Of a stretch of DNA of 64,000 nucleotides, positions 1 to 64,000 are shown piece by piece. The stretch comes from Bradyrhizobium commune. GTDB lineage: Bacteria > Pseudomonadota > Alphaproteobacteria > Rhizobiales > Xanthobacteraceae. Both the position numbers and the translations under genes were made by a program. Each line of letters opens with the position of its first letter. Position 1 is the first letter of the stretch. Location: assembly GCF_015624505.1 (NCBI RefSeq), contig NZ_CP061379.1:3968001-4032000 (forward strand), read 5' to 3'. Below the pieces are notes generated by a model that did no database searches, had not been told where the DNA came from, and saw only the letters and a program-made list of their open reading frames with translations.

Positions 1-261
1 CGCGGCAATCTGGCCGAGGATCGACAGGCCGCTGCGGAAATCGTTGCGCCTGAAAGCCGCGTCCGCGTCGGTGCGCAGCGTCACGCCGGTCTTGGCAACG
101 GGCCCTGCCTCCGCCTTGATCTGCGCCTCCAGCTTGATCGCGGAATCGGCAAGGTCGTCGCGCTTGAAGGCCTTGTCGGCTGCTTGGGCTGAAACCAGCC
201 CGGAAACCAGCGCAAGCCAAAGCGTTGCGCAGATGGTGACGGCGCGAACCAGACCAATCAT
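1..261 (-). CDS. alpha-2-macroglobulin family protein, N-terminal part (runs off window)
   Basis: The minus-strand frame starts with ATG at 261 and is open to base 1, giving 87 residues of a longer protein. The N-terminus is a signal peptide (about residues 1-27, ending ...VSAQA) followed by DKAFKRDDLADSAIKLEAQI and a helical stretch. This matches my memory of the start of the large alpha-2-macroglobulin-like proteins of Bradyrhizobium, which are periplasmic, trap proteases and protect the envelope. GGGAG lies 6-10 bases before the ATG. The family call rests only on the N-terminus; the diagnostic thioester or MG domains are outside the window. Confidence 0.6.
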   Translation of the reverse strand, partial: MIGLVRAVTICATLWLALVSGLVSAQAADKAFKRDDLADSAIKLEAQIKAEAGPVAKTGVTLRTDADAAFRRNDFRSGLSILGQIAA

Positions 262-666
262 GAATGGACTCCCGGAAATCGCGGACGAACGCCCGCGGGC
301 AGCATGAAATGCTCGGAAAGGTGACGGACTGATGGCGATGGAACCAAAGGTGCAAAACGTCGCATGCGCCATGACAAGGCAAGCCCAGAGGAGACCGATC
401 GAGATATCGCCGCGCACGCCGTCCTGAAGGCGCAGCCACACCTGACCAATCGTCCGGCGACCGTGTCCCGGAAGCTGATCAGCGTTCCCGGCGATGTGAT
501 CCATCGTCCAGTCCGCTGCCGCTCAACCCGGCACCCTGACACTCCACCGTTTCGCTTTGTCGCTTTCAGGAGGAAAACGGTTCGGTTCAGGCTTGGCGAA
601 ACACCAGATTTTTCATATTGGCATGGTAGATGAACGGCCAGCCCTCAAACCGGGGCGGCCCAAGAC
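262..666. other. intergenic region without a supportable gene
   Basis: About 400 bases between the alpha-2-macroglobulin-type start codon and tRNA-Arg. Open frames on both strands here have basic, unstructured translations and no convincing ribosome binding site. It should hold the promoter of the leftward gene and of the tRNA. Confidence 0.5.
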
Positions 667-743
667 GGTCCCGTAGCTCAACTGGATAGAGCATCAGATT
701 TCTACTCTGAGGGTTGCAGGTTCGATTCCTGCCGGGATCGCCA
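667..743 (+). tRNA. tRNA-Arg (anticodon UCU)
   Basis: A complete 77-nt cloverleaf with encoded CCA. The acceptor GGTCCCG pairs with CGGGATC with one G-U pair. The anticodon stem TCAGA/TCTGA carries loop TTTCTAC, so the anticodon is TCT. The T-arm is GCAGG-TTCGATT-CCTGC. It reads AGA codons, which are rare in such GC-rich genomes. No integrase gene lies beside it. Confidence 0.97.
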
Positions 744-923
744 ACTCTTGTGGCACGTTGATTCTTCACTGGAATCATCGCGCGGGCTCCTCGACTGTCC
801 AGATCCATTGATGATCGATCGCCAGACCAGAGCGCGCGGCCGCAACGAGAGCTAGCAAAGATCCCCTGTCTCGCGGCAGAATGTTAAACGTCATTCGGCC
901 ACTGCCGGAGATGGGGACATCCG

Positions 924-2396
924 TTGGTGAGCGAGCCCACAGCAAAGAAGCCCGACGTTGTCGTTCTCGTTCACGGGATTCGCACGAGGGCGCACTGGCA
1001 GCGAACCGTCCCCGGCTGGCTGGCAATCAAGGGCAAGTTGGACGTCGTTCCAGTGAGCTACGGCTATGTGGGCGTAGTTGGCTTCTTGAACCCGGTTCTT
1101 GGCCGGCGACGCAAGGCCGAAAATGTCCTGAAGCAGCTCAATGAAATCAGAGCGGAATACCCCGCCAACGAGTGCCATATGTCGATCATTGCGCACAGCT
1201 TCGGCACTTATCTCGTGACCCGCATCCTTCAGGAAAACTCCTATCTCATTATTGGAGACTTGCTGCTCTGCGGGTCGGTCGCTCCCGACAGCCAAGACTG
1301 GACCAAGATCCGTAACCAGACACAGAACAGAGCTCGCGAACGGGGCAAGGGACTCCTCGTAAATGATTGCGGTTCACTCGATATCTGGCCCGTGATGGCG
1401 CGCGTCGCCACATGGGGCTTCGATTCGACCGGGACATACGGCATCAGAAAAAATGGCGTGATCGACCGCTTCCATCCGATCCGGCACAGTGAATTTTTCC
1501 AGAAGGATTTCGTTGACAAATACTGGAAGCCGTTCGTGGACAGGTCCGACGTGGTGCTCGTCGAGGACTCCGACAAGATCGAATCGCCCAAGTGGTTCGG
1601 GCTGTTTGAACTCCCCATCAAGCTGATCCTTGTGGCCGTCCTGATCGCGCTCGTGGCATCGACCGGACTTGCAAGGAAAAGCCTGACCGATCTCGTTGCG
1701 CACTTTTCGCCTCAGGCAAGTTCGTCAGACCAGGCGCGGGCGGAGATCAACAGGCAGAATGAAGAGAAATTCGTCGATGCGATTTTGCAAGCGGTATTGG
1801 GGACGGGCTCCGCTGCCTCAACCAGGCTCGACAATCAGGCCAAGGCAACAAGGTGGCTCGAGCAGCATGGGCTCTCAGTTTCTCTCGGCCAGTTCCTGAC
1901 GGATCCGAACTACGCTGCGCAGCGGGTGCAAATGATGCGCGATCTTACAGCCAAACCCCAGGACAATGGGCCCTCACTCCTTCCGAGCGCGCTCCCCCCG
2001 GAGAAGCTTCGCATGGCAAAACTGATCGCAGCGAAATTCGGGGATGCCGGTTTCGGCCGCAATCAGCAGATCGCAGCAGTCGCGAACGCCATCGCTGAAT
2101 CGAATCTTGATCCGAATATGAGATTGAATACCCCCGCCGAAAACGCCGTCGGACTGTTCCTGCTGAATAGTCGCGGCGGATTGGGCACAGGTTTCACCAT
2201 CGAACAGCTCGCTGATCCCGAGACGAACATCGGGATCGTCGTGCAACAGGCGAAGAAGGTCCCGGAGTTCACCGCGGCCAATTCCCTGGAAGACGCGGTG
2301 ACAGCTTTTGTACGATTCATTGAGAAGCCCGCCAATATACAAAGTGAGATTGCCCGTCGCACCAAGATCGCCAAGACGGTGGAGCAACTGATCTAA
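924..2396 (+). CDS. alpha/beta-hydrolase / transmembrane / lysozyme-like fusion protein
   Basis: 490 residues starting at TTG 924 (GTG at 927 is an equally good start; GGAG and GGGG lie upstream). Residues about 10-190 look like an alpha/beta hydrolase: VVLVHGIRTRAHW near the start supplies the HG oxyanion motif, and IIAHSFGTYL gives the nucleophile elbow AHSFG. A hydrophobic segment about 232-252 (KLILVAVLIALVAS) is a likely membrane helix. The C-terminal ~130 residues (MAKLIAAKFGDAGFGRNQQI, then ANAIAESNLDP and GLFLLN) resemble the phage tail-tip lysozyme fold, with the Glu of AES as the candidate catalytic acid. I infer a membrane-anchored protein joining an esterase-like and a peptidoglycan-directed domain. 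It stands alone beside tRNA-Arg, and I know of no described protein with this order. Confidence 0.8.
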   Translation: MVSEPTAKKPDVVVLVHGIRTRAHWQRTVPGWLAIKGKLDVVPVSYGYVGVVGFLNPVLGRRRKAENVLKQLNEIRAEYPANECHMSIIAHSFGTYLVTRILQENSYLIIGDLLLCGSVAPDSQDWTKIRNQTQNRARERGKGLLVNDCGSLDIWPVMARVATWGFDSTGTYGIRKNGVIDRFHPIRHSEFFQKDFVDKYWKPFVDRSDVVLVEDSDKIESPKWFGLFELPIKLILVAVLIALVASTGLARKSLTDLVAHFSPQASSSDQARAEINRQNEEKFVDAILQAVLGTGSAASTRLDNQAKATRWLEQHGLSVSLGQFLTDPNYAAQRVQMMRDLTAKPQDNGPSLLPSALPPEKLRMAKLIAAKFGDAGFGRNQQIAAVANAIAESNLDPNMRLNTPAENAVGLFLLNSRGGLGTGFTIEQLADPETNIGIVVQQAKKVPEFTAANSLEDAVTAFVRFIEKPANIQSEIARRTKIAKTVEQLI

Positions 2397-2617
2397 CCAC
2401 TGCCCGCAACTCCAAGGCGAGAAGACGAAACGGCGACTGCCCTGGCAGACATCTCGATTAGTGCCCTCGACGCGAGGCCAGAATGCATCCAGTCGAGGGA
2501 CGCAAGCCAGAACGGGGCGATAAGCACCAGCTTAGTTCGGGTCACCGGATAGAAGCCGGCAACCATGGCCGCCGTTAATACGGCAAGTGCCCAATGACCG
2601 GGCTTAACCAAGTCCAT
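2393..2617 (-). pseudogene. possible fragment of a polytopic membrane protein
   Basis: A 74-residue minus-strand frame overlapping the end of the previous gene by four bases. Residues 7-40 (HWALAVLTAAMVAGFYPV...) are hydrophobic and recall an internal stretch of sugar-polymerase-type membrane proteins. The tail is Ser/Ala-rich and low in information. No ribosome binding site is visible. I read it as a decayed fragment; it could also be a chance frame. Confidence 0.3.
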
Positions 2618-2684
2618 CGCACCGACTTGCTCGGATTAGTTGTGTGCACTAGTATACGCTCGCGTTTCTGTGAGGTAATTTGGA

Positions 2685-2897
2685 ATGACTGCGTGGGTGT
2701 TGGTGATCGCAATCTCGGTAACTCAGACGATCACCGTTCCGGGAATTGCATCGGAGAATGAGTGTGAACGACTGGCGCAGCGCTTCCGGACTACGGTCAC
2801 GTTGCCGGTCCCCGGTCATAAATGCTTCGACTACAGGACCGTCGAACCGCCGCGGACCGAAATCAAGATCCCCGACCTTCCCGACATGGTCCGCTAA
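2685..2897 (+). CDS. small exported protein, unknown function
   Basis: 70 residues from ATG 2685 with GAGGTAATTTGG just upstream. It begins with a short hydrophobic, signal-like segment (MTAWVLVIAISVTQTITVPG) followed by ENECERLAQRF and a Cys-containing tail with DYRTVEPPRTEIK. The two cysteines could form a disulfide after export. I recognise no named family. It is followed at once by porin debris on the other strand, so its surroundings are unstable. Confidence 0.65.
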   Translation: MTAWVLVIAISVTQTITVPGIASENECERLAQRFRTTVTLPVPGHKCFDYRTVEPPRTEIKIPDLPDMVR

Positions 2898-2935
2898 CCC
2901 GGCGTCGATCGCACCTGCCCGACCCCCGACCGTCA

Positions 2936-3127
2936 CTACCTTGCGACGACGGGTTGGGCCAGGTTGAAGCGATCGTTCAGCCCGACCTTCACGACATCCT
3001 TGCGCTCGCGGATCGATTGCGTGGTGAAAGTCACCGGAGCCCTCGCATCGGTCAAGATGACGTCGCGCGTGCCCATGTCGACATAATCGTATTCGATGAA
3101 GGCGGAGAAACGAGCGCCGGAAAATGA
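2936..3127 (-). pseudogene. 3' remnant of an outer-membrane porin-type beta-barrel gene
   Basis: Read on the minus strand, this frame gives FSAFIEYDYVDMGTRDVIL, then RERKDVVKVGLNDRFN and a stop at 2936-2938. Alternating polar/hydrophobic strands, the EYDY motif and a closing KVG-N-RF are typical of the last strands of Bradyrhizobium-type outer-membrane beta-barrel proteins. There is no start codon. The frame begins directly behind the TGA stop of the 3128-3277 gene and is in phase with it. Only about 63 codons of a roughly 250-codon gene remain. Confidence 0.7.
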
Positions 3128-3277
3128 TCAGTCCCGCTCGTCCTCGCGACGATCGCGGGCGAGCTGATGCCAGGCTATGGCGAGTTCGATGAGTCTTTGT
3201 CGGTCGGCACCTTCGGACGCTGCCGCGCGCTTCATCGCCGCCTCGGCCTCGTGCTGTGGATCGTACTTCGTACACAT
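3128..3277 (-). CDS. small conserved-looking hypothetical protein (49 aa)
   Basis: Start at ATG 3277 (MCTKYDPQHEAEAAMKRAAA), stop TGA at 3128. The protein is mostly charged helix with LIELAIAWHQLARDRREDE at the end, a pattern I associate with short cytoplasmic Bradyrhizobium proteins of unknown role. The frame is open further upstream, but the composition there is not protein-like. Its stop codon lies in the same frame as the porin remnant that follows. Confidence 0.6.
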   Translation of the reverse strand: MCTKYDPQHEAEAAMKRAAASEGADRQRLIELAIAWHQLARDRREDERD

Positions 3278-3633
3278 ACGATCGACTCTAACCGGTCGAT
3301 CAAGACAAGTGCGTGGCAATTTCGTCCGTATGATTGCGGAAGACGAAAGTCTCACCGATTCCAGCGATTCCGCAGCATGTTACCGTCCCGAAATCACGGC
3401 AGACGAGCGCATTGCCGGTCTTCGTATTTTCCTCATTTCCTTCAAGATGGGCTCAGCGGCCCGTCATCGAGCCTGGACCCGTTACCGGTTGCGATGGGCC
3501 CCGGCCACTCGAACGCCTCACGCACGAAACTGTGAGCCGGATGTCACGTGGGTCCCTCTGTGAAGTGCATCACACTGGCGACGCGACCGTTCAGCTAAAC
3601 AGCCGTTCATGCTTCCCCCGAACACGATGCTGG

Positions 3634-3822
3634 ATGGCCGTCATGATCCAAGAAGCCGAAGCCGCAACACAGATCGACGCAGTAGCGTCGCCACGCAAGG
3701 CCGACCTCAAGTCCGACCCGCACGGCCTCGCTTTTCTCGCAACCATTGCCGTCGTGATGACGGCCTGGATCTGCGGCCTGGTCTGGGCAGCGATTGCCTT
3801 CCTGAACTGGGTCGTCTCATAG
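3634..3822 (+). CDS. small single-pass membrane protein
   Basis: 62 residues from ATG 3634 (MAVMIQEAEA; ATG 3643 is an alternative). A polar N-terminus of about 28 residues is followed by one long hydrophobic segment, LAFLATIAVVMTAWICGLVW, reaching nearly to the C-terminus. No clear Shine-Dalgarno separates the two candidate starts. No function can be assigned. Confidence 0.65.
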   Translation: MAVMIQEAEAATQIDAVASPRKADLKSDPHGLAFLATIAVVMTAWICGLVWAAIAFLNWVVS

Positions 3823-3897
3823 GCGCAACAGCATCGCAAAGTCGCGCGCGCCTTGCGATTCGGAAGACCGCTACGCAGATCTTTTTTGGATCGCGCG

Positions 3898-3990
3898 CTA
3901 GAACAGGAAGTGCATGAATTGCACCGCCTTGATCCCCCCGCAAACGATCATGGCCCATAACGCCAAGCTGATCTGGATTGCATCCAGCAT
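3898..3990 (-). CDS. 30-residue membrane peptide
   Basis: A short minus-strand frame from ATG 3990 to TAG 3898: MLDAIQISLALWAMIVCGGI then KAVQFMHFLF. GGGGA lies 7-11 bases before the ATG; an in-frame ATG at 4011 would add seven residues but lacks that site. The peptide is one amphipathic or transmembrane helix with a GG hinge. Short hydrophobic peptides of this kind are common and often missed in rhizobia. Function unknown. Confidence 0.5.
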   Translation of the reverse strand: MLDAIQISLALWAMIVCGGIKAVQFMHFLF

Positions 3991-4137
3991 GTTTCTGTCC
4001 CCGCGACTCATGTTCTGATTTTTTCTTTGATCAATCGCGTGAAGTGGCAGCGAATGCCAGCGGAAATTTCAGGCACTTGTTGTGCGTCGCCGCAACGATT
4101 CAGCCGGGAAAACACGGAGTTTTTGATACATAGAAAC

Positions 4138-4168
4138 AAATGAGGCGGGCACCATGCCCGCCTCATTT
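4138..4168 (-). terminator. Rho-independent terminator
   Basis: A 14-bp perfect stem (AAATGAGGCGGGCA with its complement) around a CCA loop, followed on the minus strand by TTTGTTTC. It lies 36 bases behind the stop of the 4204-4977 gene. Confidence 0.8.
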
Positions 4169-4203
4169 CACTCAGATCGCACGATTCGGATTATACTAAT
4201 CGC

Positions 4204-4977
4204 TCAGTAGCACGCGCGCGGATCGGCCTGCACATATTGACCGCTCGGATAGCGGTAGTAGCAATTGCCTTGAGCGAAATAGTAGCCCGGACGCGACGCG
4301 GCGGTGGCGCCTGCGATCGCACCGGTGGCGCCGCCGATCACGGCGCCTGCGGCTGCACCCGACGCATTGCCGGAAATCAGACCGCCGAGCACGCCGCCGA
4401 CGATGGCGCCGCCAAGCGCGCTCGCGCCGGGGTCAGCGGGCGGCGGTGGAGGCGGCGGCGGTTCATAGGCGACTGGCGGTCCCGGCGGCGCATAGGCCAC
4501 CGGCACGTCGTCGTAATATTCCTCGGAGATGTAGACAGGCGGACCATCCATCCGCTGCGGGTAATAATACCAGACCCCGCCGACGTCCCACCACCAGCCC
4601 GAGCGGCCGTTATGGACCTCGTGGCGCCAGCGCCCGCCGTCCCAGGCGAGGTTGCCGCGATAGGCGTGGCCGCCCCAGTCGCGCGCCGGCGCGGGGCCGC
4701 GCGCCATGTAGCGTCCAGGCGGCGGACCGCCGGCCCCGTGCGGATGGGGAGCCATCTGTGCCTGACCGCCCTGCGGCGGCGCGGGACGCGCCGCCTGCTG
4801 TGGCGGTGGGCCCTTGCGCATGTTCTGGTTGTTCTGGGGTGGGCTGCCTGCGCCCTGCCCCGGCGGCTGGCCGGCGCCCTTTGGCGGGCCTGCGTCCTGC
4901 GCTTGCGCTGATAACGCCAGCAATGACATGGCCGAAACCATGGGAATGATGATCTTCATGCGGCTGGACGCACTCAT
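4204..4977 (-). CDS. exported Pro/Gly-rich protein with glycine-zipper segment
   Basis: 257 residues from ATG 4977 (MSASSRMKIIIPMVSAMSLL; ATG 4959 would start at MKIII). It has a signal peptide ending ALSAQA, then a Pro/Gln/Gly-rich region to about residue 100, a Trp/Tyr-rich middle (GRWRHEVHNGRSGWWWDVGG), a run of eight prolines, and a glycine-zipper-like stretch of repeated GG.IGG motifs. The end has CYYRYPSGQYVQADPRACY with two cysteines. This layout matches rhizobial cell-envelope proteins annotated as glycine-zipper or hypothetical; an outer-membrane or periplasmic location is likely. A strong terminator follows. Confidence 0.8.
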   Translation of the reverse strand: MSASSRMKIIIPMVSAMSLLALSAQAQDAGPPKGAGQPPGQGAGSPPQNNQNMRKGPPPQQAARPAPPQGGQAQMAPHPHGAGGPPPGRYMARGPAPARDWGGHAYRGNLAWDGGRWRHEVHNGRSGWWWDVGGVWYYYPQRMDGPPVYISEEYYDDVPVAYAPPGPPVAYEPPPPPPPPADPGASALGGAIVGGVLGGLISGNASGAAAGAVIGGATGAIAGATAASRPGYYFAQGNCYYRYPSGQYVQADPRACY

Positions 4978-5152
4978 AGGTGCCTTACCCCCCCTGCTGT
5001 CTCGATTGCCGTGGTCCACGCGCGATAGACGATTCGGATCGCACCTGGCTGATGCCGGCCATCATAGCTGACCTGCCGGACCGGCTATGTCCCGTTACAA
5101 ATGATTAAGATCACGGCAATTTTTCGTCCGGCCGTTCGCTGGAATGTCTCTA

Positions 5153-5251
5153 AAGCGCGATGAGATCGGGACGAACCGTCATCGCGCTTCAGGTTGTTGT
5201 TTGAGCATGATCTTTCCGGAAAACCGCCGCAGACTTTTCCGGATCATGCTC
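5153..5251. repeat. double palindromic intergenic repeat
   Basis: Two hairpins in tandem: AAGCGCGATGA...TCATCGCGCTT (5153-5189) and GAGCATGATC...GATCATGCTC (5203-5251). The second contains an inner TTTCCGGAAAA/TTTTCCGGA pairing. This is the common Bradyrhizobium intergenic palindrome type. It touches the stop codon of the next gene and may act as its 3' structure. Confidence 0.7.
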
Positions 5252-5469
5252 TAGCGGGCCGGCTCGATCACATTGCAGTTGCTGCGCCCCGACATCAGGC
5301 AATCCTGCATCTTGCTGGCGGCGGTGAGGTCGCGGGCCAGCCACAGGCCGACCGCGAGAATGACAGCGGCAATGATCAATCCGGCGATGGCGCCGCGGCG
5401 GTTGTCGCCTGATTGTGGTTTTGTCGGGAGCTTTGCCGCCGGTTCGGGCTTGGATTCGGGCTCGGACAT
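5251..5469 (-). CDS. small single-pass membrane protein (72 aa)
   Basis: From ATG 5469 (MSEPESKPEPAAKLPTKP), preceded by AGGG. A Pro/Lys-rich cytoplasmic tail leads into one membrane helix, AIAGLIIAAVILAVGLWLA, and a short exterior part with two cysteines (MQDCLMSGRSNCNVIEP). No family recognised. The neighbouring 5532-5768 gene is of the same type and strand, with an AT-rich gap between. Confidence 0.7.
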   Translation of the reverse strand: MSEPESKPEPAAKLPTKPQSGDNRRGAIAGLIIAAVILAVGLWLARDLTAASKMQDCLMSGRSNCNVIEPAR

Positions 5470-5531
5470 GACAACCCTGTCGCTTTCGAGAGGCGGCTTT
5501 ATCACCTCTGCGACGTCGCGTCACATCCTGG

Positions 5532-5768
5532 TCAGCCGCGGGTGGCTCTCAGCGCGTCCTTGCGCGAGGTTTCGACCGCTGGAATCGCCTCCTGCACGCG
5601 CGGCGCGCAGGTGGTCAGCACGAATGCGGTCTGCGTGCACTCCCAGGCAGCCCCCAGGACGGTGCTCTCGATCGGCTGCGGACGGGCGAGCAGCAGCACG
5701 GCGCCCGCCACCATGGCTGCGGCAACCGTGATTGCCAGGGCCTTCAGGCTCAGCTGGAAAATGGACAT
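5532..5768 (-). CDS. small membrane-anchored or exported protein (78 aa)
   Basis: ATG 5768 has GGAG twelve bases upstream. The N-terminal helix ALAITVAAAMVAGAVLLLA anchors or exports the protein. The rest carries two cysteines (WECTQTAFVLTTCAPRVQEA) that could pair in the periplasm. Unknown function. Confidence 0.7.
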   Translation of the reverse strand: MSIFQLSLKALAITVAAAMVAGAVLLLARPQPIESTVLGAAWECTQTAFVLTTCAPRVQEAIPAVETSRKDALRATRG

Positions 5769-6034
5769 GCCCGTGCTCCGTCTCGTATCGGGGCGGACGC
5801 TAGGCGCCGCCTCGTTGCGCCCTTATGAAGGACATCACAATTCGGCAGTTTTTCCGGGCTACGAAGGATCGGCTGGTTCGGCGATTTTCGTTGACCTGAT
5901 CGGCTGCGATTATGGGTGGCGTTGCGACGCGCCGCGATGTACACGCTTCTGCGTCGCGTGGCGCCTGCTATGCCCAGCCGACGTACCAATACGTAGTGAT
6001 GTAAGACTGAAAGCGAGGAAGACAAGGCTCGTCC

Positions 6035-6382
6035 ATGAGTGGATTCAGGGAACCCGGCTTCGCAGACCGGCAAAAAGCGGCGCAGGACGCGCGCAAAAAT
6101 CTTTTGAACAAATTCAAGTCGCAGCCGGGACCTGACGATCCTGCTGTCGCGGCGAAGCGCGCCGAGCGTGAAGCGCTCGCGGCCAAGCGCGCCGAGGCAA
6201 AGGCTGTGCGCGAGGTGGAAAAGGCCGAGCAAAAGCGCCGCGACGAAGAAGCCGCAGCGCTCGAAGCCGCACGGATCGCGCGCGAGGCTGAGGATGCCGC
6301 CGAAAAGGCGGCGGCACTCGAGGCCGAGCAGAAGGCCAAGCGCGACGCCCGTTACGCCGCTCGCAAGGCCAAGCGGAAGTAA
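6035..6382 (+). CDS. DUF6481 family protein
   Basis: 115 residues starting MSGFREPGFADRQKAAQDAR, the signature opening of DUF6481. After about residue 35 the protein is a single highly charged Ala/Glu/Lys helix (coiled coil), ending with a basic tail RYAARKAKRK. Length and layout fit the family, which is widespread in alphaproteobacteria with no known function. The basic helix would suit nucleic-acid binding, but that is only inference. Confidence 0.9.
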   Translation: MSGFREPGFADRQKAAQDARKNLLNKFKSQPGPDDPAVAAKRAEREALAAKRAEAKAVREVEKAEQKRRDEEAAALEAARIAREAEDAAEKAAALEAEQKAKRDARYAARKAKRK

Positions 6383-6547
6383 CGTTCAATAAAATTTGAC
6401 CTGAAGCGCGCGCGCTCCAGGCCAATCTTCACGGCACGGCTAGCCAGTCCTCGCCCAGGCATAGGCACGACGACTGGCCCCAGGCCGAAACCGAAAATCT
6501 AGAATGCCGGCGCGCCTCGTCGAGACGCCCGGCATGACGGCGCGAGA

Positions 6548-6787
6548 TCAGTTCTTCTTCATTCCGTCGTCTTTCTTCATGCCGTCCTTCGACATGTGGT
6601 CGTCCTTCTTCATGCCGTCGTCCTTGGACATGGTATCCTTCTTCATGCCGTCCTTGGCCATCGTGTCCTTCTTCATGCCGTCATCCTTGCCCATCTTGTC
6701 CTGGGCAAACGCGGCCGGCGCGAACGCCAGGCTGAGGGAGAGAGCGGCAGCCGAGAGGCCGAGCACGATGCGGGAGCGAGTGGTCAT
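6548..6787 (-). CDS. pentapeptide MXKDX repeat protein
   Basis: 79 residues with a clear signal peptide (MTTRSRIVLGLSAAALSLSL ... AAFAQ). The mature part consists only of repeats of the form M-x-K-D-x (DKMGKDDGMKKDTMAKDGMK and on). This is the exported MXKDX repeat family. The DNA repeats as well, so copy number is likely to vary between strains. Role unknown; metal or anion binding by the Met/Asp/Lys array is possible. Confidence 0.92.
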   Translation of the reverse strand: MTTRSRIVLGLSAAALSLSLAFAPAAFAQDKMGKDDGMKKDTMAKDGMKKDTMSKDDGMKKDDHMSKDGMKKDDGMKKN

Positions 6788-7115
6788 GGTTCATCTTCCT
6801 TCGAGTTGAAATGGCCAGCGACGGATGCCGCTACCTATGCTCGACGGATCGACGCGCCGGCTTGTTACACTCGGGCCTGCGGATTTTTTCGCGAGCGGCC
6901 GGCCCCTGCCCCATTGTCGCCCGCCGGCAGCGTTAACGCCCGGAACCGGTCAAGGGCGGGTTTGCGGCGCAGCAATTGTCGCGGCTTGCAGCCCCGCCTT
7001 CGATCTCGAACTATCAGACTAGAGAATATCGGGCGAGAGACCGGCTAGGATGGGCCCGGAGGCCGGCCTCAAAACCCGATCGTGCCAACAAGAAACAGTC
7101 CAAGGGGATCACGTC
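6788..7115. other. intergenic region between divergent genes
   Basis: No gene seen. It contains the promoters for the leftward MXKDX gene and the rightward TRAP transporter operon; no regulator gene lies here. Confidence 0.5.
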
Positions 7116-8138
7116 ATGCTTACCCGCCGCCATCTGCTCGCGACCGCCGTCGCGGCACCCGCCATTCTCCGCTTCGGCATCGGCACCGCGCATGCCGCAA
7201 CCACGCTGAAAATCTCCCACCAATTCCCGGGCGGCACCATCGACAAGGGCGATTTCCGCGACCGGCTCTGCCGCATGTTCGCCGCCGAAGTCAGCAAGCG
7301 CAGCAATGGCGATATCGCCGCCGAGATCTATCCGAACTCCTCGCTGATCAAGACCAACGCGCAGTTCTCGGCGATGCGCAAGGGCGCGCTCGACATCTCG
7401 CTCTATCCGATGCCCTATGCCGGCGGCGAATTGCCGGAAACCAATATCGGCCTGATGCCGGGCCTCGTCACCACCTACGACCAGGGCATGCGCTGGAAGA
7501 AGGAGCCGGTCGGCAAGGCGCTGTCCGACTTCCTTGCCGACAAGGGCATCATCCTGTTGAGCTGGGTCTGGCAGGCCGGCGGCGTCGCCAGCCGCTCCAA
7601 GGCGATCGTCGCCCCGGAAGATGCCAAGGGCCTGAAGGTGCGCGGCGGATCGCGCGAAATGGACATGGTGCTGCAGACCGCCGGCGCCTCGGTGCTGTCG
7701 GTGCCGTCGAACGAGATCTACGCGGCGATGCAGACCGGCGCCTGCGATGCCGGCATCACCTCCTCGACCAGCCTGATCTCGTTCCGCCTCGAAGAGGTCG
7801 CGAAATCGCTGACCTCCGGTGCCGGTGCCTCCTACTGGTTCATGCTCGAGCCGCTGATGATGTCGAAGGCGATCTTCGACAAGCTGCCGAAGGCTCAGCA
7901 GGACGTGCTGCTTGCGGTCGGCGAGGAACTCGAGGCCTTCGGCCGCAAGGGCGCGCAGGACGACGACATCGAGGTCGCCAAGGTCTATGAGAAAGCCGGC
8001 GCCAAGGTCTCGGCGCTCGATGCCGCGACCGTCGGCAAGTGGCGCGACATCGCCCGCGACACCGCCTGGAAGGACTATGGCGCCAAGACCGCGACGGCAG
8101 CGAACCTGCTCAGGCTCGCCTCCGACGTCGCAGCATGA
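7116..8138 (+). CDS. TRAP transporter solute-binding protein, DctP family
   Basis: 340 residues from ATG 7116 with AGGGGA eight bases upstream. A twin-arginine-like signal peptide (LTRRHLLATAVAAPAILRF ... AHA) precedes TTLKISHQFPGG, the usual first strand of DctP proteins. The conserved VRGGSREMDMVLQTAGAS region contains the Arg (residue about 180) that binds the substrate carboxylate in this family. It works in the periplasm with the DctQ and DctM genes behind it. The substrate is probably an organic acid; the adjoining leucine catabolic operon hints at a branched or keto acid, but this is weak inference. Confidence 0.93.
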   Translation: MLTRRHLLATAVAAPAILRFGIGTAHAATTLKISHQFPGGTIDKGDFRDRLCRMFAAEVSKRSNGDIAAEIYPNSSLIKTNAQFSAMRKGALDISLYPMPYAGGELPETNIGLMPGLVTTYDQGMRWKKEPVGKALSDFLADKGIILLSWVWQAGGVASRSKAIVAPEDAKGLKVRGGSREMDMVLQTAGASVLSVPSNEIYAAMQTGACDAGITSSTSLISFRLEEVAKSLTSGAGASYWFMLEPLMMSKAIFDKLPKAQQDVLLAVGEELEAFGRKGAQDDDIEVAKVYEKAGAKVSALDAATVGKWRDIARDTAWKDYGAKTATAANLLRLASDVAA

Positions 8139-8689
8139 TGCACGGTCCGCTGCCGGATCGTGACGGCCTCGCGAACGCTGCCGCAAGCAAGAGCCTTGCG
8201 GTGGCGCTCGATCGCGGCCTCACCATCCTCAACCGCATCATCGTCGCGCTCGCCGCGCTTGCACTGGTCGCGGCCTGCGCCGTGCTGAGCTACAGCGTGA
8301 TCAGCCGCGCTCTGTTCAAGGCCGCCAACTACTGGCAGGACGAGGCCGCCGTGTTCCTGCTGGTCGGCGCCACCTTCATGACGGCGGCCTATGTGCAGCA
8401 GAACCGCGGCCATATCGGCATCGAGGCCTTCGTCGGCCTGTTGTCGCCGCTCGCCAACAAGATCCGGCTCTGGCTGGTCGATGTCGCGACGCTTCTGTTC
8501 TGCGGCTTCTTCACCTGGAAATCCTGGACGCTGGCACATGAGGCTTACGCCGACGGCCAGGTCTCGAACTCGATGTGGTCGCCGCCGCTCGCGATTCCGT
8601 ATTCGCTGATGGCGCTCGGAATGAGCCTGCTTTGTCTCCAGATCCTTGTGCAACTGGCGCTGCCGCTCGCGGGAGGCCGGCGGCCATGA
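8135..8689 (+). CDS. TRAP transporter small permease, DctQ family
   Basis: 184 residues. Its ATG at 8135 overlaps the TGA of the binding-protein gene (ATGA). Four membrane helices: about 27-53, 65-85 (DEAAVFLLVGATFMTAAYVQ), 104-125 and 147-172. The ARALFKAANYWQDE-like loop after helix 1 and the GHIGIE motif are typical of DctQ. It forms the small membrane subunit bridging to DctM. Translationally coupled on both sides. Confidence 0.92.
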   Translation: MMHGPLPDRDGLANAAASKSLAVALDRGLTILNRIIVALAALALVAACAVLSYSVISRALFKAANYWQDEAAVFLLVGATFMTAAYVQQNRGHIGIEAFVGLLSPLANKIRLWLVDVATLLFCGFFTWKSWTLAHEAYADGQVSNSMWSPPLAIPYSLMALGMSLLCLQILVQLALPLAGGRRP

Positions 8690-10044
8690 GCGTGTTCGGC
8701 ATTGGATTGTCCTACGGGCTTGCCACGCTGCTCGTGATGTTCTCGGGCATGCCCATTGCGTTCGCGCTCGGCGCGGTCGCGGTCGTGTTCATGGGCATCT
8801 ACATGCCCGCAGCTTCCCTCGATACGGTGACGCAGAACGTCTACGAGGAGATGGCCTCGATCACGCTGTTGTCGATCCCGCTCTTCATCCTGAAGGGCGC
8901 GGCGATCGGCAAGTCGCGCGCCGGCCAGGATCTCTATTCCGCACTGCATGCCTGGCTGCACCGCGTGCCGGGAGGCCTCGGCGTTGCCAACGTGTTCGCC
9001 TGCGCGCTGTTTGCGGCGATGGCCGGCTCCTCGCCCGCCACCTGCTCGGCGATCGGCTCGGCCGGCATCCCCGAGATGCGCAAGCGCGGCTATTCCGGCG
9101 GTTTCGCCGCCGGCATCATCGCCGCCGGCGGCACCCTCGGCATTCTGCTGCCGCCCTCGATCACCATGATCCTGTTTGCGGTGGCCGCTGAGAAATCGCT
9201 GGGCCGGCTGTTCCTCGCCGGCATCGGACCCGGACTGCTGCTGGTCACGCTGTTTGGCGGTTACGCCGTGATCCGTTTCCGCCAGGAATATGCGGCGGCT
9301 GAAGCGGCCTACAACAACGGCGGCCCCGAAGCCGCCATCCTCGCCCGCGACGAATATACGCTCGCCGAGCGCTTCAGCGTGCTGCCGCGCGTGCTCCCGT
9401 TCGTCCTGCTGCTCACCGGCGTGATGGCCGCACTCTATGGCGGCTATGCCACGCCGTCGGAGACCGCCGGCCTCGGCGGCCTTTTGGCGCTGGCGCTGAT
9501 CGCGGCCATCTACGGCGTCTGGCGGCCCGGCGATCTCGGCCCGATCATGACGTCGACGATCCGGGAATCGACCATGCTGATGATGATCATCGGCATGTCG
9601 CTGCTCTATTCTTATGTGATGAGCTATCTCCACATCTCGCAATCGGCCGCCGAATCCGTCGTGGCGATGCACCTGCCGCGCTGGGGCCTGTTGTTCGCGA
9701 TCCTCGTCATGGTGGTCGTGCTCGGCTTCTTCCTGCCGCCGGTCTCGATCATCCTGATGACCGCACCGATCATCCTGCCGCCCTTACGCGCGGCGAATTT
9801 CGACATCATCTGGTTCGGCGTGGTCATGACCATCGTGATGGAGATGGGGCTGATCCATCCACCGGTGGGATTGAATATCTTCGTCATCCGCAACGTCGCG
9901 CCCGACATCCCCTTGAGCGATGTGATCTGGGGCACGCTGCCCTTCGTGCTGCTGATGATGGGCGCCGTGCTGCTGCTCTGCCTCGTGCCGGAGATCTCGA
10001 CCTGGCTGCCGGACCTGGTGATGGGGCCGGACGGGAGCAGGTAG
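8686..10044 (+). CDS. TRAP transporter large permease, DctM family
   Basis: 452 residues from ATG 8686, again overlapping the upstream stop as ATGA. About twelve hydrophobic helices; the ATMSGSSPATCSAIG-type region (AAMAGSSPATCSAIGSAGIP) and GGTLGILLPPSITMI are the hallmark substrate and sodium site motifs of DctM. It is the ion-coupled transport subunit. The operon ends here and is followed by a palindromic repeat. Confidence 0.95.
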   Translation: MSVFGIGLSYGLATLLVMFSGMPIAFALGAVAVVFMGIYMPAASLDTVTQNVYEEMASITLLSIPLFILKGAAIGKSRAGQDLYSALHAWLHRVPGGLGVANVFACALFAAMAGSSPATCSAIGSAGIPEMRKRGYSGGFAAGIIAAGGTLGILLPPSITMILFAVAAEKSLGRLFLAGIGPGLLLVTLFGGYAVIRFRQEYAAAEAAYNNGGPEAAILARDEYTLAERFSVLPRVLPFVLLLTGVMAALYGGYATPSETAGLGGLLALALIAAIYGVWRPGDLGPIMTSTIRESTMLMMIIGMSLLYSYVMSYLHISQSAAESVVAMHLPRWGLLFAILVMVVVLGFFLPPVSIILMTAPIILPPLRAANFDIIWFGVVMTIVMEMGLIHPPVGLNIFVIRNVAPDIPLSDVIWGTLPFVLLMMGAVLLLCLVPEISTWLPDLVMGPDGSR

Positions 10045-10057
10045 CGGCAGAACAGGT

Positions 10058-10139
10058 GCCGTAGGGTGGGCAAAGGCGCACAGCGCCGTGCCCACCACTT
10101 CTGAATGGTGGGCACGCTTCGCTTTGCCCACTCTACGGC
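10058..10139. repeat. long imperfect palindromic intergenic repeat
   Basis: GCCGTAGGGTGGGCAAAG at the left is mirrored by CTTTGCCCACTCTACGGC at the right, with inner arms GTGCCCACCA / TGGTGGGCAC. This is a familiar Bradyrhizobium intergenic palindrome. It sits between the convergent ends of dctM and the HMG-CoA lyase gene, so it can terminate both. Confidence 0.75.
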
Positions 10140-10141
10140 AC

Positions 10142-11053
10142 TTACGACGAAGCCCGCTTCTTCTTCGCATTCAGCGCCGATGCAACACGGCTCACCGGCG
10201 GCTTGCCGAGCATGCCGCTCATCGCGTTCGTCGCCGCCAACAGCTTCTCCATATCGACGCCCGTCTTCACGCCCATGCCCTCGAGCATGTAGACGACATC
10301 CTCGGTGGCGACGTTGCCGGTCGCGCCGGGCGCATAGGGGCAGCCGCCGAGACCGCCGGCGGCGGCATCGATGACGCGGACACCCTCCTCCAGCCCGGCA
10401 TAGAGATTGGCGAGCGCCTGGCCATAGGTGTCGTGAAAGTGCATCGCTAGCTTGGCGGCGGGAATGTTGGCGGCGACGGCACGCAACATCTCCTTGGCCT
10501 TGGCCGGCGTGCCGACACCGATGGTGTCGCCGAGCGAGATCTCGTAGCAGCCGAGCTCCCACAGCGTGCTCGCGAGACCGGCGACGGCCTTCGGCTTGAT
10601 GTCGCCGTCGAAGGGACAGCCGAGCACGCAGGAGATATAGCCGCGCACCTTGACGCCGTCGGCCCTGGCGCGCGCCAGCACCGGCCTGAAGCGCTCGATG
10701 GACTCCGCGACCGTGCAATTGATGTTGGCGCGCGAAAAGCCTTCGGATGCCGCGGCGAACACGGAGACGACCCTCGCGCCCGCCACGCGGGCAGCGTCGT
10801 AGCCCTTCTCGTTCGGCACCAGCACGTGGAATTCGGCGTTCGTCATAGGGGCGACCCCGCGCAGCACGGCATCCGAACTCGCCATCTGCGGGATCGCCTT
10901 CGGCGAGACGAACGCTCCGACCTCAACGGTGTGCAATCCGGCGCCGACCAGCGCCTCGATGAAGGCGATGCGGGCCTCGACGCTGACGGGCGTCTTCTCG
11001 TTCTGGAGGCCGTCGCGCGGCCCCATCTCGATGATGCGGACGGGATCGCTCAT
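10142..11053 (-). CDS. hydroxymethylglutaryl-CoA lyase
   Basis: 303 residues from ATG 11053 (MSDPVRIIEMGPRDGLQNEK) with GGGGAG upstream. It cleaves HMG-CoA to acetoacetate and acetyl-CoA, the last step of leucine breakdown. Seen: the catalytic Arg in MGPRDGLQNE, the metal ligands in HFHDTYGQA, and the active-site Cys loop GGLGGCPYAPGATGNVA. Length is typical of bacterial enzymes. The start codon overlaps the stop region of the carboxylase alpha gene. The family also includes the product of mvaB and liuE; the operon settles the role. Confidence 0.95.
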   Translation of the reverse strand: MSDPVRIIEMGPRDGLQNEKTPVSVEARIAFIEALVGAGLHTVEVGAFVSPKAIPQMASSDAVLRGVAPMTNAEFHVLVPNEKGYDAARVAGARVVSVFAAASEGFSRANINCTVAESIERFRPVLARARADGVKVRGYISCVLGCPFDGDIKPKAVAGLASTLWELGCYEISLGDTIGVGTPAKAKEMLRAVAANIPAAKLAMHFHDTYGQALANLYAGLEEGVRVIDAAAGGLGGCPYAPGATGNVATEDVVYMLEGMGVKTGVDMEKLLAATNAMSGMLGKPPVSRVASALNAKKKRASS

Positions 11054-11054
11054 G

Positions 11055-13058
11055 TCACTCCCCGGAAGCCTCGACCACCGCGAGCTCGATGCCTTCCTGC
11101 ACGATGTCACCGACCTTGCATTTAATGGACTTCAGCACGCCGGCATAGGGCGCGCGCAGCGTCTGCTCCATCTTCATCACCTCCAGCGTCAGGATCGGCG
11201 CGCCCTTCTCAAGCTTAGCGCCCTCCTCGGCCAGCACGGCGACAACCGTGCCCGGCAGGGGCGCCGCGATCTTGTCCGCACCAGTCTGCTCCTCGGTCTC
11301 GCCGCCAAACGGATCGACCCAATGCAGGTCGAAACGGCCGTTGCGCGTGCGCAGATAAAGCTCGTGACCGTCAATGACAGCTGCGACTGCGGATTTGACG
11401 CCATCGAGCGTCAGATCGAAGCCGCCCTCACGCGGCGCCATTGCGAACGCCAGCTCGCGCTCGCCGATCAGCAGCGTTGACGGCCCGCTGCCGTAGTTCA
11501 GCGTGACTGTCTGCTCCGGCCCGTGGCCGACGCGGAAGGCAAAGCTGCGCTGGCGGCGGCCGACCGGCTGCCAGCCAAATGTCCGCCAGGGCGAAGCCGC
11601 ATCCACTTGCGCGGCCTGCCGCTCGTCATTGACGATCGCGGCAACGGCGGCGCAGAGCTCGAGTTCACCCGGTGCGGGCGCCGCTGCGGTCAGCGCGGCG
11701 AGCTCGCGTTCGATGAAGCCGGTGTCGATCGCATTGGCCTGCACCTTTGGATGCGTGATCAGCGCAGACAGGAACGGGATGTTGGTGACGATGCCGCGGA
11801 CGTCGGACTCTTCCAGCCCGCGGTTCAGCCGGTCGATCGCGACGTCGCGCGTCGGCGCCCAGGTGATCATTTTCGCCAGCATCGCGTCGTAATGGGGCGA
11901 CACGCTGTCGCCCTCGCGATAGCCGGCATCGATGCGCAGGCCGCCCGTCTCCGCCGGCAATCGCCAGGTCGAGATCCTTCCGACCGACGGCATGAAATTC
12001 TTGGTCGGATTCTCGGCATAGACGCGCGCCTCGATCGCGTGGCCGTTGAGGTGGATCTCGTCCTGCTTCAGCGGCAACGCCTCGCCGAAGGCGACACGCA
12101 ACTGCCACTCGACCAAATCGATGCCAGTGATCAACTCGGTCACGGGATGCTCGACCTGGAGGCGCGTGTTCATCTCGATGAAGAACACGTCCTTGCCGTC
12201 GGAGACGAACTCGATCGTGCCGGCACCGACATAGTTCACCGCACCCGCCGCCTTTCGCGCGGCGGCGCAGACCGTCTCGCGCTGCGCGGGGCTCAGCGTC
12301 GGCGACGGCGCCTCCTCGATCACCTTCTGGTGCCGGCGCTGGAGCGTGCATTCGCGCTCGAACAGCGAGAGCAGATTGCCATGACTGTCGCCGATCACCT
12401 GCACTTCAATGTGCCGGGGATTGTCAACGTATTTCTCGATCAGCATCCGGTCGTCGCCGAACGCCGCCTTGGCTTCGCGCTTGGCGCTGACGATCGCAGG
12501 CCCAAGCTCGGCCGCCGAACGCACGATGCGCATGCCGCGACCGCCGCCGCCGGCTGAGGCCTTCACCAGCACGGGGAAGCCGACCTTCTCGGCCGCCTTC
12601 GCCAGCGTCGCATCGTCCTGGGCCTCGCCGTGATAGCCGGGCACCAGCGGCACGCCGGCCTTTTCCATCAGTGCTTTCGAGCCGGATTTCGAGCCCATCG
12701 CCGTCATCATCCCCGCGGTCGGGCCGACGAAGACCAGGCCGGCATCGAAGCAGGCCTGCGCGAATTCGGCATTCTCGGACAGGAAGCCATAGCCGGGATG
12801 CACGGCCTCGGCGCCGGTCTTGCGCGCGGCCTCGATCAGCTTGTCGACACTAAGATAGCTGTCGCGGGCCCGTGCGGGCCCGAGCAGCACCGCTTCGTCC
12901 GCGAGCGCGACATGCATCGCGTCGCGGTCGGCCTCGGAATAGACCGCGACCGTGCGCAGGCCCATGGCACGCGCGGTGCGGATGACGCGGGCTGCGATCT
13001 CGCCGCGGTTGGCAATCAGAAGGGTGCGAAAACGCCGGTAGAGCTTTAAGCGGTCCAT
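11055..13058 (-). CDS. methylcrotonyl-CoA carboxylase biotin-containing (alpha) subunit
   Basis: 667 residues from ATG 13058 (MDRLKLYRRFRTLLIANRGE). Domains in order: biotin carboxylase N-terminal domain, ATP-grasp with the glycine loop KASAGGGGRGM, the carboxylase signature RLQVEHPVTE, a middle linker domain, and a C-terminal biotinyl domain with EVMKMEQ, whose Lys carries biotin. It carboxylates biotin with ATP and bicarbonate for the beta subunit encoded four bases upstream. Sequence alone could also suit a propionyl- or geranyl-CoA carboxylase; neighbours IVD and HMG-CoA lyase make methylcrotonyl-CoA the best substrate call. Confidence 0.93.
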   Translation of the reverse strand: MDRLKLYRRFRTLLIANRGEIAARVIRTARAMGLRTVAVYSEADRDAMHVALADEAVLLGPARARDSYLSVDKLIEAARKTGAEAVHPGYGFLSENAEFAQACFDAGLVFVGPTAGMMTAMGSKSGSKALMEKAGVPLVPGYHGEAQDDATLAKAAEKVGFPVLVKASAGGGGRGMRIVRSAAELGPAIVSAKREAKAAFGDDRMLIEKYVDNPRHIEVQVIGDSHGNLLSLFERECTLQRRHQKVIEEAPSPTLSPAQRETVCAAARKAAGAVNYVGAGTIEFVSDGKDVFFIEMNTRLQVEHPVTELITGIDLVEWQLRVAFGEALPLKQDEIHLNGHAIEARVYAENPTKNFMPSVGRISTWRLPAETGGLRIDAGYREGDSVSPHYDAMLAKMITWAPTRDVAIDRLNRGLEESDVRGIVTNIPFLSALITHPKVQANAIDTGFIERELAALTAAAPAPGELELCAAVAAIVNDERQAAQVDAASPWRTFGWQPVGRRQRSFAFRVGHGPEQTVTLNYGSGPSTLLIGERELAFAMAPREGGFDLTLDGVKSAVAAVIDGHELYLRTRNGRFDLHWVDPFGGETEEQTGADKIAAPLPGTVVAVLAEEGAKLEKGAPILTLEVMKMEQTLRAPYAGVLKSIKCKVGDIVQEGIELAVVEASGE

Positions 13059-13062
13059 CGCA

Positions 13063-14667
13063 TCACATCCTGAACAGGCCGAATTTCGTCGGCTCGATCG
13101 GCGCATTCGACGCCGCCGAGAGGCCGAGACCGAGCACGAGCCGCGTGTCGGCCGGATCGATCACGCCGTCGTCCCACAGACGCGCGGTCGCGTAATATGG
13201 ATGCCCCTGGCTCTCATATTGCGCGCGGATAGGCTCGCGGAATTTATCTTCCGCGTCCTTCGACCAGCTATCGCCCTTGGCCTCGATATTGTCGCGCCGG
13301 ACCTGGCTCAGCACCATCGAGGCCTGCTCGCCGCCCATCACGGAAATGCGCGCGTTCGGCCACATCCAGAGGAAGCGCGGCGCGTAGGCGCGGCCGCACA
13401 TGCCGTAATTGCCGGCCCCGTAGGAGCCGCCGATCACGACGGTGAACTTTGGCACGGAGGCAGTTGCGACCGCCGTCACGAGCTTGGCGCCATCGCGCGC
13501 GATGCCGCCGGCCTCGTATTTCTTGCCGACCATGAAGCCGGTGATGTTCTGCAAGAACACCAGCGGAATGCCGCGCTGGCAGCACAGCTCGATGAAATGG
13601 GCGCCCTTGAGCGAACTTTCACTGAAGAGAATTCCGTTGTTGGCGATGATGCCGACCGGATAGCCCCAGATGTGCGCGAAGCCGCAGACCAGCGTCGCGC
13701 CGTAGAGCTTCTTGAACTCGTCGAACTCCGAGCCGTCGACGACGCGCGCGATGATGTCGCGCACATCGAACGGCTTGCGGCCATCGACCGGCACCACGCC
13801 GTAAATCTCCTCCGCCGCGAACAACGGCTCGCGCGGCTTGTGCATGTTGAGGTTCGGCCGCGTAGACGGCTTGAGCGTGCCGACGATGCGCCGGGCGATG
13901 CCGATCGCGTGCGCATCGTTCTGGGCGTAGTGATCGGTCACGCCGGACTGGCGCGAATGCACGTCGGCGCCACCTAACTCCTCCGCGCTGACGACCTCGC
14001 CGGTCGCGGCCTTCACCAGCGGTGGCCCGCCGAGGAAGATGGTGCCCTGATTGCGCACGATGATGCTCTCGTCCGACATCGCCGGCACATAAGCGCCGCC
14101 CGCCGTGCAGGAGCCCATCACGATCGCGATCTGCGGAATGCCCTGCGAGGACATCTGCGCCTGGTTGTAGAAGATGCGACCGAAATGGCGCTCGTCCGGA
14201 AAGATCTCGTCCTGGAGCGGCAGGAAGGCGCCGCCCGAATCCACCATGTAGACACAGGGCAGATTGTTCTGCCGCGCAATATCCTGCGCGCGCAGATGCT
14301 TCTTCACGGTCATCGGATAATAAGTGCCGCCCTTGATGGTGGCATCGTTGGCGACGATGACGCATTCCCGGCCCGAAATGCGCCCCACCCCGGTCACCAC
14401 GCTCGCCGAATGCACGTCGCCGCCATAGAGGCCGTAGGCCGCGAGCGGCGACAATTCCAGGAACGAGGTCCCGGGATCGACCAGCAGGTCGACGCGCTGG
14501 CGCGCCAGCATCTTGCCGCGCGAGGTGTGGCGGTTGCGCGAGGCCTCGCCGCCGCCACCGGCCACCTGGCTGAGCTTTTCACGCAAATCGGAGACGAGGC
14601 CGCGCATGGCCTCGGCGTTGCGGCCGAAATCGGAGGACGATGGATCGATGCTGGAATGAAGCGGCAT
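13063..14667 (-). CDS. methylcrotonyl-CoA carboxylase carboxyltransferase (beta) subunit
   Basis: 534 residues, the standard length. It moves the carboxyl group from biotin to 3-methylcrotonyl-CoA. Seen: the acyl-CoA site [20 protein letters not shown] and [16 protein letters not shown], and in the C-terminal half the carboxybiotin site with [20 protein letters not shown]. It lies between IVD and the alpha subunit on the same strand. Confidence 0.95.
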
Positions 14668-14739
14668 GTGGTCCCGCGTGTCTGGTGATTTGGTGAGAGG
14701 CCACGGACAGATCGCGGCAATTCCAATGGTGGGGAGAGC

Positions 14740-15912
14740 TTAGGCCGTTTCCGACATCAACTCGCGGCCGATCAGCATGCGGCGAACTTCGGACGTGCCC
14801 GCGCCGATCTCGTAGAGTTTTGCGTCGCGCCAGAGCCGGCCGACCGGAAACTCGGATGTATAGCCGACGCCGCCGAGCGCCTGGATCGCCTCGCCCGCCA
14901 TCCACGTCGCCTTCTCGGCAGAATAAAGGATCGCAGCCGCGGCGTCCTTGCGCAGCGTGCGGGCGTGGTTGGCGCGGTCGCAGGCCTTTCCCACGGCATA
15001 GACATAGGCGCGCGTGGCCTGCCAGGTCGAATACATGTCGGCGAGCTTGCCCTGCATCAGCTGGAAATCGCCGATCGGCTGGCCGAACTGTTTTCGCTCA
15101 TGCATGTAGGGCACCACCGCGTCCATGCAGGCCGCCATGATCCCGAGCGGTCCGCCGGAGAGCACGGCACGCTCATAGTCGAGGCCGGACATCAGCACCT
15201 TGACGCCGTCGCCGACATTGCCGAGCACGTTCTCGGCCGGCACCTCGCACTCGTCGAAGAACAGCGGATAGGTGTTGGAGCCGCGCATGCCGAGCTTGTC
15301 GAGGTGCTGGCCGTGGGTGAACCCCCCAAATCCTTTCTCGATAAGGAAGGCGGTCATGCCGCGCGGACCAGCCTCCGGATCGGTCTTGGCATAAACGACC
15401 AGCACGTCGGCATCGCCGCCATTGGTGATCCACATCTTGGAGCCGTTGAGCACGTAACGGTCGCCGCGCTTGTCGGCGCGCAGCTTCATCGAGACCACAT
15501 CGGAGCCGGCGCCGGGCTCGGACATCGCGAGCGCGCCGACATATTCGCCGGAGATCAGCTTTGGCAGATAGCGCTGGCGCTGCGCGTCGCTGCCGTTGCG
15601 GCGGATCTGATTGACGCAAAGGTTGGAATGGGCGCCGTAGGACAGCCCGATCGCCGCCGAGCCGCGCGAAATCTCCTCCAAGGCAACGACATGGGCGAGA
15701 TAGCCCATGTTGGAGCCACCATATTGCTCCGGCGCCGTCATGCCGAGCAGGCCGAGATCGCCAAAGCGCTTCCAGAGGTCGGCGGGGAACAGATTGGCCT
15801 TCTCGACCTCGGCGGCGCGCGGGGCGACCTCCGCCTCGACGAAGGCGCGCACGGTGTCGCGCAGCATGCCGATGTCTTCGCCCAGATCGAAGTCGATGCT
15901 CGGGATGTTCAA
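14740..15912 (-). CDS. isovaleryl-CoA dehydrogenase
   Basis: 390 residues when started at TTG 15912, which has a perfect GGAGG seven bases upstream. Later ATGs would lose the conserved opening [13 protein letters not shown], and upstream codons have no site. It oxidises isovaleryl-CoA to 3-methylcrotonyl-CoA with FAD and passes electrons to ETF. Seen: [11 protein letters not shown] in the FAD region, the catalytic Glu of [13 protein letters not shown], and the C-terminal [19 protein letters not shown]. The Glu in the LDYER position, rather than in the loop near residue 370, is what marks isovaleryl-CoA dehydrogenases. First gene of the leucine operon, divergent from the AraC-type regulator. 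Confidence 0.95.
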
Positions 15913-16027
15913 GGCGAGTCCTCCGAATTTCTTATCGACCCCGAACTTACCCCCGCCCGGGCGCCGCTTCGGTCGAAAAGGTTGCATTTTCCGCCAAGTT
16001 TGGCGAGGATTTTCCAAAGGACTTTCG

Positions 16028-17065
16028 ATGCCGTTTCAAACCGCGACCGCAACGCCCCGCCGCGCCATGACCCCCGCCGCCTTTGTCCGCGGCGTGGTCG
16101 CCGCCTATGGCCGCTACGGCCGGGATCCGGCCGAGGCGCTGGCCAAGGGACAGGTCACCGGGGACCTCGTCAGCTCGACCGATGGCCGGGTCACGGCGGC
16201 CCAGTTCGAGGCGCTCGCCGGCCACGCCATGCGCGAGCTCGACGACGAGGCGCTCGGCTGGTTCTCGCGAAGGCTGCCCTGGGGCACCTATGGCATGCTG
16301 TGCCGCGCCTCGATCACCGCACCGACGCTCGAGGTCGCGTTGAAGCGCTGGTGCCGGCATCATCGCCTCCTGACCGAGGATGTGCTGTTCGAGCTTTCGA
16401 TCGATGGCGAAACGGCGGCGATCTCCATTCGCGAGCTGGGCGACCTCGGCGCCTTGCGCGAGTTCTGTCTCGTCACCCTGCTCCGCTATGTCCTCGGCTT
16501 TTCCTGCTGGGCCGTCGATTCCGCGATCGCGCTGCGCGCGGCGGAGTTTCCCTATGCCGAGCCAGGCCACGTCTCGGTCTATCCGACGATCTTCTGCAAG
16601 ACGATCCGCTTCGATGCGGCCGGAGCCCGCATCGTCTTCGACAAGCACTATCTCTCGCTGCCGCTCACCCGCAGCGCCGCCGATCTCGACAATATGCTGA
16701 AAGGCGCGCTGCGACTGACCGTGCTGCCCTATCGGCCCTATCGCCGCGACCGGCTCCTGGTCGAGCGCGTCCGGCGCGTGCTGCGCGAGGCGCGCGGCCG
16801 CATTCTCGGCGCGGAGGATATCGCAAGCGAGCTCGCACTCTCCACCCGCACCATGCACCGCCGCCTGCGCGACGAAGCCACCTCGCTGCGCGATCTCAAG
16901 GAGGAAGCAAAACTCGAGCTTGCCAAGCAGGAACTGATGCGCGGCCGCACTCCGATCAAGCGGATCGCGGAAATCGCGGGCTTCCGCAACGAGAAGAGCT
17001 TTTCCCGTGCTTTTCGCAGCTGGACCGGCGCTTCGCCACGCGAATTTCGCGGCCGATATCGCTGA
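16028..17065 (+). CDS. AraC family transcriptional regulator with arabinose-binding-type domain
   Basis: 345 residues from ATG 16028. The N-terminal ~200 residues form the AraC_binding/DUF4880-unlike large sensor domain found in OruR/ArgR-like regulators ([20 protein letters not shown]). The C-terminal double helix-turn-helix spans about 240-340, with [18 protein letters not shown] and [20 protein letters not shown] as recognition units. It diverges from isovaleryl-CoA dehydrogenase with a 115-bp shared promoter region and is the likely activator of the leucine operon. The inducer is probably an operon intermediate. Confidence 0.9.
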
Positions 17066-17107
17066 CGCGCAGCCGCGCTCGGCGTCGCGCGACTGTCATA
17101 ATTTTAC

Positions 17108-17133
17108 GGCCCCCGAGATCAATCCCGGAGGCC
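17108..17133. terminator. possible bidirectional terminator hairpin
   Basis: GGCCCCCG pairs with CGGAGGCC (one mismatch) around a ten-base loop, between the convergent ends of the AraC gene and the 17165-17452 gene. Neither side has a long T-run, so this is a weak call. Confidence 0.35.
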
Positions 17134-17164
17134 GCAAGATCGAAACCGATTCCAACGCTGAGCG

Positions 17165-17452
17165 TTAGTTCGCGTTCGAACGAGCCTTGGGCTGCTGCTT
17201 GGTCTGCTTCGGCTGGAACGCAAGCGCGTCGTTGGTGCTCTTCGAGCCACCGGCCTGCGAGCACGAACCGCCGATGCCGCCGGCCGCCTGGCGGCAGGCT
17301 TCCATGGTCGGGTAGCCGCAGCCGTGAGCGGCCTGGGCACCATTGGTGATGCAGAAGTCGTCAGCCTTGGCAGCCGGCGCGGACATCACGAAAAACGCGG
17401 ATGCAAACAGCGTCGCAGCGGAGGCGACGAACGTCTTGGAGATCGAGGTCAT
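17165..17452 (-). CDS. DUF3551-like small exported protein
   Basis: 95 residues. Signal peptide to about residue 29 (FFVMSAPAAKA). The mature part has four cysteines in the order CITNGAQAAHGCGYPTMEAC ... GGIGGSC. This Cys spacing and the YPTMEACRQAAGGIGG motif match the DUF3551 family of small Bradyrhizobium proteins. The C-terminal 25 residues are Lys/Gln/Asn-rich. Function unknown. Confidence 0.75.
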   Translation of the reverse strand: MTSISKTFVASAATLFASAFFVMSAPAAKADDFCITNGAQAAHGCGYPTMEACRQAAGGIGGSCSQAGGSKSTNDALAFQPKQTKQQPKARSNAN

Positions 17453-17697
17453 AGTGTCTTTTCCTGCTTAAGGGGTCCCACAAAAGATCCCTCCGTGCGC
17501 AGCGCACACTGAGGTTCGCCCAGCGCATTTAAGCCCCTCGCGGCATCCCGCAATCACGCCTCAGCGCATTGCAACTATTCCAAAATCACCTTTCACAAAT
17601 AGGTGAGTTACTAAGCTTTTGTGACATTATCCGAATCAGCGGAGGCGGCTTGTCCGGCCTCGGTTCTTTCGGAATTTCAGTGAGAAGACCCGTCAGC

Positions 17698-18192
17698 CTA
17701 TCCCGTCGGCGCAGCCGCCGTGACCTCCTGAACTGGCAGCGGCACGTCCTTGGCCACGCCGAGGACCGGGAAGCTGCGGACGTTCTTCACGTTCGGCATT
17801 GCGGCAAAATGCAGGAGCTGCTGGCGCATGCTCTCGACGCTCGGCGCCACACATTTCAGGAGATAGTCGGTGTCGCCCGAAATCCGCCAGCACTGCTGGA
17901 TCCGCGGAATGGCGCCAATCGAGCTCTCGAACGCCTCGAGCACCGGCTGGGCCTGGCTGCCGAGCTGGATCGAGACGAACGACACCACCTCATAGCCGAT
18001 CAGCCGCTCGTCGATCACCGCACGTACCGCCCGGATCACACCACGGCTGAACAGCGATTTCAGCCGCCGCAGGCAGTTCGGCGCCGAGACGCCGACGCGA
18101 TGCGCGAGCTCGTTGTTGCGGACGCGGCCGTCCTGCTGGAGCTCGGACAATATCCTTAAATCGACGCCGTCGAGCTGGTGACGCCCGGCCAT
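17698..18192 (-). CDS. Lrp/AsnC family transcriptional regulator
   Basis: 164 residues from ATG 18192, chosen because GAGGT lies four bases before it; a GTG six bases earlier overlaps that site. An N-terminal winged helix (LDGVDLRILSELQQDGRVRN, VSAPNCLRRLKSL) is followed by a RAM/AsnC ligand domain (FVSIQLGSQAQPVLEAFE, ISGDTDYLLKCVA). Such regulators form octamers and sense amino acids. Target genes are not evident from position; the neighbour upstream is a complex I subunit on the same strand. Confidence 0.92.
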   Translation of the reverse strand: MAGRHQLDGVDLRILSELQQDGRVRNNELAHRVGVSAPNCLRRLKSLFSRGVIRAVRAVIDERLIGYEVVSFVSIQLGSQAQPVLEAFESSIGAIPRIQQCWRISGDTDYLLKCVAPSVESMRQQLLHFAAMPNVKNVRSFPVLGVAKDVPLPVQEVTAAAPTG

Positions 18193-18293
18193 ACCCACCT
18201 CGTCATGAACCCGTCATGCGAGGTAGCGAAGCACGCGGCGAAATCGCTGCCAAGGGCCCTCGGCGGCGCAGGGGACGGTCTAGTGGGGCCGGT

Positions 18294-18599
18294 TCAGTGC
18301 GTCCAGGGCTCGCCGCGGCGGAAGGAGAAATTGTCGGCATAGGCGACTTGCCGGTGCAGCGAATCCTTCGGCTCGATCACCTGATAGGCGATGCCTTTGC
18401 GCTCGCAATAGGCGACCGCCTCCTCCTTGGTGTGGAAGTGCAGCGTGATCTGCTGCTTCATGTCGCCGGACGAGGTCCAGCCCATCAGCGGCTCGACCGC
18501 GCGGGGCTGCTCCGGCTCGTAATCGAGCTGCCATTGCTTGGTCTTGGACCGGCCGGATTGCATCGCGTTCTTGGCGGGCTTGAAAATGCGTGCGGTCAT
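18294..18599 (-). CDS. ETC complex I subunit, NdufS4-like (PF04800 family)
   Basis: 101 residues from ATG 18599 (MTARIFKPAKNAMQSGRSKT). The family pattern is present: YEPEQPRAVEPLMGWTSSGD followed by TKEEAVAYCERKGIAYQV and a C-terminal NFSFRRGEPWTH. The alphaproteobacterial proteins are accessory subunits of NADH:ubiquinone oxidoreductase corresponding to mitochondrial NDUFS4. Encoded away from the nuo operon, as usual. Monocistronic. Confidence 0.93.
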   Translation of the reverse strand: MTARIFKPAKNAMQSGRSKTKQWQLDYEPEQPRAVEPLMGWTSSGDMKQQITLHFHTKEEAVAYCERKGIAYQVIEPKDSLHRQVAYADNFSFRRGEPWTH

Positions 18600-18856
18600 T
18601 TGGCTGTCCGGCCCTCTTGTCTTTTCGTTCGATTTCGATGCGTCACGGTAGCAGTTGGTGCAAACCGCGGGCATAGTATAGAGACACCTTTCGGGAACTG
18701 ATCGGTGATTCCGGCGCCCCCGGGTGCCTCACCGACGGGTATAATCATTATGCTGCACTGTGACAATTGCGTACCCGCCCTTCGCCCCGGGGTCCCGCCC
18801 GGCGGCGCCGCCGCCCCGGCGTTTGCGCTTCTGTCCGCTTCGAAAGCTCCCGTCGC

Positions 18857-20035
18857 ATGGCCTTTTTGAACGTCAGCGCAACGCTCCCCGAGAAAGGCCG
18901 CGATCTCAGGCTCGACCTGTTTCGCGGTGTCGCCAACTGGGCGATCTTCCTCGACCATATCCCCGACAACATCGTGAACTGGGTCACGACGCGCAACTAT
19001 GGCTTTTCCGACGCCGCCGACCTGTTCGTTTTCATCTCCGGTTACACGGCCTCCTTCGTCTATGCGCGGATGATGCTGGAGCGCGGCTTCATCGTCGGCG
19101 CGACCCGGCTCACCAAGCGGGTCTGGCAGCTCTACGTCGCCCACATCATCCTGTTCGTGATCTACATCGCCTCGATCAGCTATCTGGCTCTGCGCTTCGG
19201 CGATTCCGAGATGATCAACGAGTTCAACGTCGCCGGCCTCGTCGACAACGCCACCGAGACGCTGCGCCAAGGTCTGTTCCTGCGCTTCAAGCCGCTCAAT
19301 CTCGACGTGCTGCCGCTCTACATCGTGCTGATGGGCCTGTTTCCGCCGATCCTGTGGTTCATGCTGCGCAAGCCGGACCTGACGATGGCGGTGTCCATCA
19401 TCCTGTGGCTCTCGGCGCGGCACTTCGGCTGGAATCTGACCGCCTATCCGGCCGGGCAGTGGTACTTCAACCCGTATTGCTGGCAGGTGCTGTTCGTGTT
19501 CGGCGCCTGGTGCGCGATGGGCGGCGCAAAGCGTTCGGGCTGGTTGATCAACTCGCGCATCGCGCTCTATCTCTGCTTCGGTTATCTGGCCTTCGCGCTG
19601 CTCATGACCATGGCCGGCCGCTTCCCGACGCTGGGCGGCATGTTCCCGCAATGGCTCTATTCGGCGTTCAACCCGAACGACAAGACCAACCTCGCGCCCT
19701 ACCGCTTCATCCACTTCGTCGTGATCGTGATTCTGGTGATCCGCTTTGTGCCGAAGGAATGGCCGGGCCTGGAGTGGAAGGTCTTCGATCCCGTGATCGT
19801 GTGCGGCCAGCAGTCGCTCGCCGTGTTCTGCGTTGGCGTGTTCCTGTCCTTCGTCGGCCATTTCGAGCTCTCGATGAGCTCGGGCTCGCTGTTCGCGCAG
19901 CTCTTCGTCTCCATCGCCGGCATCGCGATCATGACGACGGTGGCCTATTACATTTCCTGGTCGAAGCGGCAGGACAAGCCGCTGAAGCCGCCGCCGGCGA
20001 AGCCTGCGGCAGCGCCCGTCGCGAAAGCCGCCTGA
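18857..20035 (+). CDS. OpgC-domain integral membrane protein
   Basis: 392 residues from ATG 18857. It starts with ATLPEKGRDLRLDLFRGVAN and WAIFLDHIP, the OpgC opening, where the Arg and His/Asp are conserved as in other acyltransferase-3-like enzymes. About ten membrane helices follow and the tail is Pro/Ala/Lys-rich. OpgC proteins add succinyl groups to periplasmic glucans; the exact substrate here is unknown. A second membrane acyltransferase lies at 21563-22573, but there is no glucan synthase beside either. Confidence 0.9.
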   Translation: MAFLNVSATLPEKGRDLRLDLFRGVANWAIFLDHIPDNIVNWVTTRNYGFSDAADLFVFISGYTASFVYARMMLERGFIVGATRLTKRVWQLYVAHIILFVIYIASISYLALRFGDSEMINEFNVAGLVDNATETLRQGLFLRFKPLNLDVLPLYIVLMGLFPPILWFMLRKPDLTMAVSIILWLSARHFGWNLTAYPAGQWYFNPYCWQVLFVFGAWCAMGGAKRSGWLINSRIALYLCFGYLAFALLMTMAGRFPTLGGMFPQWLYSAFNPNDKTNLAPYRFIHFVVIVILVIRFVPKEWPGLEWKVFDPVIVCGQQSLAVFCVGVFLSFVGHFELSMSSGSLFAQLFVSIAGIAIMTTVAYYISWSKRQDKPLKPPPAKPAAAPVAKAA

Positions 20036-20043
20036 GCTGTCGC

Positions 20044-20238
20044 TCAGGCCGCCTCTTCGCCGTCGTACTCGGTGAACTTCTTGTAGATCCAGTCGCGCCC
20101 GTCGTGGCGGCGCCAGACCTTGCCGTAGACGAGCTGCCCGTTGATTGACCGGCGCGGCACGATCACCGTCCAGAGATGCCAGATTTCGGTCCAGTTCGAT
20201 CGCGGACGGAGAGTTTGGGAGGTGAGATCGAAAGCCAT
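20044..20238 (-). CDS. small hypothetical protein (64 aa)
   Basis: From ATG 20238: MAFDLTSQTLRPRSNWTEIW, then VIVPRRSINGQLVYGKVWRR and YKKFTEYDGEEAA. Trp/Arg-rich, no signal peptide or membrane helix. Looks like a compact conserved cytoplasmic protein of Bradyrhizobium type. Convergent with the OpgC-like gene, nine bases apart. Confidence 0.65.
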   Translation of the reverse strand: MAFDLTSQTLRPRSNWTEIWHLWTVIVPRRSINGQLVYGKVWRRHDGRDWIYKKFTEYDGEEAA

Positions 20239-20536
20239 GACGGACAACTCGCGCGAAACGAAACGCCGCGACGAATGTGATCTCGTGTGAGGTTGCTGAT
20301 GGCCTCTCGTCGCGCAGCTCGACTGCCTTGATAACAGTCATCAATGCGGCCGCAACAACCGCTCGCGCTTAACCTAACCGATCAACCTTACTTGCATTGA
20401 TGCAGACAGGTCGCGTTGCCGGTTGAAACGCCCGCCTATCTTTCCTAAGATACATGCACGATTTGAGAATGAGCGCGCGATTCAAAATCGCGTTCGTGCC
20501 GATTTCGAACTTCGAATTTTTGAACTGCGCAGGTTG

Positions 20537-20701
20537 ATGATCATGAATTTGCAATATGCCCGTTTGCAGCTCGCAATCGTATCGCCGCCGCAAGCGCCTC
20601 GCACCAAACCGGCCGCAGACGGTGCGCCGAAAGTCGCCAACGACAATTATCCGGTCTGGCCGCTGATCCCGTTTCCGTCCGGCTGGTACGCCTCGAATTG
20701 A
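20537..20701 (+). CDS. small hypothetical protein (54 aa)
   Basis: Start at ATG 20537 with AGG nearby (ATG 20543 is an alternative). Sequence begins MIMNLQYARLQLAIVSPPQA and ends VANDNYPVWPLIPFPSGWYA. The Pro/Trp-rich end looks conserved rather than random. No known domain. Confidence 0.55.
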   Translation: MIMNLQYARLQLAIVSPPQAPRTKPAADGAPKVANDNYPVWPLIPFPSGWYASN

Positions 20702-20906
20702 GCGCCCCAAAAGCGCAACGCCGCGCAAGCGGAGTATCATCGCTTGGCGGCGTCCGTTTAGGCATTGGGCGCTGAAATCCCCAACACCCATATGTCTATG
20801 GCGACGCCCAAAGGTTCGATGAATCTTCGGTAATTCTGCGCCGGTAACCCGTTTCAATCCCTGGAAAAATCGCTCAGAAGTCGCGCCGCGCGGCCAACAA
20901 ACGCCA

Positions 20907-20966
20907 AGAGTATCGTCAAGAGTATCGTCAAGAGTATCGTCAAGAGTATCGTCAAGGGTACCGTCA
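20907..20966. repeat. 12-bp tandem repeat, five units
   Basis: Four perfect copies of AGAGTATCGTCA followed by a fifth with two changes (AGGGTACCGTCA). In one plus-strand frame it encodes QEYR repeats that run into ALRAA and a stop at 20983, but no start codon precedes it before an in-frame stop at 20845. Located directly behind the convergent Ser-rich gene. Confidence 0.85.
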
Positions 20967-20981
20967 AGCGCTTCGCGCCGC

Positions 20982-21380
20982 TTAGACCCCGCTGGCCGCG
21001 GCCGACGCGCCGCTGAGCGCGCCTTGCGAATTGTAGGTCTGCCCTGGCTGGCTGCCAGACTGATTGCCTTGACCGGCCTGGGCGCTGGCGGCGGAGGTCT
21101 CGACCTCGGTCGTCCCGTCGGAATAGGTGATCGTCGTCGTCGTGATCCCGTTGACGGTGGTGGAGACCTGGCTGACCACGGTCTTGGACGAGCTGCCGCT
21201 GCCTCCCGATCCCGAGCTACCGCCCGCCGATTGCGAGGACGAAGTCGTAGATGTCGACGAGGTGGCAGACGTGGATGAGGTGGCTGACGTCGAGGACGAG
21301 GTCGCCGAGGACGATTTCGCGGTGGTCGACGGGGTTGCCGTCACGGCTGCGCTGGAAGAAGCAATCGCACTGATCGACAT
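20982..21380 (-). CDS. Ser/Thr-rich low-complexity protein
   Basis: 132 residues from ATG 21380 (MSISAIASSSAAVTATPSTT). Residues 20-70 are almost all Ser, Thr, Ala and Gly. A short ordered segment follows (KTVVSQVSTTVNGITTTTIT, YSDGTTEVETSA), then a Gln/Gly/Ser-rich tail. No signal peptide of normal form. The TTITYSDGTTE segment recurs in exported rhizobial proteins of unknown function. GGAG precedes the start. Confidence 0.7.
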   Translation of the reverse strand: MSISAIASSSAAVTATPSTTAKSSSATSSSTSATSSTSATSSTSTTSSSQSAGGSSGSGGSGSSSKTVVSQVSTTVNGITTTTITYSDGTTEVETSAASAQAGQGNQSGSQPGQTYNSQGALSGASAAASGV

Positions 21381-21562
21381 GAAGACCTCACCTGAAGGAG
21401 ACGCCGGCACCGTCTGCGTGCCCTGCCTTCCCTTTCAACGCGGCACGCGTCGAAATCAGGCGTCGGCGCGCGTCGATATTTCCGGCCGGAAAGCACGACC
21501 AATCCTCCGCCGCCGCCAAAAACCGGGTGAGCTTGCCGCAGATGCCGTTGCGCCTCGCAAAG

Positions 21563-22573
21563 CTATGCGAGCTGCTCCGTCAAAACCGGCGGCCGGCTCA
21601 AGCGCTCACTTAGGCGGATCATTGGTCGCTCAATCGCGATCCACGTGGCGTAGGAAATCAGGCAGCAAGCGAACAGCGCCGCAATACGCCAGATCTCGCA
21701 GGCCCATAGCGGCAACGCGAAAGGCAGCCATTGGCCTCCGATGATCGAGGCCACCAGAAATACGATGTAGTGCATCAGGTAGATCGAATAGGAGGCGTCT
21801 CCTGCCGCCACGAGCCAGCGGAATGGCCGTCGCTGCCAAGGGAGCTCAAGGCTGACCATGCCGGCTAGGATCAGCGCCATCGATGCCGGCACCGAGAACG
21901 GAAAATCGTGGCTTCGCGTCCAGGCAAGGAGCGCCACGCCTGCGGCGATCGGTATCGCGCTGCCGATCCGCGCGAATGGCTTGCGCGCCAGGAACACCAG
22001 CACGCCTGCCAGAAAATCAGTTTGCGTCGTGGACAGCAGATGGAACGACCAGGGATTGCCGAGGACCCAGCCCGCGAGCGCGAGTGCGACCAGCGCGACG
22101 GCGAGGCCCGGGATGCCGGCAAGCGGCACGCAAATCGCAGCGAGGGCATAGAACACGAGTTCGCGCTCGAGCGTCCAGCTGAGGTCGTAGGCGGGCGCGC
22201 CCTGCTGCGGCAGCAGCGTCATCGAGTAGAGGAAATGCCCCAATGGCTGGGGCGCGTACTTGCCCCAAGCGATCAGACCGACAACGGCAACCAGCGCAAC
22301 CCAGTACATCGGGTAGAGACGGAACACCCGCTTGATCGCGAAGCCGGCTACGGTGAAGGATGATTTTGACGCAACGAGGCAGATTACATAGCCCGAGATC
22401 GCGAAGAAGAAGTTCACGCCGAGAAAGCCCCATTTGGCAAGCACCGGAACCGGCAGCCAAGCGCTCTCCGGAAATGCGCCGCGCACGGCGACATACGAAT
22501 GGAAGTAGGCCACCGACAGCGCGGCGATCGCGCGGGCGGCCTGTAGTCCCTCAAGCTTGTGTTCCTGCGCCAT
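21563..22573 (-). CDS. acyltransferase-3 family membrane protein
   Basis: 336 residues. The opening LEGLQAARAIAALSVAYFHS carries the family's conserved Arg and His, followed by about ten membrane helices and FLGVNFFFAISGYVI, the second family motif. YLMHYIVF and the IERPMIRLSERL end are also typical. These enzymes O-acylate extracellular polysaccharide, lipid A-linked sugars or peptidoglycan; the target cannot be told. Ends in cytoplasmic residues without an SGNH domain. Confidence 0.92.
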   Translation of the reverse strand: MAQEHKLEGLQAARAIAALSVAYFHSYVAVRGAFPESAWLPVPVLAKWGFLGVNFFFAISGYVICLVASKSSFTVAGFAIKRVFRLYPMYWVALVAVVGLIAWGKYAPQPLGHFLYSMTLLPQQGAPAYDLSWTLERELVFYALAAICVPLAGIPGLAVALVALALAGWVLGNPWSFHLLSTTQTDFLAGVLVFLARKPFARIGSAIPIAAGVALLAWTRSHDFPFSVPASMALILAGMVSLELPWQRRPFRWLVAAGDASYSIYLMHYIVFLVASIIGGQWLPFALPLWACEIWRIAALFACCLISYATWIAIERPMIRLSERLSRPPVLTEQLA

Positions 22574-22734
22574 GACCGTCTTGGCTACAGGGATCGATGC
22601 TGCCGATCAAGGTTGGGAGGATCGGCACATCGTCGCCGAGATCACGCGGCGCCTGGGTCGGCAACTGGCGGTCGACAACCGGAGGGCTACCGCGACGACG
22701 GGGCGGAGCGGCTGCCGCAAATGTTTGAAATTGC

Positions 22735-22811
22735 TGGTCGGGGCAGCTGGATTCGAACCAACGACCTGCAGTACCCAAAACTGCCGCGCTACCAGGCTGC
22801 GCTATACCCCG
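22735..22811 (-). tRNA. tRNA-Pro (anticodon UGG)
   Basis: Complete 77-nt cloverleaf on the minus strand with encoded CCA. Acceptor CGGGGTA/TGCCCCG, anticodon stem GCAGT/ACTGC with loop TTTGGGT, T-arm GTTGG-TTCGAAT-CCAGC. No integrase nearby. Confidence 0.97.
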
Positions 22812-22895
22812 AATGTCCGGCGAGCCCCGTCGATACACGCTTCCCAACGCGCCAGCAAGCTTCCAAAACCCGCCAGCCAGGGTCCCGAACCGGGC

Positions 22896-23396
22896 TTATT
22901 TGCCGCCGAACAGGGGGTGGCCGACACGGTCGCCGGGGCGGATGCCGTATTTCTGCGCCGTTCCCGCCGGCACCTCCAGCACAGCCCGGGCAAGGCCCTG
23001 GGACGAGATGATCCGGGTCGACAGCGGCTCGGTGTTTTCAGCGATGCGCAGGATGCGGCCGTCGGCGCGGATGAAGATCATGTCGAGCGAGACGTAGGTG
23101 TTCTTCATCCACATCGAGACTTCCTGCTCGGGATTGAAGTCGAACAGCATGCCTTTGCCGTCCGCCAATTCCTTGCGGTACATCAGCCCGGTCTGCTTCT
23201 CCTCGTCCGTCGTCGCCATCTCGACCGAGAACGCCTGCACGCCGTTCTTGGTGACGATCTCGAGCGGCTGGAAGCTCGCAGCGCGGACAGACCCGCCTGC
23301 GGCGGCAAGACCGGCGACGACGAGGATGGCCACAAGCCAGCCCTTGGAAAGCCAGTCCTTGGCAACGGACCAGACAGACTTACGATTGACATTCAT
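22896..23396 (-). CDS. DUF192 family exported protein
   Basis: 166 residues. An N-terminal membrane or signal segment (LVAILVVAGLAAAGGSVRAA) precedes a DUF192 domain: VEMATTDEEKQTGLMYRKEL, GMLFDFNPEQEVSMWMKNTY, DMIFIRADGRI and VLEVPAGTAQKYGI. The small beta-rich domain is exported in bacteria and archaea; its function is not established. Located next to tRNA-Pro on the same strand. Confidence 0.93.
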   Translation of the reverse strand: MNVNRKSVWSVAKDWLSKGWLVAILVVAGLAAAGGSVRAASFQPLEIVTKNGVQAFSVEMATTDEEKQTGLMYRKELADGKGMLFDFNPEQEVSMWMKNTYVSLDMIFIRADGRILRIAENTEPLSTRIISSQGLARAVLEVPAGTAQKYGIRPGDRVGHPLFGGK

Positions 23397-23521
23397 GAGA
23401 GGGCGCTCGGGACGGCAGGCGTGGGACTGGCGCCATCCATACGCGGCGACCGCCGGAAAAGCCAGAAGCGCGCTAGTCCGGCCGCGCGCCTCTGCTCACG
23501 AATGCGGGAACATTGGATCCG

Positions 23522-24208
23522 CTAGTGCGACTGCAATCCCGGCGATCCGGTCTCGGGATGGATCTCGGCCGCCATCATGCCCTTGGAGCCGGGCCCGAAG
23601 CGGACCAGCACATACTGGCCCGGCCGCAATTCGGTCATGCCGAAACGGCGCAGCGTCTCCATGTGCACGAAAATGTCGGGAGTGCCCTCCCCGCAGGTCA
23701 GGAAACCGAAGCCGCGCAGCCGGTTGAACCATTTGACCTGGGCCCGCTCCAGCCCGCTGGTCGCGGTGACCGTGACATGGGTGCGCGGCGGCAGCATCTG
23801 CGCGGGATGGATCGCGGTCGACTCGTCCATCGAGACCACGCGGAAGGCCTGGTAGCCCTTGGCGCGCTGGATGCACTCGACGACGATGCGGGCGCCCTCG
23901 TAGGCGGTCTGGAAGCCGTCGCGCCTAAGCACGGTGACGTGCAGGAGTACGTCGGGCCAGCCATTGTCGGGAACGATGAAGCCGTAGCCCTTTGAGGCGT
24001 CGAACCATTTGATGACGCCGGTGACCTCGACGAGGTTGGCGCCGGCCTCACCCAATCCGGTGAAGGGGCTGAGCGCGCTGTCGCGACCGACGCTGCCATG
24101 CTCGCCTGGCGTGAGCCGCCCCGACGTCGCGCCAGGCGCGGGAACTCCGACCTTTTTGGACTCAAATCCGTCCGACGACCCCATAACCCCGGACCCCACA
24201 CATGTCAT
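23522..24208 (-). CDS. double cold-shock-domain protein
   Basis: 228 residues from ATG 24208 (ATG 24184, MGSSDGFESKKVG, is a possible later start). A Gly/Ser-rich leader of about 60 residues precedes two cold-shock domains: the first at 61-128 with VIKWFDASKGYGFIVPDN, the second at about 155-220 with VKWFNRLRGFGFLTCGEG. RNP1-type aromatic motifs are kept in both. Such tandem proteins bind single-stranded nucleic acid and occur widely in alphaproteobacteria. Confidence 0.92.
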   Translation of the reverse strand: MTCVGSGVMGSSDGFESKKVGVPAPGATSGRLTPGEHGSVGRDSALSPFTGLGEAGANLVEVTGVIKWFDASKGYGFIVPDNGWPDVLLHVTVLRRDGFQTAYEGARIVVECIQRAKGYQAFRVVSMDESTAIHPAQMLPPRTHVTVTATSGLERAQVKWFNRLRGFGFLTCGEGTPDIFVHMETLRRFGMTELRPGQYVLVRFGPGSKGMMAAEIHPETGSPGLQSH

Positions 24209-24394
24209 GCGACCCGCCTCGATGGCGGCGTCGAATCACGCGTCTTTCGAGAACCTTCAGAGAATCTTCTCAACTGGACGCGACGCGAATCTTTCGAATC
24301 AAAAGATAACACTCCCGGTTGAGAGGCATAGACAAAAAAGAGATTCGCCGGAACCTATGAACAGCTTGCACAGGCGCGAATCAAAAACGACCGT

Positions 24395-25156
24395 TCAATT
24401 ACGGACGAACGGCCCGAGCGTTTCGCCGATGTCGTGGCGAATGACGAGGTCGGCGATGTCGTCCTGCTCGGTTGGCTCGCGATTGATGATCACCAAACGT
24501 GCACCGGCGTTCTTCGCCATCATCGGAAAGCCCGCGGCCGGCCATACCACGAGCGAGGAACCGATCGCGATGAAGAGGTCGCAATGCTGCGACAGCTCGG
24601 TCGCACGCTGCATTTCGTCCTCCGGCATCGCCTGACCGAATGAAATGGTTGCGGTTTTCACCGGCTCATCACACACGGTGCAGTTCGGTGCGGCGCCATC
24701 TTTGTCGAAACGCCGCTTTACCCAGTCGAGCTGATAGGCCTGCCCACATCCGATGCAGCGCGCATAAGTGGTATTTCCGTGAAGTTCAATCACGCAGTCG
24801 GACGCGAAGCCCGAGGCCTGGTGCAGATTGTCGATGTTCTGGGTGATGACCGCGGGAACCTTGCCGGCACGGTGGAGCGAGGCAAGCGCGCGATGGCCGC
24901 GGCCGGGCTTTGCCGCGGCGAAGGTGTCCTCCATCGCGAAGCGGCGGCGCCAGGATTCGTCCCGCGCGTCCTGGCTGGCGACGAACTCGTCGAACGGGAT
25001 CGGGCGGTTGCGGGTCCAGAGGCCGCCGGGCGAGCGGAAGTCCGGGATGCCGCATTCGGTCGAGATACCGGCGCCGGTGAACGGCACGATGGTGTTCGCT
25101 TCGGCGATCATGTCGCCGAGCCGTTCAACGCCGCTTTGGAGATCTGGTGCAATCAT
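24395..25156 (-). CDS. NAD-dependent deacetylase, sirtuin (Sir2) family
   Basis: 253 residues from ATG 25156 (MIAPDLQSGVERLGD). Seen: the NAD-binding GAGISTECGIPDFRSPGGLW, TQNIDNLHQASG, the catalytic His in ELHGNTTYARC, two zinc Cys pairs (CIGC and CTVC) and IAIGSSLVVWPAAGFP. It removes acyl groups from lysines, for example on acetyl-CoA synthetase. Length fits bacterial class II/III sirtuins. Stands alone. Confidence 0.93.
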   Translation of the reverse strand: MIAPDLQSGVERLGDMIAEANTIVPFTGAGISTECGIPDFRSPGGLWTRNRPIPFDEFVASQDARDESWRRRFAMEDTFAAAKPGRGHRALASLHRAGKVPAVITQNIDNLHQASGFASDCVIELHGNTTYARCIGCGQAYQLDWVKRRFDKDGAAPNCTVCDEPVKTATISFGQAMPEDEMQRATELSQHCDLFIAIGSSLVVWPAAGFPMMAKNAGARLVIINREPTEQDDIADLVIRHDIGETLGPFVRN

Positions 25157-25489
25157 CGACAGGTTATCCGTTCCCGGGCACGGCTCTATAGCGTGTTGCA
25201 ATCCTGTTTTCGGCTAGCTGCAACATGCGCAAGCGACAAGATTGTTGACGCTGTTATCCACCGCAGAAGATCACACGACGCAAATCACGCTCGGCAATTT
25301 TTTCCGACCTTCGCTTATCTCAATCCTGCAATGCCTCCTCCCCATTGACGCCCCAATCATAAGCGCCAATGCATGTCTCGAATGCGACTCAACGCGCGAT
25401 GCGGCGGCCGCGCCTGGGTTCAATAGTGAATACAGTCCAAGCAACGCAATTCAAGTAGCACTGTCCAAGTGTAGATAGGGGATGGACAC
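25157..25489. other. intergenic region, no gene seen
   Basis: AT-richer than its surroundings. It should contain the divergent promoters of the sirtuin gene and the 54-aa gene that follows; no structured RNA or repeat was recognised. Confidence 0.5.
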
Positions 25490-25654
25490 ATGACCGAAGA
25501 CGAACAACGCAAAACCCGCGAGCGCGAAGAGATCGCCGCACGTGTCGCCGCCTTCCGCGCAACGCAGGAGAAATTCAAGCGCGAGCGCGAGGAATATTTC
25601 GTCTCCACACTCGAGAACGCACGTAAGGTCGAGCGGCCTTCGCTCTGGCCTTGA
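25490..25654 (+). CDS. small charged coiled-coil protein (54 aa)
   Basis: ATG 25490 with AGGGGA eight bases upstream; stop TGA 25654. MTEDEQRKTREREEIAARVA then FRATQEKFKREREEYFVSTL is one continuous Glu/Arg-rich helix, ending ARKVERPSLWP. A perfect terminator follows within 30 bases, which supports expression. Function unknown. Confidence 0.75.
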   Translation: MTEDEQRKTREREEIAARVAAFRATQEKFKREREEYFVSTLENARKVERPSLWP

Positions 25655-25678
25655 GCTATCGCGAAATCATCGCGCATG

Positions 25679-25709
25679 AAAAAAGCCCGGAGCATCGCTC
25701 CGGGCTTTT
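25679..25709. terminator. strong bidirectional Rho-independent terminator
   Basis: A six-A run, then AGCCCGGAGC-ATC-GCTCCGGGCT and TTT. It serves both the 25490-25654 gene (plus) and the 25736-26011 gene (minus), which converge on it. Confidence 0.95.
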
Positions 25710-25735
25710 CACGTTACGGGATTTCGTTTCAACCA

Positions 25736-26011
25736 TTACCAATGGCGGTAATAGTGGCGGTGATAGTAGGGGCCGCCGTAATAGCCGTACGGGCCGGGGC
25801 TGTAATAGGCCGGGCCGTCATAATAGCCGTAGCCCGGACCATAATAGCCGTACGGATGGGACGCCGCGATCGCGCCCGCGGTGATCGCACCGGCCGCCAG
25901 ACCAAACGCGAGGCCCGGGCCGATGCCGCGCGCCTCGGCGGGCGCCGGCGCCGCAATCGCGGTCACGCCGAGGGCCGCAACGGTCGCGAGAACTGCCAAT
26001 GTCTTCTTCAT
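25736..26011 (-). CDS. small exported Gly/Tyr-rich protein
   Basis: 91 residues from ATG 26011 with AAGGAGAAGAG upstream. Signal peptide MKKTLAVLATVAALGVTAIA ... PAEA, a short hydrophobic Ala/Gly stretch, then Gly/Tyr/Pro repeats (YGYYGPGYGYYDGPAYYSPG) and a His/Arg/Tyr tail. Typical of the abundant periplasmic or outer-membrane-associated Tyr-rich proteins of Bradyrhizobium with no known function. Confidence 0.85.
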   Translation of the reverse strand: MKKTLAVLATVAALGVTAIAAPAPAEARGIGPGLAFGLAAGAITAGAIAASHPYGYYGPGYGYYDGPAYYSPGPYGYYGGPYYHRHYYRHW

Positions 26012-26186
26012 GACTCTTCTCCTTCGCATCTGGCGAGACAACGCAGACCGCTCCCGATGGTTCGCGCGGATTGGAACCTGGTCCCGCAGAAAAAATTTCA
26101 AAAAGTCGGGAACGACATCGCGTTCCCTGGATTGGACCCTGTAAGTGCGAGAGCCTCCGCCATCCGGGTTCGAGGCGCGCATGAAG

Positions 26187-26224
26187 ACCCCGTCAGTATC
26201 CTCCGCGGTGCTGGCGGGGTTTTT
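26187..26224 (+). terminator. Rho-independent terminator without an upstream gene
   Basis: ACCCCGTCAG pairs with CTGGCGGGGT over a 14-base loop, followed by TTTTTGG. The plus-strand sequence before it (26012-26186) contains no supportable gene, so it may end a small RNA; or it may be a leader attenuator of the 26262 gene. Confidence 0.75.
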
Positions 26225-26261
26225 GGTTTCGCCAACGCGCGAAAAACTTCGAGGAGGAAAA

Positions 26262-26492
26262 TTGCCGATACCCGCCCTGCTCGCCCGCATCCGCAGGCTC
26301 GTGCCCAAAAGCAACGAACGGCACTACGACGAGATCGTCCGCAACTTCAGCGTCGGCGCGCTGCGCCCGCCACCCTCACCGATGAGCGACGGCGAGCTCG
26401 CATGCGCCATCGCCGACTTCCTGAAGCAGGCACCGTCGTCGGAAACGGTCGCAGCGCTGGGCCGGCGGCTCGACCCTTCCTCGCCGCTCTGA
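26262..26492 (+). CDS. small hypothetical protein (76 aa), TTG start
   Basis: GAGGAGGAAAA stands just in front of TTG 26262, so translation from there is likely (MPIPALLARIRRLVPKSNER). The rest is helical: HYDEIVRNFSVGALRPPPSP and DGELACAIADFLKQAPSSET. No known domain. It lies 38 bases behind a terminator, which could control its transcription. Confidence 0.7.
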   Translation: MPIPALLARIRRLVPKSNERHYDEIVRNFSVGALRPPPSPMSDGELACAIADFLKQAPSSETVAALGRRLDPSSPL

Positions 26493-26572
26493 GCGGCGTT
26501 TCTTCTCGGCGAGCCCCCGGAACATGCGCGTGGCGTGCACGTTGACCGTGCCATCAGGACAAGAGGTCCGTC

Positions 26573-26698
26573 ATGCCCGCCTGGCTCGAAATCCTGCTCA
26601 ACCTATCCGGCTATGCCGGCTTCGTGGCGCTTGCGACCCGCGGCGCCGCCTGCAGCCCTGCGGGCGCCGACGATGGGATCGACGGCGACGAGACTTAA
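26573..26698 (+). CDS. 41-residue hypothetical protein
   Basis: ATG 26573 preceded by AAGAGGTCCGTC. MPAWLEILLNLSGYAGFVAL is a hydrophobic helix; the end (AGADDGIDGDET) is acidic. Possibly a small membrane peptide. It follows the 26262-26492 gene by 80 bases in the same direction. Confidence 0.6.
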   Translation: MPAWLEILLNLSGYAGFVALATRGAACSPAGADDGIDGDET

Positions 26699-26739
26699 TT
26701 CGGCACCGCCACAAGGTATCGTTAGGACGAGACCGCGCC

Positions 26740-27090
26740 TCAGATCTCGGCGAGCCGCTTCAGCGTGGCGCGAAACGACAGGCTGCGATGGCCGGCGACC
26801 AGCACGGTGCCGAACACTTCGGCGCCGTCCTCGTTGAACGTTCCGGAAAAGCCGCTCGTGACCTCCTCGCCGCCGAACAGCGGCCGCACGAACGGATCGG
26901 CGAACGGCGAATGCTGGTTGGTGGCGAGCTCGCCCTTCCAGGTGCCGTCGCCGACCATGTAGGAGCCGCGCGACCAGAAATACGGCCCGCCGCCGAGCAG
27001 CACGCCGTCGCGCAGCACCAGCACGCCGCTGTCGCGGCCCTTCACGCCGTCGAGCATGTGAATGTGGATGGAGTACAGCCCGTTCTTCAT
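26740..27090 (-). CDS. GrlR family protein
   Basis: 116 residues from ATG 27090 (MKNGLYSIHIHMLDGVKGRD). The protein is a compact beta-barrel type: LLGGGPYFWSRGSY, GTWKGELATNQHSPF and GFSGTFNEDGAEVFG match the GrlR family. In enteropathogens GrlR is an anti-activator of type III secretion genes; in soil alphaproteobacteria the role of homologues is not known. No GrlA-like partner or secretion genes are near. Confidence 0.9.
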   Translation of the reverse strand: MKNGLYSIHIHMLDGVKGRDSGVLVLRDGVLLGGGPYFWSRGSYMVGDGTWKGELATNQHSPFADPFVRPLFGGEEVTSGFSGTFNEDGAEVFGTVLVAGHRSLSFRATLKRLAEI

Positions 27091-27195
27091 GGATGCGCCC
27101 GCCGTTCGAAGACGATAGCGCCGGAGCGGGAGAGCGTCGAGATGGCGGCAGACGGTTGGACCCGATCGCCGACCCATTTTGTTCCAGCTTCTATG

Positions 27196-27254
27196 CCATT
27201 TCGTTCTCGAAGAACGAATCGGAATCGACGAAATCAGCGCGCAGCAACTCCTAA
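27196..27254. repeat. direct repeat, copy 1 of 2
   Basis: Begins CCATTTCGTTCTCGAAGAAC and continues GAATCGGAATCGACGAAATC, ending CTCCTAAC. The sequence is about three-quarters identical to 27413-27472, and both start with a CGTTC...GAACG hairpin. No gene covers this region. Confidence 0.7.
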
Positions 27255-27412
27255 CAATTGGTTTGCGTCACGCCTTGCGAACGCCTGACGACATCATCGC
27301 GGTCGAGGTTGCGCGCGACCGCGACTGGACGTGCGCGAACCGTCACGCTGGCTCGTTTTGACACAGCTTCTGCTCGCAATCCAGGCAGCCACGAGATGTT
27401 CTGCGTTCGACT

Positions 27413-27472
27413 CCATTTCGTTCGCAAGGAACGAATCGGAGTCGCGAAAATCAGCGCGAAGCGTTTCCTAAC
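27413..27472. repeat. direct repeat, copy 2 of 2
   Basis: CCATTTCGTTCGCAAGGAAC, GAATCGGAGTCGCGAAAATC and TTTCCTAAC correspond to the copy at 27196. The 217-bp spacing lies between the GrlR-family gene and the 27584 gene; the stretch between them holds no other recognisable feature. Confidence 0.7.
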
Positions 27473-27583
27473 GAGGCGTGAAGACATTACTGGCTGAGAT
27501 CGTCGTGCATTCCCGAAGCGCGGCGATTGAACGCCGTGCCAATCGATCCTAGATTGATCGTGTGATCATGAAGGGAGAAAGCC

Positions 27584-27859
27584 ATGCACAGGCTCGCCTT
27601 TGTTGCCGTCGCACTGCTTGGATCGGGAATGGCGTCCGCAGAGGAGCCTGCCAAGAAGGCGGATGAGAAGCCGAACAACTGCTTCTACACGGTCGGGGGC
27701 CAGTCGATCACCCTTTCGATCGGCGCCAGAATTTGCCGCCGACAGCCCGCCCCCTACAACGACAAATATTCGTTGTTGCGCTGTAACCCGCCGCTCGATG
27801 AAATCGACTCCGACGTCAAGCGAGGCGACGCCCGTTGCGAGCGCTACGAAGGCGAATAG
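27584..27859 (+). CDS. small exported cysteine-containing protein (91 aa)
   Basis: ATG 27584 with AAGGGAGAAAG upstream. Signal peptide MHRLAFVAVALLGSGMASAE, then a Lys/Glu-rich linker and a domain with four cysteines (NNCFYTVGG, ICRRQPAPYN, LLRCNPPL, DARCERYEG). Two periplasmic disulfides are likely. No named family recognised. Confidence 0.8.
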   Translation: MHRLAFVAVALLGSGMASAEEPAKKADEKPNNCFYTVGGQSITLSIGARICRRQPAPYNDKYSLLRCNPPLDEIDSDVKRGDARCERYEGE

Positions 27860-27899
27860 AGCTCGCTCACATTGGCCATTCCCGAATGTCCAATTTTCG

Positions 27900-28049
27900 T
27901 CAGGCCGCCTTCTTCGCCCTGCCCTGTTCCTTGCCCTTCTCGGAAAAGCATTCGAGGATCTGAATGCGGAGTTCTTCCGCGGCCGGGCCCTCGACCTTCC
28001 TGAGCGCGTTCCAGAGCCTGATCACTTCGCGCTGTTTCTCGACTGTCAT
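27900..28049 (-). CDS. small helical protein (49 aa)
   Basis: ATG 28049 has an ideal GGAGGTGA six bases ahead; stop TGA at 27900. MTVEKQREVIRLWNALRKVE then PAAEELRIQILECFSEKGKE and a basic RAKKAA tail. It looks like a compact helical hairpin. Convergent with the 27584-27859 gene. Function unknown, but the start signal is among the best in the window. Confidence 0.8.
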   Translation of the reverse strand: MTVEKQREVIRLWNALRKVEGPAAEELRIQILECFSEKGKEQGRAKKAA

Positions 28050-28196
28050 GGGTCACCTCCTGAAGTGACTCACTAGAACAAACTGAGAACAAAAAGTCCA
28101 GCGCTTTCCGCGAGATTTCCCGGTCACGTCGCCTCGAACCTTTTCGACGACGCAAGGACCTATCAAGGCTGGGGATTTCAGCGCCCAGTCACATGG

Positions 28197-28238
28197 CAGC
28201 GCCGCGATGGACGAACATATTCCGTCACCGCGGCGCTG
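28197..28238 (+). terminator. Rho-independent terminator without an upstream gene
   Basis: Perfect 10-bp stem CAGCGCCGCG/CGCGGCGCTG with a 22-base loop, followed by TTGCTTTTT. No coding region precedes it on the plus strand. Confidence 0.75.
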
Positions 28239-28316
28239 TTGCTTTTTGGATTCTCAACCTTAAGTTAGGGGCACGCTGACGGCCAGGCGCTGAAATCCCA
28301 TCGCCGTCGGCGAGAG

Positions 28317-28348
28317 AGCCCCGTGCGCAAGCGCGGGGTTTTTCTTTT
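28317..28348 (+). terminator. Rho-independent terminator without an upstream gene
   Basis: CCCCGTGC-GCAA-GCGCGGGG (one G-T pair) followed by TTTTTCTTTT. The 78 bases between this and the previous terminator could be a small RNA. Confidence 0.9.
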
Positions 28349-28464
28349 CAGAGAGCGGGCGATGACTCGCGAAGCTTGCGACAAGGAAATCCGGAAGCGC
28401 TTGAACCTTTTCAGCGCCGGCGCGTCTTATCGATGAAGCTTCCCCCAGGCTTCCCCCCCATCAG

Positions 28465-28493
28465 AAAGCCCCGCTTCCCCCAGCGGGGTTTTC
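28465..28493 (+). terminator. Rho-independent terminator without an upstream gene
   Basis: AAAGCCCCGCT-TCCCCC-AGCGGGGTTTT, followed after CGC by a further TTTTT. Third terminator in 300 bases of non-coding sequence; the next gene (HU) converges from the right. Confidence 0.85.
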
Positions 28494-28553
28494 GCTTTTT
28501 GCCGACCTCGCGTCGCCCGTCTGCGTGCTGCATCCGGCACGCGAAGGCTTGAA

Positions 28554-28850
28554 TCAGACCGAGTCCTTGGCGACCTTCAGCGGCGAGGCCTTGACCGACT
28601 TGCTGGCGGGCTTCGCCGCGAACTGCATCGGCTCCTTGGTGAAGGGATTGACGCCCATGCGCGCTTCGGTCGCCGGCTTGTTCACCACCGACATCTTCAC
28701 GAAGCCGGGAATGACGAACTCGCCGGACTCGTTGAGCTCCTTGTAGCCGACGGTCGCCATGTACTCGATGACCGACTTCACGTCGTTCTTCGCAAGCTGC
28801 GTGCCCTCGGCAATCGCATCGATCAATTGAGTCTTGGTCATCTTCGCCAT
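28554..28850 (-). CDS. HU family DNA-binding protein
   Basis: 98 residues from ATG 28850 with AAAGGA upstream. MAKMTKTQLIDAIAEGTQLA, a short helical body, GEFVIPGFVKMSVVNKPATE and GVNPFTKEPMQFAAKPASKS: the beta-arm sequence and C-terminal FAAKP.SKSVK are typical of HU-like proteins. The lysine-rich end is longer than in enteric HU. It bends and compacts DNA. Alphaproteobacteria often carry several copies. Confidence 0.92.
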   Translation of the reverse strand: MAKMTKTQLIDAIAEGTQLAKNDVKSVIEYMATVGYKELNESGEFVIPGFVKMSVVNKPATEARMGVNPFTKEPMQFAAKPASKSVKASPLKVAKDSV

Positions 28851-29224
28851 GTCGGGAGTCCTTTGGGATGTCTGGAGTTGTTTGAATCTGGTGCGCGCGA
28901 GCCGCGATGCAGCTCTGCCCTGAGAAGCGGTAAAACTACGCAGCGCGCCTGGTTCATGCTTACGGCCATGAAGCGACCGGGCTTAGAGCCTATTAAGGTC
29001 AAAAAGGCAAGCCGCAGTTCGCGGTCAGTTCCGTATCTTTTCGTCGCAAGTGCCTGCCGTGCTACGGCAAATCGAATTCAGCAATATCCCCAGAGAGTTC
29101 TGCCGATGCATGATCGGATCCGAAGGGCCGCGTGAGCGCAAAGTGCGCGAGCCGCTTCCCCGCGCGACAAACGCGAACAGCGTTTGCGCGGAGATCAGGC
29201 ACGAACAACAAACGAAACGCTAAC
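28851..29224. other. intergenic region, no gene seen
   Basis: Upstream region of the HU gene and 3' side of the 29225 gene. Open frames here have no start signals. The HU promoter must lie near 28870-28960. Confidence 0.5.
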
Positions 29225-29653
29225 TCATTTCGGGGCCGGCGAGCCGTGATGCTGAGCGATCAGCCAGTGACCGTCGACCTTCACCAAAGCAAGCGTCAAC
29301 CGATACGGGATGACCGTGCCATCCTTCAGCGTAAAGCTCGCGAAGCCGGAGCTGAGCAGAACGTTCGAGCCGACCGCGATGGCCTGCTGATCGCCCATCT
29401 TGACCTGGATGCCCGGCGGCAGCTTGCTGAAGTAAGTGCGCACGCCGTCCGAACCGGTGAACAGCTGGGCCGTCGAACCGAACAGCGCTGCATCCTTGGT
29501 ATAGAGAGCGACGAACTTGTCGGCGTCGCCGGAATTGTAAACCTGCTCCCACTGCGCGCGGACCGCGGCCGCGTCTTCGCTCGGTCCGGCCTTCGCGATC
29601 TCGGGCGAGGCCAAGGCCATGAGAATAACGAGAACTGCAATAAGCTTCCGCAT
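29225..29653 (-). CDS. exported NTF2-like (SnoaL/DUF4440 type) protein
   Basis: 142 residues. Signal peptide MRKLIAVLVILMALASPEIA ... KA. The mature domain has the cone fold pattern: AAAVRAQWEQVYNSGDADKF, ALYTKDAALFGSTA, GSNVLLSSGFASFTLKDG and VKVDGHWLIAQHHGSPAPK. Such domains bind small molecules or act as isomerases; exported versions are poorly characterised. RBS GGGGGAGAAAT precedes the ATG. Confidence 0.88.
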   Translation of the reverse strand: MRKLIAVLVILMALASPEIAKAGPSEDAAAVRAQWEQVYNSGDADKFVALYTKDAALFGSTAQLFTGSDGVRTYFSKLPPGIQVKMGDQQAIAVGSNVLLSSGFASFTLKDGTVIPYRLTLALVKVDGHWLIAQHHGSPAPK

Positions 29654-29901
29654 CGGATTTCTCCCCCAATAACCGGCGCATCTCGCGGACGCCGTTCCAC
29701 CAAAGTATCTTCAGCTCAAAAATTTCAACGCAACTCCATCAAAGCACATCCGGCCGCCGGCAGGCTAGAGCCGACCTCATCCTAGCCGATGAAGGCGGCA
29801 CCTCATCTTTAAACTTGTGGCTGGCCCTGCATTGTTCAGACTTCAGTAACCCAACGCCGCCACTCTCATCATCAGTATCGTTGCGTTGGAGTACCCCAAA
29901 A

Positions 29902-30204
29902 GTGCTGGATTTTGACGAGCTGCGTGAACTCGCAGCCGATGTTCGCGTTTTCGTCGATGTTGCCGAAGACAAGGCCGAGGCGCTCAGAGCGGTGATCGCG
30001 GCTTACGACGTGGTGCTGGCGATCTTCCCGTCCGGCGACGGCATGGGCCTCCACGTCATCAAGGGCAAAGCGATCCTGGACAAGATTGCGACATCGCGGA
30101 CGCATGCGATCTACAGCCACACCGCGATCGCGGTTCCGGACCTCGAGCATGCCGAAGTGCTCAAATATCTCACCGCCCCCGCCGAGCAACGGATAGCCGC
30201 CTAG
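29902..30204 (+). CDS. hypothetical cytoplasmic protein (100 aa)
   Basis: Start placed at GTG 29902 with GGAG ten bases upstream; an ATG at 29815 would add 29 Ser/Pro-rich residues that look untranslated. MLDFDELRELAADVRVFVDV, EALRAVIAAYDVVLAIFPSG and KILDKIATSRTHAIYSHTA-like text suggest an alpha/beta protein. No known family. Confidence 0.6.
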   Translation: MLDFDELRELAADVRVFVDVAEDKAEALRAVIAAYDVVLAIFPSGDGMGLHVIKGKAILDKIATSRTHAIYSHTAIAVPDLEHAEVLKYLTAPAEQRIAA

Positions 30205-30255
30205 CTCGGCGTACGGAGCGAACGACGCGAATAGGCCAGTGGCGCAGCCACGCCG

Positions 30256-31242
30256 TTATTCGATCAGTTCGTCGGCACGGGCAAGGAGAAGAGGCGGGAT
30301 ACTGAGCCCGAGCTTTTTTGCGGTCTGAAGGTTGAGCCGCAAATTGAACGTGACAGGTAGCTGGACGGGAATATCGCCCGGCTTTTCTCCTTTCAGGATC
30401 TTGTCCACCACCGCCGCCGAACGGCGGAAAATATCTGCGTGGTTCGGTCCGTAGGCAAGCAGCGCCCCCGCTGTCGCGGCGTCGAGATTGGCGCCCATGT
30501 ACGGCAGGCGATATCTCAGCGCCAGGTCGGCGAGCCGGGATCGTGAATTGAAGATCATCGAGTCCGGGGCTGTCGCGACGGCGTCGAGGCGCTGGGTGCC
30601 TGCCCTCTCCATGGCAGCATCAAGATCGGCCGGCGTTCGCGCTTCGAGCACGACGGTCTCGATCCCGAGGCCCTTTGCGGCGGCGCGATATTCGTCGAAC
30701 ACCCGTTGCGGACTTTGCCCGCCGGGATGCACGATCAGACCCATCCGCTTCAGCTCGGGCACGGCATCCCTGAAAATCTGAACCCGTTTGGCGGTGAGAT
30801 CCTCCGTGACATTCGACATGCCTGTCAGGTTGCCGCCCGGATGGGCCAGGCTCTCGGCAAGCCCGCTGCCGACCGGATCGGCTACGATCACAAAGACGAT
30901 CGGGATCGTCTTGGTCGCAAGCTCGGCCGCACGCGCCGCCGGAAGGATGGATGCCATGACAACATCGACCTTCAGATCGACAAGCTCCTGCGCCAACGCC
31001 GGAAACCTGTCGTATTGCTCATGGGCATATCGGTGCTCGAACAGGATGGTCCGTCCCTCGACGTAACCCAGGCTCTTGAAGCCTTCGGTGAGAGACGAGA
31101 AGTAAGCGCCCTCCTCTTCAGCGCTTCCTGCGTGCCAGAGCATGCCGACTTTGGGAACCTTCGCATGGACTTGCGCATGTCCGCGGCCCGGCAGCGCAAG
31201 AGCCGCGCTGCCGACAATCGTGACGAATTCTCGCCGGTTCAT
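30256..31242 (-). CDS. ABC transporter substrate-binding protein (ABC_sub_bind/TrpX type)
   Basis: 328 residues with a twin-arginine-like signal peptide (MNRREFVTIVGSAALALPGR). KVGMLWHAGSAEEEGAYFSS, GYVEGRTILFEHRYA, AVPELKRMGLIVHPG and the end LNLQTAKKLGLSIPPLLLAR match the ABC_sub_bind family, abundant in Bradyrhizobium and usually encoded without its permease. That is the case here. Ligand unknown. Confidence 0.9.
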   Translation of the reverse strand: MNRREFVTIVGSAALALPGRGHAQVHAKVPKVGMLWHAGSAEEEGAYFSSLTEGFKSLGYVEGRTILFEHRYAHEQYDRFPALAQELVDLKVDVVMASILPAARAAELATKTIPIVFVIVADPVGSGLAESLAHPGGNLTGMSNVTEDLTAKRVQIFRDAVPELKRMGLIVHPGGQSPQRVFDEYRAAAKGLGIETVVLEARTPADLDAAMERAGTQRLDAVATAPDSMIFNSRSRLADLALRYRLPYMGANLDAATAGALLAYGPNHADIFRRSAAVVDKILKGEKPGDIPVQLPVTFNLRLNLQTAKKLGLSIPPLLLARADELIE

Positions 31243-31410
31243 TTCAACTCAGCTCCCCGTTGCCGCAAGCTAGCACCCTGATCGAACCGGAGATAGAGTC
31301 GAGCCAAGGCCCAGCGCAAGGTGAAGGCTCGCCGTCGAACCGTTGCAAGTCCAATGGGCTGATCTACACTATTGCCAGTTCGCCCAGCCCTCGCAAATGC
31401 CGGAGATATC

Positions 31411-32400
31411 ATGACCGTCGCATCCCGCCGTGACATGTTGGCTGGTGGCGCGGCACTGGCTGCTGCAACCATTTTGCCATCTGCCGGGCCGACCCGGGCG
31501 GCCGCCCCACTCGCCGGAAAGCAGGCTCCGGGCTTCTATCGCTACCAGTTGGGGGATTTCGAGGTCAGCGTCATTTCGGATGGCGCGGTCAGGTTTCCGG
31601 TCGAAGGCTTCGTGACCAATGCCTCGACCGATCAGGTCAAGGCCGCTCTCACGGCGGCGTTTCGCAGCACGGAGGGTTTGACCGTCCCGTTCACGCCGAT
31701 CGTCGTCAACACGGGCGCGAAGCTGATCCTGATCGACACCGGTCTCGGTGATGCCGCGGTCGAGCGCACCAAGGGCAGCGCCGGCCAGTTCGCGTCCAAC
31801 CTGACGGCTGCGGGCCTCGATCGCAGGGATATCGACGCCGTCGTCATATCGCATTTCCACGTCGACCATGTCGACGGCCTGCTGACCGCGGACAACGAGC
31901 CGGCGTTTCCGAACGCCGAGATTTTCGTGCCGGCTGCCGAGCTCGTGTTCTGGATGGACGACGGCGAGATGAGCCGCGCGCCGAAGGGGCGGATCGAAGG
32001 GCTGTTCAAGAACACAAGACGGATCATCGCAGCGCTCGGCGGCAAGGTGACGCCATTCGGGGCCGGCAAAGACGTCGTGCCGGGGCTCACCGCCGTCGCA
32101 ACGCCGGGGCACTCCGTCGGCCACACCTCGTTCGTCCTGTCCTCGGGCAACAGAAGCGTGTTCGTCCAGGGCGACGTCGCCCATATCCCGGTGCTGTTTG
32201 TCGAAAACCCCACCTGGCACGCCGCGATCGATCAAGACCCGGTCATGGCCGAAGCCACCCGTCGCAAGATCTACGACATGCTGGTGGCGGAGAAGATGCT
32301 GGTTCAGGGCTTTCATTACCCCTTCCCGGCCCTCGCCCATGTCGAGCGGACCGCGAACGGCTATCGCGAGATCTTGGTGCCGTGGAGCACCAGCATCTAG
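31411..32400 (+). CDS. MBL-fold metallo-hydrolase, exported
   Basis: 329 residues from ATG 31411 with GGAG six bases before. Twin-arginine signal (ASRRDMLAGGAALAAATILP). The metal motif is SHFHVDHVDG, with further ligands in ATPGHSVGHTSF, QGDVAH and a late His in FHYPFPALAHVE. The layout matches quorum-quenching-type or aryl-ester MBL hydrolases. It is related along its whole length to 34162-35133 (shared DQDP.MA..TRRKI.D), and the two lie 1.8 kb apart. Confidence 0.88.
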   Translation: MTVASRRDMLAGGAALAAATILPSAGPTRAAAPLAGKQAPGFYRYQLGDFEVSVISDGAVRFPVEGFVTNASTDQVKAALTAAFRSTEGLTVPFTPIVVNTGAKLILIDTGLGDAAVERTKGSAGQFASNLTAAGLDRRDIDAVVISHFHVDHVDGLLTADNEPAFPNAEIFVPAAELVFWMDDGEMSRAPKGRIEGLFKNTRRIIAALGGKVTPFGAGKDVVPGLTAVATPGHSVGHTSFVLSSGNRSVFVQGDVAHIPVLFVENPTWHAAIDQDPVMAEATRRKIYDMLVAEKMLVQGFHYPFPALAHVERTANGYREILVPWSTSI

Positions 32401-32428
32401 GCGGTTCTGTCGCGCAGGAGTTGTCGCC

Positions 32429-32857
32429 TCACTGCGGCTTTGCGGTGCTCCGCAACCCGAACATCAGCAAGACGACGGCTGCGATGATGGCCAAGCCGAT
32501 GAATGCGAATCCGGCGGTGATCACCGCCTCCTTCCAGGGCTCCGCTTCGTGCCCCACCGCCGTGATCGGCGAGAGCGCGGCTGTCCCAAGCACGGCGGCC
32601 AAGGTTGTGACGATCCAATTGCCGTACGTTCCAACGAGCAGCGTCCAATAGGCCACCGCCTTGGTTCGTGGCGACAGCCAGACCTCGTTCCAGATGGCGC
32701 CGACGGCAAGCACAAACGTGCCGTTCATCACGCCCTCCAGATGGGCGGCCAACCCCATCCTCACATTGGTGAAATGCTGCTCGGCCAGACCGGTGAGCAA
32801 TCCGATCAGGAATAAGGCCGTGCCGTGCCAGAGGAGGCTGCGTTTGTCATCCGCCAT
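32429..32857 (-). CDS. hydroxylaminobenzene mutase-like membrane protein
   Basis: 142 residues from ATG 32857 (MADDKRSLLWHGTALFLIGL). Four membrane helices. MGLAAHLEGVMNGTFVLAVG and LLVGTYGNWIVTTLAAVLGT are the characteristic segments of HabA/HabB-type enzymes, which rearrange hydroxylaminobenzene to 2-aminophenol. Whether this homologue acts on nitroarene metabolites is unknown; no nitroreductase is adjacent. Confidence 0.8.
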   Translation of the reverse strand: MADDKRSLLWHGTALFLIGLLTGLAEQHFTNVRMGLAAHLEGVMNGTFVLAVGAIWNEVWLSPRTKAVAYWTLLVGTYGNWIVTTLAAVLGTAALSPITAVGHEAEPWKEAVITAGFAFIGLAIIAAVVLLMFGLRSTAKPQ

Positions 32858-33100
32858 GAGTTTCGCCTCCAGCTGCACGTTCAATCGTCGCCGAGTGGGT
32901 GGCGCTACGATGACGGTCCAACAGTGTCATCGTTATTCTTCGTCACGCATTGCAGCAAGCAGATGCATTCGGGTGGCGTTGAGAGCCACGACGCCGCGCT
33001 GCGGATCATCCCCTCCCCTGGTGCCCATTCTAAAGACTGGAGGATCGGTCATAATTCGTCTAGTTGTATTCGCCATGCGTCGCATTCAAGGGATGCAGCA

Positions 33101-33952
33101 ATGAACGACAAGCGCCCAGACAGTCTCAGCTATAGCCAGCTCGCATTCGGGGTGATGGTGATTCCCGCTTCGTTCGCCATTCTGTACTTCGGCAATACAT
33201 TCATGGTCGAGTACGTTGGCCGCTTCACTGGCAGCGCGCGCATTTCCGATTTCATCGATCAGCATTTCGTCTCGGCGAACATCATCTATTTCTTTGCAAC
33301 TATGCTCGTCATCGCGCCATTCGGCTTTTTGATCTCCTACCTCGAACAGAAGCGCCGAGAAATACATTGGTCCATATTCGCTGGAATGCTCGTCTTCAGC
33401 GTGCCTTACATGGCAACCTTCGCGATGGGTGTAGTTGGACTGGTCGGATTCCTGATTGCTTACTGCGGCCCGGTCGTCCGCGACTTCATTGATCACTACC
33501 GACTGGGAATTCCCGTCGTCATTGCGCTAGTCATCATCGCTTCGATTTGTTCGTATCTGTCATATCTGGCCCGTTCATTCGGACAAATTGGCTATGGCGT
33601 CGTCGAGCTAAGCTTCGGTCTGGCGTCGATTTGCTTTTCAGTGTTCACAGTCGTGATGGCCCCAATATCGGGCAACGCGGACAGGCTGACACCGAGTGAG
33701 ATCTGGCAGGCCGTTATTGGTTTCCTGGCCGGCGTCTACATCATCGTGCGTGGGCTGGTGAACATTCAGGATGGCTTCAGGCGCGGCGTCCTGACTCCGG
33801 AAGCCGTTGGCAAGTTGGTGCGCGTTCTGATCCAACGCTATGGACGCTTTCGAAATAGGAAGGTTTTCGGCCGCAAGAAGGAAGCGACAAACGCGATTGA
33901 GTCTGGCGCGAGAGCCCAAGAGATCGCGTCGCCCATGCCCCCGATTACATGA
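33101..33952 (+). CDS. polytopic membrane protein, unknown function
   Basis: 283 residues from ATG 33101 with AAGGGA eight bases upstream. Six or seven membrane helices are visible, for example FGVMVIPASFAILYFGNTFM, YFFATMLVIAPFGFLISYL, IPVVIALVIIASICSYLSYL and ELSFGLASICFSVFTVVMAP. The C-terminal 60 residues are cytoplasmic and basic. Base composition is clearly lower in GC than the flanking core genes. A 90-bp inverted-repeat element begins 18 bases after the stop. No family recognised. Confidence 0.75.
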   Translation: MNDKRPDSLSYSQLAFGVMVIPASFAILYFGNTFMVEYVGRFTGSARISDFIDQHFVSANIIYFFATMLVIAPFGFLISYLEQKRREIHWSIFAGMLVFSVPYMATFAMGVVGLVGFLIAYCGPVVRDFIDHYRLGIPVVIALVIIASICSYLSYLARSFGQIGYGVVELSFGLASICFSVFTVVMAPISGNADRLTPSEIWQAVIGFLAGVYIIVRGLVNIQDGFRRGVLTPEAVGKLVRVLIQRYGRFRNRKVFGRKKEATNAIESGARAQEIASPMPPIT

Positions 33953-33969
33953 CAATGCACTAGAATTAC

Positions 33970-34059
33970 AATTACGGTGACAGTGCACTCAACTGTCACC
34001 GTAATTATCGTGTCTCACTTCAGGGGTGCAGTCCAGTTGAGTGCACTGTCACCGTAATT
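33970..34059 (+). repeat. 90-bp inverted-repeat element, copy 1 (intact)
   Basis: The two ends form a perfect 26-bp terminal inverted repeat (starts AATTACGGTGACAGTGCACT). The left end is itself a hairpin: AATTACGGTGACAG and CTGTCACCGTAATT around TGCACTCAA. The centre reads ATCGTGTCTCACTTCAGGGG. It lies between the 33101 and 34162 genes. Confidence 0.93.
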
Positions 34060-34161
34060 CTCCTAGATCTTGCCGCAGAGGAAGGCTGCGCACGGAAGCC
34101 GACCTTGCGCAGAGCCCGTTCTCGTTGATATGCTGGATTATTCAGCGGGGAGTGCCGAACG

Positions 34162-35133
34162 ATGTTCGATGTCTCGCGTCGCGACCTGACACTTGGCGCA
34201 GCCGATGCTTGCGCCGCGTTTGGACTGGACAAGCCGATCACGTTCGTCGACGCGGCTTACGATCAGCAGTCCGTCGCGCAGCCATTCCGCAAATACAAGG
34301 TCGGCGACATTGAGGTCTTCTCTCTGATTGATGGCATGCGTGACGTTCCGCTGCGGGACGGTATGGTCAGGAATGTCAGCGTCGAACAGGTCAAGACCGC
34401 GTTGTGTGGCGCCGGTTTTCCCGACAATCAGGCGCCCCTGCGGTTTATCGTCATGGCGCTCAAGCTGCGCGATCAAGTGGTCCTGATCGACTCCGGTACG
34501 GGCGGTCATCCGATTTATGGCGAGGGAAACGGCCGGCTGTTCGAGAGCATGGCAGCGGCGGGTCTCGACCCCAAGGCCGTCAAGACGATCCTCATTTCCC
34601 ATCTTCATGGCGACCATATTTATGGGCTCATGAACAATGAGAGCGATGCGCAGGTCTTCCCGGATGCCGACATCGTGGTGCCCGCTGCGGAATTGAAATG
34701 GTGGACGCGCCCGGGGGTCGAGTCGCTCGATCTCGGGCCGTCACGCAAGGGCCTTGCCCGGCGCATTCAGGCGACGGTGGCGACTTGGAAAAACGTCAGG
34801 ACCTTTGAGGGAGAACCCGAACTCCTGCCGGGCGTGCACGCCATTGAGGTGCCCGGTCATAGCCCGGGAATGGTCGCGCATCTGGTCGCCTCCGGCGGCG
34901 AGCAGTTCCTGATCAGCGCTGACGTGGTCAATCTTGCGCCCCACATTGCAACGCATCCCGAGTGGCAGCTCGCGATCGACCAGGATCCGCAAATGGCGGT
35001 GGAAACGCGACGGAAGATCTTCGATCGCGCGGTCGCCGACAGGCTCACCATTTCGGGTACACATTGGTTGATGCCGAACGTCGGCACGCTGGCCAAGGAT
35101 GGCAACGGCTACGTGTTCGCGGCAAAGGGGTAA
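34162..35133 (+). CDS. MBL-fold metallo-hydrolase
   Basis: 323 residues from ATG 34162. Metal site SHLHGDHIYG, then EVPGHSPGMVAH, SADVVN and the late THWLMPN. Strong resemblance to 31411-32400 over the full length. The N-terminus still has the twin Arg (VSRRDLTLGAADACAAFG) but the hydrophobic stretch of a Tat signal is eroded, so export may be lost. It lies between two intact copies of the 90-bp element. Confidence 0.87.
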   Translation: MFDVSRRDLTLGAADACAAFGLDKPITFVDAAYDQQSVAQPFRKYKVGDIEVFSLIDGMRDVPLRDGMVRNVSVEQVKTALCGAGFPDNQAPLRFIVMALKLRDQVVLIDSGTGGHPIYGEGNGRLFESMAAAGLDPKAVKTILISHLHGDHIYGLMNNESDAQVFPDADIVVPAAELKWWTRPGVESLDLGPSRKGLARRIQATVATWKNVRTFEGEPELLPGVHAIEVPGHSPGMVAHLVASGGEQFLISADVVNLAPHIATHPEWQLAIDQDPQMAVETRRKIFDRAVADRLTISGTHWLMPNVGTLAKDGNGYVFAAKG

Positions 35134-35199
35134 CATCCTCCGCGACATTAGCCGTGGCTATGGGACGACGACTGTTGCAGGTAGCTGGCGCACCGCTCG

Positions 35200-35289
35200 A
35201 ATTACGGTGACAGTGCACTCAACTGTCACCACAATTATCGTGTCTCACTTCAGGGGTGCAGTCCAGTTGAGTGCGCTGTCAACGTAATT
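35200..35289 (+). repeat. 90-bp inverted-repeat element, copy 2
   Basis: Same length and orientation as copy 1, with a few changes (CTGTCACCACAATT in the left hairpin, GCGCTGTCAACG in the right arm). It follows the stop of the MBL gene by 66 bases. Confidence 0.92.
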
Positions 35290-35387
35290 CTGCGCTTGTC
35301 ATCGGCCATGGGTTTCGCCTCCAGCTGTCGCCGTTCAATCATCGTCGCGCAGGTGAGGCTCGCGCCACCCATCGAGCTGCATCAATA

Positions 35388-35424
35388 GAGCGCACTGTCA
35401 AAGTAATTCCCTGTCACCGCAATT
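35388..35424 (+). repeat. partial derivative of the 90-bp element (copy 3)
   Basis: GAGCGCACTGTCAAAGTAATT, a degenerate right end, is followed directly by CTGTCACCGCAATT. It lies about 100 bases behind copy 2, in the non-coding 35134-35549 stretch. Confidence 0.7.
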
Positions 35425-35549
35425 CCGCTAGAGCCTCCCTCCTGACAAATATGAATGAGCGGCCGAAGCCCTGTCTTGACCACCTGCGGACTACCGCTTA
35501 GGTTTATGACATTACATAATACAATTTCGATTTCGAAAGGTTTGAACCC

Positions 35550-36332
35550 ATGGCTTCCGCGACAGACTGGAGGAAAGAGAAGTTAGCCTCACTATTGCAA
35601 GCCGCCTCACATGCAATTAGTCGAGCCCGCTACGTATTTCTTACCTCGAATGTCGCCGGCATTCTAATTTTAGCCGGCTTGTTCAACTCAACCTTCCCAT
35701 GGCTAAGGAACGCAATTGATCGAGCTGTGACTATGTCGCCTCAGCCACCTCACCTAACCCATCTTCAAAAGGTTTTGTATGAAGATCTCTGGACATTGAG
35801 CGTTCCGCTACTTGGCGTAAAAGTGTCCGTGGATGACCTAAGCGTGATTGGGTCCAGCGCATTGTTGGTGATCGCCATCTGGCAGTACTACTGCGTTCGT
35901 AGAGAGAATCACGTCATTGACGTAATTACCAAAGAGGCTGAAAAAGCTGAGAGCGACAAGGAGTGTAGAGGATACCTCTACCATGGCGTAGCCCACTATT
36001 TTGTTTTCACCACGAGATATTTCGACGACGTAACTCTGAATAAGCAACGAGCCGGCGCAACCGTAGCTTTAAGCATCCTATTTTTTATGCCTGCTTGGAT
36101 ACCATTGCTGAACGTTCTTAGCGACTGTTACACATTGTTCTTCCCCTACAAGGGGTCTCTTACCTTCGTGCAAACTTGGGACACTCTTTCAACTAACGAA
36201 AGATGGGAAGCCGTACTGCGAATGTTCTTTGCCATCGTTGTTGGTTCGTTTTCGCTTCTGTACTGCGTGCGATGTCGGGAGTTGGACGGACAAACGCGAG
36301 TCAACGTCGAGAAAATGAGGCATCTCGTTTAG
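35550..36332 (+). CDS. membrane protein, unknown function
   Basis: 260 residues from ATG 35550. Four membrane helices: YVFLTSNVAGILILAGLFN (about 28-46), LSVIGSSALLVIAIWQYYCV (97-116), VALSILFFMPAWIPLLNVL (172-190) and FFAIVVGSFSLLYCVRC (226-242), with a charged cytoplasmic stretch between the second and third. Unusually AT-rich for this genome, with many AT-ending codons, suggesting recent transfer. Flanked by repeat copies 3 and 4. No homologous family comes to mind. Confidence 0.75.
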   Translation: MASATDWRKEKLASLLQAASHAISRARYVFLTSNVAGILILAGLFNSTFPWLRNAIDRAVTMSPQPPHLTHLQKVLYEDLWTLSVPLLGVKVSVDDLSVIGSSALLVIAIWQYYCVRRENHVIDVITKEAEKAESDKECRGYLYHGVAHYFVFTTRYFDDVTLNKQRAGATVALSILFFMPAWIPLLNVLSDCYTLFFPYKGSLTFVQTWDTLSTNERWEAVLRMFFAIVVGSFSLLYCVRCRELDGQTRVNVEKMRHLV

Positions 36333-36341
36333 GGTAATACG

Positions 36342-36422
36342 AATTGCGGTGCCAGTGCACTCAACTGTCACCGAAATTACCGTGCGTCACTTTAGGAGGC
36401 AGTCCGGCACTGTCACCGTAAC
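36342..36422 (+). repeat. 90-bp inverted-repeat element, copy 4 (diverged)
   Basis: AATTGCGGTGCCAGTGCACT at the left, CTGTCACCGAAATT inside, and GGCACTGTCACCGTAACT at the right. The right arm lacks about nine bases including the GTTGAGT part. Orientation as in the other copies. It begins ten bases after the stop of the 35550 gene. Confidence 0.85.
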
Positions 36423-36483
36423 TCCAGTTGTGATGCCGTTGCCGTGTGCTAAATTGGGCGTGCAGGCAATAAGGAAATCTCGG

Positions 36484-36663
36484 ATGGACAAATACGTCAT
36501 TGAGATTGAGAAAGGCGTCGCTCGCCTTATCGCGTTTAGATGGCGCTGCCCGGAGGATTGGGCTGCCAATCTGGATCAAGCCATTCTTAAATACGCGGAC
36601 TTAGCAGCCCAGTTGCGAGCTGCCAGTCACTGTGGGGCGCGTTCAGGCGTCCGCGTTCTTTAG
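36484..36663 (+). CDS. small hypothetical protein (59 aa)
   Basis: ATG 36484 with AAGGAAATC upstream. MDKYVIEIEKGVARLIAFRW, CPEDWAANLDQAILKYADLA, then a short tail. The final residues overlap the 3' end of the opposite-strand gene by 21 bases, so one of the two may be shorter in life. Unknown function. Confidence 0.55.
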   Translation: MDKYVIEIEKGVARLIAFRWRCPEDWAANLDQAILKYADLAAQLRAASHCGARSGVRVL

Positions 36664-36858
36664 GGCGGTAACCGCCTTAAATAGGGCGTTCGACGCCTTT
36701 CTCAGGCTGGCCTCATGTTGATCTGTGACATCAACCGGCGCAGCACCCGGCGCGTGTTGCGCGACGCGGACTTGACGAAGGTTGAGCGCCATCGAGAGCG
36801 TCGTGACGTTGGCGAGTTCGCGCTCCAATTCTTCAATTATCGGACCGTGTTTTGTCAT
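36643..36858 (-). CDS. small hypothetical protein (71 aa)
   Basis: ATG 36858 behind GGGGGAAGG; MTKHGPIIEELERELANVTT, SMALNLRQVRVAQHAPG and NALFKAVTALKNADA suggest a mostly helical protein. Tail-to-tail overlap with 36484-36663. Unknown function. Confidence 0.6.
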   Translation of the reverse strand: MTKHGPIIEELERELANVTTLSMALNLRQVRVAQHAPGAAPVDVTDQHEASLRKASNALFKAVTALKNADA

Positions 36859-36929
36859 GCCTTCCCCCGGTGCGAAGTCGTGATCGTCGAGGACAGCCCA
36901 GCGGCGGCGTAAGGCCGCCAAGGTCAATT

Positions 36930-37313
36930 CTAACGATCAACAGAAATTGGCGGCATCCGGCGAGAACCTCCTGGTATTTTCCGTGTCAAAATACTGCTAG
37001 CTCCAAGGGCCTTGGCCGTCTGTTGAGCTTGGGCCACGACCGCGTAAGCATGCTCAACTTGCTCAGAGTCGAGCGGGATTTCTCTTTGATAAAGATGGCT
37101 CCAGCCGGGCTTGAATGCTTCACGAGTGACGTGCTTGACGGCAACTCTCGATGCTTGGAGTTGGCTATGAAAGGCCTCCGCGAAAAACTCCAAGTCCCGA
37201 TCGCATCGCGGGCACGTGACAAAATGGGTTACTTGCAGGATGCCGATCTCGGCGTGGTGAACGTGACCGCATTCGCAGCAGGTGACGGGCCAAAAGTCAT
37301 GATCGTTGAGCAC
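36930..37313 (-). CDS. hypothetical protein with CxxC pairs
   Basis: 127 residues if started at GTG 37313, which has GGAG eight bases upstream (GTG 37331 is another choice). VTCCECGHVHHAEIG and FVTCPRCDRDLEFF contain paired cysteines and histidines that resemble a small zinc ribbon. The second half is Glu/Gln-rich. It precedes the 36643-36858 gene on the same strand. No named family. Confidence 0.55.
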   Translation of the reverse strand: MLNDHDFWPVTCCECGHVHHAEIGILQVTHFVTCPRCDRDLEFFAEAFHSQLQASRVAVKHVTREAFKPGWSHLYQREIPLDSEQVEHAYAVVAQAQQTAKALGASSILTRKIPGGSRRMPPISVDR

Positions 37314-37391
37314 TTCTCGCACTCCAAGCACCTACGGTAGTTTAGGCGTTTCAGACACGCCACGCCAGCGCTAGATCGACCCGATCGACAG

Positions 37392-37535
37392 AATTGCGGT
37401 GACGGTGCACTCAATTCGTTCGGCAGGACCGACCCGCCGGCTCCGCGCCCGCAAGCCCGGACCGCCCACTGTCACTGCAATTATCGTGTCTCACTTCAGG
37501 GGTGCAGTCCAGTTAAGTGCACTGTCACTGTAATT
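37392..37535 (+). repeat. 90-bp inverted-repeat element, copy 5 (interrupted)
   Basis: Left end AATTGCGGTGACGGTGCACT, then about 55 foreign GC-rich bases starting TTCGTTCGGC, then ACTGTCACTGCAATTATCGT and the normal centre and right end to TAATT. The right end abuts the stop codon of the next gene (37536). Same orientation as the other copies. Confidence 0.87.
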
Positions 37536-38060
37536 CTAAAGGTCTTTTGGCGATGTCTCTCGAAACGTCTCCACGAGCCTACTTAGCGCGGCCAACTCAC
37601 GCCTGCGACGACGAAAACTCGAATAACTAACAATCATCGCAACGATGACTGTCAGAAGCGTCCCTATGCCGAAGACGAGAACCGGAAGCGATCCGATGTC
37701 TCCTCGATAGAAACCTAACAAGACCAGGAATGTACAGACCGTCCAACCGGGCGCAATTCTAAGATAAACTTCAGCGAACCGACGCCCCCAGTAGAACCGC
37801 GGCAGCGGAGCCATGTATGCAAGTGTCATTATCATCGCTTCCGAACCGTAGCCGAGCCCATTTGGCTTCCAGATTCGGCAGATGATCACAAGTGCATGCG
37901 TCAGAGAGCCGATCAGAGCGCACCCTACAATCAATGAAAAAGCGCCGTACGATCGAGCAAGCATTGTAGCTTCGTAGCCGACAATAAAAACGCAAGCTCC
38001 GCTAACCGCCAGCAGGGCATTAAATCGGATCGCTTTGGGTAACTCACGAAGGAATATCAC
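37536..38060 (-). CDS. membrane protein, unknown function
   Basis: 174 residues from GTG 38060. That start overlaps the TGA of the upstream gene (GTGA) and has GGAGG before it; ATG 38081 would begin inside a Gly-rich run. Four membrane segments, for example NALLAVSGACVFIVGYEATM, AFSLIVGCALIGSLTHALVI and PVLVFGIGTLLTVIVAMIVS, and a basic RRRRREL tail. Base composition is low in GC. Coupled to 38057-38509. Confidence 0.7.
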   Translation of the reverse strand: MIFLRELPKAIRFNALLAVSGACVFIVGYEATMLARSYGAFSLIVGCALIGSLTHALVIICRIWKPNGLGYGSEAMIMTLAYMAPLPRFYWGRRFAEVYLRIAPGWTVCTFLVLLGFYRGDIGSLPVLVFGIGTLLTVIVAMIVSYSSFRRRRRELAALSRLVETFRETSPKDL

Positions 38061-38509
38061 TCCTCTCCCTCCGCCTTCCATGCCTCGTAAACTCCTCGAC
38101 CAAGAAAGCCGATAAGGATAGCTACATCAGAAGCATTCATGATCCATCGGAATGGGAATGCAAACGGTAGTCCTTCGAACGCATCTCCTATCTTCAGGAA
38201 TTTGAGCAATAGCTCCAGTATTTCCATACCCAGAATGATAATAATCGCCCCCACCAGATGAGAGGCGATCTTGTTCGCTACCACGTATCTGTGCTGCCAA
38301 GTTTTTCTGACCTTCTTGCGAACTTCCTGGGACAGAAATTTATCGTCATCGATAACGGTCATGAGGGAGCCCCACGATGGGTCCAACGCCTTGCCATAGC
38401 ACACGGAAGGGCTGATAATTGCAAGCCTTTCAACTAGGAACGGACTCTGCTTCCGAAGCGAGAGCGTCAGAGTCTCCAGACGTGAAACATATCGATTAGT
38501 TGGGCCCAC
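38057..38509 (-). CDS. membrane protein, unknown function
   Basis: 150 residues from GTG 38509 (GGAGG partly overlaps the start, so the exact start is open). A polar N-terminal half (VSRLETLTLSLRKQSPFLVE) is followed by two membrane helices, ASHLVGAIIIILGMEILELL and ASDVAILIGFLGRGVYEAW. First gene of a two-gene coupled operon of accessory type. Confidence 0.65.
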   Translation of the reverse strand: MGPTNRYVSRLETLTLSLRKQSPFLVERLAIISPSVCYGKALDPSWGSLMTVIDDDKFLSQEVRKKVRKTWQHRYVVANKIASHLVGAIIIILGMEILELLLKFLKIGDAFEGLPFAFPFRWIMNASDVAILIGFLGRGVYEAWKAEGEE

Positions 38510-38634
38510 CTCCGTTAGGATTCAGCGACCGAAAGCGACATTCATTGGCTGCCGCACCGCGGGCGCTGCGGTATTATCCATATCTAAATTTCAAGGACGC
38601 ATCGCCCTCAGCTCCATCCCAGGGAGCAACAACC

Positions 38635-39087
38635 ATGCGATACCTCCACACCATGCTGCGCGTGCGCAATCTCGATGTCGCGCTGACGTTTTACCAGGAT
38701 GCGCTGGGGCTGAAGGAGGTGCGGCGGATCGAGAACGACAAGGGGCGGTTCACGCTGGTGTTCCTGTGCGCGTCGGACGACCTCGACGCGCTGAGCGACC
38801 AGCCCAAGACGCGCGGCGCGCCGCTGGTCGAGCTCACCTACAATTGGGACGAGGAGAAATATGGCGAGGACCGCTTCTTCGGCCATCTCGCCTATGAGGT
38901 CGACGACATCTACGCGACTTGCGAGAAGCTGATGAAGGCGGGCGTCACCATCAACCGGCCGCCGCGCGACGGCAACATGGCGTTCGTCCGCTCGCCCGAT
39001 CTGCACTCGATCGAGCTGCTCCAGAAGGGCGAGCCGAAGGCGCCGGCCGAACCGTGGTCGTCGATGCCAAACACCGGCCACTGGTAG
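38635..39087 (+). CDS. gloA: lactoylglutathione lyase (glyoxalase I)
   Basis: 150 residues from ATG 38635 with AGGGAG upstream. HTMLRVRNLDVALTFYQDAL (metal His5), LVELTYNWDEEKYG (Glu), GHLAYEVDDIYATC (His) and SPDLHSIELLQKGE (Glu) are the four metal ligands. It converts the methylglyoxal-glutathione adduct to S-lactoylglutathione. GC-rich again, so the accessory stretch ends before this gene. Confidence 0.93.
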   Translation: MRYLHTMLRVRNLDVALTFYQDALGLKEVRRIENDKGRFTLVFLCASDDLDALSDQPKTRGAPLVELTYNWDEEKYGEDRFFGHLAYEVDDIYATCEKLMKAGVTINRPPRDGNMAFVRSPDLHSIELLQKGEPKAPAEPWSSMPNTGHW

Positions 39088-39157
39088 CGTTTTCCCGCAG
39101 GAACAAGCCGCACGCCCTCGCGTTCTCTCCTCAACGACATGATTGAAGGAGGACGCG

Positions 39158-39238
39158 ATGGGACGCGGAATTTTGTTGTGGCTATTGGGCGTGCCGATCC
39201 CGGTGATCATTCTGTTGTGGCTGTTCTTCGGCCATTGA
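39158..39238 (+). CDS. 26-residue hydrophobic membrane peptide
   Basis: ATG 39158 with a perfect GGAGG six bases upstream and a good terminator 23 bases behind. MGRGILLWLLGVPIPVIILL continues WLFFGH: one transmembrane helix with a PIP kink. I recognise this GILLWLLG-PIP pattern from many Bradyrhizobium genomes, where it is usually unannotated or hypothetical. Function unknown. Confidence 0.8.
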   Translation: MGRGILLWLLGVPIPVIILLWLFFGH

Positions 39239-39260
39239 TCATCCGGTCTGTGTTGCAATG

Positions 39261-39289
39261 AAAGCTTCGCCCCCGGGGCGGAGCTTTTT
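39261..39289 (+). terminator. Rho-independent terminator
   Basis: AAGCTTCGCCCC pairs with GGGGCGGAGCTT, followed by TTT. It ends the 26-residue peptide transcript. Confidence 0.9.
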
Positions 39290-39360
39290 GCATGAGGGGC
39301 TCGCGGCAATCGCCGTCGCGGTTCGCGCGAGATTCCGCTATCACCCGCGCGGGGCAGACT

Positions 39361-39441
39361 CGTAGCCCGGATGGAGCGAAGCGAAAACCGGGATCTGTCG
39401 CCGAAGCACCCCGGATTGCGCTTCGCTCCATCCGGGCTACG
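39361..39441. repeat. long palindromic intergenic repeat
   Basis: GTAGCCCGGATGGAGCGAAG at the left is perfectly mirrored over 22 bp at the right, with inner arms CCGGGATC / CCCCGGAT. A common Bradyrhizobium intergenic palindrome. It lies directly upstream of the GST gene. Confidence 0.85.
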
Positions 39442-39469
39442 ACCTAAAAAACGCCGCGGGAGGAGTTTC

Positions 39470-40108
39470 ATGCCGGACCACAAGCTCACAATCTGGGGCC
39501 GCGCCAACTCGGTCAATGTGCAGAAGGTGCTGTGGTGCCTCGCCGAGCTCGCGCTGCCCTATGAGCGCATCGACGCCGGCATGGCGTTCGGCAAGACCCG
39601 CGAGGCCGACTATCTCGCGATGAACCCCAATGCGCGCGTCCCCACGCTGGTCGAGGGCGACTTCAGCTTGTGGGAATCCAACTCCATCATGCGCTATCTC
39701 TGCATGGCGCATGGGCGCGGCACGCCGATCTATCCGGAGGCGCCGAAGGCCCGCGCCGGCGTCGACCGCTGGCTCGACTGGACGCTGTCGATGGTGCAGC
39801 CGGTCGACCGCCCGGTGTTCTGGGGCCTCGTGCGCACGCCGGCCGCCGAGCGCGACATGGTCAAGATCCAGCAGGATGCCGATGCCGCCGCCGAGGTCTG
39901 GGCGATCGCGGATCGTCTTTTGGCGTCGCGCCGCTTCATGGAGGGCGACGCGTTCACGCTCGCCGACATCGCGATCGGCGCCTATGCGCGGCGCTGGCTC
40001 GGCGTCGAAGGCATCAGCCGGCCGGCGCAGCCAAACCTGACGCGCTGGCTCGCCGAGCTCGGCAAGCGGCCGGGATTTGCCCAATTCGTCGCACCGCCGA
40101 TGTCGTGA
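39470..40108 (+). CDS. glutathione S-transferase family protein
   Basis: 212 residues from ATG 39470 with GGGAGGAG upstream. Thioredoxin-like N-terminal domain: LTIWGRANSVNVQKVLWCLA with the Ser/Asn active-site region, NARVPTLVEGDFSLWESNSI (cis-Pro and glutathione gamma-Glu site). Helical C-terminal domain with GDAFTLADIAIGAYARRW. Substrate unknown. Confidence 0.93.
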   Translation: MPDHKLTIWGRANSVNVQKVLWCLAELALPYERIDAGMAFGKTREADYLAMNPNARVPTLVEGDFSLWESNSIMRYLCMAHGRGTPIYPEAPKARAGVDRWLDWTLSMVQPVDRPVFWGLVRTPAAERDMVKIQQDADAAAEVWAIADRLLASRRFMEGDAFTLADIAIGAYARRWLGVEGISRPAQPNLTRWLAELGKRPGFAQFVAPPMS

Positions 40109-40240
40109 GCCGCTGGCGCGGCTTAACGTGCGGTGAGATCGCGATGAATCGTTGTGCCGGCGCAAACCTCACGCATCGCGCCAGCCCTTGACGGCTACTG
40201 TGCATGGGGTTGTTTTCGACTTTTTTGTTGTGGAGGCGCC

Positions 40241-40408
40241 TTAGCGCCAGCCGCGCTCGACCGCGACCACGCAGATGATCAGCACCAGCGTGACGACAGC
40301 GGTCGCAAGCCGCGCCGTCCAGCTCAGCCCGCGGCCGACCCACCACAGCAGCGCGCAATACATCAGAGCGGGAACGAGGAGATCGAGCCGCAGCAGGTCC
40401 GGCGGCAT
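40241..40408 (-). CDS. small membrane protein (55 aa)
   Basis: ATG 40408, stop TAA 40241. MPPDLLRLDLLVPALMYCAL then TARLATAVVTLVLIICVVAV: two membrane helices joined by WWVGRGLSW. It starts six bases after the stop of the 40415 gene, so the two form an operon. Function unknown. Confidence 0.7.
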   Translation of the reverse strand: MPPDLLRLDLLVPALMYCALLWWVGRGLSWTARLATAVVTLVLIICVVAVERGWR

Positions 40409-40414
40409 CGGCGG

Positions 40415-40660
40415 CTAGCGCCGGACCGCGGCGTCGACGCTGATCGCGCCGCCGATCTTCACGCAGGTCCCGGTCGCCTCCACCATGGTGAAGCCGCGTC
40501 CATAGGCGGCGCAGGAGCCTGCCTTGGCCGACCCGGTCGTGCCCTTCAGCGGCAGCGTCTTGCCGGCCTGTGGCGGCTCGGCAGGCGGCAGGCGCAAGGT
40601 CTCGCCGTGGCCAGCGGACGCGGCTGCGAGAGCGATCAGGATGAGCACGAGGGCGCGCAT
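40415..40660 (-). CDS. small exported protein resembling a porin N-terminus
   Basis: 81 residues from ATG 40660 (MRALVLILIALAAASAGHGE, signal peptide). The C-terminal part SCAAYGRGFTMVEATGTCVK, ending IGGAISVDAAVRR, resembles the conserved N-terminal segment of Porin_2-type rhizobial porins (C-x-x-YG-GF...GTDTC-KIGG). The barrel is missing. It may be a stand-alone small secreted protein or the 5' end of a decayed porin gene; good coding character and an intact stop favour the former. Confidence 0.7.
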   Translation of the reverse strand: MRALVLILIALAAASAGHGETLRLPPAEPPQAGKTLPLKGTTGSAKAGSCAAYGRGFTMVEATGTCVKIGGAISVDAAVRR

Positions 40661-40716
40661 GCCCGCCTTGTAGCCCGGACCCGCGCCAGGCGCCATCCGG
40701 GCCGCGTGGAGAGGTG

Positions 40717-40971
40717 TCAGAGGAACCGGATGCCGGCCGACTTGCCACGGCGCCAGACCACCTGGCAGCTCCGTCCGGTCCGGGCATCGCGGGCGAAGGC
40801 CATCCGGATCACGCCCGGCAGCTGGCTCGCGTCCTCGTCCATCGTGATCCTGGCGCCCGAGCTCGAAATGTCCTGGACCAGGCAATGCCGTGCCGCGAAC
40901 CCGCCCTCGAGCGTGATCCAGGCATGCCGCGACAGCAGCTTGCGGGCTGCGCGCTTCTTGGGCTGTGGCAT
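40717..40971 (-). CDS. PilZ domain protein
   Basis: 84 residues. KKRAARKLLSRHAWITLEGG followed by CLVQDISSSGARITMDEDAS and CQVVWRRGKSAGIRFL. The D-x-S-x-x-G motif of PilZ domains is present (DISSSGARI); the upstream RxxxR is represented by RKLLSR. Small PilZ proteins bind cyclic di-GMP, though this short form may have lost full affinity. Confidence 0.88.
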   Translation of the reverse strand: MPQPKKRAARKLLSRHAWITLEGGFAARHCLVQDISSSGARITMDEDASQLPGVIRMAFARDARTGRSCQVVWRRGKSAGIRFL

Positions 40972-41195
40972 TGGCTTAAAATCTCCCGCTCCAGCGCTAC
41001 CTCAGGGAACCCTAAGAAACGGTTGAAATCGCCCTCCGAATGATCCCGGGGCCAGCTATCCACCGGGGCCAAAAGTCCGTTCCCGAACCCTTGCCCGCCG
41101 GCTCAAAGGCCACTATACGTTCGCCCGCGTCGGCCGCCGGGCACTGTTCGGGCAGCTGGCGGCCGTGCCGCGAAAAGCGGCGGGGCCTTGCGTTT

Positions 41196-41270
41196 GCTCC
41201 CTTCGTCTATCGGTTAGGACGCCACCCTTTCACGGTGGAGAGAGCGGTTCGATTCCGCTAGGGAGCGCCA
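41196..41270 (+). tRNA. tRNA-Glu (anticodon UUC), attachment site of the integrase element
   Basis: 75-nt cloverleaf with encoded CCA: acceptor GCTCCCT/AGGGAGC, anticodon stem CCACC/GGTGG with loop CTTTCAC, T-arm GCGGT-TCGATTC-CGC. A tyrosine integrase gene ends nine bases behind it and points toward it, the usual arrangement when an element has inserted in a tRNA 3' end. I found no second copy of the tRNA 3' end in the window. Confidence 0.97.
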
Positions 41271-41279
41271 CCCGCATCC

Positions 41280-42374
41280 TCATGGCCTTGTTTTTCCTTC
41301 AGTTTTCACGATTTTCCCCAAACTGTTTGCTGTGGTTTGGGGAGATTTGTTCGCTCTATGTGCATCGAGGCTCGCGACAGCCCGCTTACCGCCTCGCCGG
41401 CGATCAGCCTCACGGGTATATCGCTCGGCCTCCGCCAGTGTCGTGTGACCGAGCGCAGCCATAATGTCATGGGCACTACATCCTGCGTCAGCCAGGAGCC
41501 GGCCCAGAGTCTTCCGAAGCCCGTGCGGCCGGCAAGTCAGATCGGAGATGCCGGCAGCGGTGATGGCGTCGCGCATCCAACCGGAGAAGCCGTCGACGGT
41601 GAAGGGCTTCCCCCATTCGGTGATCAGCACACATACGTGCTTTCGCGGCGTCGCTGTGAGCGCTCTCTGAAGGTCCTCGCTGATCGCCATGTCGACCTGC
41701 ACGCCGGTCTTATGGCGCCTGTAGCAGGCGCCGTCGTCGACCTGGGGCCACGTGAGCACGTGCGTGTCGACGCGAGCCGTGCCCATGTTCAGCATGAGCG
41801 CGTACGCTGTGCGCTGCTTAGTGCCGATCGGCCATCGCCTCTCGAATGCCGCCAGCTCGGCGTCGGTCCAAGACCGAACCTCGTTGCCCTTCGGCCGCTT
41901 GATGCCTTGGGATGGGTCGTGCTTCAGCCATTCCTTGCTGATTGCGAACTGGATCAGGATGCGGAGCTTCTTCAAGGTATCGAGCGCGGCGCCTGGACGG
42001 TCCGTCAGCGGATCAAGGATGAAGCTGGTGATGCGGTCCTTGTTGAGACCGGCTACAGCACGATGGCCGTGATCGACTCTAATCTGCTCGAGTCGTGACG
42101 CGTAGCCGCTCTTGCTCGTCTCGCTTAGACCGCCGTACTGGCCGCTCGACTTATAGGCTGCGATCAACGCACCGATCGTGCCAGCCGCATCCTTCTTCAC
42201 CGCAGGCTTTGGTCCTGCTCCTCCTGCCATGGCAGCCGCGTATGCATCGCGAAACTCCTGCGAGGTCGGGTCATCCGGCAACTTGACCCGCGGGCCTTTC
42301 CCGATCCGAAAACTCAGGTAGGTGCGGCCCTTGACGTGATTGCGGTCGACGTGCGGCGGCCATTTGCGCGGCAT
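41280..42374 (-). CDS. tyrosine-type site-specific integrase
   Basis: 364 residues. N-terminal arm-binding and core-binding regions (YAAAMAGGAGPKPAVKKDAA, IGALIAAYKSSGQYGGLSET) precede the catalytic domain. Active-site residues: Arg in MGTARVDTHVLTWPQ, H-x-x-R in RPHGLRKTLGRLL, His in ALGHTTLAEAERY and the nucleophile Tyr of that motif. It should integrate and excise the element at tRNA-Glu. Last gene of a three-gene operon with an AlpA-like and an RHH protein; the gene appears intact. Confidence 0.93.
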   Translation of the reverse strand: MPRKWPPHVDRNHVKGRTYLSFRIGKGPRVKLPDDPTSQEFRDAYAAAMAGGAGPKPAVKKDAAGTIGALIAAYKSSGQYGGLSETSKSGYASRLEQIRVDHGHRAVAGLNKDRITSFILDPLTDRPGAALDTLKKLRILIQFAISKEWLKHDPSQGIKRPKGNEVRSWTDAELAAFERRWPIGTKQRTAYALMLNMGTARVDTHVLTWPQVDDGACYRRHKTGVQVDMAISEDLQRALTATPRKHVCVLITEWGKPFTVDGFSGWMRDAITAAGISDLTCRPHGLRKTLGRLLADAGCSAHDIMAALGHTTLAEAERYTREADRRRGGKRAVASLDAHRANKSPQTTANSLGKIVKTEGKTRP

Positions 42375-42376
42375 TT

Positions 42377-42625
42377 CTACGTCCAGCCTTCATCTGCTTC
42401 GACAAGGTCCTCGCCGTCATGGGGCAACGCATCAATCGCAGAGTCAAGCTCTCGGACGTCCCACATGCGACGCCGGCTGCCGGGCACGATCCGCGGCTTT
42501 GGGATTATGCCGTTCGCCATGTGCAAATCAAAAGTGTTGGGCGAAAGGTTGAAGTAGGCTGCCGCCGCTTCACGCCCAATCAGGCGCGGAGGCAACGTCG
42601 GTGGAAGGGCCGCCTGCTTGGGCAC
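42377..42625 (-). CDS. AlpA/excisionase-type DNA-binding protein
   Basis: 82 residues from GTG 42625, which shares its first base with the stop of the preceding gene. PPRLIGREAAAAYFNLSPNT and FDLHMANGIIPKPRIVPGSR form a MerR-like winged helix as in AlpA and Xis proteins, and RRMWDVRELDSAIDALP ends the domain. It ends two bases before the integrase start. It likely directs excision or regulates the integrase. Confidence 0.85.
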   Translation of the reverse strand: MPKQAALPPTLPPRLIGREAAAAYFNLSPNTFDLHMANGIIPKPRIVPGSRRRMWDVRELDSAIDALPHDGEDLVEADEGWT

Positions 42626-42780
42626 TAATCAGCCGCCTTCTCGCGCTGCGCGCGCTCGCGCACAGCGCGCGCGATCTCTGCGGTCATCGACGTAAGATTC
42701 TGTTGCGCCCACCGCTCCAGCGCTTCACGGACGTCAGCTGGAATAGCGAGGGTCGTTTTGGCTGCGCCGGAGCGGTTCAA
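42625..42780 (-). CDS. ribbon-helix-helix (Arc-like) DNA-binding protein
   Basis: 51 residues from TTG 42780; an in-frame TGA lies two codons upstream, so the start cannot be earlier. KTTLAIPADVREALERWAQQ, then LTSMTAEIARAVRERAQREK: a beta strand followed by two helices, as in Arc/CopG repressors. It precedes the AlpA-like gene with a one-base overlap and probably autoregulates the operon. The paired palindromes at 42850-42925 are possible operators. Confidence 0.75.
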   Translation of the reverse strand: MNRSGAAKTTLAIPADVREALERWAQQNLTSMTAEIARAVRERAQREKAAD

Positions 42781-42849
42781 GCGTCAATCCATGAAACAGA
42801 TTTTCGATGGACCAATTGGTGCTTCGATTTGCGCCGGAATGCAAATGCA

Positions 42850-42925
42850 CCCTTGCCAAGGGGGGCGCCGAAAGAGCGCCTGACCTTTGATTTTGTTGAT
42901 GAATTTGTTCACCCCTTGCCAAGGG
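42850..42925. promoter_or_regulatory. two CCCTTGCCAAGGG palindromes upstream of the integrase operon
   Basis: Perfect 13-bp palindromes at 42850-42862 and 42913-42925, 63 bases apart (about six helical turns). They lie 70-145 bases upstream of the RHH start. Spacing on one DNA face is what a cooperative repressor would need. Confidence 0.55.
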
Positions 42926-42992
42926 TGTGACCTCTTTGCATCGCGCCAAAATAAGTCGCTCACGATGCAGTGAGAGAGCCATTTCAATACGC

Positions 42993-43017
42993 AAAAAGGC
43001 CCGCCTTGCGGCGGGCC
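42993..43017 (-). terminator. Rho-independent terminator
   Basis: On the minus strand GGCCCGCC-GCAA-GGCGGGCC is followed by TTTTTGCG. It lies 20 bases behind the stop of the 43037-43201 gene. Confidence 0.93.
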
Positions 43018-43036
43018 CTGAAGGACAGTAGTCGGT

Positions 43037-43201
43037 CTAAGCGGTTGCGGAAACGACCTCATCGTCCAATTCGAGGATGGCAGCGATGAGCCGGCGCAGG
43101 TCGACAGCGCCGTCGTCCAAGGTCTTGATGAGCCGCTTCTTGGCGGCGGCCTCGGTCTTGGTGGCCGCGCGCGTGACGATGATGCGGGGTTCGAGCGCCA
43201 T
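43037..43201 (-). CDS. small hypothetical element protein (54 aa)
   Basis: ATG 43201 (MALEPRIIVTRAATKTEAAA), stop TAG 43037, then a strong terminator. KKRLIKTLDDGAVDLRRLIA and AILELDDEVVSATA form two acidic helices. Similar small proteins are encoded in rhizobial mobile elements as far as I recall. Shine-Dalgarno is poor, so the true start could be upstream in the same frame. Confidence 0.6.
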   Translation of the reverse strand: MALEPRIIVTRAATKTEAAAKKRLIKTLDDGAVDLRRLIAAILELDDEVVSATA

Positions 43202-43380
43202 CGCTTCGCTGCTGGCCGCGCGATAACGCGGGCGAGCTCACGGCGGCGTCGCCGCCTGCGGCATAGAGGTGGTCTAGCTTGCGATGTAGGTCTTGGTGCG
43301 GGTACCGCGGCGCCGATGTTAGGCCAGACTTCGAGTGGGGGCAAGCCGCAGATCGCAGCGATGGGGTATCGAAACACAAG

Positions 43381-43644
43381 ATGACCAACGGCTGGGGGCA
43401 GCCTTTCGAGGACCCAATTGAGGTCGACGGACGCAAGCTGGTGACGCTGCGCGACGCCGGCGAGTACATCGTGGACCTGCCGAAAAAGACCCACGATCGA
43501 CCAGACTGGCGCACCGCAATGGAAGCCCTACTCCTTGTGGTTGAGCGCGATGGCCCCACGATGCTTGCCCGAATTGGTATGATGCGAGCGCTGAACAATA
43601 AGCCACCGCCGTCGCTCGCGAAGCGGACGAGCTCTAAGTCCTAA
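43381..43644 (+). CDS. conserved small mobile-element protein (87 aa)
   Basis: From ATG 43381: MTNGWGQPFEDPIEVDGRKL, VTLRDAGEYIVDLPKKTHDR, WRTAMEALLLVVERDGPTML and ARIGMMRALNN. I associate the GWGQPFDDPI...LVTL-DA--YI--LP pattern with proteins found in many rhizobial integrative elements; function unknown. Divergent from 43037-43201. Confidence 0.75.
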   Translation: MTNGWGQPFEDPIEVDGRKLVTLRDAGEYIVDLPKKTHDRPDWRTAMEALLLVVERDGPTMLARIGMMRALNNKPPPSLAKRTSSKS

Positions 43645-43768
43645 AAGCTTATTCGATAGAAGCTTCGCAACTTCGCCGTCAATGGCACTTGCGGCTAGTC
43701 GACTCAACGGCCAACCTGCGAGCGCATAGCAAGCCCGCCTCCGCGAGCCTTGCCAGACACCGGACAAT

Positions 43769-44011
43769 TCAGAATGAGCTGCGGCCCTTCCGTTGGGGGA
43801 CGAGCAGTTGATCGGGGCTTGTCTTCAACGCACGAGCCAAGCGAGCCACGATCACTATTGTGCAATTGCGCGTACCGCGCTCGACCTGGCTGACATAGGT
43901 TCTGTCAACCCCCGCCTCCAAGGCCAGGTCCTCCTGGGAAAGCCCTAAGCCCTTGCGGGCTTTCCGCACGGCTGCTGCCACGACGTCGATAATGCCAGTC
44001 TCGTCCTCCAT
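43769..44011 (-). CDS. XRE-family transcriptional regulator
   Basis: 80 residues from ATG 44011 (TTG 44023 is an alternative). A single Cro/C1-type helix-turn-helix: VRKARKGLGLSQEDLALEAG and VDRTYVSQVERGTRNCTIVI, ending LKTSPDQLLVP. The GLSQE-LA--AGVDRTY-S--ERG pattern is classic. Probably the element's repressor. It diverges from the 44127 gene, another HTH protein, with a 115-bp region between. Confidence 0.88.
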   Translation of the reverse strand: MEDETGIIDVVAAAVRKARKGLGLSQEDLALEAGVDRTYVSQVERGTRNCTIVIVARLARALKTSPDQLLVPQRKGRSSF

Positions 44012-44126
44012 CCGCGGAAGCAAGCCGGCGTGATGACTTTTGGTCTACGGACTATAAGTCCCATTTTTTGATTGATTAATGATGACTATCGTCTACAATT
44101 GCTCGTCACTATCGAGGAAAGCAGGA

Positions 44127-44927
44127 ATGCCCAGCACAGAGTGTATCGCGGTCGATCCGCCGGAGACCGACCCCGTCAAGGCGATCTTAGAAACCCGCTC
44201 CCACGACAGCCCAATCCCATCCAGAGCGCGGCTGCGGGCTGGAAGGCCAGCACGGCGCATCGAGCGGAGCCGCCTTAATAGCGCCCCACCCCCAAACCTG
44301 ATCCGGTTCTTTCGTCGTCGGGCCGGTTTATCCCTTCAAGACCTTGGCAAACTGGTCGGAGTCACACGTGAAACTATCCGCCGCATCGAGGAGCGCGACA
44401 CCTGGCTTGACGCAGAGCGCGCTACAGAGATCGGCCGGGCGCTCAGCCTGCCTAAGGAGGCTATCGGCTTCTCCACCGCTCCGGACGCCTACACTTGGGC
44501 GGCGAAGTCGCTGAGCGTCGTGGGATACGTCGCCGCCAACGATGAGATCAAAGACAGCGATCTATCCAGCCGACGCCTCGCCGGCAGCTCACACTTGCCA
44601 GACGACTCGGTGGCGCTGGACATCCAGCAGGGCAAGATGCGGGGCTGGCTCCTCGTGTATCGTCCCGAGTCATCCGAACCGATGACCAAGGACGTTCTAG
44701 AACGCCAGGGGTCGGACGAGAAATTCATTGCGTGCCTTGAGGACGGAACGACTTGGTGGCGTCACATCACGCCAGCTGCCCGGTCAAATCTTTATCACTT
44801 AAACTCGCGCTACCAGGATCCGATCAATGACGTCCGAATTGCGTGGGTTGCCAAGATCGTTGCCATCGAAAATGGCCTCGTGGAGTTGCCTACGCACGAA
44901 GAGCTCAGCAAGGTCGTCGGAGAATAA
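44127..44927 (+). CDS. HTH (XRE-type) regulator with unknown C-terminal domain
   Basis: 266 residues from ATG 44127, preceded by GAGGAAAGCAGGA. A variable N-terminus of about 60 residues is followed by a helix-turn-helix (FRRRAGLSLQDLGKLVGVTR, ETIRRIEERDTWLDAERATE). The second half (GRALSLPKEAIGFSTAPDAY, GYVAANDEI, DDSVALDIQQGKMRGWLLVY, YRPESSEPMTKDVLERQGSD) resembles the beta-rich S24-type domain of phage C2 repressors, but I see no clear Ser-Lys cleavage pair. Likely the element's regulator. Confidence 0.75.
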   Translation: MPSTECIAVDPPETDPVKAILETRSHDSPIPSRARLRAGRPARRIERSRLNSAPPPNLIRFFRRRAGLSLQDLGKLVGVTRETIRRIEERDTWLDAERATEIGRALSLPKEAIGFSTAPDAYTWAAKSLSVVGYVAANDEIKDSDLSSRRLAGSSHLPDDSVALDIQQGKMRGWLLVYRPESSEPMTKDVLERQGSDEKFIACLEDGTTWWRHITPAARSNLYHLNSRYQDPINDVRIAWVAKIVAIENGLVELPTHEELSKVVGE

Positions 44928-45089
44928 ACGCGTCCTCTTCAGCCATTGACTCGAAACCACCGAAGCTTCCCATCCGCAGGCTGCAGCAAACAAAGCAACG
45001 CATGCATCCGCCGCTCGACCCCGGAACGGCCTTGACCGCGGCCAATACCCATACGGCACCATCGAACAGCGCGAACTCCGGCACGCAGG

Positions 45090-45302
45090 TCTCGGGATTC
45101 GGAGAACCAGCACTCGCGCGAGATTAACTCGGATAATGAATGGCCGATCATGGTTCGCTACTTGGGCGAACGCGACGGTGTGCCACTGCAAGACATTTGG
45201 TCATACCAACCCTATACAGATGGTACCGTTTGGGGGCGCAACAAAGGGATAGACGCCGATGTTGCATGGCCCGGTCCCACTGATCCGGAGCGCCTAGGCT
45301 AG
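45090..45302 (+). pseudogene. fragment of a DNA methyltransferase gene
   Basis: The plus frame through TAG 45300-45302 reads SRDSENQHSREINSDNEWPI, MVRYLGERDGVPLQDIWSYQ, PYTDGTVWGRNKGIDADVAW and PGPTDPERLG, then a stop. This strongly resembles the region before the YPTQKP motif of site-specific (type III-like) DNA methyltransferases. No start codon, no catalytic motifs, and the reading frame ends exactly where YPTQKP should follow. Both ends of the gene are missing. Confidence 0.75.
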
Positions 45303-45333
45303 CGGATCACCACATCGTCCATGTGATTGCGCA

Positions 45334-45759
45334 CTACTCTACAATCTGCTCAACGTCCGCATCTAAACCAACCCGTAGAGCTTTGCGAGATTTGGGGCCG
45401 ACATGGGTCCATAGATTTTCTATAAGGCGATACTTCTCCTGCAGAGGCATTCTTGGCGGCAGAAGACGAAATAGTCGTTCCGCGACTGTACCGCTCATCT
45501 GAACGGCTCCGCTGCGCCGCCGGTCAAACGTCCTTTCCGCATACGCGCGTGCCTGCGCTCCATCTCAGCGCTCGTAGGCATCAAGGATGAGCCTCAGAGA
45601 GTGCGGCGGTAACGAGAAGAAGTACTCCTTCACGTCTTTATCGGTTCCGCCTAGCTCGGCGCTTAGCCGTCTCGCGTCCTCGATGTGCTGACGCGCTCGT
45701 TCGTGACCGATGTCCACATGTCGGCCGTGGTAGCGTCTGCTATAGCGGTGCCGAGTCAT
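45334..45759 (-). pseudogene. hypothetical element gene broken by an in-frame TGA
   Basis: From ATG 45759 the frame reads MTRHRYSRRYHGRHVDIGHE, GGTDKDVKEYFFSLPPHSLR, LILDAYER, then TGA (45565-45567). It goes on in the same frame with GAQARAYAERTF, RSGAVQMSGTVAERLFRLLP and RMPLQEKYRLIENLWTHVGP to a TAG at 45334. I recall a continuous protein of this kind in rhizobial elements, so the TGA looks like a nonsense mutation (the expected codons would be Lys-His) and the 3' end looks truncated. ATG 45498 with CGGAG could re-initiate a 54-aa product. Confidence 0.65.
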
Positions 45760-46201
45760 CAGGCACCCTTGAACTTGTCAAGCGGGCGTTGAAGGAAACT
45801 CTTTCGAACGCCGTGGCTAAACACCAACCGCACATAGTAGCCTTCGCCGCTCGGCTCGCGAGTGGCCTCCATTTGGCTTCCGACAGAGGCAAGTCGTTTG
45901 CCTTCAACGAAATCCGTCCCAGCATCATGCCGTCCGAAATGCGCTCAGCGACTGCTTTGCTGTTGGAGTTCGTAATGAATGCCCCGCCCGCGCTGCCGAG
46001 TCGTCGCTCGACCAGACCCGCGACTTCAAGCATCGTCATCGCTTCCCGCACGGTGTTGCGCCCGACCCCCAACTGCTTAGCCAGTTCTCGCTCCGGCGGC
46101 AGCCGTTGACCCGGACGCAGATGGCCGGACCGAAGCTGTTCTCGGATTTGGTCAGCGATGTCTTCGATGGCGCGGATCGACCGCGCCGGCCTCAAACTCA
46201 T
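45740..46201 (-). pseudogene. truncated GntR/FadR family regulator
   Basis: From ATG 46201: MSLRPARSIRAIEDIADQIR, REQLRSGHLRPGQRLPPERE and LAKQLGVGRNTVREAMTMLE give a complete GntR winged helix, followed by VERRLGSAGGAFI. After about residue 95 (DGMMLGRISLK) the sequence no longer resembles the FCD ligand domain, and another frame (45759-45872) takes over. The sensor domain is therefore lost, probably through deletion or recombination. Confidence 0.75.
45759..45872 (-). CDS. 37-residue coupled ORF
   Basis: ATG 45872 (MEATREPSGEGYYVRLVFSH, GVRKSFLQRPLDKFKGA) with GGAAG upstream. Its TGA overlaps the next start as ATGA, so it is coupled to the 45759 reading frame. It lies in another frame inside the degenerate 3' half of the GntR gene. 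The composition looks like real protein; an alternative is the 3' end of a larger lost gene. Confidence 0.5.
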   Translation of the reverse strand: MEATREPSGEGYYVRLVFSHGVRKSFLQRPLDKFKGA

Positions 46202-46441
46202 ATTCGCGTCAGACGTCAGCAATCCCCGCATTGGCCCAACCCATCTTAAGGCCCATCCGTGGAATGTGGAATGCCTGCAGGGTTCTTTCCCGGATTTACC
46301 CCAAAGACCTGCCATCCCGTCCCGATCCGCCGGCGACATCAGACTGTTCAGCAGAAATCCTTCGTAGATCGATGACTGGTTTCGGCCGCGACGATCGATA
46401 CGCAGATGCTCACGATCAACCAGCTGAGCGATGCACTCTGA

Positions 46442-46579
46442 TTATGCGGTCTGAGACGCCTCAGCCAATGGAAAATAAATGGCGTAAGCCCCCTCTGCAC
46501 TTCTAGAATATCTGCTTGTGCCTTGAGATTTTGTAGAACCGACATCGCGCGCAGGAGCGCGCGCACCCCTGTTAATCAT
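46442..46579 (-). CDS. possible 45-residue ORF with strong start signal
   Basis: AAGGAGAAAATT stands directly before ATG 46579; stop TAA 46442. MINRGARAPARDVGSTKSQG, TSRYSRSAEGAYAIYFPLAE. Composition is not strongly protein-like, and an overlapping frame (MSVLQNLKAQADILEVQRGL) competes. A GCGCGCGC stem directly after the start could make it a leader or attenuator. Low confidence. Confidence 0.3.
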   Translation of the reverse strand: MINRGARAPARDVGSTKSQGTSRYSRSAEGAYAIYFPLAEASQTA

Positions 46580-46792
46580 AATTTTCTCCTTGGTCGCTCT
46601 CGATGCGACGTCAGGAACGCTAGATGAAACAGGCGATCTCTTCGCCCCTTTGGCAAAGCCCTTCCCCCTCTTGGCAAGGCCTCTAACTCTCGTCGAGTCG
46701 CGCTTACCGCGTACTGTTTTCTACACAAAAGGAATGGCTGCAAGCCGGAGAAACTCGCACCCCTAAGCAATGAAAGAACTGATCTAAGCGGG

Positions 46793-47041
46793 TTAGAGAT
46801 ATTCGTAGACATCCTCGATGCCTGACTCGAAGCCGCTAAAGAAAGCGGGACTATAAAGTCTTCGAATTTCAGCGATGCGACCTTCAATCAGTACGTTCTC
46901 GCAACGGGCCTCTTCGATCATCTCCAACCAAAGCCTATGCGCATACTCGTAGCCGCGAAGAAAGGCTGAGTCCGCTGGACAAGTTCGAAAACACTCTAGG
47001 GAATCTCTTAGACAGGCTGAAGGAGTTTCAGGTGTCATCAC
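46793..47041 (-). CDS. hypothetical protein (82 aa)
   Basis: From ATG 47041: MMTPETPSACLRDSLECFRT, AFLRGYEYAHRLWLEMIEEA, NVLIEGRIAEIRRLYSPAFF and GFESGIEDVYEYL. Helical, acidic, plausible composition; no good Shine-Dalgarno. Unknown. In the AT-richer part of the element. Confidence 0.45.
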   Translation of the reverse strand: MMTPETPSACLRDSLECFRTCPADSAFLRGYEYAHRLWLEMIEEARCENVLIEGRIAEIRRLYSPAFFSGFESGIEDVYEYL

Positions 47042-48029
47042 AATACTTGACTAGTAGCGCTGTGCGTTTGTCGAAAGGGGCCCCACAAAAGCGAAGCGTT
47101 TTTGAAAAAACAAAATCGACGTGTTGGAGATATAAGCCAACATTTGTAAGCGTCAAGCATGAGCGCTTGTCGCATTTGAAATGTTTTTAGGGCCCGCTGG
47201 AGATTACGCGTCGACCGCCTTAGGAAGGGTGTCGAGCTCGTTGAAAGGCTGTTGCAACACGCAGGAGGGCCTTGGGAAGAGGGTTGTTGACCTCACGCTA
47301 TCGCGCGTAACAGGCTCAGTCGGGAAGATTGCTTGGAAAGAATGCGTAGCGAACGTCCAAATTGTGTCTGATGTCCCCTTTAAGCGCAATGCTTTGCACG
47401 CCACCAATCGAGACGATTTCGTTTGGCGCCTTAGAAGACGCTCCCACGCTCGGACGCGCCCGCGGCATGGCCGTGCCGGATTGTGTCGCCAGCGCGGTCG
47501 AGGCCGGGACTGGTTCGGGACGTCCGAGCCGTCTGGGCTCCGTCCATGCGATTAGAGCCGGAATCCGTAAAGGTCGGTGATCGTCGAGTGACAACTACAC
47601 GCCTTTGTTTCAAGAAGCGTGCGATTCGCGAATGGCATTCCTCAGATCGACTGCTCAGATTTGGGGTCGATAGATTTTTCTTGATCTCCTGGTGCACACG
47701 GCGCCCCCGAACCATTTGAAAAACTTGAACTCTCGCTGTAATCCATCATGGGCAAGTTTGATCTAGCTCCAGCAACCAAGGTCCAACGAGATCTTGCCAA
47801 CAATGGCGTTCGGTCGTCGATGGGAGCAAGCTCGCCCGCACTCTACGCCCTACCCCACGATCGCAGAGTCCCCGATATCCCTGTCGGGTCAGCCTGCACA
47901 TCGGTTTTTTCGGAGTTTGCTCGGCGTTCACTGACGTGGCGGCCAGCACACGCGCATGGTCGCCAAGTCGCGACTGCTATCCAGAGGCTTCAGACATTTC
48001 GTCACCTCCATGCCTGCTCCGGTTGGAGC
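47042..48029. other. degenerate non-coding stretch of the mobile element
   Basis: About one kilobase without a supportable gene. Frames such as 47362-47580 (plus) have Pro/Ser/Arg-rich translations and no start signals. Short protein-like islands occur, but none can be tied to a family. I read it as decayed DNA near the right end of the element. Confidence 0.5.
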
Positions 48030-48104
48030 GGATGCCGGGTGGGATTTGCACCCACTGGAAAGCGCCGCCTTGCAGGCGCACGGGACCTGCAACCATCTCA
48101 AATT
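48030..48104 (-). other. tRNA-like element, probably a remnant
   Basis: On the minus strand GTGGG-TGCAAAT-CCCAC (48039-48055) looks like a T-arm and CTGCAAG (48069-48075) like the anticodon loop of a tRNA-Cys (GCA). The stem around that loop has only three pairs, the acceptor ends do not pair well (ATGGTTG against CCGGCAT), and T55 is replaced by G. Either a decayed tRNA used as attachment site or another structured RNA. Confidence 0.3.
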
Positions 48105-48285
48105 GCTTCTTCAGGCGGTAGCCTGATCATGCCCGACCCCACTTCCCGGACGACGTCGTCGACCGTGACCGATTCCACCGCTCGACGCGACAACAGCGCA
48201 TTCACAGGGGCAACGAGTTGGGCGCGGTCCTGGCCCGTTTCTCGTGGCCGATTTTCGCGCGACGATTCGGATCGATGTTAGACAT
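48098..48285 (-). pseudogene. TetR-family regulator remnant with frameshift
   Basis: ATG 48285 gives MSNIDPNRRAKIGHEKRART and then runs into a stop. Shifting one frame continues RAQLVAPVNALLSRRAVESV and TVDDVVREVGSGM, which is the first helices and turn of a TetR DNA-binding domain. The expected KGTFYVHF helix is missing. So an N-terminal fragment of a TetR gene, truncated at the boundary with the degenerate region. Confidence 0.7.
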
Positions 48286-48400
48286 GCCCTGCGCTCGACG
48301 TTCAATCGTTCGTTAGGACAGATGACCAAAACGTCTACTCCTGTGACGCTTTCGGTTCGCGGTGTTCAGAGTGAAATGAGAAGGAGCGAGATCGCAGAGG

Positions 48401-48943
48401 CTATTCACAAACCAGAACGCGCCTGTTGCGCCGGTAGACGTAATAGCAGTCGCTATTGGAAGAATATCCATAGCGCGAGCTGCCATACGCGTAACCGGTA
48501 TAGGCTCCGGCGGCGTAGGCCCCGGCGGCATAGGCGCCATAGCGATAGCGCGACCGGCCATAGCCGGAGCCAGAGCCAGAGCTTCCGGAGTAGCTGCCGG
48601 AACGGCTGTAGCTGACGGACGCAGAGCGAGCCGAACTTGCCACTCCGCGACCACCACCGCGCACACCGGCAAACGCCCTGGGATTGCCGCGCGGGCCGGC
48701 GCCCGCGCCCCGAGGACCCGGACCGCCGAAGCCGGCGCGCGGCCCACCACCAGGCCCCAGCGGAGGACGACCCGCGAACGCCGGAGGACCTCCGCCCGCC
48801 ATCGGCGGAGGCCCGCCGGCCATTGGAGGGGGCCCGCCCATCGGGGGAGGCCCGGGAAACTGCGCGAACGCCGCGCCTGCCAGCAACGAGAGCGTTGCGA
48901 GGGTCACGCTGACGGACAGCGCCAAAAATGTCTTTCGGGACAT
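48401..48943 (-). CDS. exported Gly/Pro-rich protein
   Basis: 180 residues from ATG 48943. Signal peptide MSRKTFLALSVSVTLATLSL ... AAFAQF; then a Pro/Gly/Met repeat region (GPPPMGGPPPMAGG), a Gly/Arg-rich middle, a Ser/Gly/Tyr part (YSRSGSYSGSSGSGSGYGRS) and the end DCYYVYRRNRRVLVCE. It follows the RND pump gene by 14 bases and is probably in the same transcript. A close relative in design is 57768-58436. Confidence 0.8.
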   Translation of the reverse strand: MSRKTFLALSVSVTLATLSLLAGAAFAQFPGPPPMGGPPPMAGGPPPMAGGGPPAFAGRPPLGPGGGPRAGFGGPGPRGAGAGPRGNPRAFAGVRGGGRGVASSARSASVSYSRSGSYSGSSGSGSGYGRSRYRYGAYAAGAYAAGAYTGYAYGSSRYGYSSNSDCYYVYRRNRRVLVCE

Positions 48944-48956
48944 GGTGTTTTCCTTG

Positions 48957-51900
48957 CTAGAATTGCGGTTCGGGGACTTGCGCCGGCGCATTGTGTGCTG
49001 GGCTCCGCTCCGCCGAGGGATTGTCGGGGACCGCCGTCCCGTGCGCGGTTTGCTGATCATTCGGACCAGGGTAGATTCGGAACCACGTTACATAGAGCGC
49101 CGGCAGGAATAGCAGCGTCAGCAGCGTGCCCACGATGATGCCGCCCATCATGGCGTAGGCCATCGGGCCCCAGAAAATCTCGCGCGCGATCGGGATCAGC
49201 GCGAGACTCGCGGCAGCTGCGGTCAACAGGATCGGCCGCATACGATGCTCGGTCGCCTCTAACACAGCTTCCCAGGGCGGCCGCCCTTCCTGCTCCAATT
49301 CCTCGATCTGGACGATGAGGATCACGGAGTTACGGACCAGGATGCCGATCAGCGCCAGCACGCCGAGAATGGCGACGAAGCCCATCGGCGCGCCGCTCGG
49401 GAGCATCGCCATGACCACACCGATCACGGCAAGCGGCGCGACCGCAAACACCAGGAACAGCTTGGAGAAGCTCTGCAGCTGGAGCATCAGCACGGTCGCC
49501 ATCACGAACAGCATCAGCGGAACGACGGCCACGATCGGCGCCTGGCTCTTGGCGCTCTCCTCGACGGAGCCGCCGATCTTCAGCGTGTATCCCGCAGGAA
49601 GGTCCTTGGTGAACTCGGCCACCTTAGGCGCAAGGTGATCGACGACCGTTTTTGGCTGCGCATTGCCAACGACGGCAGTTTTCAGCGTGACGGTCGGGAT
49701 GCGCGCGCGCCGCCAAATCGTCGGCTGCTCGAGCTCGTAGTGCAGGTTGGCTACGGCCCCGAGCGGCACCGACTGACCGCTGGCCGCAGGCAATTGGAGA
49801 TCGCGTAGCGTATCGATCGAGGCGCGCTCGGCCGCCATGGCGCGTGCCGTGACATTGACGAGATAGATGCTGTCGCGGACCTGGGTGATTGACGAGCCGG
49901 CGAGCACCGAATTCAAGGCGGTGGCGATGTCTTCCGAGGTCACGCCGAGCTGGCGCGCCTTGTCCTGGAGCACGTCGACCTTGACGACGCGCGCAGGCTC
50001 CATCCAGTCGAACACCACGTTGCCGAGATCGGGGCTGCTGCGCAGAACGCCGGCGAGCTTCTGGGAGAGCTCCCTGACCTTGGCGAGGTCGGGACCGCTC
50101 AAGCGGTATTGCACGGGACGTCCGACTGGCGGCCCGACCTCAAGCAGCTTGACGTAGGTGTCCGTTCCAGGGAACGTCTTCTTCAGATAGTCCTCGAATT
50201 GCGCCTTGACCTTGTCGCGTGCCGCAATGCCGCCCTTGGTCACGATCACCTGCTCGCCGAACCATGTGTTGGACGGCTGCACGTCGAATGACAGGACGAA
50301 GCGCGGCGCGGCGGTGCCGACATAGCTCGACCAGTGCTCGACCGAATCATTGCCCTGGAGCTGCTCGCGTTCGAAGCGCGCTATCTGCGCGTCGGTATCG
50401 GTAATCGATGCGTTCTGCGGCAGGCTCCAGTCGATCACCAGTTCGGCGCGGTCAGATGACGGGAAGAACTGCTGCTGCACGAACTGCATGCCGAACAAGG
50501 CCAGCAGGAACGCCGCAACCGTGACCGAGATCGTGCTCCAGCGGTGATTCATGCAGAACAGGAGCAGGCGTGCAAACATCTGCCCAACGCGACCCTTCTG
50601 CTCGTGATGCCCCTTCATCTTTGCGGGCAACATGGTAACGCCGAGCAGCGGCGTGAACACCACCGCAACGACCCACGACACGATCAGGGAGACCGCGATC
50701 ACCACGAAGAGAGTGAAGGTGAACTCGCCAGCATTGCTGCTGTTGAGCCCGATCGGGATGAAGCCGGCAACGGTGACCAGCGTGCCGGTGAGCATCGGGA
50801 AGGCGGTCGATGTATAGACGTAGGTTGCTGCCTTCTCCAGGGGATCGCCGACCTCGAGCCGCGCCACCATCATTTCGACCGCGATCATGGCGTCGTCGAC
50901 CAGGAGACCCAGCGCGATGATCAAGGCGCCGAGCGAGATGCGTTGCAGCGAAATCCCGGCATACTCCATCACGACGAAGGTGATGGCCAGCACCAGCGGG
51001 ATGGCGATCGCCACGACGAGCCCCGCGCGCACGCCCAGGCTGATAAAGCTGATAGCGAGAACGATCACCACGGCTTCGAACAACGCCTTGGTGAAGCCGT
51101 GGACCGCTTCCTCGACGACGACCGGCTGGTCGGCGACCTTATGGACCCCCACGCCGATCGGCAGATCGGCCGTGATCTTTCTCATTTCCTGCTCGAGCCC
51201 CTCGCCGAAGTGCAGCAGGTTTGCGCCCGTCTTCATGCCGATGGCGAGCGCGATCGCGGGCTGGCCGTTATACCTGAACAGCGATTGGGGCGGGTCGACG
51301 TAACCGCGCGTGACGGTGGCGACGTCGGTCAGCGGGAAAAAGCGGTCGTTGATGCGAAGATTGACCGCCTTCAGACTAGCCTCCGACGTGAACTGGCCAC
51401 TGACGCGCACGCTGATCCGCTCGGGACCCTCCTGGAACACGCCGGAAGCCGCGACCGCGTTCTGCCCCTGCAGCGAAGACATGATCGCGTGAACATCGAG
51501 GCCAAGGGCAGCAACCTTGCGGGTGGAGAATTCGAGATAGATCACCTCGTCCTGCGCGCCGAGAATGTCGACCTTGCCGGCACCCGGGACGGTCAACACC
51601 CTGGCGCGGATGTCCTCGACCTCATCGCGCAACTGCCGTTGGCTCAAGCCGTCGCTGGTGAAGGCATAGATGTTGCCGAAGACGTCGCCGAAGCGATCGT
51701 TGAAGACAGGCCCGAGCACGCCTTGCGGGAAATCGCCCTTGATATCCGCGATCATGTTGCGGACGCGAATCCAGGTCGGCTTCACGTCAGCGGCCTTGGT
51801 GCTGTCGCGCAGATAGACATAGACGGTGGTCTGACCCGCGACCGTCACGCTCTTGGTGTAGTCGAGCGATTCCAGCTCCTCGAGCTTCTTCTCGATCCGG

Positions 51901-52103
51901 TCGGTGACCTGACGCGTCATCTCCTCGGGCGATGCGCCCGGCCATTGCGCCGCAATCACCATGGTCTTGATGGTGAAGTCGGGATCTTCCTGCCGGCCGA
52001 GCTGAAGGTAGGAAAACAGGCCCGCCGCCATGAAGGCGATCATGAAATACCAGACGAGCGAGCGATGGTGGAGCGCCCAGTCGGAAAGGTTGAACGACTT
52101 CAT
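48957..52103 (-). CDS. RND efflux transporter permease
   Basis: 1048 residues, the usual AcrB-family length. About twelve membrane helices in two halves with large periplasmic loops. Seen: GALIIALGLLVDDAMIAVEM (helix 4 with the two Asp of the proton relay), GRQEDPDFTIKTMVIAAQWP after helix 1 and GILVRNSVILIVQIEELEQE in helix 10-11. It pumps compounds across the inner membrane with the two fusion proteins encoded upstream; an outer-membrane channel gene is absent. Start overlaps the upstream stop (ATGA). The SLGVR--VVAI end of the helix cluster marks the hydrophobe or organic-cation type, not the metal type. Confidence 0.95.
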   Translation of the reverse strand: MKSFNLSDWALHHRSLVWYFMIAFMAAGLFSYLQLGRQEDPDFTIKTMVIAAQWPGASPEEMTRQVTDRIEKKLEELESLDYTKSVTVAGQTTVYVYLRDSTKAADVKPTWIRVRNMIADIKGDFPQGVLGPVFNDRFGDVFGNIYAFTSDGLSQRQLRDEVEDIRARVLTVPGAGKVDILGAQDEVIYLEFSTRKVAALGLDVHAIMSSLQGQNAVAASGVFQEGPERISVRVSGQFTSEASLKAVNLRINDRFFPLTDVATVTRGYVDPPQSLFRYNGQPAIALAIGMKTGANLLHFGEGLEQEMRKITADLPIGVGVHKVADQPVVVEEAVHGFTKALFEAVVIVLAISFISLGVRAGLVVAIAIPLVLAITFVVMEYAGISLQRISLGALIIALGLLVDDAMIAVEMMVARLEVGDPLEKAATYVYTSTAFPMLTGTLVTVAGFIPIGLNSSNAGEFTFTLFVVIAVSLIVSWVVAVVFTPLLGVTMLPAKMKGHHEQKGRVGQMFARLLLFCMNHRWSTISVTVAAFLLALFGMQFVQQQFFPSSDRAELVIDWSLPQNASITDTDAQIARFEREQLQGNDSVEHWSSYVGTAAPRFVLSFDVQPSNTWFGEQVIVTKGGIAARDKVKAQFEDYLKKTFPGTDTYVKLLEVGPPVGRPVQYRLSGPDLAKVRELSQKLAGVLRSSPDLGNVVFDWMEPARVVKVDVLQDKARQLGVTSEDIATALNSVLAGSSITQVRDSIYLVNVTARAMAAERASIDTLRDLQLPAASGQSVPLGAVANLHYELEQPTIWRRARIPTVTLKTAVVGNAQPKTVVDHLAPKVAEFTKDLPAGYTLKIGGSVEESAKSQAPIVAVVPLMLFVMATVLMLQLQSFSKLFLVFAVAPLAVIGVVMAMLPSGAPMGFVAILGVLALIGILVRNSVILIVQIEELEQEGRPPWEAVLEATEHRMRPILLTAAAASLALIPIAREIFWGPMAYAMMGGIIVGTLLTLLFLPALYVTWFRIYPGPNDQQTAHGTAVPDNPSAERSPAHNAPAQVPEPQF

Positions 52104-53179
52104 GGCTGCTGATCCTGTTCGATGCGGACCTTTTGGCCCTGCTTGAGGCTGTGGACGCCGGCTGTGACGATGCGCGCGCCGGGATCAACTCCGTCGACAA
52201 TGCGGGCGCCTGCCGGATCGACGGCGAGATCGACCTTGTGCAGCGACACGGTGTCGGCCGGCTGATCGACGACCCACACGAAGTTCGCGCCGTCCTGGGT
52301 GAGCACCGCCGAGGCGGGCACGTGCAGATTGAAGGCCAGCGCGCTGCTTGGCTTCACCGTGACGGTCGAGCCGAGGCGAAACCCTTCAGGCGGGTTCGTG
52401 AGCGCGATGCGGACGCGCCGCAAGCGGGTCACCGAATCGGCTTGAGGCGCGATCTCGCGCAGCTTGCCTTCGACTTGAACCGAGGGAAGCAGTTGCAAAG
52501 CGACCGTGAATGGCATGCCGACTTGCAGCGGAAGGGGAAAATCCTCACCGATGTCGACGACCGCCTCCCTGATATCCGGCCTTGCGACCGTCAGGACGTT
52601 CTGGCCAGGCGAGACCACCTGGCCGACGTCGGCGCTCACCGCCGTGACCACGCCGGCGAAATCGGTCTTGAGCTGGGCGTAGCTCAGTTGCTCCTTGGCC
52701 TTGGTCAGGTTCGCCTGCGCGCTCGCGACTGACGCCTCCGATCCAGCGCGCGCCTGTTCGGCATTGTCCACGGTCTGCTTTGTGGTCGCATCGGTGACAA
52801 TGAGCTTTCGCTGCCGCTCCTCGGTCGATTGCGTGGTGGCAAGCTGCGCCTCGGCCTGCGCGAGGCTCGCCTTGGCGGCGCGCACGGCCAGTTCGAGAGC
52901 TGTGGCATCGGTCGTGGCGACGATCTGCCCTGCACCGACGAGGTCTCCGACATAGAACGGACGCGAGGTCAGGCGGCCCAGGACGCGGAAGGCGAGATCG
53001 GTCTTGTAGCGGGGCTCGATAACGCCAACCATGAGGCCACCGTGCGACTGGTTCGGTTCGAGCACCATCGACAGCACGGGCCTTACAGGCTCCGGTGCCT
53101 TCGTCTCCTTCTTCTCACAGCCAGCGAGAATGAGCGCCGAGGCGAGCGCGCCGGCTGCGATCAAAGCGCGCTTGGTCAT
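52100..53179 (-). CDS. RND membrane fusion (periplasmic adaptor) lipoprotein 2
   Basis: 359 residues. Lipoprotein signal with Cys (LASALILAGCEKKETKAPEP). Beta-barrel and lipoyl halves (LAFRVLGRLTSRPFYVGDLV), a coiled-coil hairpin rich in Ala/Gln about 90-170, then PLQVGMPFTVALQLLPSVQV and PASAVLTQDGANFVWVVDQ. Overlaps both neighbours as ATGA. Confidence 0.92.
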   Translation of the reverse strand: MTKRALIAAGALASALILAGCEKKETKAPEPVRPVLSMVLEPNQSHGGLMVGVIEPRYKTDLAFRVLGRLTSRPFYVGDLVGAGQIVATTDATALELAVRAAKASLAQAEAQLATTQSTEERQRKLIVTDATTKQTVDNAEQARAGSEASVASAQANLTKAKEQLSYAQLKTDFAGVVTAVSADVGQVVSPGQNVLTVARPDIREAVVDIGEDFPLPLQVGMPFTVALQLLPSVQVEGKLREIAPQADSVTRLRRVRIALTNPPEGFRLGSTVTVKPSSALAFNLHVPASAVLTQDGANFVWVVDQPADTVSLHKVDLAVDPAGARIVDGVDPGARIVTAGVHSLKQGQKVRIEQDQQP

Positions 53180-54291
53180 GATCGGTCTCCTTCATACGTG
53201 ACGGGCTGGCCGATGCTCAGAAGCTTGCCGCCGTCGATCACGACGCGCTCGCCGGGCTGAATGCCTGCCTTGACCAGCACTTCTCGGGCTTCATAGGCGG
53301 AGACCGTGACCGGTCTCAGCGATACGGTCCTGGTCGCCGGATCAACAGTCCAGACCGCGGGCTTGTTGCCCGCCGCCATCAAGGCACCCCACGGCAAGGC
53401 GATCTCCTCCTGGCCCTTCGCTTTGACCGTTCCCGAGACGGCGCTGCCAAGCGTCATTGCAGCCGGCGGATTCTCGATCGCGACTTTCACGCGGATGGTC
53501 GAGCTCTTCGGATCGACCACCGGCGACACTTCCCTGACACGTCCAATCGCCGTCACCCTGGGGTCGGAGACCAGCGTCAGCGAGACGCGGTCAGGATCTG
53601 TATTGCCGAAGAAGATGGACTCGTAGACGTAGAAGACGGCGTCGCGCTCGCCGTCCTGGGCCAGCGAGAACACGGACTGCGCAGCCTGCACGACCTGTCC
53701 GGCTTCGACGTTGCGCGCGGTGACAACGCCGGCCGCCTCGGCACGCAACTTCGTGTAGCCAAGGGCATCCTTCGCAGTTCCGAGCTGAGCTCTTGCTGCC
53801 TCAAGCACCCCTTCAGCGGTTCGCAGCCCTTCCTGGGCCTGGTCGTAGACCGTCCGGGTGGTGAAGCCGCTCGTCATCAGCGACTTCTGCCGGTCATAGG
53901 TTGCCTGCGCCACGCGTAGCTGCGCTTCCGCGGACGCCACCGCCGCGGTTCCAGCATCGACATCAGCCTGCTGCTCGGCAGGATCGAGCAGCGCTAGGAC
54001 GTCGCCGGCATTGACGTGATCGCCCACTTCCACCTTGCGGGCGATCACGCGACCGGTGACACGGAACGAGAGATTGGCGCTGAAGCGGGCCTGGACTTCC
54101 CCAGTCAGCGTGACGGAGGCCTGCCGATCCCGCGCCTGCACGACCTCCGTGCGCACGAACGCGGCGCGCGCCGCCGGGGCGGCGGTGTGATCGTTGCAGC
54201 CGCTGAGCGCAGCCGCGGCAAGCAAAATCGCGATTCCAGCGAAAGCTTTGCGCGGGCGCTTGGTTCGAAACTGGTTCAAAGAGGGTTTCAT
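53176..54291 (-). CDS. RND membrane fusion (periplasmic adaptor) lipoprotein 1
   Basis: 371 residues. Lipoprotein signal (AILLAAAALSGCNDH). Same domain order as the next gene, for example LSFRVTGRVIARKVEVGDHV and LGYTKLRAEAAGVVTARNVE. Two adaptors in tandem suggest a heteromeric adaptor ring or alternative partners. Start overlaps the histidine kinase stop. Confidence 0.92.
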   Translation of the reverse strand: MKPSLNQFRTKRPRKAFAGIAILLAAAALSGCNDHTAAPAARAAFVRTEVVQARDRQASVTLTGEVQARFSANLSFRVTGRVIARKVEVGDHVNAGDVLALLDPAEQQADVDAGTAAVASAEAQLRVAQATYDRQKSLMTSGFTTRTVYDQAQEGLRTAEGVLEAARAQLGTAKDALGYTKLRAEAAGVVTARNVEAGQVVQAAQSVFSLAQDGERDAVFYVYESIFFGNTDPDRVSLTLVSDPRVTAIGRVREVSPVVDPKSSTIRVKVAIENPPAAMTLGSAVSGTVKAKGQEEIALPWGALMAAGNKPAVWTVDPATRTVSLRPVTVSAYEAREVLVKAGIQPGERVVIDGGKLLSIGQPVTYEGDRS

Positions 54292-55073
54292 TGCGCATCC
54301 ATGCGGTGGGAGGGGGACAACAGCTCGCCCAAAACGTCCGCGCCGCCCTGATGGCGGGGGTGCAATTCGGCCTGGTGCATGGCAGGGAGCTTCGGCCGGC
54401 GCGGCGACCGCAGCCGGCGCGTCGCCATCGCCCAGTTCGCCTGCCTCTCGCGTTCGGTCAGCGGAAACGACAGCACGACGGAGGTGAACTCCGCGCCAAA
54501 ACCGTGCTCGACGCGGCCGCCAAGCGCCTTGGCAAGATCATTTCTGATGCGCAGCTCGCGCGCCGAGACGTCCCGTGCCGCGCGCGAACCGTTGTCCAGC
54601 ACGACGCAGTTCACAACCGCGCCGATGCGCGACAGCTTGATCCTGATCGCGCCGGCCCGCGTATCGAAACAGGCGTGCTTGGCGGCGCTGGTGACGAGTT
54701 CGTGGGCGATCAAACCGAGCCGCCAGCAGCGTTGCGACTGAAGCGGGATTGATTCCGTGGCGAATGCCAGCCGGATGTTCATTCGATCCAGCCATGAACG
54801 GCGCATGCCGGAGCCCAACTTGCGGAGATAGGTTGCGGCGTCGATGAGGGTCTTGCCCTCCGGCATGGCCAGCGCTCGATGCAGCTCAGCCTGTCCATGC
54901 AGCAGCTCGACCACGTCGCTCAGGGCCGCCTTGGCCTCCGTTCCCTCCACCCGGACGGCCGCAGCCGAGACCAGGTTGATCGCCGCGGCCACGCCGTTAT
55001 TGACCCTGTGGTGCAGCTCGCGCAGCAGCACGCCTTGCTCGACTGGCGGCGAATCCGGGCTCGACATAGTCAC
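54288..55073 (-). CDS. HWE/HisKA_2-type sensor histidine kinase, soluble
   Basis: 261 residues from GTG 55073 (AGGAGG five bases before; ATG 55067 also possible). LLRELHHRVNNGVAAAINLV is the HisKA_2 phosphoacceptor His region; WRLGLIAHELVTSAAKHACF supplies the N-box of the ATPase domain; the G-rich lid is short (ALGGRVEHGFGAEFTSVV). No sensor or membrane segment, so it receives its signal elsewhere. The C-terminal 60 residues are Arg/His/Pro-rich and not typical. First gene of the efflux operon. Confidence 0.85.
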   Translation of the reverse strand: MTMSSPDSPPVEQGVLLRELHHRVNNGVAAAINLVSAAAVRVEGTEAKAALSDVVELLHGQAELHRALAMPEGKTLIDAATYLRKLGSGMRRSWLDRMNIRLAFATESIPLQSQRCWRLGLIAHELVTSAAKHACFDTRAGAIRIKLSRIGAVVNCVVLDNGSRAARDVSARELRIRNDLAKALGGRVEHGFGAEFTSVVLSFPLTERERQANWAMATRRLRSPRRPKLPAMHQAELHPRHQGGADVLGELLSPSHRMDAQ

Positions 55074-55223
55074 GACAACCTCCTGAACTGGTGCGGATAG
55101 CGGGGCCGGCTGCGCGCGGTTTCGGCCGGCGATTGCGGCTTTCTCGCGCCTTTGGCCCTGCGGGTAGACGTCTGGCGGGCGACGGTCGAGTACAGCTTTG
55201 TCCATCATCGACCAACAAATTAC

Positions 55224-55238
55224 ACTATAACGTATATT
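55224..55238. promoter_or_regulatory. candidate TetR operator
   Basis: ACTATAACGTATATT matches the perfect palindrome ACTATACGGTATAGT at 56548-56562 at 12 of 15 positions. It lies between the divergent TetR (55316) and efflux operon starts, where a TetR repressor should bind. Confidence 0.5.
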
Positions 55239-55315
55239 TTCTTTTTCTTGCCTTTCCTGGAGAGGCGTGTCAAGCAGGAATTGAATACGCACAGACTCGT
55301 GATCGGAGATCGACG

Positions 55316-55978
55316 ATGATGAAGAAGAAGAGCCCGAAACGGGGCAGACCGACTAAGGATCTGGCCGGAGATGTCCAAACGCGGATCCTCGATGCGGCCG
55401 AGCACCTGTTTCTTCAGAGGGGCTACCGGAGCGCAAGCATCGACGAAATTTCCGAGATGGCGCCGGCAAGCAAGCCCACCATCTATGCCCACTTCCCCGG
55501 CAAGGAGGCCTTGTTCGCGGCCGTGGTCTCGCGCAAGATCAACGGATTGACGCGGTTCGAGGGGTTCACACCCGAGGGCCGCACGATCCAGGACAAGCTG
55601 ATGAGCCTTGGGTCGACGATCGTTGAAAACTTCATCGAGGAGTCCCTGGGCATGGTGCGCGCGACGATTGCCGAGGCGGACCGGTTTCCGGAGTTGAGCC
55701 GGAATGTCGGGGATGCAGGGCGCGATCGTTCAGTGAAGGCCGTCTCCCGGCTTTTGAGTGAGGCGACTCAGAAGCTGGCGCGCACGCCCAGGGGACCGTT
55801 TGGCGACAAACGAAGCCTGGCAACCGCTCAGATCTTCCTGGATCTGATCCTGCTGCCGATGCTGTTTCGATCCCTGCTCGGGGAGACGCCGAAAGATCTG
55901 AAAAAGGAGTTGCCGACATTCATGCGTGAACGGGTCGGCTTCTTCCTGGCGGCCTGCGAGGCGGACTGGCCGCACTAG
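55316..55978 (+). CDS. TetR family transcriptional regulator
   Basis: 220 residues from ATG 55316 with CGGAG upstream. A Lys-rich start (MMKKKSPKRGRPTKDLAGDV), the helix-turn-helix RILDAAEHLFLQRGYRSASI and MAPASKPTIYAHFPGKEALF, and a ligand-binding helical domain with FLDLILLPMLFRSLLGET. Diverges from the histidine kinase/RND operon and most likely represses it. The 146-aa protein gene behind it converges from the right. Confidence 0.9.
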   Translation: MMKKKSPKRGRPTKDLAGDVQTRILDAAEHLFLQRGYRSASIDEISEMAPASKPTIYAHFPGKEALFAAVVSRKINGLTRFEGFTPEGRTIQDKLMSLGSTIVENFIEESLGMVRATIAEADRFPELSRNVGDAGRDRSVKAVSRLLSEATQKLARTPRGPFGDKRSLATAQIFLDLILLPMLFRSLLGETPKDLKKELPTFMRERVGFFLAACEADWPH

Positions 55979-55996
55979 CGGCCTCGGTATTCTTTG

Positions 55997-56019
55997 GGGT
56001 GGCGCTCGAAGCGCCACCC
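55997..56019. terminator. hairpin between convergent genes
   Basis: GGGTGGCGCT-CGA-AGCGCCACCC, a perfect 10-bp stem between the TetR stop and the 56070 gene. No T-run on either side, but position and strength fit a bidirectional terminator. Confidence 0.6.
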
Positions 56020-56069
56020 GGCGGCTTCCAAAGCAATATCAAAGCAATGTTGTCGGCCGCGAGAGCTCG

Positions 56070-56510
56070 TCACCGCGACGAAAGGCTCAGCAATTCCCGA
56101 CGGCAGGCCTCACCGAAGTCGCGCAAAGGGTCGATTTCCTTGTCCAGGGACGCGGCCAGTTCGGCAAATGTCGGGTTGGGCGCCAAGTAGGTCTCGATGA
56201 TCAGGCGCCCGGTTCTCTCCGCGGCCGATATCACGTCATTGCTCGAAACAATCCTCATTCGCCCAATAAGTGCATGCAGCCTAACCAGTTCGGAAATCTC
56301 GGATTCGTTCCTGACCAGCGCGTCGGCGTAGAGCCGGGATGCTTCTTCGACGAAGCTTCGGTAGAGGCTTTCGCGGCTGGAGAACGACCGATGGTGATGA
56401 CGCTCACGCCTCTTGCGGCGCTGCGCGGCCCATCCGCTCACGATGCTGGAGACCGCGCCAAAGGCCGAACCTCCGAACGCCGCCAGGGCGGGAACGTACA
56501 TTGTGCTCAT
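56070..56510 (-). CDS. membrane-anchored helical protein, copy A of a paralogous pair
   Basis: 146 residues. Residues 1-30 (MYVPALAAFGGSAFGAVSSI) form a short membrane anchor followed by a basic stretch (AAQRRKRRERHHHRSF). The rest is helical: SLYRSFVEEASRLYADALVR, ALIGRMRIVSSNDVISAAER, LIIETYLAPNPTFAELAASL and DFGEACRRELLSLSSR. Clearly paralogous to 60120-60557 along the full length. Upstream lies the ACTATACGGTATAGT palindrome. Function unknown, but its repeated link to TetR genes is striking. Confidence 0.8.
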   Translation of the reverse strand: MSTMYVPALAAFGGSAFGAVSSIVSGWAAQRRKRRERHHHRSFSSRESLYRSFVEEASRLYADALVRNESEISELVRLHALIGRMRIVSSNDVISAAERTGRLIIETYLAPNPTFAELAASLDKEIDPLRDFGEACRRELLSLSSR

Positions 56511-56547
56511 GTGATTACCCCACTCATTGCGTTGATGGACGGTATAA

Positions 56548-56562
56548 ACTATACGGTATAGT
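56548..56562. promoter_or_regulatory. perfect 15-bp palindrome, candidate TetR operator
   Basis: ACTATACGGTATAGT: seven-base arms with a central G, in an AT-rich context (GTATATAATAAAGG follows). It is 38 bases upstream of the leftward 146-aa gene and resembles the site at 55224 in the efflux promoter. Confidence 0.6.
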
Positions 56563-56865
56563 GTATATAATAAAGGATCGCTCGTGTCAACGCAATCGCG
56601 CTTCCGCGCGACAATCCCCGGGGTGGTTGCTGCAGAGCAGGTCCCGGCAGAGCCGAGATCACGGGCTTGTCAAACTCGGGTGTCGCGCCCAAGCGCAACT
56701 GTCGCGCTCAGACACGCCACGGATTCTCTGACGATGTATCCGTGAGCGCCATCGCGGACGAGACGCGCGGGCACTTTCAAAGAGCGCCCTCTCCTCGTCT
56801 CAAGCGACTGAACTGCTCCAAACAAGTCGAGCATCCGAATCTAAAGCAACAACAGGAGAAGCTTC

Positions 56866-57771
56866 GTGAAGAATGTCACATCCCGCAACCGACCTGATGG
56901 TCAGCTCGCTGCATCCGGGGCCGGCCACCGGGCACCTGGCGAGCCCGCCGTTGCAAGCAAGGGAGTCGCCGCCCTGACCATGCGGACGAAACACGCCGTT
57001 CTGCTGGCTTCAGTTGGCGCTTTCGCAAGCTTCGCCGCAGCATCGACAGCGTGCGCCCAGGAGATGGCACCGCCGGCCAAGCCGCCGTGGAGCCAGGAAG
57101 CCGACGCGGCGCTCGCGCAGCTCGACGATACCCTTGCGGCACCGGAGCTGACGTTCACGGCAAGAACCATCCGTGTCTACCTGGACGAGTTCGGACAGCC
57201 GCTTCACATTTTTCATACGATGAAAGTGACGATGCGCCGCCCTGATCGGATCAAGATCCAGGTCAGCGGCGACGACGGCGCGCAAGACTTGTTCTATGAT
57301 GGCAAGTCGGTCGCCATCTCCACCCCCGAGGCCAATACTTACGCTTTGCTGCCCGCACCGGGCGGTATCGCAGCGGCCGCGAACGAAGTCCTCGACAAGC
57401 TCAAGGTCGACTTTCCCCTGGTCAACTTCTTTGCGGCCGGAACCGAACAGTCGCTCTTGAATGGAATTGTCGGTGGCTGGCAGGTCGGAATGGACAGGAT
57501 TGACGGGGTCGAGTGCCGGCACCTGTTCTTCAACAAGAGAGGCGGGACTGATCTGGAATTGTGGATCGAGAACAACGCCGCGGCGGTGCCGCATCGTCTC
57601 ATCGTGACGTACCGCCTGCTTCCCGGCCAACCGAGTTTCACGGCGGAGTTCACCAACTGGGACAGCCGGGTTCGTACGGCCGATGCGGTATTCGCCTTCC
57701 AGGCACCTGCCGGAGCGAAACAGGTTGAACTCACGCCGGTCAATGCCTCGGCCCAGCAAGGGAGGCCATGA
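56866..57771 (+). CDS. DUF2092 family exported protein
   Basis: 301 residues from GTG 56866 (CAGGAGAAG six bases before). The signal peptide seems to start at residue 39 (MRTKHAVLLASVGAFASFAA), so an ATG at 56980 is an alternative, although it has no Shine-Dalgarno. The mature protein has DDTLAAPELTFTARTIRVYL, RRPDRIKIQVSGDDGAQDLF, SIWS-like TPEANTYALLPAPGGIAAAA and VDRIDG-like DRIDGVECRHLFFNKRGGTD, matching DUF2092 periplasmic beta-sheet proteins (LolA-like fold). Coupled to the Gly/Pro-rich gene behind it. Confidence 0.85.
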   Translation: MKNVTSRNRPDGQLAASGAGHRAPGEPAVASKGVAALTMRTKHAVLLASVGAFASFAAASTACAQEMAPPAKPPWSQEADAALAQLDDTLAAPELTFTARTIRVYLDEFGQPLHIFHTMKVTMRRPDRIKIQVSGDDGAQDLFYDGKSVAISTPEANTYALLPAPGGIAAAANEVLDKLKVDFPLVNFFAAGTEQSLLNGIVGGWQVGMDRIDGVECRHLFFNKRGGTDLELWIENNAAAVPHRLIVTYRLLPGQPSFTAEFTNWDSRVRTADAVFAFQAPAGAKQVELTPVNASAQQGRP

Positions 57772-58436
57772 TGAAGCGGCTGGCACTGACGCTAGCGTAT
57801 GTTCTCGTTGCCGTTGCAGCAGCTCCTGATCTGGCGTTTGCGCAATTTGGTCCGCCGCCGGGCGGCCCGCCAATGGGCGGCGGCGGTCCCCCACGCCCAC
57901 CCATGGGCGGGCCGCCCCGCCCACCGATGGGCGGACCGCCGCGTGGGCCCATGGGCGGCATGCCCGGCGGTCGGCCGCCCGGATTGGCAGCCGGTGGACC
58001 GCGCGGTCCGGGACCCGCGAACATCAGGGCGGGCGGTCCGATCGGGAACGGCAACATCGCTGTCCGGGGTCCCATGGGCAACGGGAACGTCGTCGGCTCC
58101 GGCAACATCGCGATGAATCGCGGCGGTAACGTTTATGCCGGCGCGTATTATGGCGGCGGTCGCGGATCCTATGGTGGTGGTGATGGTGGTGGTTACGGAG
58201 GCTACGGCTCTGGCTACTACAACCGCGGCTGGGGTGCTTATGCGGCAGGTGCCGCGACCGGTGCCGCGGCCGCATCAAGCTACTCGAACTCGGGCTATGG
58301 CTCTAATTACGACTATGGCTCCAGTTCCGGTTCGGGCTACGGTTATGATCAGCGCACCTACGACTCGAGCGGAAACTCGCGCTCATATTATGCGCGCGGC
58401 AGCCGACGCTCGTATTACTCGAACGATTGTCAGTGA
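57768..58436 (+). CDS. exported Gly/Pro-rich protein
   Basis: 222 residues. ATG 57768 overlaps the upstream stop and has GGGAGG; ATG 57771 is next to it. Signal peptide RLALTLAYVLVAVAAAPDLA, a GPPPGGPPMGGGG repeat region, a GNGNIAV/GNGNVVGSGNIAM stretch, then Gly/Tyr repeats and the end RRSYYSNDCQ. Same design as 48401-48943. The DUF2092 and Gly/Pro-rich proteins probably act together in the envelope. Confidence 0.82.
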   Translation: MMKRLALTLAYVLVAVAAAPDLAFAQFGPPPGGPPMGGGGPPRPPMGGPPRPPMGGPPRGPMGGMPGGRPPGLAAGGPRGPGPANIRAGGPIGNGNIAVRGPMGNGNVVGSGNIAMNRGGNVYAGAYYGGGRGSYGGGDGGGYGGYGSGYYNRGWGAYAAGAATGAAAASSYSNSGYGSNYDYGSSSGSGYGYDQRTYDSSGNSRSYYARGSRRSYYSNDCQ

Positions 58437-58447
58437 CACCACGATAG

Positions 58448-58476
58448 CCACCCCGGTTCGCACAGAACCGGGGTGG
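58448..58476. terminator. hairpin between convergent genes
   Basis: CCACCCCGGTTC-GCACA-GAACCGGGGTGG, a perfect 12-bp stem twelve bases after the Gly/Pro-rich stop. No T-run; a likely shared terminator with the AraC gene. Confidence 0.65.
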
Positions 58477-58525
58477 TCGCCAACCCGATGCTCAGAGTGA
58501 TTGGCGGCCGCGAGCGAGGCTCAGG

Positions 58526-59389
58526 TCAGCGCTGGGCGACCGGATCGAGCCCGAGGCTCGACCGATAGAGCCGCGGTGACACACCGAACTGCTCCTTGAA
58601 CAGTCGGCTGAAATGCGAGCTGCTGTTGAAACCCCAGGACAGGCAAATCTCGGTAATCCCGTGGCTTGCGTCCCCTCCGTCGCGGAGCGCATCTGCGCAG
58701 CGGCTCAGGCGCCGCCCCCAAATGTATCGTGACACCGAGCCCGCCGGATCGCGTGCGAATGCGCGGTGAATACTGCGAGCCGAGATCCCACAGCTATCGG
58801 CAATCGCGGCCACGGCAAGACCGGGGTCGGCGAGATGGGCCTCGATATAGGCCTTGGCCCGGGACATCAGGACGTCGCGGCAGGTCGACGCTGAAGCCGG
58901 CGCTCCCACCTGCTCGCGCAAGGCCTCCCACGCCATCATCGTGACCGCTATCCGCAGCGCCTCTCCGCTTGCCGGCGGGATGTGGCCGAGTTGACCGAAG
59001 ATTTCGGTCAGAGTCTTTTGCAGAACCCGCGCGATCCCGATCTTTCCGTCAAGACGAGTAGCCGTTCCCGCGACGAGCAAGCGCTGAAGGTCGGGATCGG
59101 AGGGACGGGACAGGGCGACAGAGAGGAATTCGACCGCGCCTGTGATGGCCCAGGTTTCGACGGGCACAAGCGTATCCCAGAGGCACCAATCTCCGGGATG
59201 AAGAACGTACGACCTTCCGTCTTGACGGACGCGCGCACTGCCGGCCAATTGAAAGCTAAGCACGATCGGTGAAGGGAGAGTTGCGTTCTTGCAGCAGATC
59301 GCGCGCGCCAGAGAATGCGGCATCGCAGATGTCTTGAACACAAGAGCGTCGCCAAGTCCTCCGAATTCGAGCCGCGCCTGACCTGCCAA
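58526..59389 (-). CDS. AraC family transcriptional regulator
   Basis: 287 residues from TTG 59389; GGGGAGGTGA stands directly before it inside the end of the TetR gene. The N-terminal half resembles the AraC_binding_2 type (SFQLAGSARVRQDGRSYVLH, GDWCLWDTLVP). The C-terminal half has two helix-turn-helix units: VAAIADSCGISARSIHRAFA and GITEICLSWGFNSSSHFSRL, ending FKEQFGVSPRLYRSS. Last gene of the cydB-like cluster. Confidence 0.88.
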   Translation of the reverse strand: MAGQARLEFGGLGDALVFKTSAMPHSLARAICCKNATLPSPIVLSFQLAGSARVRQDGRSYVLHPGDWCLWDTLVPVETWAITGAVEFLSVALSRPSDPDLQRLLVAGTATRLDGKIGIARVLQKTLTEIFGQLGHIPPASGEALRIAVTMMAWEALREQVGAPASASTCRDVLMSRAKAYIEAHLADPGLAVAAIADSCGISARSIHRAFARDPAGSVSRYIWGRRLSRCADALRDGGDASHGITEICLSWGFNSSSHFSRLFKEQFGVSPRLYRSSLGLDPVAQR

Positions 59390-60106
59390 TCACCTCCCCT
59401 CCTTCGCATTGGAAACCAGATCGGGGCCTGTAGCGACTGCCGCCGGCTGTAGCCCGTTAGGCAATTGCAAACTCTCTTCCGCCGGCTGTAGTTCGATAGC
59501 CTCTCCGCGAGCTGCGGAGCACAATGATCGAGCCGAGTAATCCATCATCTCATTGAACGTTGGCCGAACGGTGCATGCGGTGATCCGCAACGGGCTGAGA
59601 TACGCGTCCATGGCTTCAAGCAAGCAACAGGCAAGCGTCATCGGGCTGCCCTGTCTAACCTCACTCGCTGCCTGTCCAGCCGCGATAACCGGCCGCACGA
59701 TTCCCCGGATCCGGTCCGCGTGGGACAACGTAATTGGCCAGCTCTCGCGCACCGCCACGCCCACCAATTCGTGCAGCTTGCTATCGTTCGCCGCCCTGTC
59801 TGCATGCAGATCGGAAATTGCCTTCAACGCCGCACTCAGACGCTGCAGCGCCGAGCCGCTGCTGCGAGCCGCATGTGCGGCAGCCTCAGACACTTTTTCT
59901 AACAATGTCCCCACAACCGCTTCTTCGATCGCCTGCCTCGATGAAAAGAAACGATACACGTTTGTGGAAGACATCGAGGCGCGGCGAGCGATGTCGGCAA
60001 CCGTGGTTTTCTTGTAACCGATGTCGCGATATAGCCGAATCGCTGCCTCTATGATTCGAGCACGGCTGAAGGACGCTCTGCCTCGCTCGGTGGTCTGTTC
60101 TGGCAT
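59390..60106 (-). CDS. TetR family transcriptional regulator
   Basis: 238 residues from ATG 60106 (MPEQTTERGRASFSRARIIE). DNA-binding domain: AAIRLYRDIGYKKTTVADIA and MSSTNVYRFFSSRQAIEEAV, the classic recognition helix. The C-terminal half resembles the TetR_C type with a Cys-containing SPMTLACCLLEAMDAYLSPL. Its stop is directly followed by the AraC TTG. Lies behind the 145-aa gene. Confidence 0.88.
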   Translation of the reverse strand: MPEQTTERGRASFSRARIIEAAIRLYRDIGYKKTTVADIARRASMSSTNVYRFFSSRQAIEEAVVGTLLEKVSEAAAHAARSSGSALQRLSAALKAISDLHADRAANDSKLHELVGVAVRESWPITLSHADRIRGIVRPVIAAGQAASEVRQGSPMTLACCLLEAMDAYLSPLRITACTVRPTFNEMMDYSARSLCSAARGEAIELQPAEESLQLPNGLQPAAVATGPDLVSNAKEGR

Positions 60107-60119
60107 CGTCTTTCGATCC

Positions 60120-60557
60120 TCAACGCGACGGAACAGCTTGCAATTCGCGGCGACAGGCTTCACCGAACTGTCGCAGCGGATCCATCTCGTCGATCAGCCT
60201 CGGAAGATCGACAAGCGACCGGTTGGGCGACAAGTAAGCTTCAAGGATCAGGCGGCCCGCGTTCTCCGCGGCGTGAACCACGTCGTCGCTCGAGACTATC
60301 CTCATACGGCCAACCAGCGCATACAGATTGACGAGCTGTGATATTTCGGACTTGTCGTTGACGAGCGCATCAGCATAGAGCCGTGATGCCTCCTCAATGA
60401 AACTTCGGTAGAGCTTTTCGCGCAGGGAATACGCCCGCGCATGGCCACGCCGCCGGGCTTTGCGCCGCTTGCTGAGCCATCCGGTCAGCATGGTTGATAT
60501 CGCTCCGATGGTTGATCCTCCGAAAGCGGCCAAAGCCGGAACATACATTCGATCCAC
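60120..60557 (-). CDS. membrane-anchored helical protein, copy B of a paralogous pair
   Basis: 145 residues. MYVPALAAFGGSTIGAISTM, a basic patch (SKRRKARRRGHARAYS), then LYRSFIEEASRLYADALVND, YALVGRMRIVSSDDVVHAAE and FGEACRRELQAVPSR. Long identical blocks with 56070-56510. It starts 12 bases after the LUD-like gene and ends 14 bases before the TetR start, so it is in the middle of an operon. Confidence 0.8.
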   Translation of the reverse strand: MDRMYVPALAAFGGSTIGAISTMLTGWLSKRRKARRRGHARAYSLREKLYRSFIEEASRLYADALVNDKSEISQLVNLYALVGRMRIVSSDDVVHAAENAGRLILEAYLSPNRSLVDLPRLIDEMDPLRQFGEACRRELQAVPSR

Positions 60558-60568
60558 TGCATCGGTCC

Positions 60569-61207
60569 TTAGCTCGTGCGCTGGCGCATATTCGAAAAGC
60601 GCGCCGGGATGTTCGCGCGGCTGGGAACCGGCAAGACAGATAGCCCCCGCACGTCGCGGGCGGGATGGATCAGCATGCCTGCGATTTGCACGCAGCTGGA
60701 CGGACTCGGCCGGAATTGTGCGTCATGAGCGAGACGATGCTCGGCCAGACGAGACGCGTGCTGGAGATTCAGGGCGATGTCCTCAGGATCGAGCAGCACG
60801 ATCACGTGCCTCGCGAGTCGAGCGAGCGCATTGACGCGCCGACCCTCGTAGTTCAGAAGAATCGAGCCCGTTGCCGCAACCACGAGCAATGCGCGCGCGA
60901 TCACGAGGTGGACATCGTCAAGCGTCGCGAACGAGCTTGCATCCGCAATACCGCGATTGCCGGTAATTTCCGGCACCGACGAGCACACCACTTTCGCGCG
61001 AGCAATCCTGCCGCGAACAGGCTGGAATACATCCTCGCCGTCCGGCGGCTCGATGAGAACTCCTCCCATGCGCTCGAGGCTCTGTTTGAAGACAGCGAGC
61101 ATCGCAGCACGCCAGATCTCGTCGAACAGCGGCACTGCTGCAAGAGGCAGCTCAGCCCTTTCGTTATCGGCCGGAGGCGCGGAAAGTATCTTCTGACGGC
61201 AATTCAT
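60569..61207 (-). CDS. LUD-domain-like protein (LutC/YkgG type)
   Basis: 212 residues from ATG 61207 (MNCRQKILSAPPADNERAEL). The ITGNRGIADASSFATLDDVH, VIARALLVVAATGSILLNYE and ARLARHVIVLLDPEDIALNL stretches match the core of LUD domains (A-ETGT-VL...VVVV...DIV). Known members work with LutAB in lactate oxidation, but no LutAB lies here and several conserved residues differ. It overlaps the cydB-like gene by 44 bases; a later start would remove the overlap. Confidence 0.65.
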   Translation of the reverse strand: MNCRQKILSAPPADNERAELPLAAVPLFDEIWRAAMLAVFKQSLERMGGVLIEPPDGEDVFQPVRGRIARAKVVCSSVPEITGNRGIADASSFATLDDVHLVIARALLVVAATGSILLNYEGRRVNALARLARHVIVLLDPEDIALNLQHASRLAEHRLAHDAQFRPSPSSCVQIAGMLIHPARDVRGLSVLPVPSRANIPARFSNMRQRTS

Positions 61208-62222
61208 TTCTTTTCTCCGCGATGGCAGGTAATGCCGCGGCTCGTTTGCTGGGGAAGAGGCCGCAACGGGCAAGATTTAGGACGTTACGATCGGCCGCGG
61301 CAAAAGCGAGAAGAGCCGGCAGCACGTTCAGGCCGATCAGGAAGATGAGGGCGAGCCTGTTGGGCGGGGCCGCGGCGTCCTCAACGCTCAACGTGAACGG
61401 GATGATGTACGGCCAGAACGAGACGGCAAGCGTTCCGAAGCCGGCTACAAAAATTGCCACCGTCATGTACAGCGGCAGCCGGCGCCGTTCATGGCGAGCG
61501 GTTACCGCTAACAGGAAGGCTGTGACGCCACCTGTTGCGGGGATCACAAACAGATAGGGCCGCTCCAACCATCGGCTCATCACCTCAAGGTCCACAAGCG
61601 CGTAGAAGAACAGGAAGATGAAGAAAGCGAACAGACCTCCTGCGAGACCTGGCAGCATTTGGCGTGCTTGCTCCTGGACGGGTCCTCCGCATTTTTGAAA
61701 GATCAAGCACGCACCGAGCAGCCCATAGCCGAAACAGAGACCGACGCCAGAGAGCAGAGCGAAGGGGCTCAACCAGCCGACCGCGCCGCCCATGTAGTGG
61801 CCTCTCGCCACGGAGATGCCCTCGACGAGAGCGCCGACCATCGATCCTTGCATGAAAGCCGCCATCAGGCATCCACCGCAAAGCACCAGATCCCAGATCA
61901 ACCTAAAGCGTACGGCCCTCTGACGGAGATCGAATGCTACGGCGCGCAGGATGAAGCTGGCCAACACCAGAAGTGCGGGGACATAGAAGGCCGAGTACAG
62001 CACCGCACAAGCGATCGGGAAACCGGCCCACAGCGAAACACCGGCGGTGATCAGCCACAGTTCACTACCAGCCTGGACCGGAGTAACGGTACCAAGCATG
62101 AGGCGGCGGGACCTCTCGTTCGGGCCCAATCCAAGCAATATCCCCACGCCGAGAACTGAACCGTTCTGGAAAACGTAAAGCAGAAGGTGGATCGCGAACG
62201 TTGCAACCCAGAACATGACCAT
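61164..62222 (-). CDS. divergent cytochrome bd oxidase subunit II-like protein (CydB-like)
   Basis: 352 residues from ATG 62222 with GGAGAG upstream. Nine membrane helices are visible. FQNGSVLGVGILLGLGPNER, VTPVQAGSELWLITAGVSLW, AGFPIACAVLYSAFYVPALL and LASFILRAVAFDLRQRAVRF match CydB/CioB. But the usual LDGFDLG motif is QNGSVLG and WDGNETW is QAGSELW, so two conserved Asp and an Asn are replaced. No cydA is present. It heads an operon with the LUD-like, 145-aa, TetR and AraC genes. It may have lost oxidase function or work with a distant CydA. Confidence 0.8.
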   Translation of the reverse strand: MVMFWVATFAIHLLLYVFQNGSVLGVGILLGLGPNERSRRLMLGTVTPVQAGSELWLITAGVSLWAGFPIACAVLYSAFYVPALLVLASFILRAVAFDLRQRAVRFRLIWDLVLCGGCLMAAFMQGSMVGALVEGISVARGHYMGGAVGWLSPFALLSGVGLCFGYGLLGACLIFQKCGGPVQEQARQMLPGLAGGLFAFFIFLFFYALVDLEVMSRWLERPYLFVIPATGGVTAFLLAVTARHERRRLPLYMTVAIFVAGFGTLAVSFWPYIIPFTLSVEDAAAPPNRLALIFLIGLNVLPALLAFAAADRNVLNLARCGLFPSKRAAALPAIAEKRNELPSEDTFRASGR

Positions 62223-62643
62223 CGCCACTCTCCTGCGGCTTTGAATGAATCCGGAACGCCGGTGCATTTATTGGGATCAATTAGGCTGAGCGATTGTCCT
62301 GTCTCTCGGGACCGGAATTCTACTGGACGCCGGTATGAACGGCTAAGCGTTGGCTTAATGCGGGCTCCCTTGCAGTCGCGAAACGATCGCTGCATTCGCT
62401 CAGAAAAAAGGCCGACAGCGAAACGCTGTCGGCCCAAGCGGCCCGTCGGTGTTGCGTCCATTCGCGGCACGAACGCCGGAGCGTCTCGGGAGGAGAGGCG
62501 CTTTTCGGGCCTTGCGTCGAACCAGCGCCGATCGGCGGAACAGCGCGGGCAACTTCGACGGGATTAAGGTAACAAAGCTGGAGGCTCACTTCTTGTCCGA
62601 AATTGTCGTTAACTTGTTCGCAACCAACCGCGTCGGAAACCTT
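62223..62643. other. intergenic region with terminator only
   Basis: Contains the cydB-like operon promoter (near 62230-62340) and the terminator of the 62644 gene; no other feature seen. Confidence 0.5.
62403..62434 (-). terminator. Rho-independent terminator
   Basis: On the minus strand GGCCGACAGCG-TTT-CGCTGTCGGCC is followed by TTTTTT. It lies 210 bases behind the AraC stop, so the transcript has a long 3' end or a further unseen short gene. Confidence 0.9.
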
Positions 62644-63132
62644 TCACTCGACGGAGAGCTTGCGCGAGCGGCGATAGTCGCATGGCGACATCCCGACATG
62701 CTGACGAAAACGCCGGGCGCAATGACTCTGATCGGCAAATCCCGCCGCAGCAGCGATCTCCGATAACGCCATAGCGGTGCCGGACAACAGTGCCATGGTC
62801 AGTTCGACGCGTCGCCGGATCAGATAGTCGTGCGGCGTCACTCCGAGCGAACGCTTGAATGCCCGCACGAAGTAGCAAACCGAGAGGTTCGCGAGCTTTG
62901 CCAGCAGCTTGACGGTGATCCGCTGTCCAATGTGTCCCTCGATATAGTCACGTATCCTTCGTACGACGCTCGGCGCCAAGCCACCGCGCGCGGGGACCAT
63001 CGATGCGATCGCGCCGCCTTCGGCGCCATTTCTGGAATTCCGGCCGGGCAGACCCCGCGGAGCCATTTGCTGGTTGATGGCGAACCTGTCCAGACTGTGC
63101 GCACGGCTCCTATCGTCCAGAATCGGCATCAT
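62644..63132 (-). CDS. short AraC-family regulator
   Basis: 162 residues from ATG 63132 (MMPILDDRSRAHSLDRFAIN) with AAGGAAG upstream. It has no sensor domain: a 60-residue Arg/Gly-rich leader leads into RRIRDYIEGHIGQRITVKLL and LSVCYFVRAFKRSLGVTPHD, then ALSEIAAAAGFADQSHCARR and FRQHVGMSPCDYRRSR. Both helix-turn-helix units are complete. Resembles the short regulators seen beside two-component genes. Confidence 0.88.
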   Translation of the reverse strand: MMPILDDRSRAHSLDRFAINQQMAPRGLPGRNSRNGAEGGAIASMVPARGGLAPSVVRRIRDYIEGHIGQRITVKLLAKLANLSVCYFVRAFKRSLGVTPHDYLIRRRVELTMALLSGTAMALSEIAAAAGFADQSHCARRFRQHVGMSPCDYRRSRKLSVE

Positions 63133-63329
63133 CACACGCTTCCTTCTGATCTGACCAATGTTCGGCTCGACGCGAAGCTCACAGCTCAATCACGGCCCAG
63201 ACATGTTCGGCTTGGCAACCCTGAATAGAACAATGATATTCTGGAGGGCGATGCGCACAACTAAGCCAAAGCACCGGCAGCTCGCGCATTGGATTACCGA
63301 TACTCGAACCAAATGAGGTGAAGGGGCGT

Positions 63330-63728
63330 CTATGACGCCTGCTCTGGAGATTCGCCGGATCGGACGGCTGAACCTAGGCATCGTTCAAGATGGTCGTCGT
63401 CCACCGGTTTGCTGAGGTAGCAGACGACGCCATCCTTCAAGGCGCGGTCCCGGACCACGTCGTCTGGGTATGCCGTCACCAGAATTGTCGGGATCTTGTA
63501 GCCCGCATCGCGAAGATGCCTGTGGAGTTCAGGTCCTGTCATTCCAGGCATGTTGACGTCAGCGACCAGGCACGCCGTCTTGGCAACAAAGGGCGAAGCC
63601 AAGAAACTCGCCGCCGATGGAAACGACTCGGCCGTATAGCCGAGCAGCGCTATCAACTTTTGCATGGACTCGCGAAAGGGTTGGTTATCCTCGACGATCG
63701 CGATCAACTTCTGCTTCTGTTTCGGCAT
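63330..63728 (-). CDS. single-domain response regulator (FixJ-type receiver)
   Basis: 132 residues from ATG 63728 (MPKQKQKLIAIVEDNQPFRE) with GGAAG upstream. Receiver domain only: acidic pair ED at the start, phosphoacceptor Asp in CLVADVNMPGMTG, Thr in TILVTAYPDD and Lys in CYLSKPVDDDHLE. No output domain, so it acts as an adaptor or phosphate sink. Divergent from the next regulator. Confidence 0.92.
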   Translation of the reverse strand: MPKQKQKLIAIVEDNQPFRESMQKLIALLGYTAESFPSAASFLASPFVAKTACLVADVNMPGMTGPELHRHLRDAGYKIPTILVTAYPDDVVRDRALKDGVVCYLSKPVDDDHLERCLGSAVRSGESPEQAS

Positions 63729-63943
63729 TGCGGCTTCCAGGCAGTTGCCCGCCGGCACATTCCGCGCCTGCATGCAACTTGCAGTCTCCGTCCGGGGCCG
63801 GGAGAATGCAATGCCGCGGCCCCTAAGCCATGGCTTATGCTCCCCTCGTTCCCACAGGCGAGAAGCCCTGTTCTTGACGCCGAACTGTAAGTAAGATCAA
63901 CCCGAAAGGGACAAGAGGTGTCCTGAGAAATTCAGGTGCAGGG

Positions 63944-64000
63944 ATGCTGGATGCTACTCCCAATGTCCTGATCATCGATGACGATGCGGAGTTTCGCGAC
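63944..64000 (+). CDS. response regulator, N-terminal part (runs off window)
   Basis: From ATG 63944: MLDATPNVLIIDDDAEFRD, the first strand and acidic triad of a receiver domain. A GGTGCAGGG stretch precedes it. The gene continues beyond the window; the output domain is unknown. Divergent from 63330-63728 with a 215-bp gap. Confidence 0.8.
   Translation, partial: MLDATPNVLIIDDDAEFRD

Follow-up and report, generated by a model that had tools for sequence, protein, structure and literature searches.

The four short repeats of the array described here, which lies in a window of 64,000 nucleotides (the whole stretch analysed, positions 3968001-4032000 of the 7.62-Mb chromosome of Bradyrhizobium commune), are very probably non-autonomous, RAYT-dependent palindromic elements of the REPIN/TIRtron type that carry the tip of an IS3-family element. 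They were most likely spread by a transposase of single-stranded DNA whose gene lies in another part of the genome. Since the same ends flank a RAYT gene in this genome and in relatives, the copies are best read as REPIN/TIRtron-type elements rather than as remains of a DDE transposon. The array is ordinary in kind, being a RAYT-dependent miniature element, and unusual in build: the REP dimers contain the tip of the very IS by which they are targeted, and they are concentrated in a segment that varies.

A sequence search of the window recovered the four copies and the fragment at the places where an earlier note had described them. The features of the region are as follows (window coordinates).

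30207-38612, no strand: species-variable segment hosting the array, bordered by a conserved ORF (ends at 30204) and the glyoxalase gene
33970-34060, + strand: copy 1, a composite of REP half, IS3 tip and REP half
33970-33992, + strand: left REP half of copy 1
33993-34006, + strand: REP-like box of copy 1
34007-34035, + strand: IS3 tip of copy 1
34036-34060, + strand: right REP half of copy 1
33993-34035, + strand: solo 43-bp IS3-family terminus in copy 1 (IS positions 1336-1378, 95% identity)
34162-35133, + strand: metallo-beta-lactamase-fold gene between copies 1 and 2; its contexts differ in relatives
35199-35290, + strand: copy 2, anatomy as in copy 1, IS terminus at 35223-35265
about 35388-35425, + strand: two tandem fragments of the right REP half
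36342-36423, + strand: copy 3, degenerate
37391-37535, + strand: copy 4, IS terminus at 37469-37511, about 50 bp of unrelated DNA within the left half
38620-39087, + strand: glyoxalase-family gene (PF00903), the conserved right border

The copies are dimers of an end of 24-26 bp with the consensus GAATTACGGTGACAGTGCACTNAA. When up to three mismatches are allowed, the window has 15 matches to the end 16-mer (shuffle mean 0.18, maximum 2, 100 shuffles), of which the one at 32922 is probably due to chance; the 29-nt core has three mismatch-free occurrences, a sequence that 100 shuffles never produced. Copies 1 and 2 are 96% identical across 92 bp and have unrelated flanks. As had been claimed for the best copy, copy 1 has a perfect 26-bp inverted repeat and, at its left, a nested hairpin; the arms of this hairpin, two of 14 nt, were read directly from the sequence. 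Folding as single-stranded DNA gave z-scores of -9.5, -8.5, -2.2 and -3.2 for copies 1 to 4; copies 1 and 2 each fold as one long hairpin, and copies 3 and 4 fold more weakly. In copy 3, GCACTGTCACC represents the junction past the IS tip in the form that is usual for IS insertions. The shared direction of all four copies is upheld when orientation is judged by the core, and so is their closeness to gene ends, for the stop codon of an ORF lies 0-66 bp from each copy. A replication-fork effect was considered as a cause of the shared direction and set aside, the oriented copies being too few. The ORFs concerned end at 33952, 35133 and 36332 for copies 1-3, and the right half of copy 4 directly adjoins the stop codon (37536-37538) of the minus-strand ORF 37536-38081.

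Outside the array, the end is found at about 30 loci of the chromosome with varied spacers, and as an exact 19-mer it is present in 52 of 98 genomes of the genus. The search of the whole genome and the genus that the earlier note had proposed thus yielded copies elsewhere, and their flanks differ. Complete elements consist of two inverted ends and a spacer that differs between copies. In all, 56 dimer entries were collected, with overlap within two pairs; viral contigs and relatives contributed to them, and 19 are from this genome, where 9 to 104 bp separate the two 18-mers. The loci on the chromosome are clustered, with 13 neighbour gaps below 5 kb in a hand-made locus list, compared with an expectation of 0.57 (at most 5 in any of 10,000 random placements). 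As many as 175 of 182 element midpoints fall outside called genes, at a called coding fraction of 0.39 and with a crude gene caller that missed several ORFs of the window.

The repeats have a partner gene. In this genome and in relatives, their ends stand about 755-770 bp apart around a single gene, a RAYT (REP-associated tyrosine transposase, Y1/HUH).

Chromosome, ends at 5164462-5165225, ORF at 5164488-5165168: RAYT unit of this genome, one ORF enclosed by the same ends

A transposase with the same ends as the repeats, which the earlier note had suggested looking for, is therefore at hand in an autonomous-looking unit. The protein matches PF01797 (6.5e-10), NCBIfam REP_Tyr_transpos (78.2 bits, just below the cut-off of 80) and TnpArep of PDB 4er8 (3.7e-4). 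It contains HVH within MPNHVHLIL, and the Tyr of RYVSLNPV, presumably the catalytic one, aligns with a Tyr of 4er8. At an E-value of 0.001 this genome holds a single full RAYT match and an adjoining partial tandem copy. A RAYT, fragments counted, is matched at E 1e-30 or better in 19 of the 98 genomes of the genus; the exact end is present in 18 of these 19 as against 34 of the other 79 (Fisher p 2.5e-5, uncorrected for kinship). Because 34 RAYT-less genomes have kept the ends, a RAYT is unnecessary for their persistence. In one relative (G042) the RAYT has a stop codon, and no exact end is present. Two relatives possess two RAYT units each: those of G082 are 96.3% identical across 766 bp, end to end, in unrelated flanks, and those of G096 are 94.6% identical across 756 bp.

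The core common to the window copies has another source, as it corresponds to one terminus of a 1378-bp element of relatives. The core 30-mer was found with up to three mismatches in at least 91 of 265 genomes, repeatedly as inverted pairs about 1350 bp apart, and in G147 the IS measures 1378 bp and has perfect 43-bp inverted repeats. It encodes OrfA/OrfB with HTH and rve domains (OrfB rve 3.5e-26), as read in one copy (L316). From these domains and from general features of the group we presume that it belongs to the IS3 family. In relatives the IS inserts within the very palindrome formed by the REP ends, with 4-bp duplications. A REP half stood directly against 23 of 35 IS ends in a strict test of 30 loci among the matches listed, compared with 0 of 31 control windows and 54 of 20,000 random positions; the 12 ends that failed include two from the window copies and about five with a half that, by eye, is shortened or diverged. 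All four two-ended copies span 1377-1378 bp and are bounded by 4-bp direct repeats (GTTG, GTGC, GCAC and GCAC), three of them inside the palindrome, where the insertion site is AGTGCAC. The inner 14 bp of the IS inverted repeat (CTGTCACnGnnATT) are themselves REP-like, with at most four mismatches to the REP half at 26 of 33 ends and one or two mismatches at all eight ends of the four two-ended copies (0 at control offsets). In this genome the IS terminus occurs at seven places, all adjoining REP ends, and among the best 40 of 115 candidates no IS body was found besides one weak 44-bp internal match. The window copies have one IS end each, in the middle of the element, copy 3 being too degenerate to match.

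Movement of the repeats may show in one presence/absence pair. At one locus G088 has about 115 bp, containing a full dimer, that G183 lacks; the flanks are 98.5% and 97.1% identical, and in this single pair the target-site duplication that the earlier note had asked about is absent. This locus borders on a RAYT remnant, and the difference could also be a loss in G183. As the composite of REP, IS tip and REP recurs in unrelated flanks, it probably moves as a unit, and the identity of copies 1 and 2 within unrelated flanks would fit movement of the whole composite. G183 offers a candidate for the empty sites proposed earlier, and none was found for the window copies. For the other elements of this genome, junction-crossing matches at the element at 1078499 did not hold up. 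In all ten relatives compared there, one flank matches and the homology ends, unbridged, at the element edge. At least this element therefore stands at a rearrangement breakpoint, and simple insertion does not explain every element. The flank query covered eight elements with the best two candidate regions per genome; since among the matches listed there were four in this genome for 16 flanks, misses carry little weight.

Taken as a mechanism, these comparisons would suggest the following course. Two inverted ends of 24-26 bp would allow a single strand to fold as a hairpin, and this putative intermediate would be recognised, excised and reinserted without target duplication by the RAYT (5164488-5165168), presumably active in trans. 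An IS3-family element targets the palindromes (AGTGCAC, 4-bp duplication), and its body may then have been deleted, probably between the REP half and the inner REP-like box, to leave a solo tip inside a REP dimer. The composite would have multiplied thereafter in the variable segment near the glyoxalase gene, and it may be mobile to the present day. A further idea is possible, if rather doubtful: the inner box of the IS (CTGTCACnGnnATT) might mimic the RAYT palindrome, so that a single protein surface would serve for the IS end as well as for the target; the RAYT, for its part, might mobilise REP dimers with a swallowed IS tip, the remnants of one system thus being spread by the other and gathering in a variable locus.

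The segment beside the glyoxalase gene is itself variable. In 68 closed loci, including the one described here, it measures 0.4-12.3 kb and differs in gene content. The first 20 glyoxalase loci were chosen partly for having ends; a later 60 were taken by rank of glyoxalase similarity, of which 58 were analysed (L239 and L245 were dropped because of a contig end). In this rank-order set 42 of 58 segments contain at least one end with up to three mismatches, 119 ends in 359 kb altogether, and the adjacent core block, 407 kb across the closed loci, contains none. Over all 79 loci, 61 hold ends by the same threshold and 18 do not. RAYT matches, mainly fragments, were seen at 10 of the 58 rank-order loci and at 16 of all 79. 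The segment next to the glyoxalase gene is therefore a place to seek lineage-specific Bradyrhizobium genes.

The earlier note had taken the copies for a MITE family. Insofar as this means a non-autonomous mobile element, the view stands; an origin from a DDE transposon is disfavoured, because the outer ends belong to the RAYT unit and not to the IS. A classical MITE, whose outer ends would be recognised by the transposase of a DDE insertion sequence, might account for the perfect 26-bp inverted repeats and the small size, and the core does derive from an IS3-family element, yet the IS end is single and central in those window copies where it can be matched, and the one presence/absence pair lacks a target-site duplication. 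We hold this reading to be extremely improbable. Nor do we expect the repeats to be RNA-level elements, i.e. terminators or mRNA stabilisers at the 3' ends of genes that spread only secondarily; despite the hairpins of copies 1 and 2, which are strong, this is highly unlikely. The proximity of all four window copies to stop codons (0-66 bp) is matched in the compared loci, where, among called gene ends up to 150 bp away, the closest was a 3' end in 53 cases and a 5' end in 25, but the gene calling was crude, and mobile REPs that avoid promoters would be expected to give a 3' bias as well. Moreover, 18 of 79 comparable segments lack an end with up to three mismatches, and the Rfam search of window positions 33000-38500 returned no match.

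The elements stand between unrelated genes, which raises the question of a gene-cassette platform, in which REP ends would be attC-like and genes would move as REP-gene-REP units. Homology breakpoints were indeed found within 10 bp of a REP in 45 of 678 cases, compared with about 26 for random intergenic points. When alignments of the RAYT unit are omitted, however, the count is 31 of 653 against 25.5 expected, a value reached in 68 of 500 random rounds, so that neither the clear breakpoint excess of an integron gene cassette (attC) nor the spreading of the repeat with genes, which the earlier note had offered as its second reading, is borne out. Two blocks that occur in differing order in G016 and G095, with ends between them, would suit a cassette, as would the block of the beta-lactamase-fold gene: in 12 of the 23 relatives listed it breaks off at most 1 bp from copy 2, at the left edge. 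The neighbours of that block, on the other hand, differ in relatives, and no end with up to four mismatches was found at 22 of the 23 loci (searches for this gene covered the best five or best two candidates per genome). We rejected the gene as a moved cassette, since the homologous block stops near the same points in REP-less species, which makes the exact stop at copy 2 weak evidence. Overall, a cassette platform appears very unlikely, and the RAYT-dependent palindromic element remains our preferred explanation.

Among known systems, the Bradyrhizobium system falls among the TIRtrons, near the REPINs and the REP-targeted IS elements. The comparison relies on the accessible parts of the papers cited. 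Like TIRtrons/TIRYTs (Di Nocera et al. 2013, PMC3733652), it has a RAYT-like Y1 gene between long terminal inverted repeats and solo as well as dimeric repeat families in the genome. The GGGGWSAS motif of some TIRs is absent, the Bradyrhizobium end GAATTACGGTGACAGTGCACTNAA being without GGGG, and section 16 of that paper, in its accessible part, names no Bradyrhizobium TIR family. Unlike TIRtrons, the Bradyrhizobium end is common to alphaproteobacterial genera, and some dimers hold IS tips. In the classification of Quentin et al. (PMC6006769), TnpAREP subclass 2.1 takes in 20 of the 26 published TIRYTs. With REPINs (Bertels and Rainey 2011, PMC3116915) the elements share two inverted ends, a variable spacer, a hairpin (folding was computed for the window copies), an extragenic position and a genomic RAYT, whereas the GTAG tag at the end of a REP is lacking here. 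In that paper RAYTs appear as single-copy genes that do not mobilise themselves, and the spread of REPs and RAYTs has been argued largely from this description. By contrast, the RAYT unit occurs in two copies in G082 and in G096, and closely similar, end-to-end RAYT copies in one genome are joined here by a presence/absence pair. The REP-targeted elements IS1397, ISKpn1 and ISPsy8 (Tobes and Pareja 2006, PMC1525189) are likewise of the IS3 family with two transposase ORFs, and their insertion, at a single position of a REP, creates a short duplication. The REP is a different one, and in ISPsy8 the duplication is 3 bp instead of 4 bp; the present IS differs from the known ones also in that its inverted repeat has a REP-like box on the inner side and that solo tips of it have become part of REP dimers. 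Br-REP1 and Br-REP2 of B. japonicum (Hahn et al. 2016, PMC5082802) are also repeated palindromes of intergenic regions and 3' UTRs, but by eye their printed consensus is unrelated in sequence. Within the open-access journal literature searched, the accessible texts contained no description of this Bradyrhizobium REP family, and the literal end 16-mer was not found in the literature. Two questions can now be tested with small DNA substrates, i.e. the cut site of a TIR-type RAYT and the recognition of the REP by the IS.

The family extends beyond the genus. A scan of public genomes with the exact 19-mer gave at least 119 stretches, and at least 13 full-length RAYTs with both ends (up to four mismatches) were found, with protein identity down to 61%; RAYTs with both ends occur in Bosea psychrotolerans (68% protein identity), Caulobacter vibrioides (65%) and Mesorhizobium huakuii (63%). 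The end is common to several alphaproteobacterial genera, a broader taxonomic spread than is known for classical REPs. In the plasmid collection, one Bradyrhizobium plasmid matched, with 47% query coverage.

The window also holds a 24-nt inverted repeat with arms at 36507-36530 and 36681-36704 that are 88% complementary; it bears no relation to the REP ends. Elsewhere on the same chromosome (G000:C1), minimal dimers of 45 bp, with a spacer of 9 bp, are located at 4472459 and 5163728. Among the matches listed for the dimer at 4472459, the left flank is kept in many relatives, right up to the edge of the element. At G000:C1:5165075-5165398 (stretches L042 and L102) the beginning of the RAYT gene, along with its REP end, is repeated as a partial tandem copy, and two stops lie within the match.

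The exact 19-mer of the REP end is present in 22 stretches of predicted viral contigs (L079-L100). In one of these, L093:4811-5647, two short ORFs have one dimer on each side, the two dimers sharing the same orientation and almost identical spacers.
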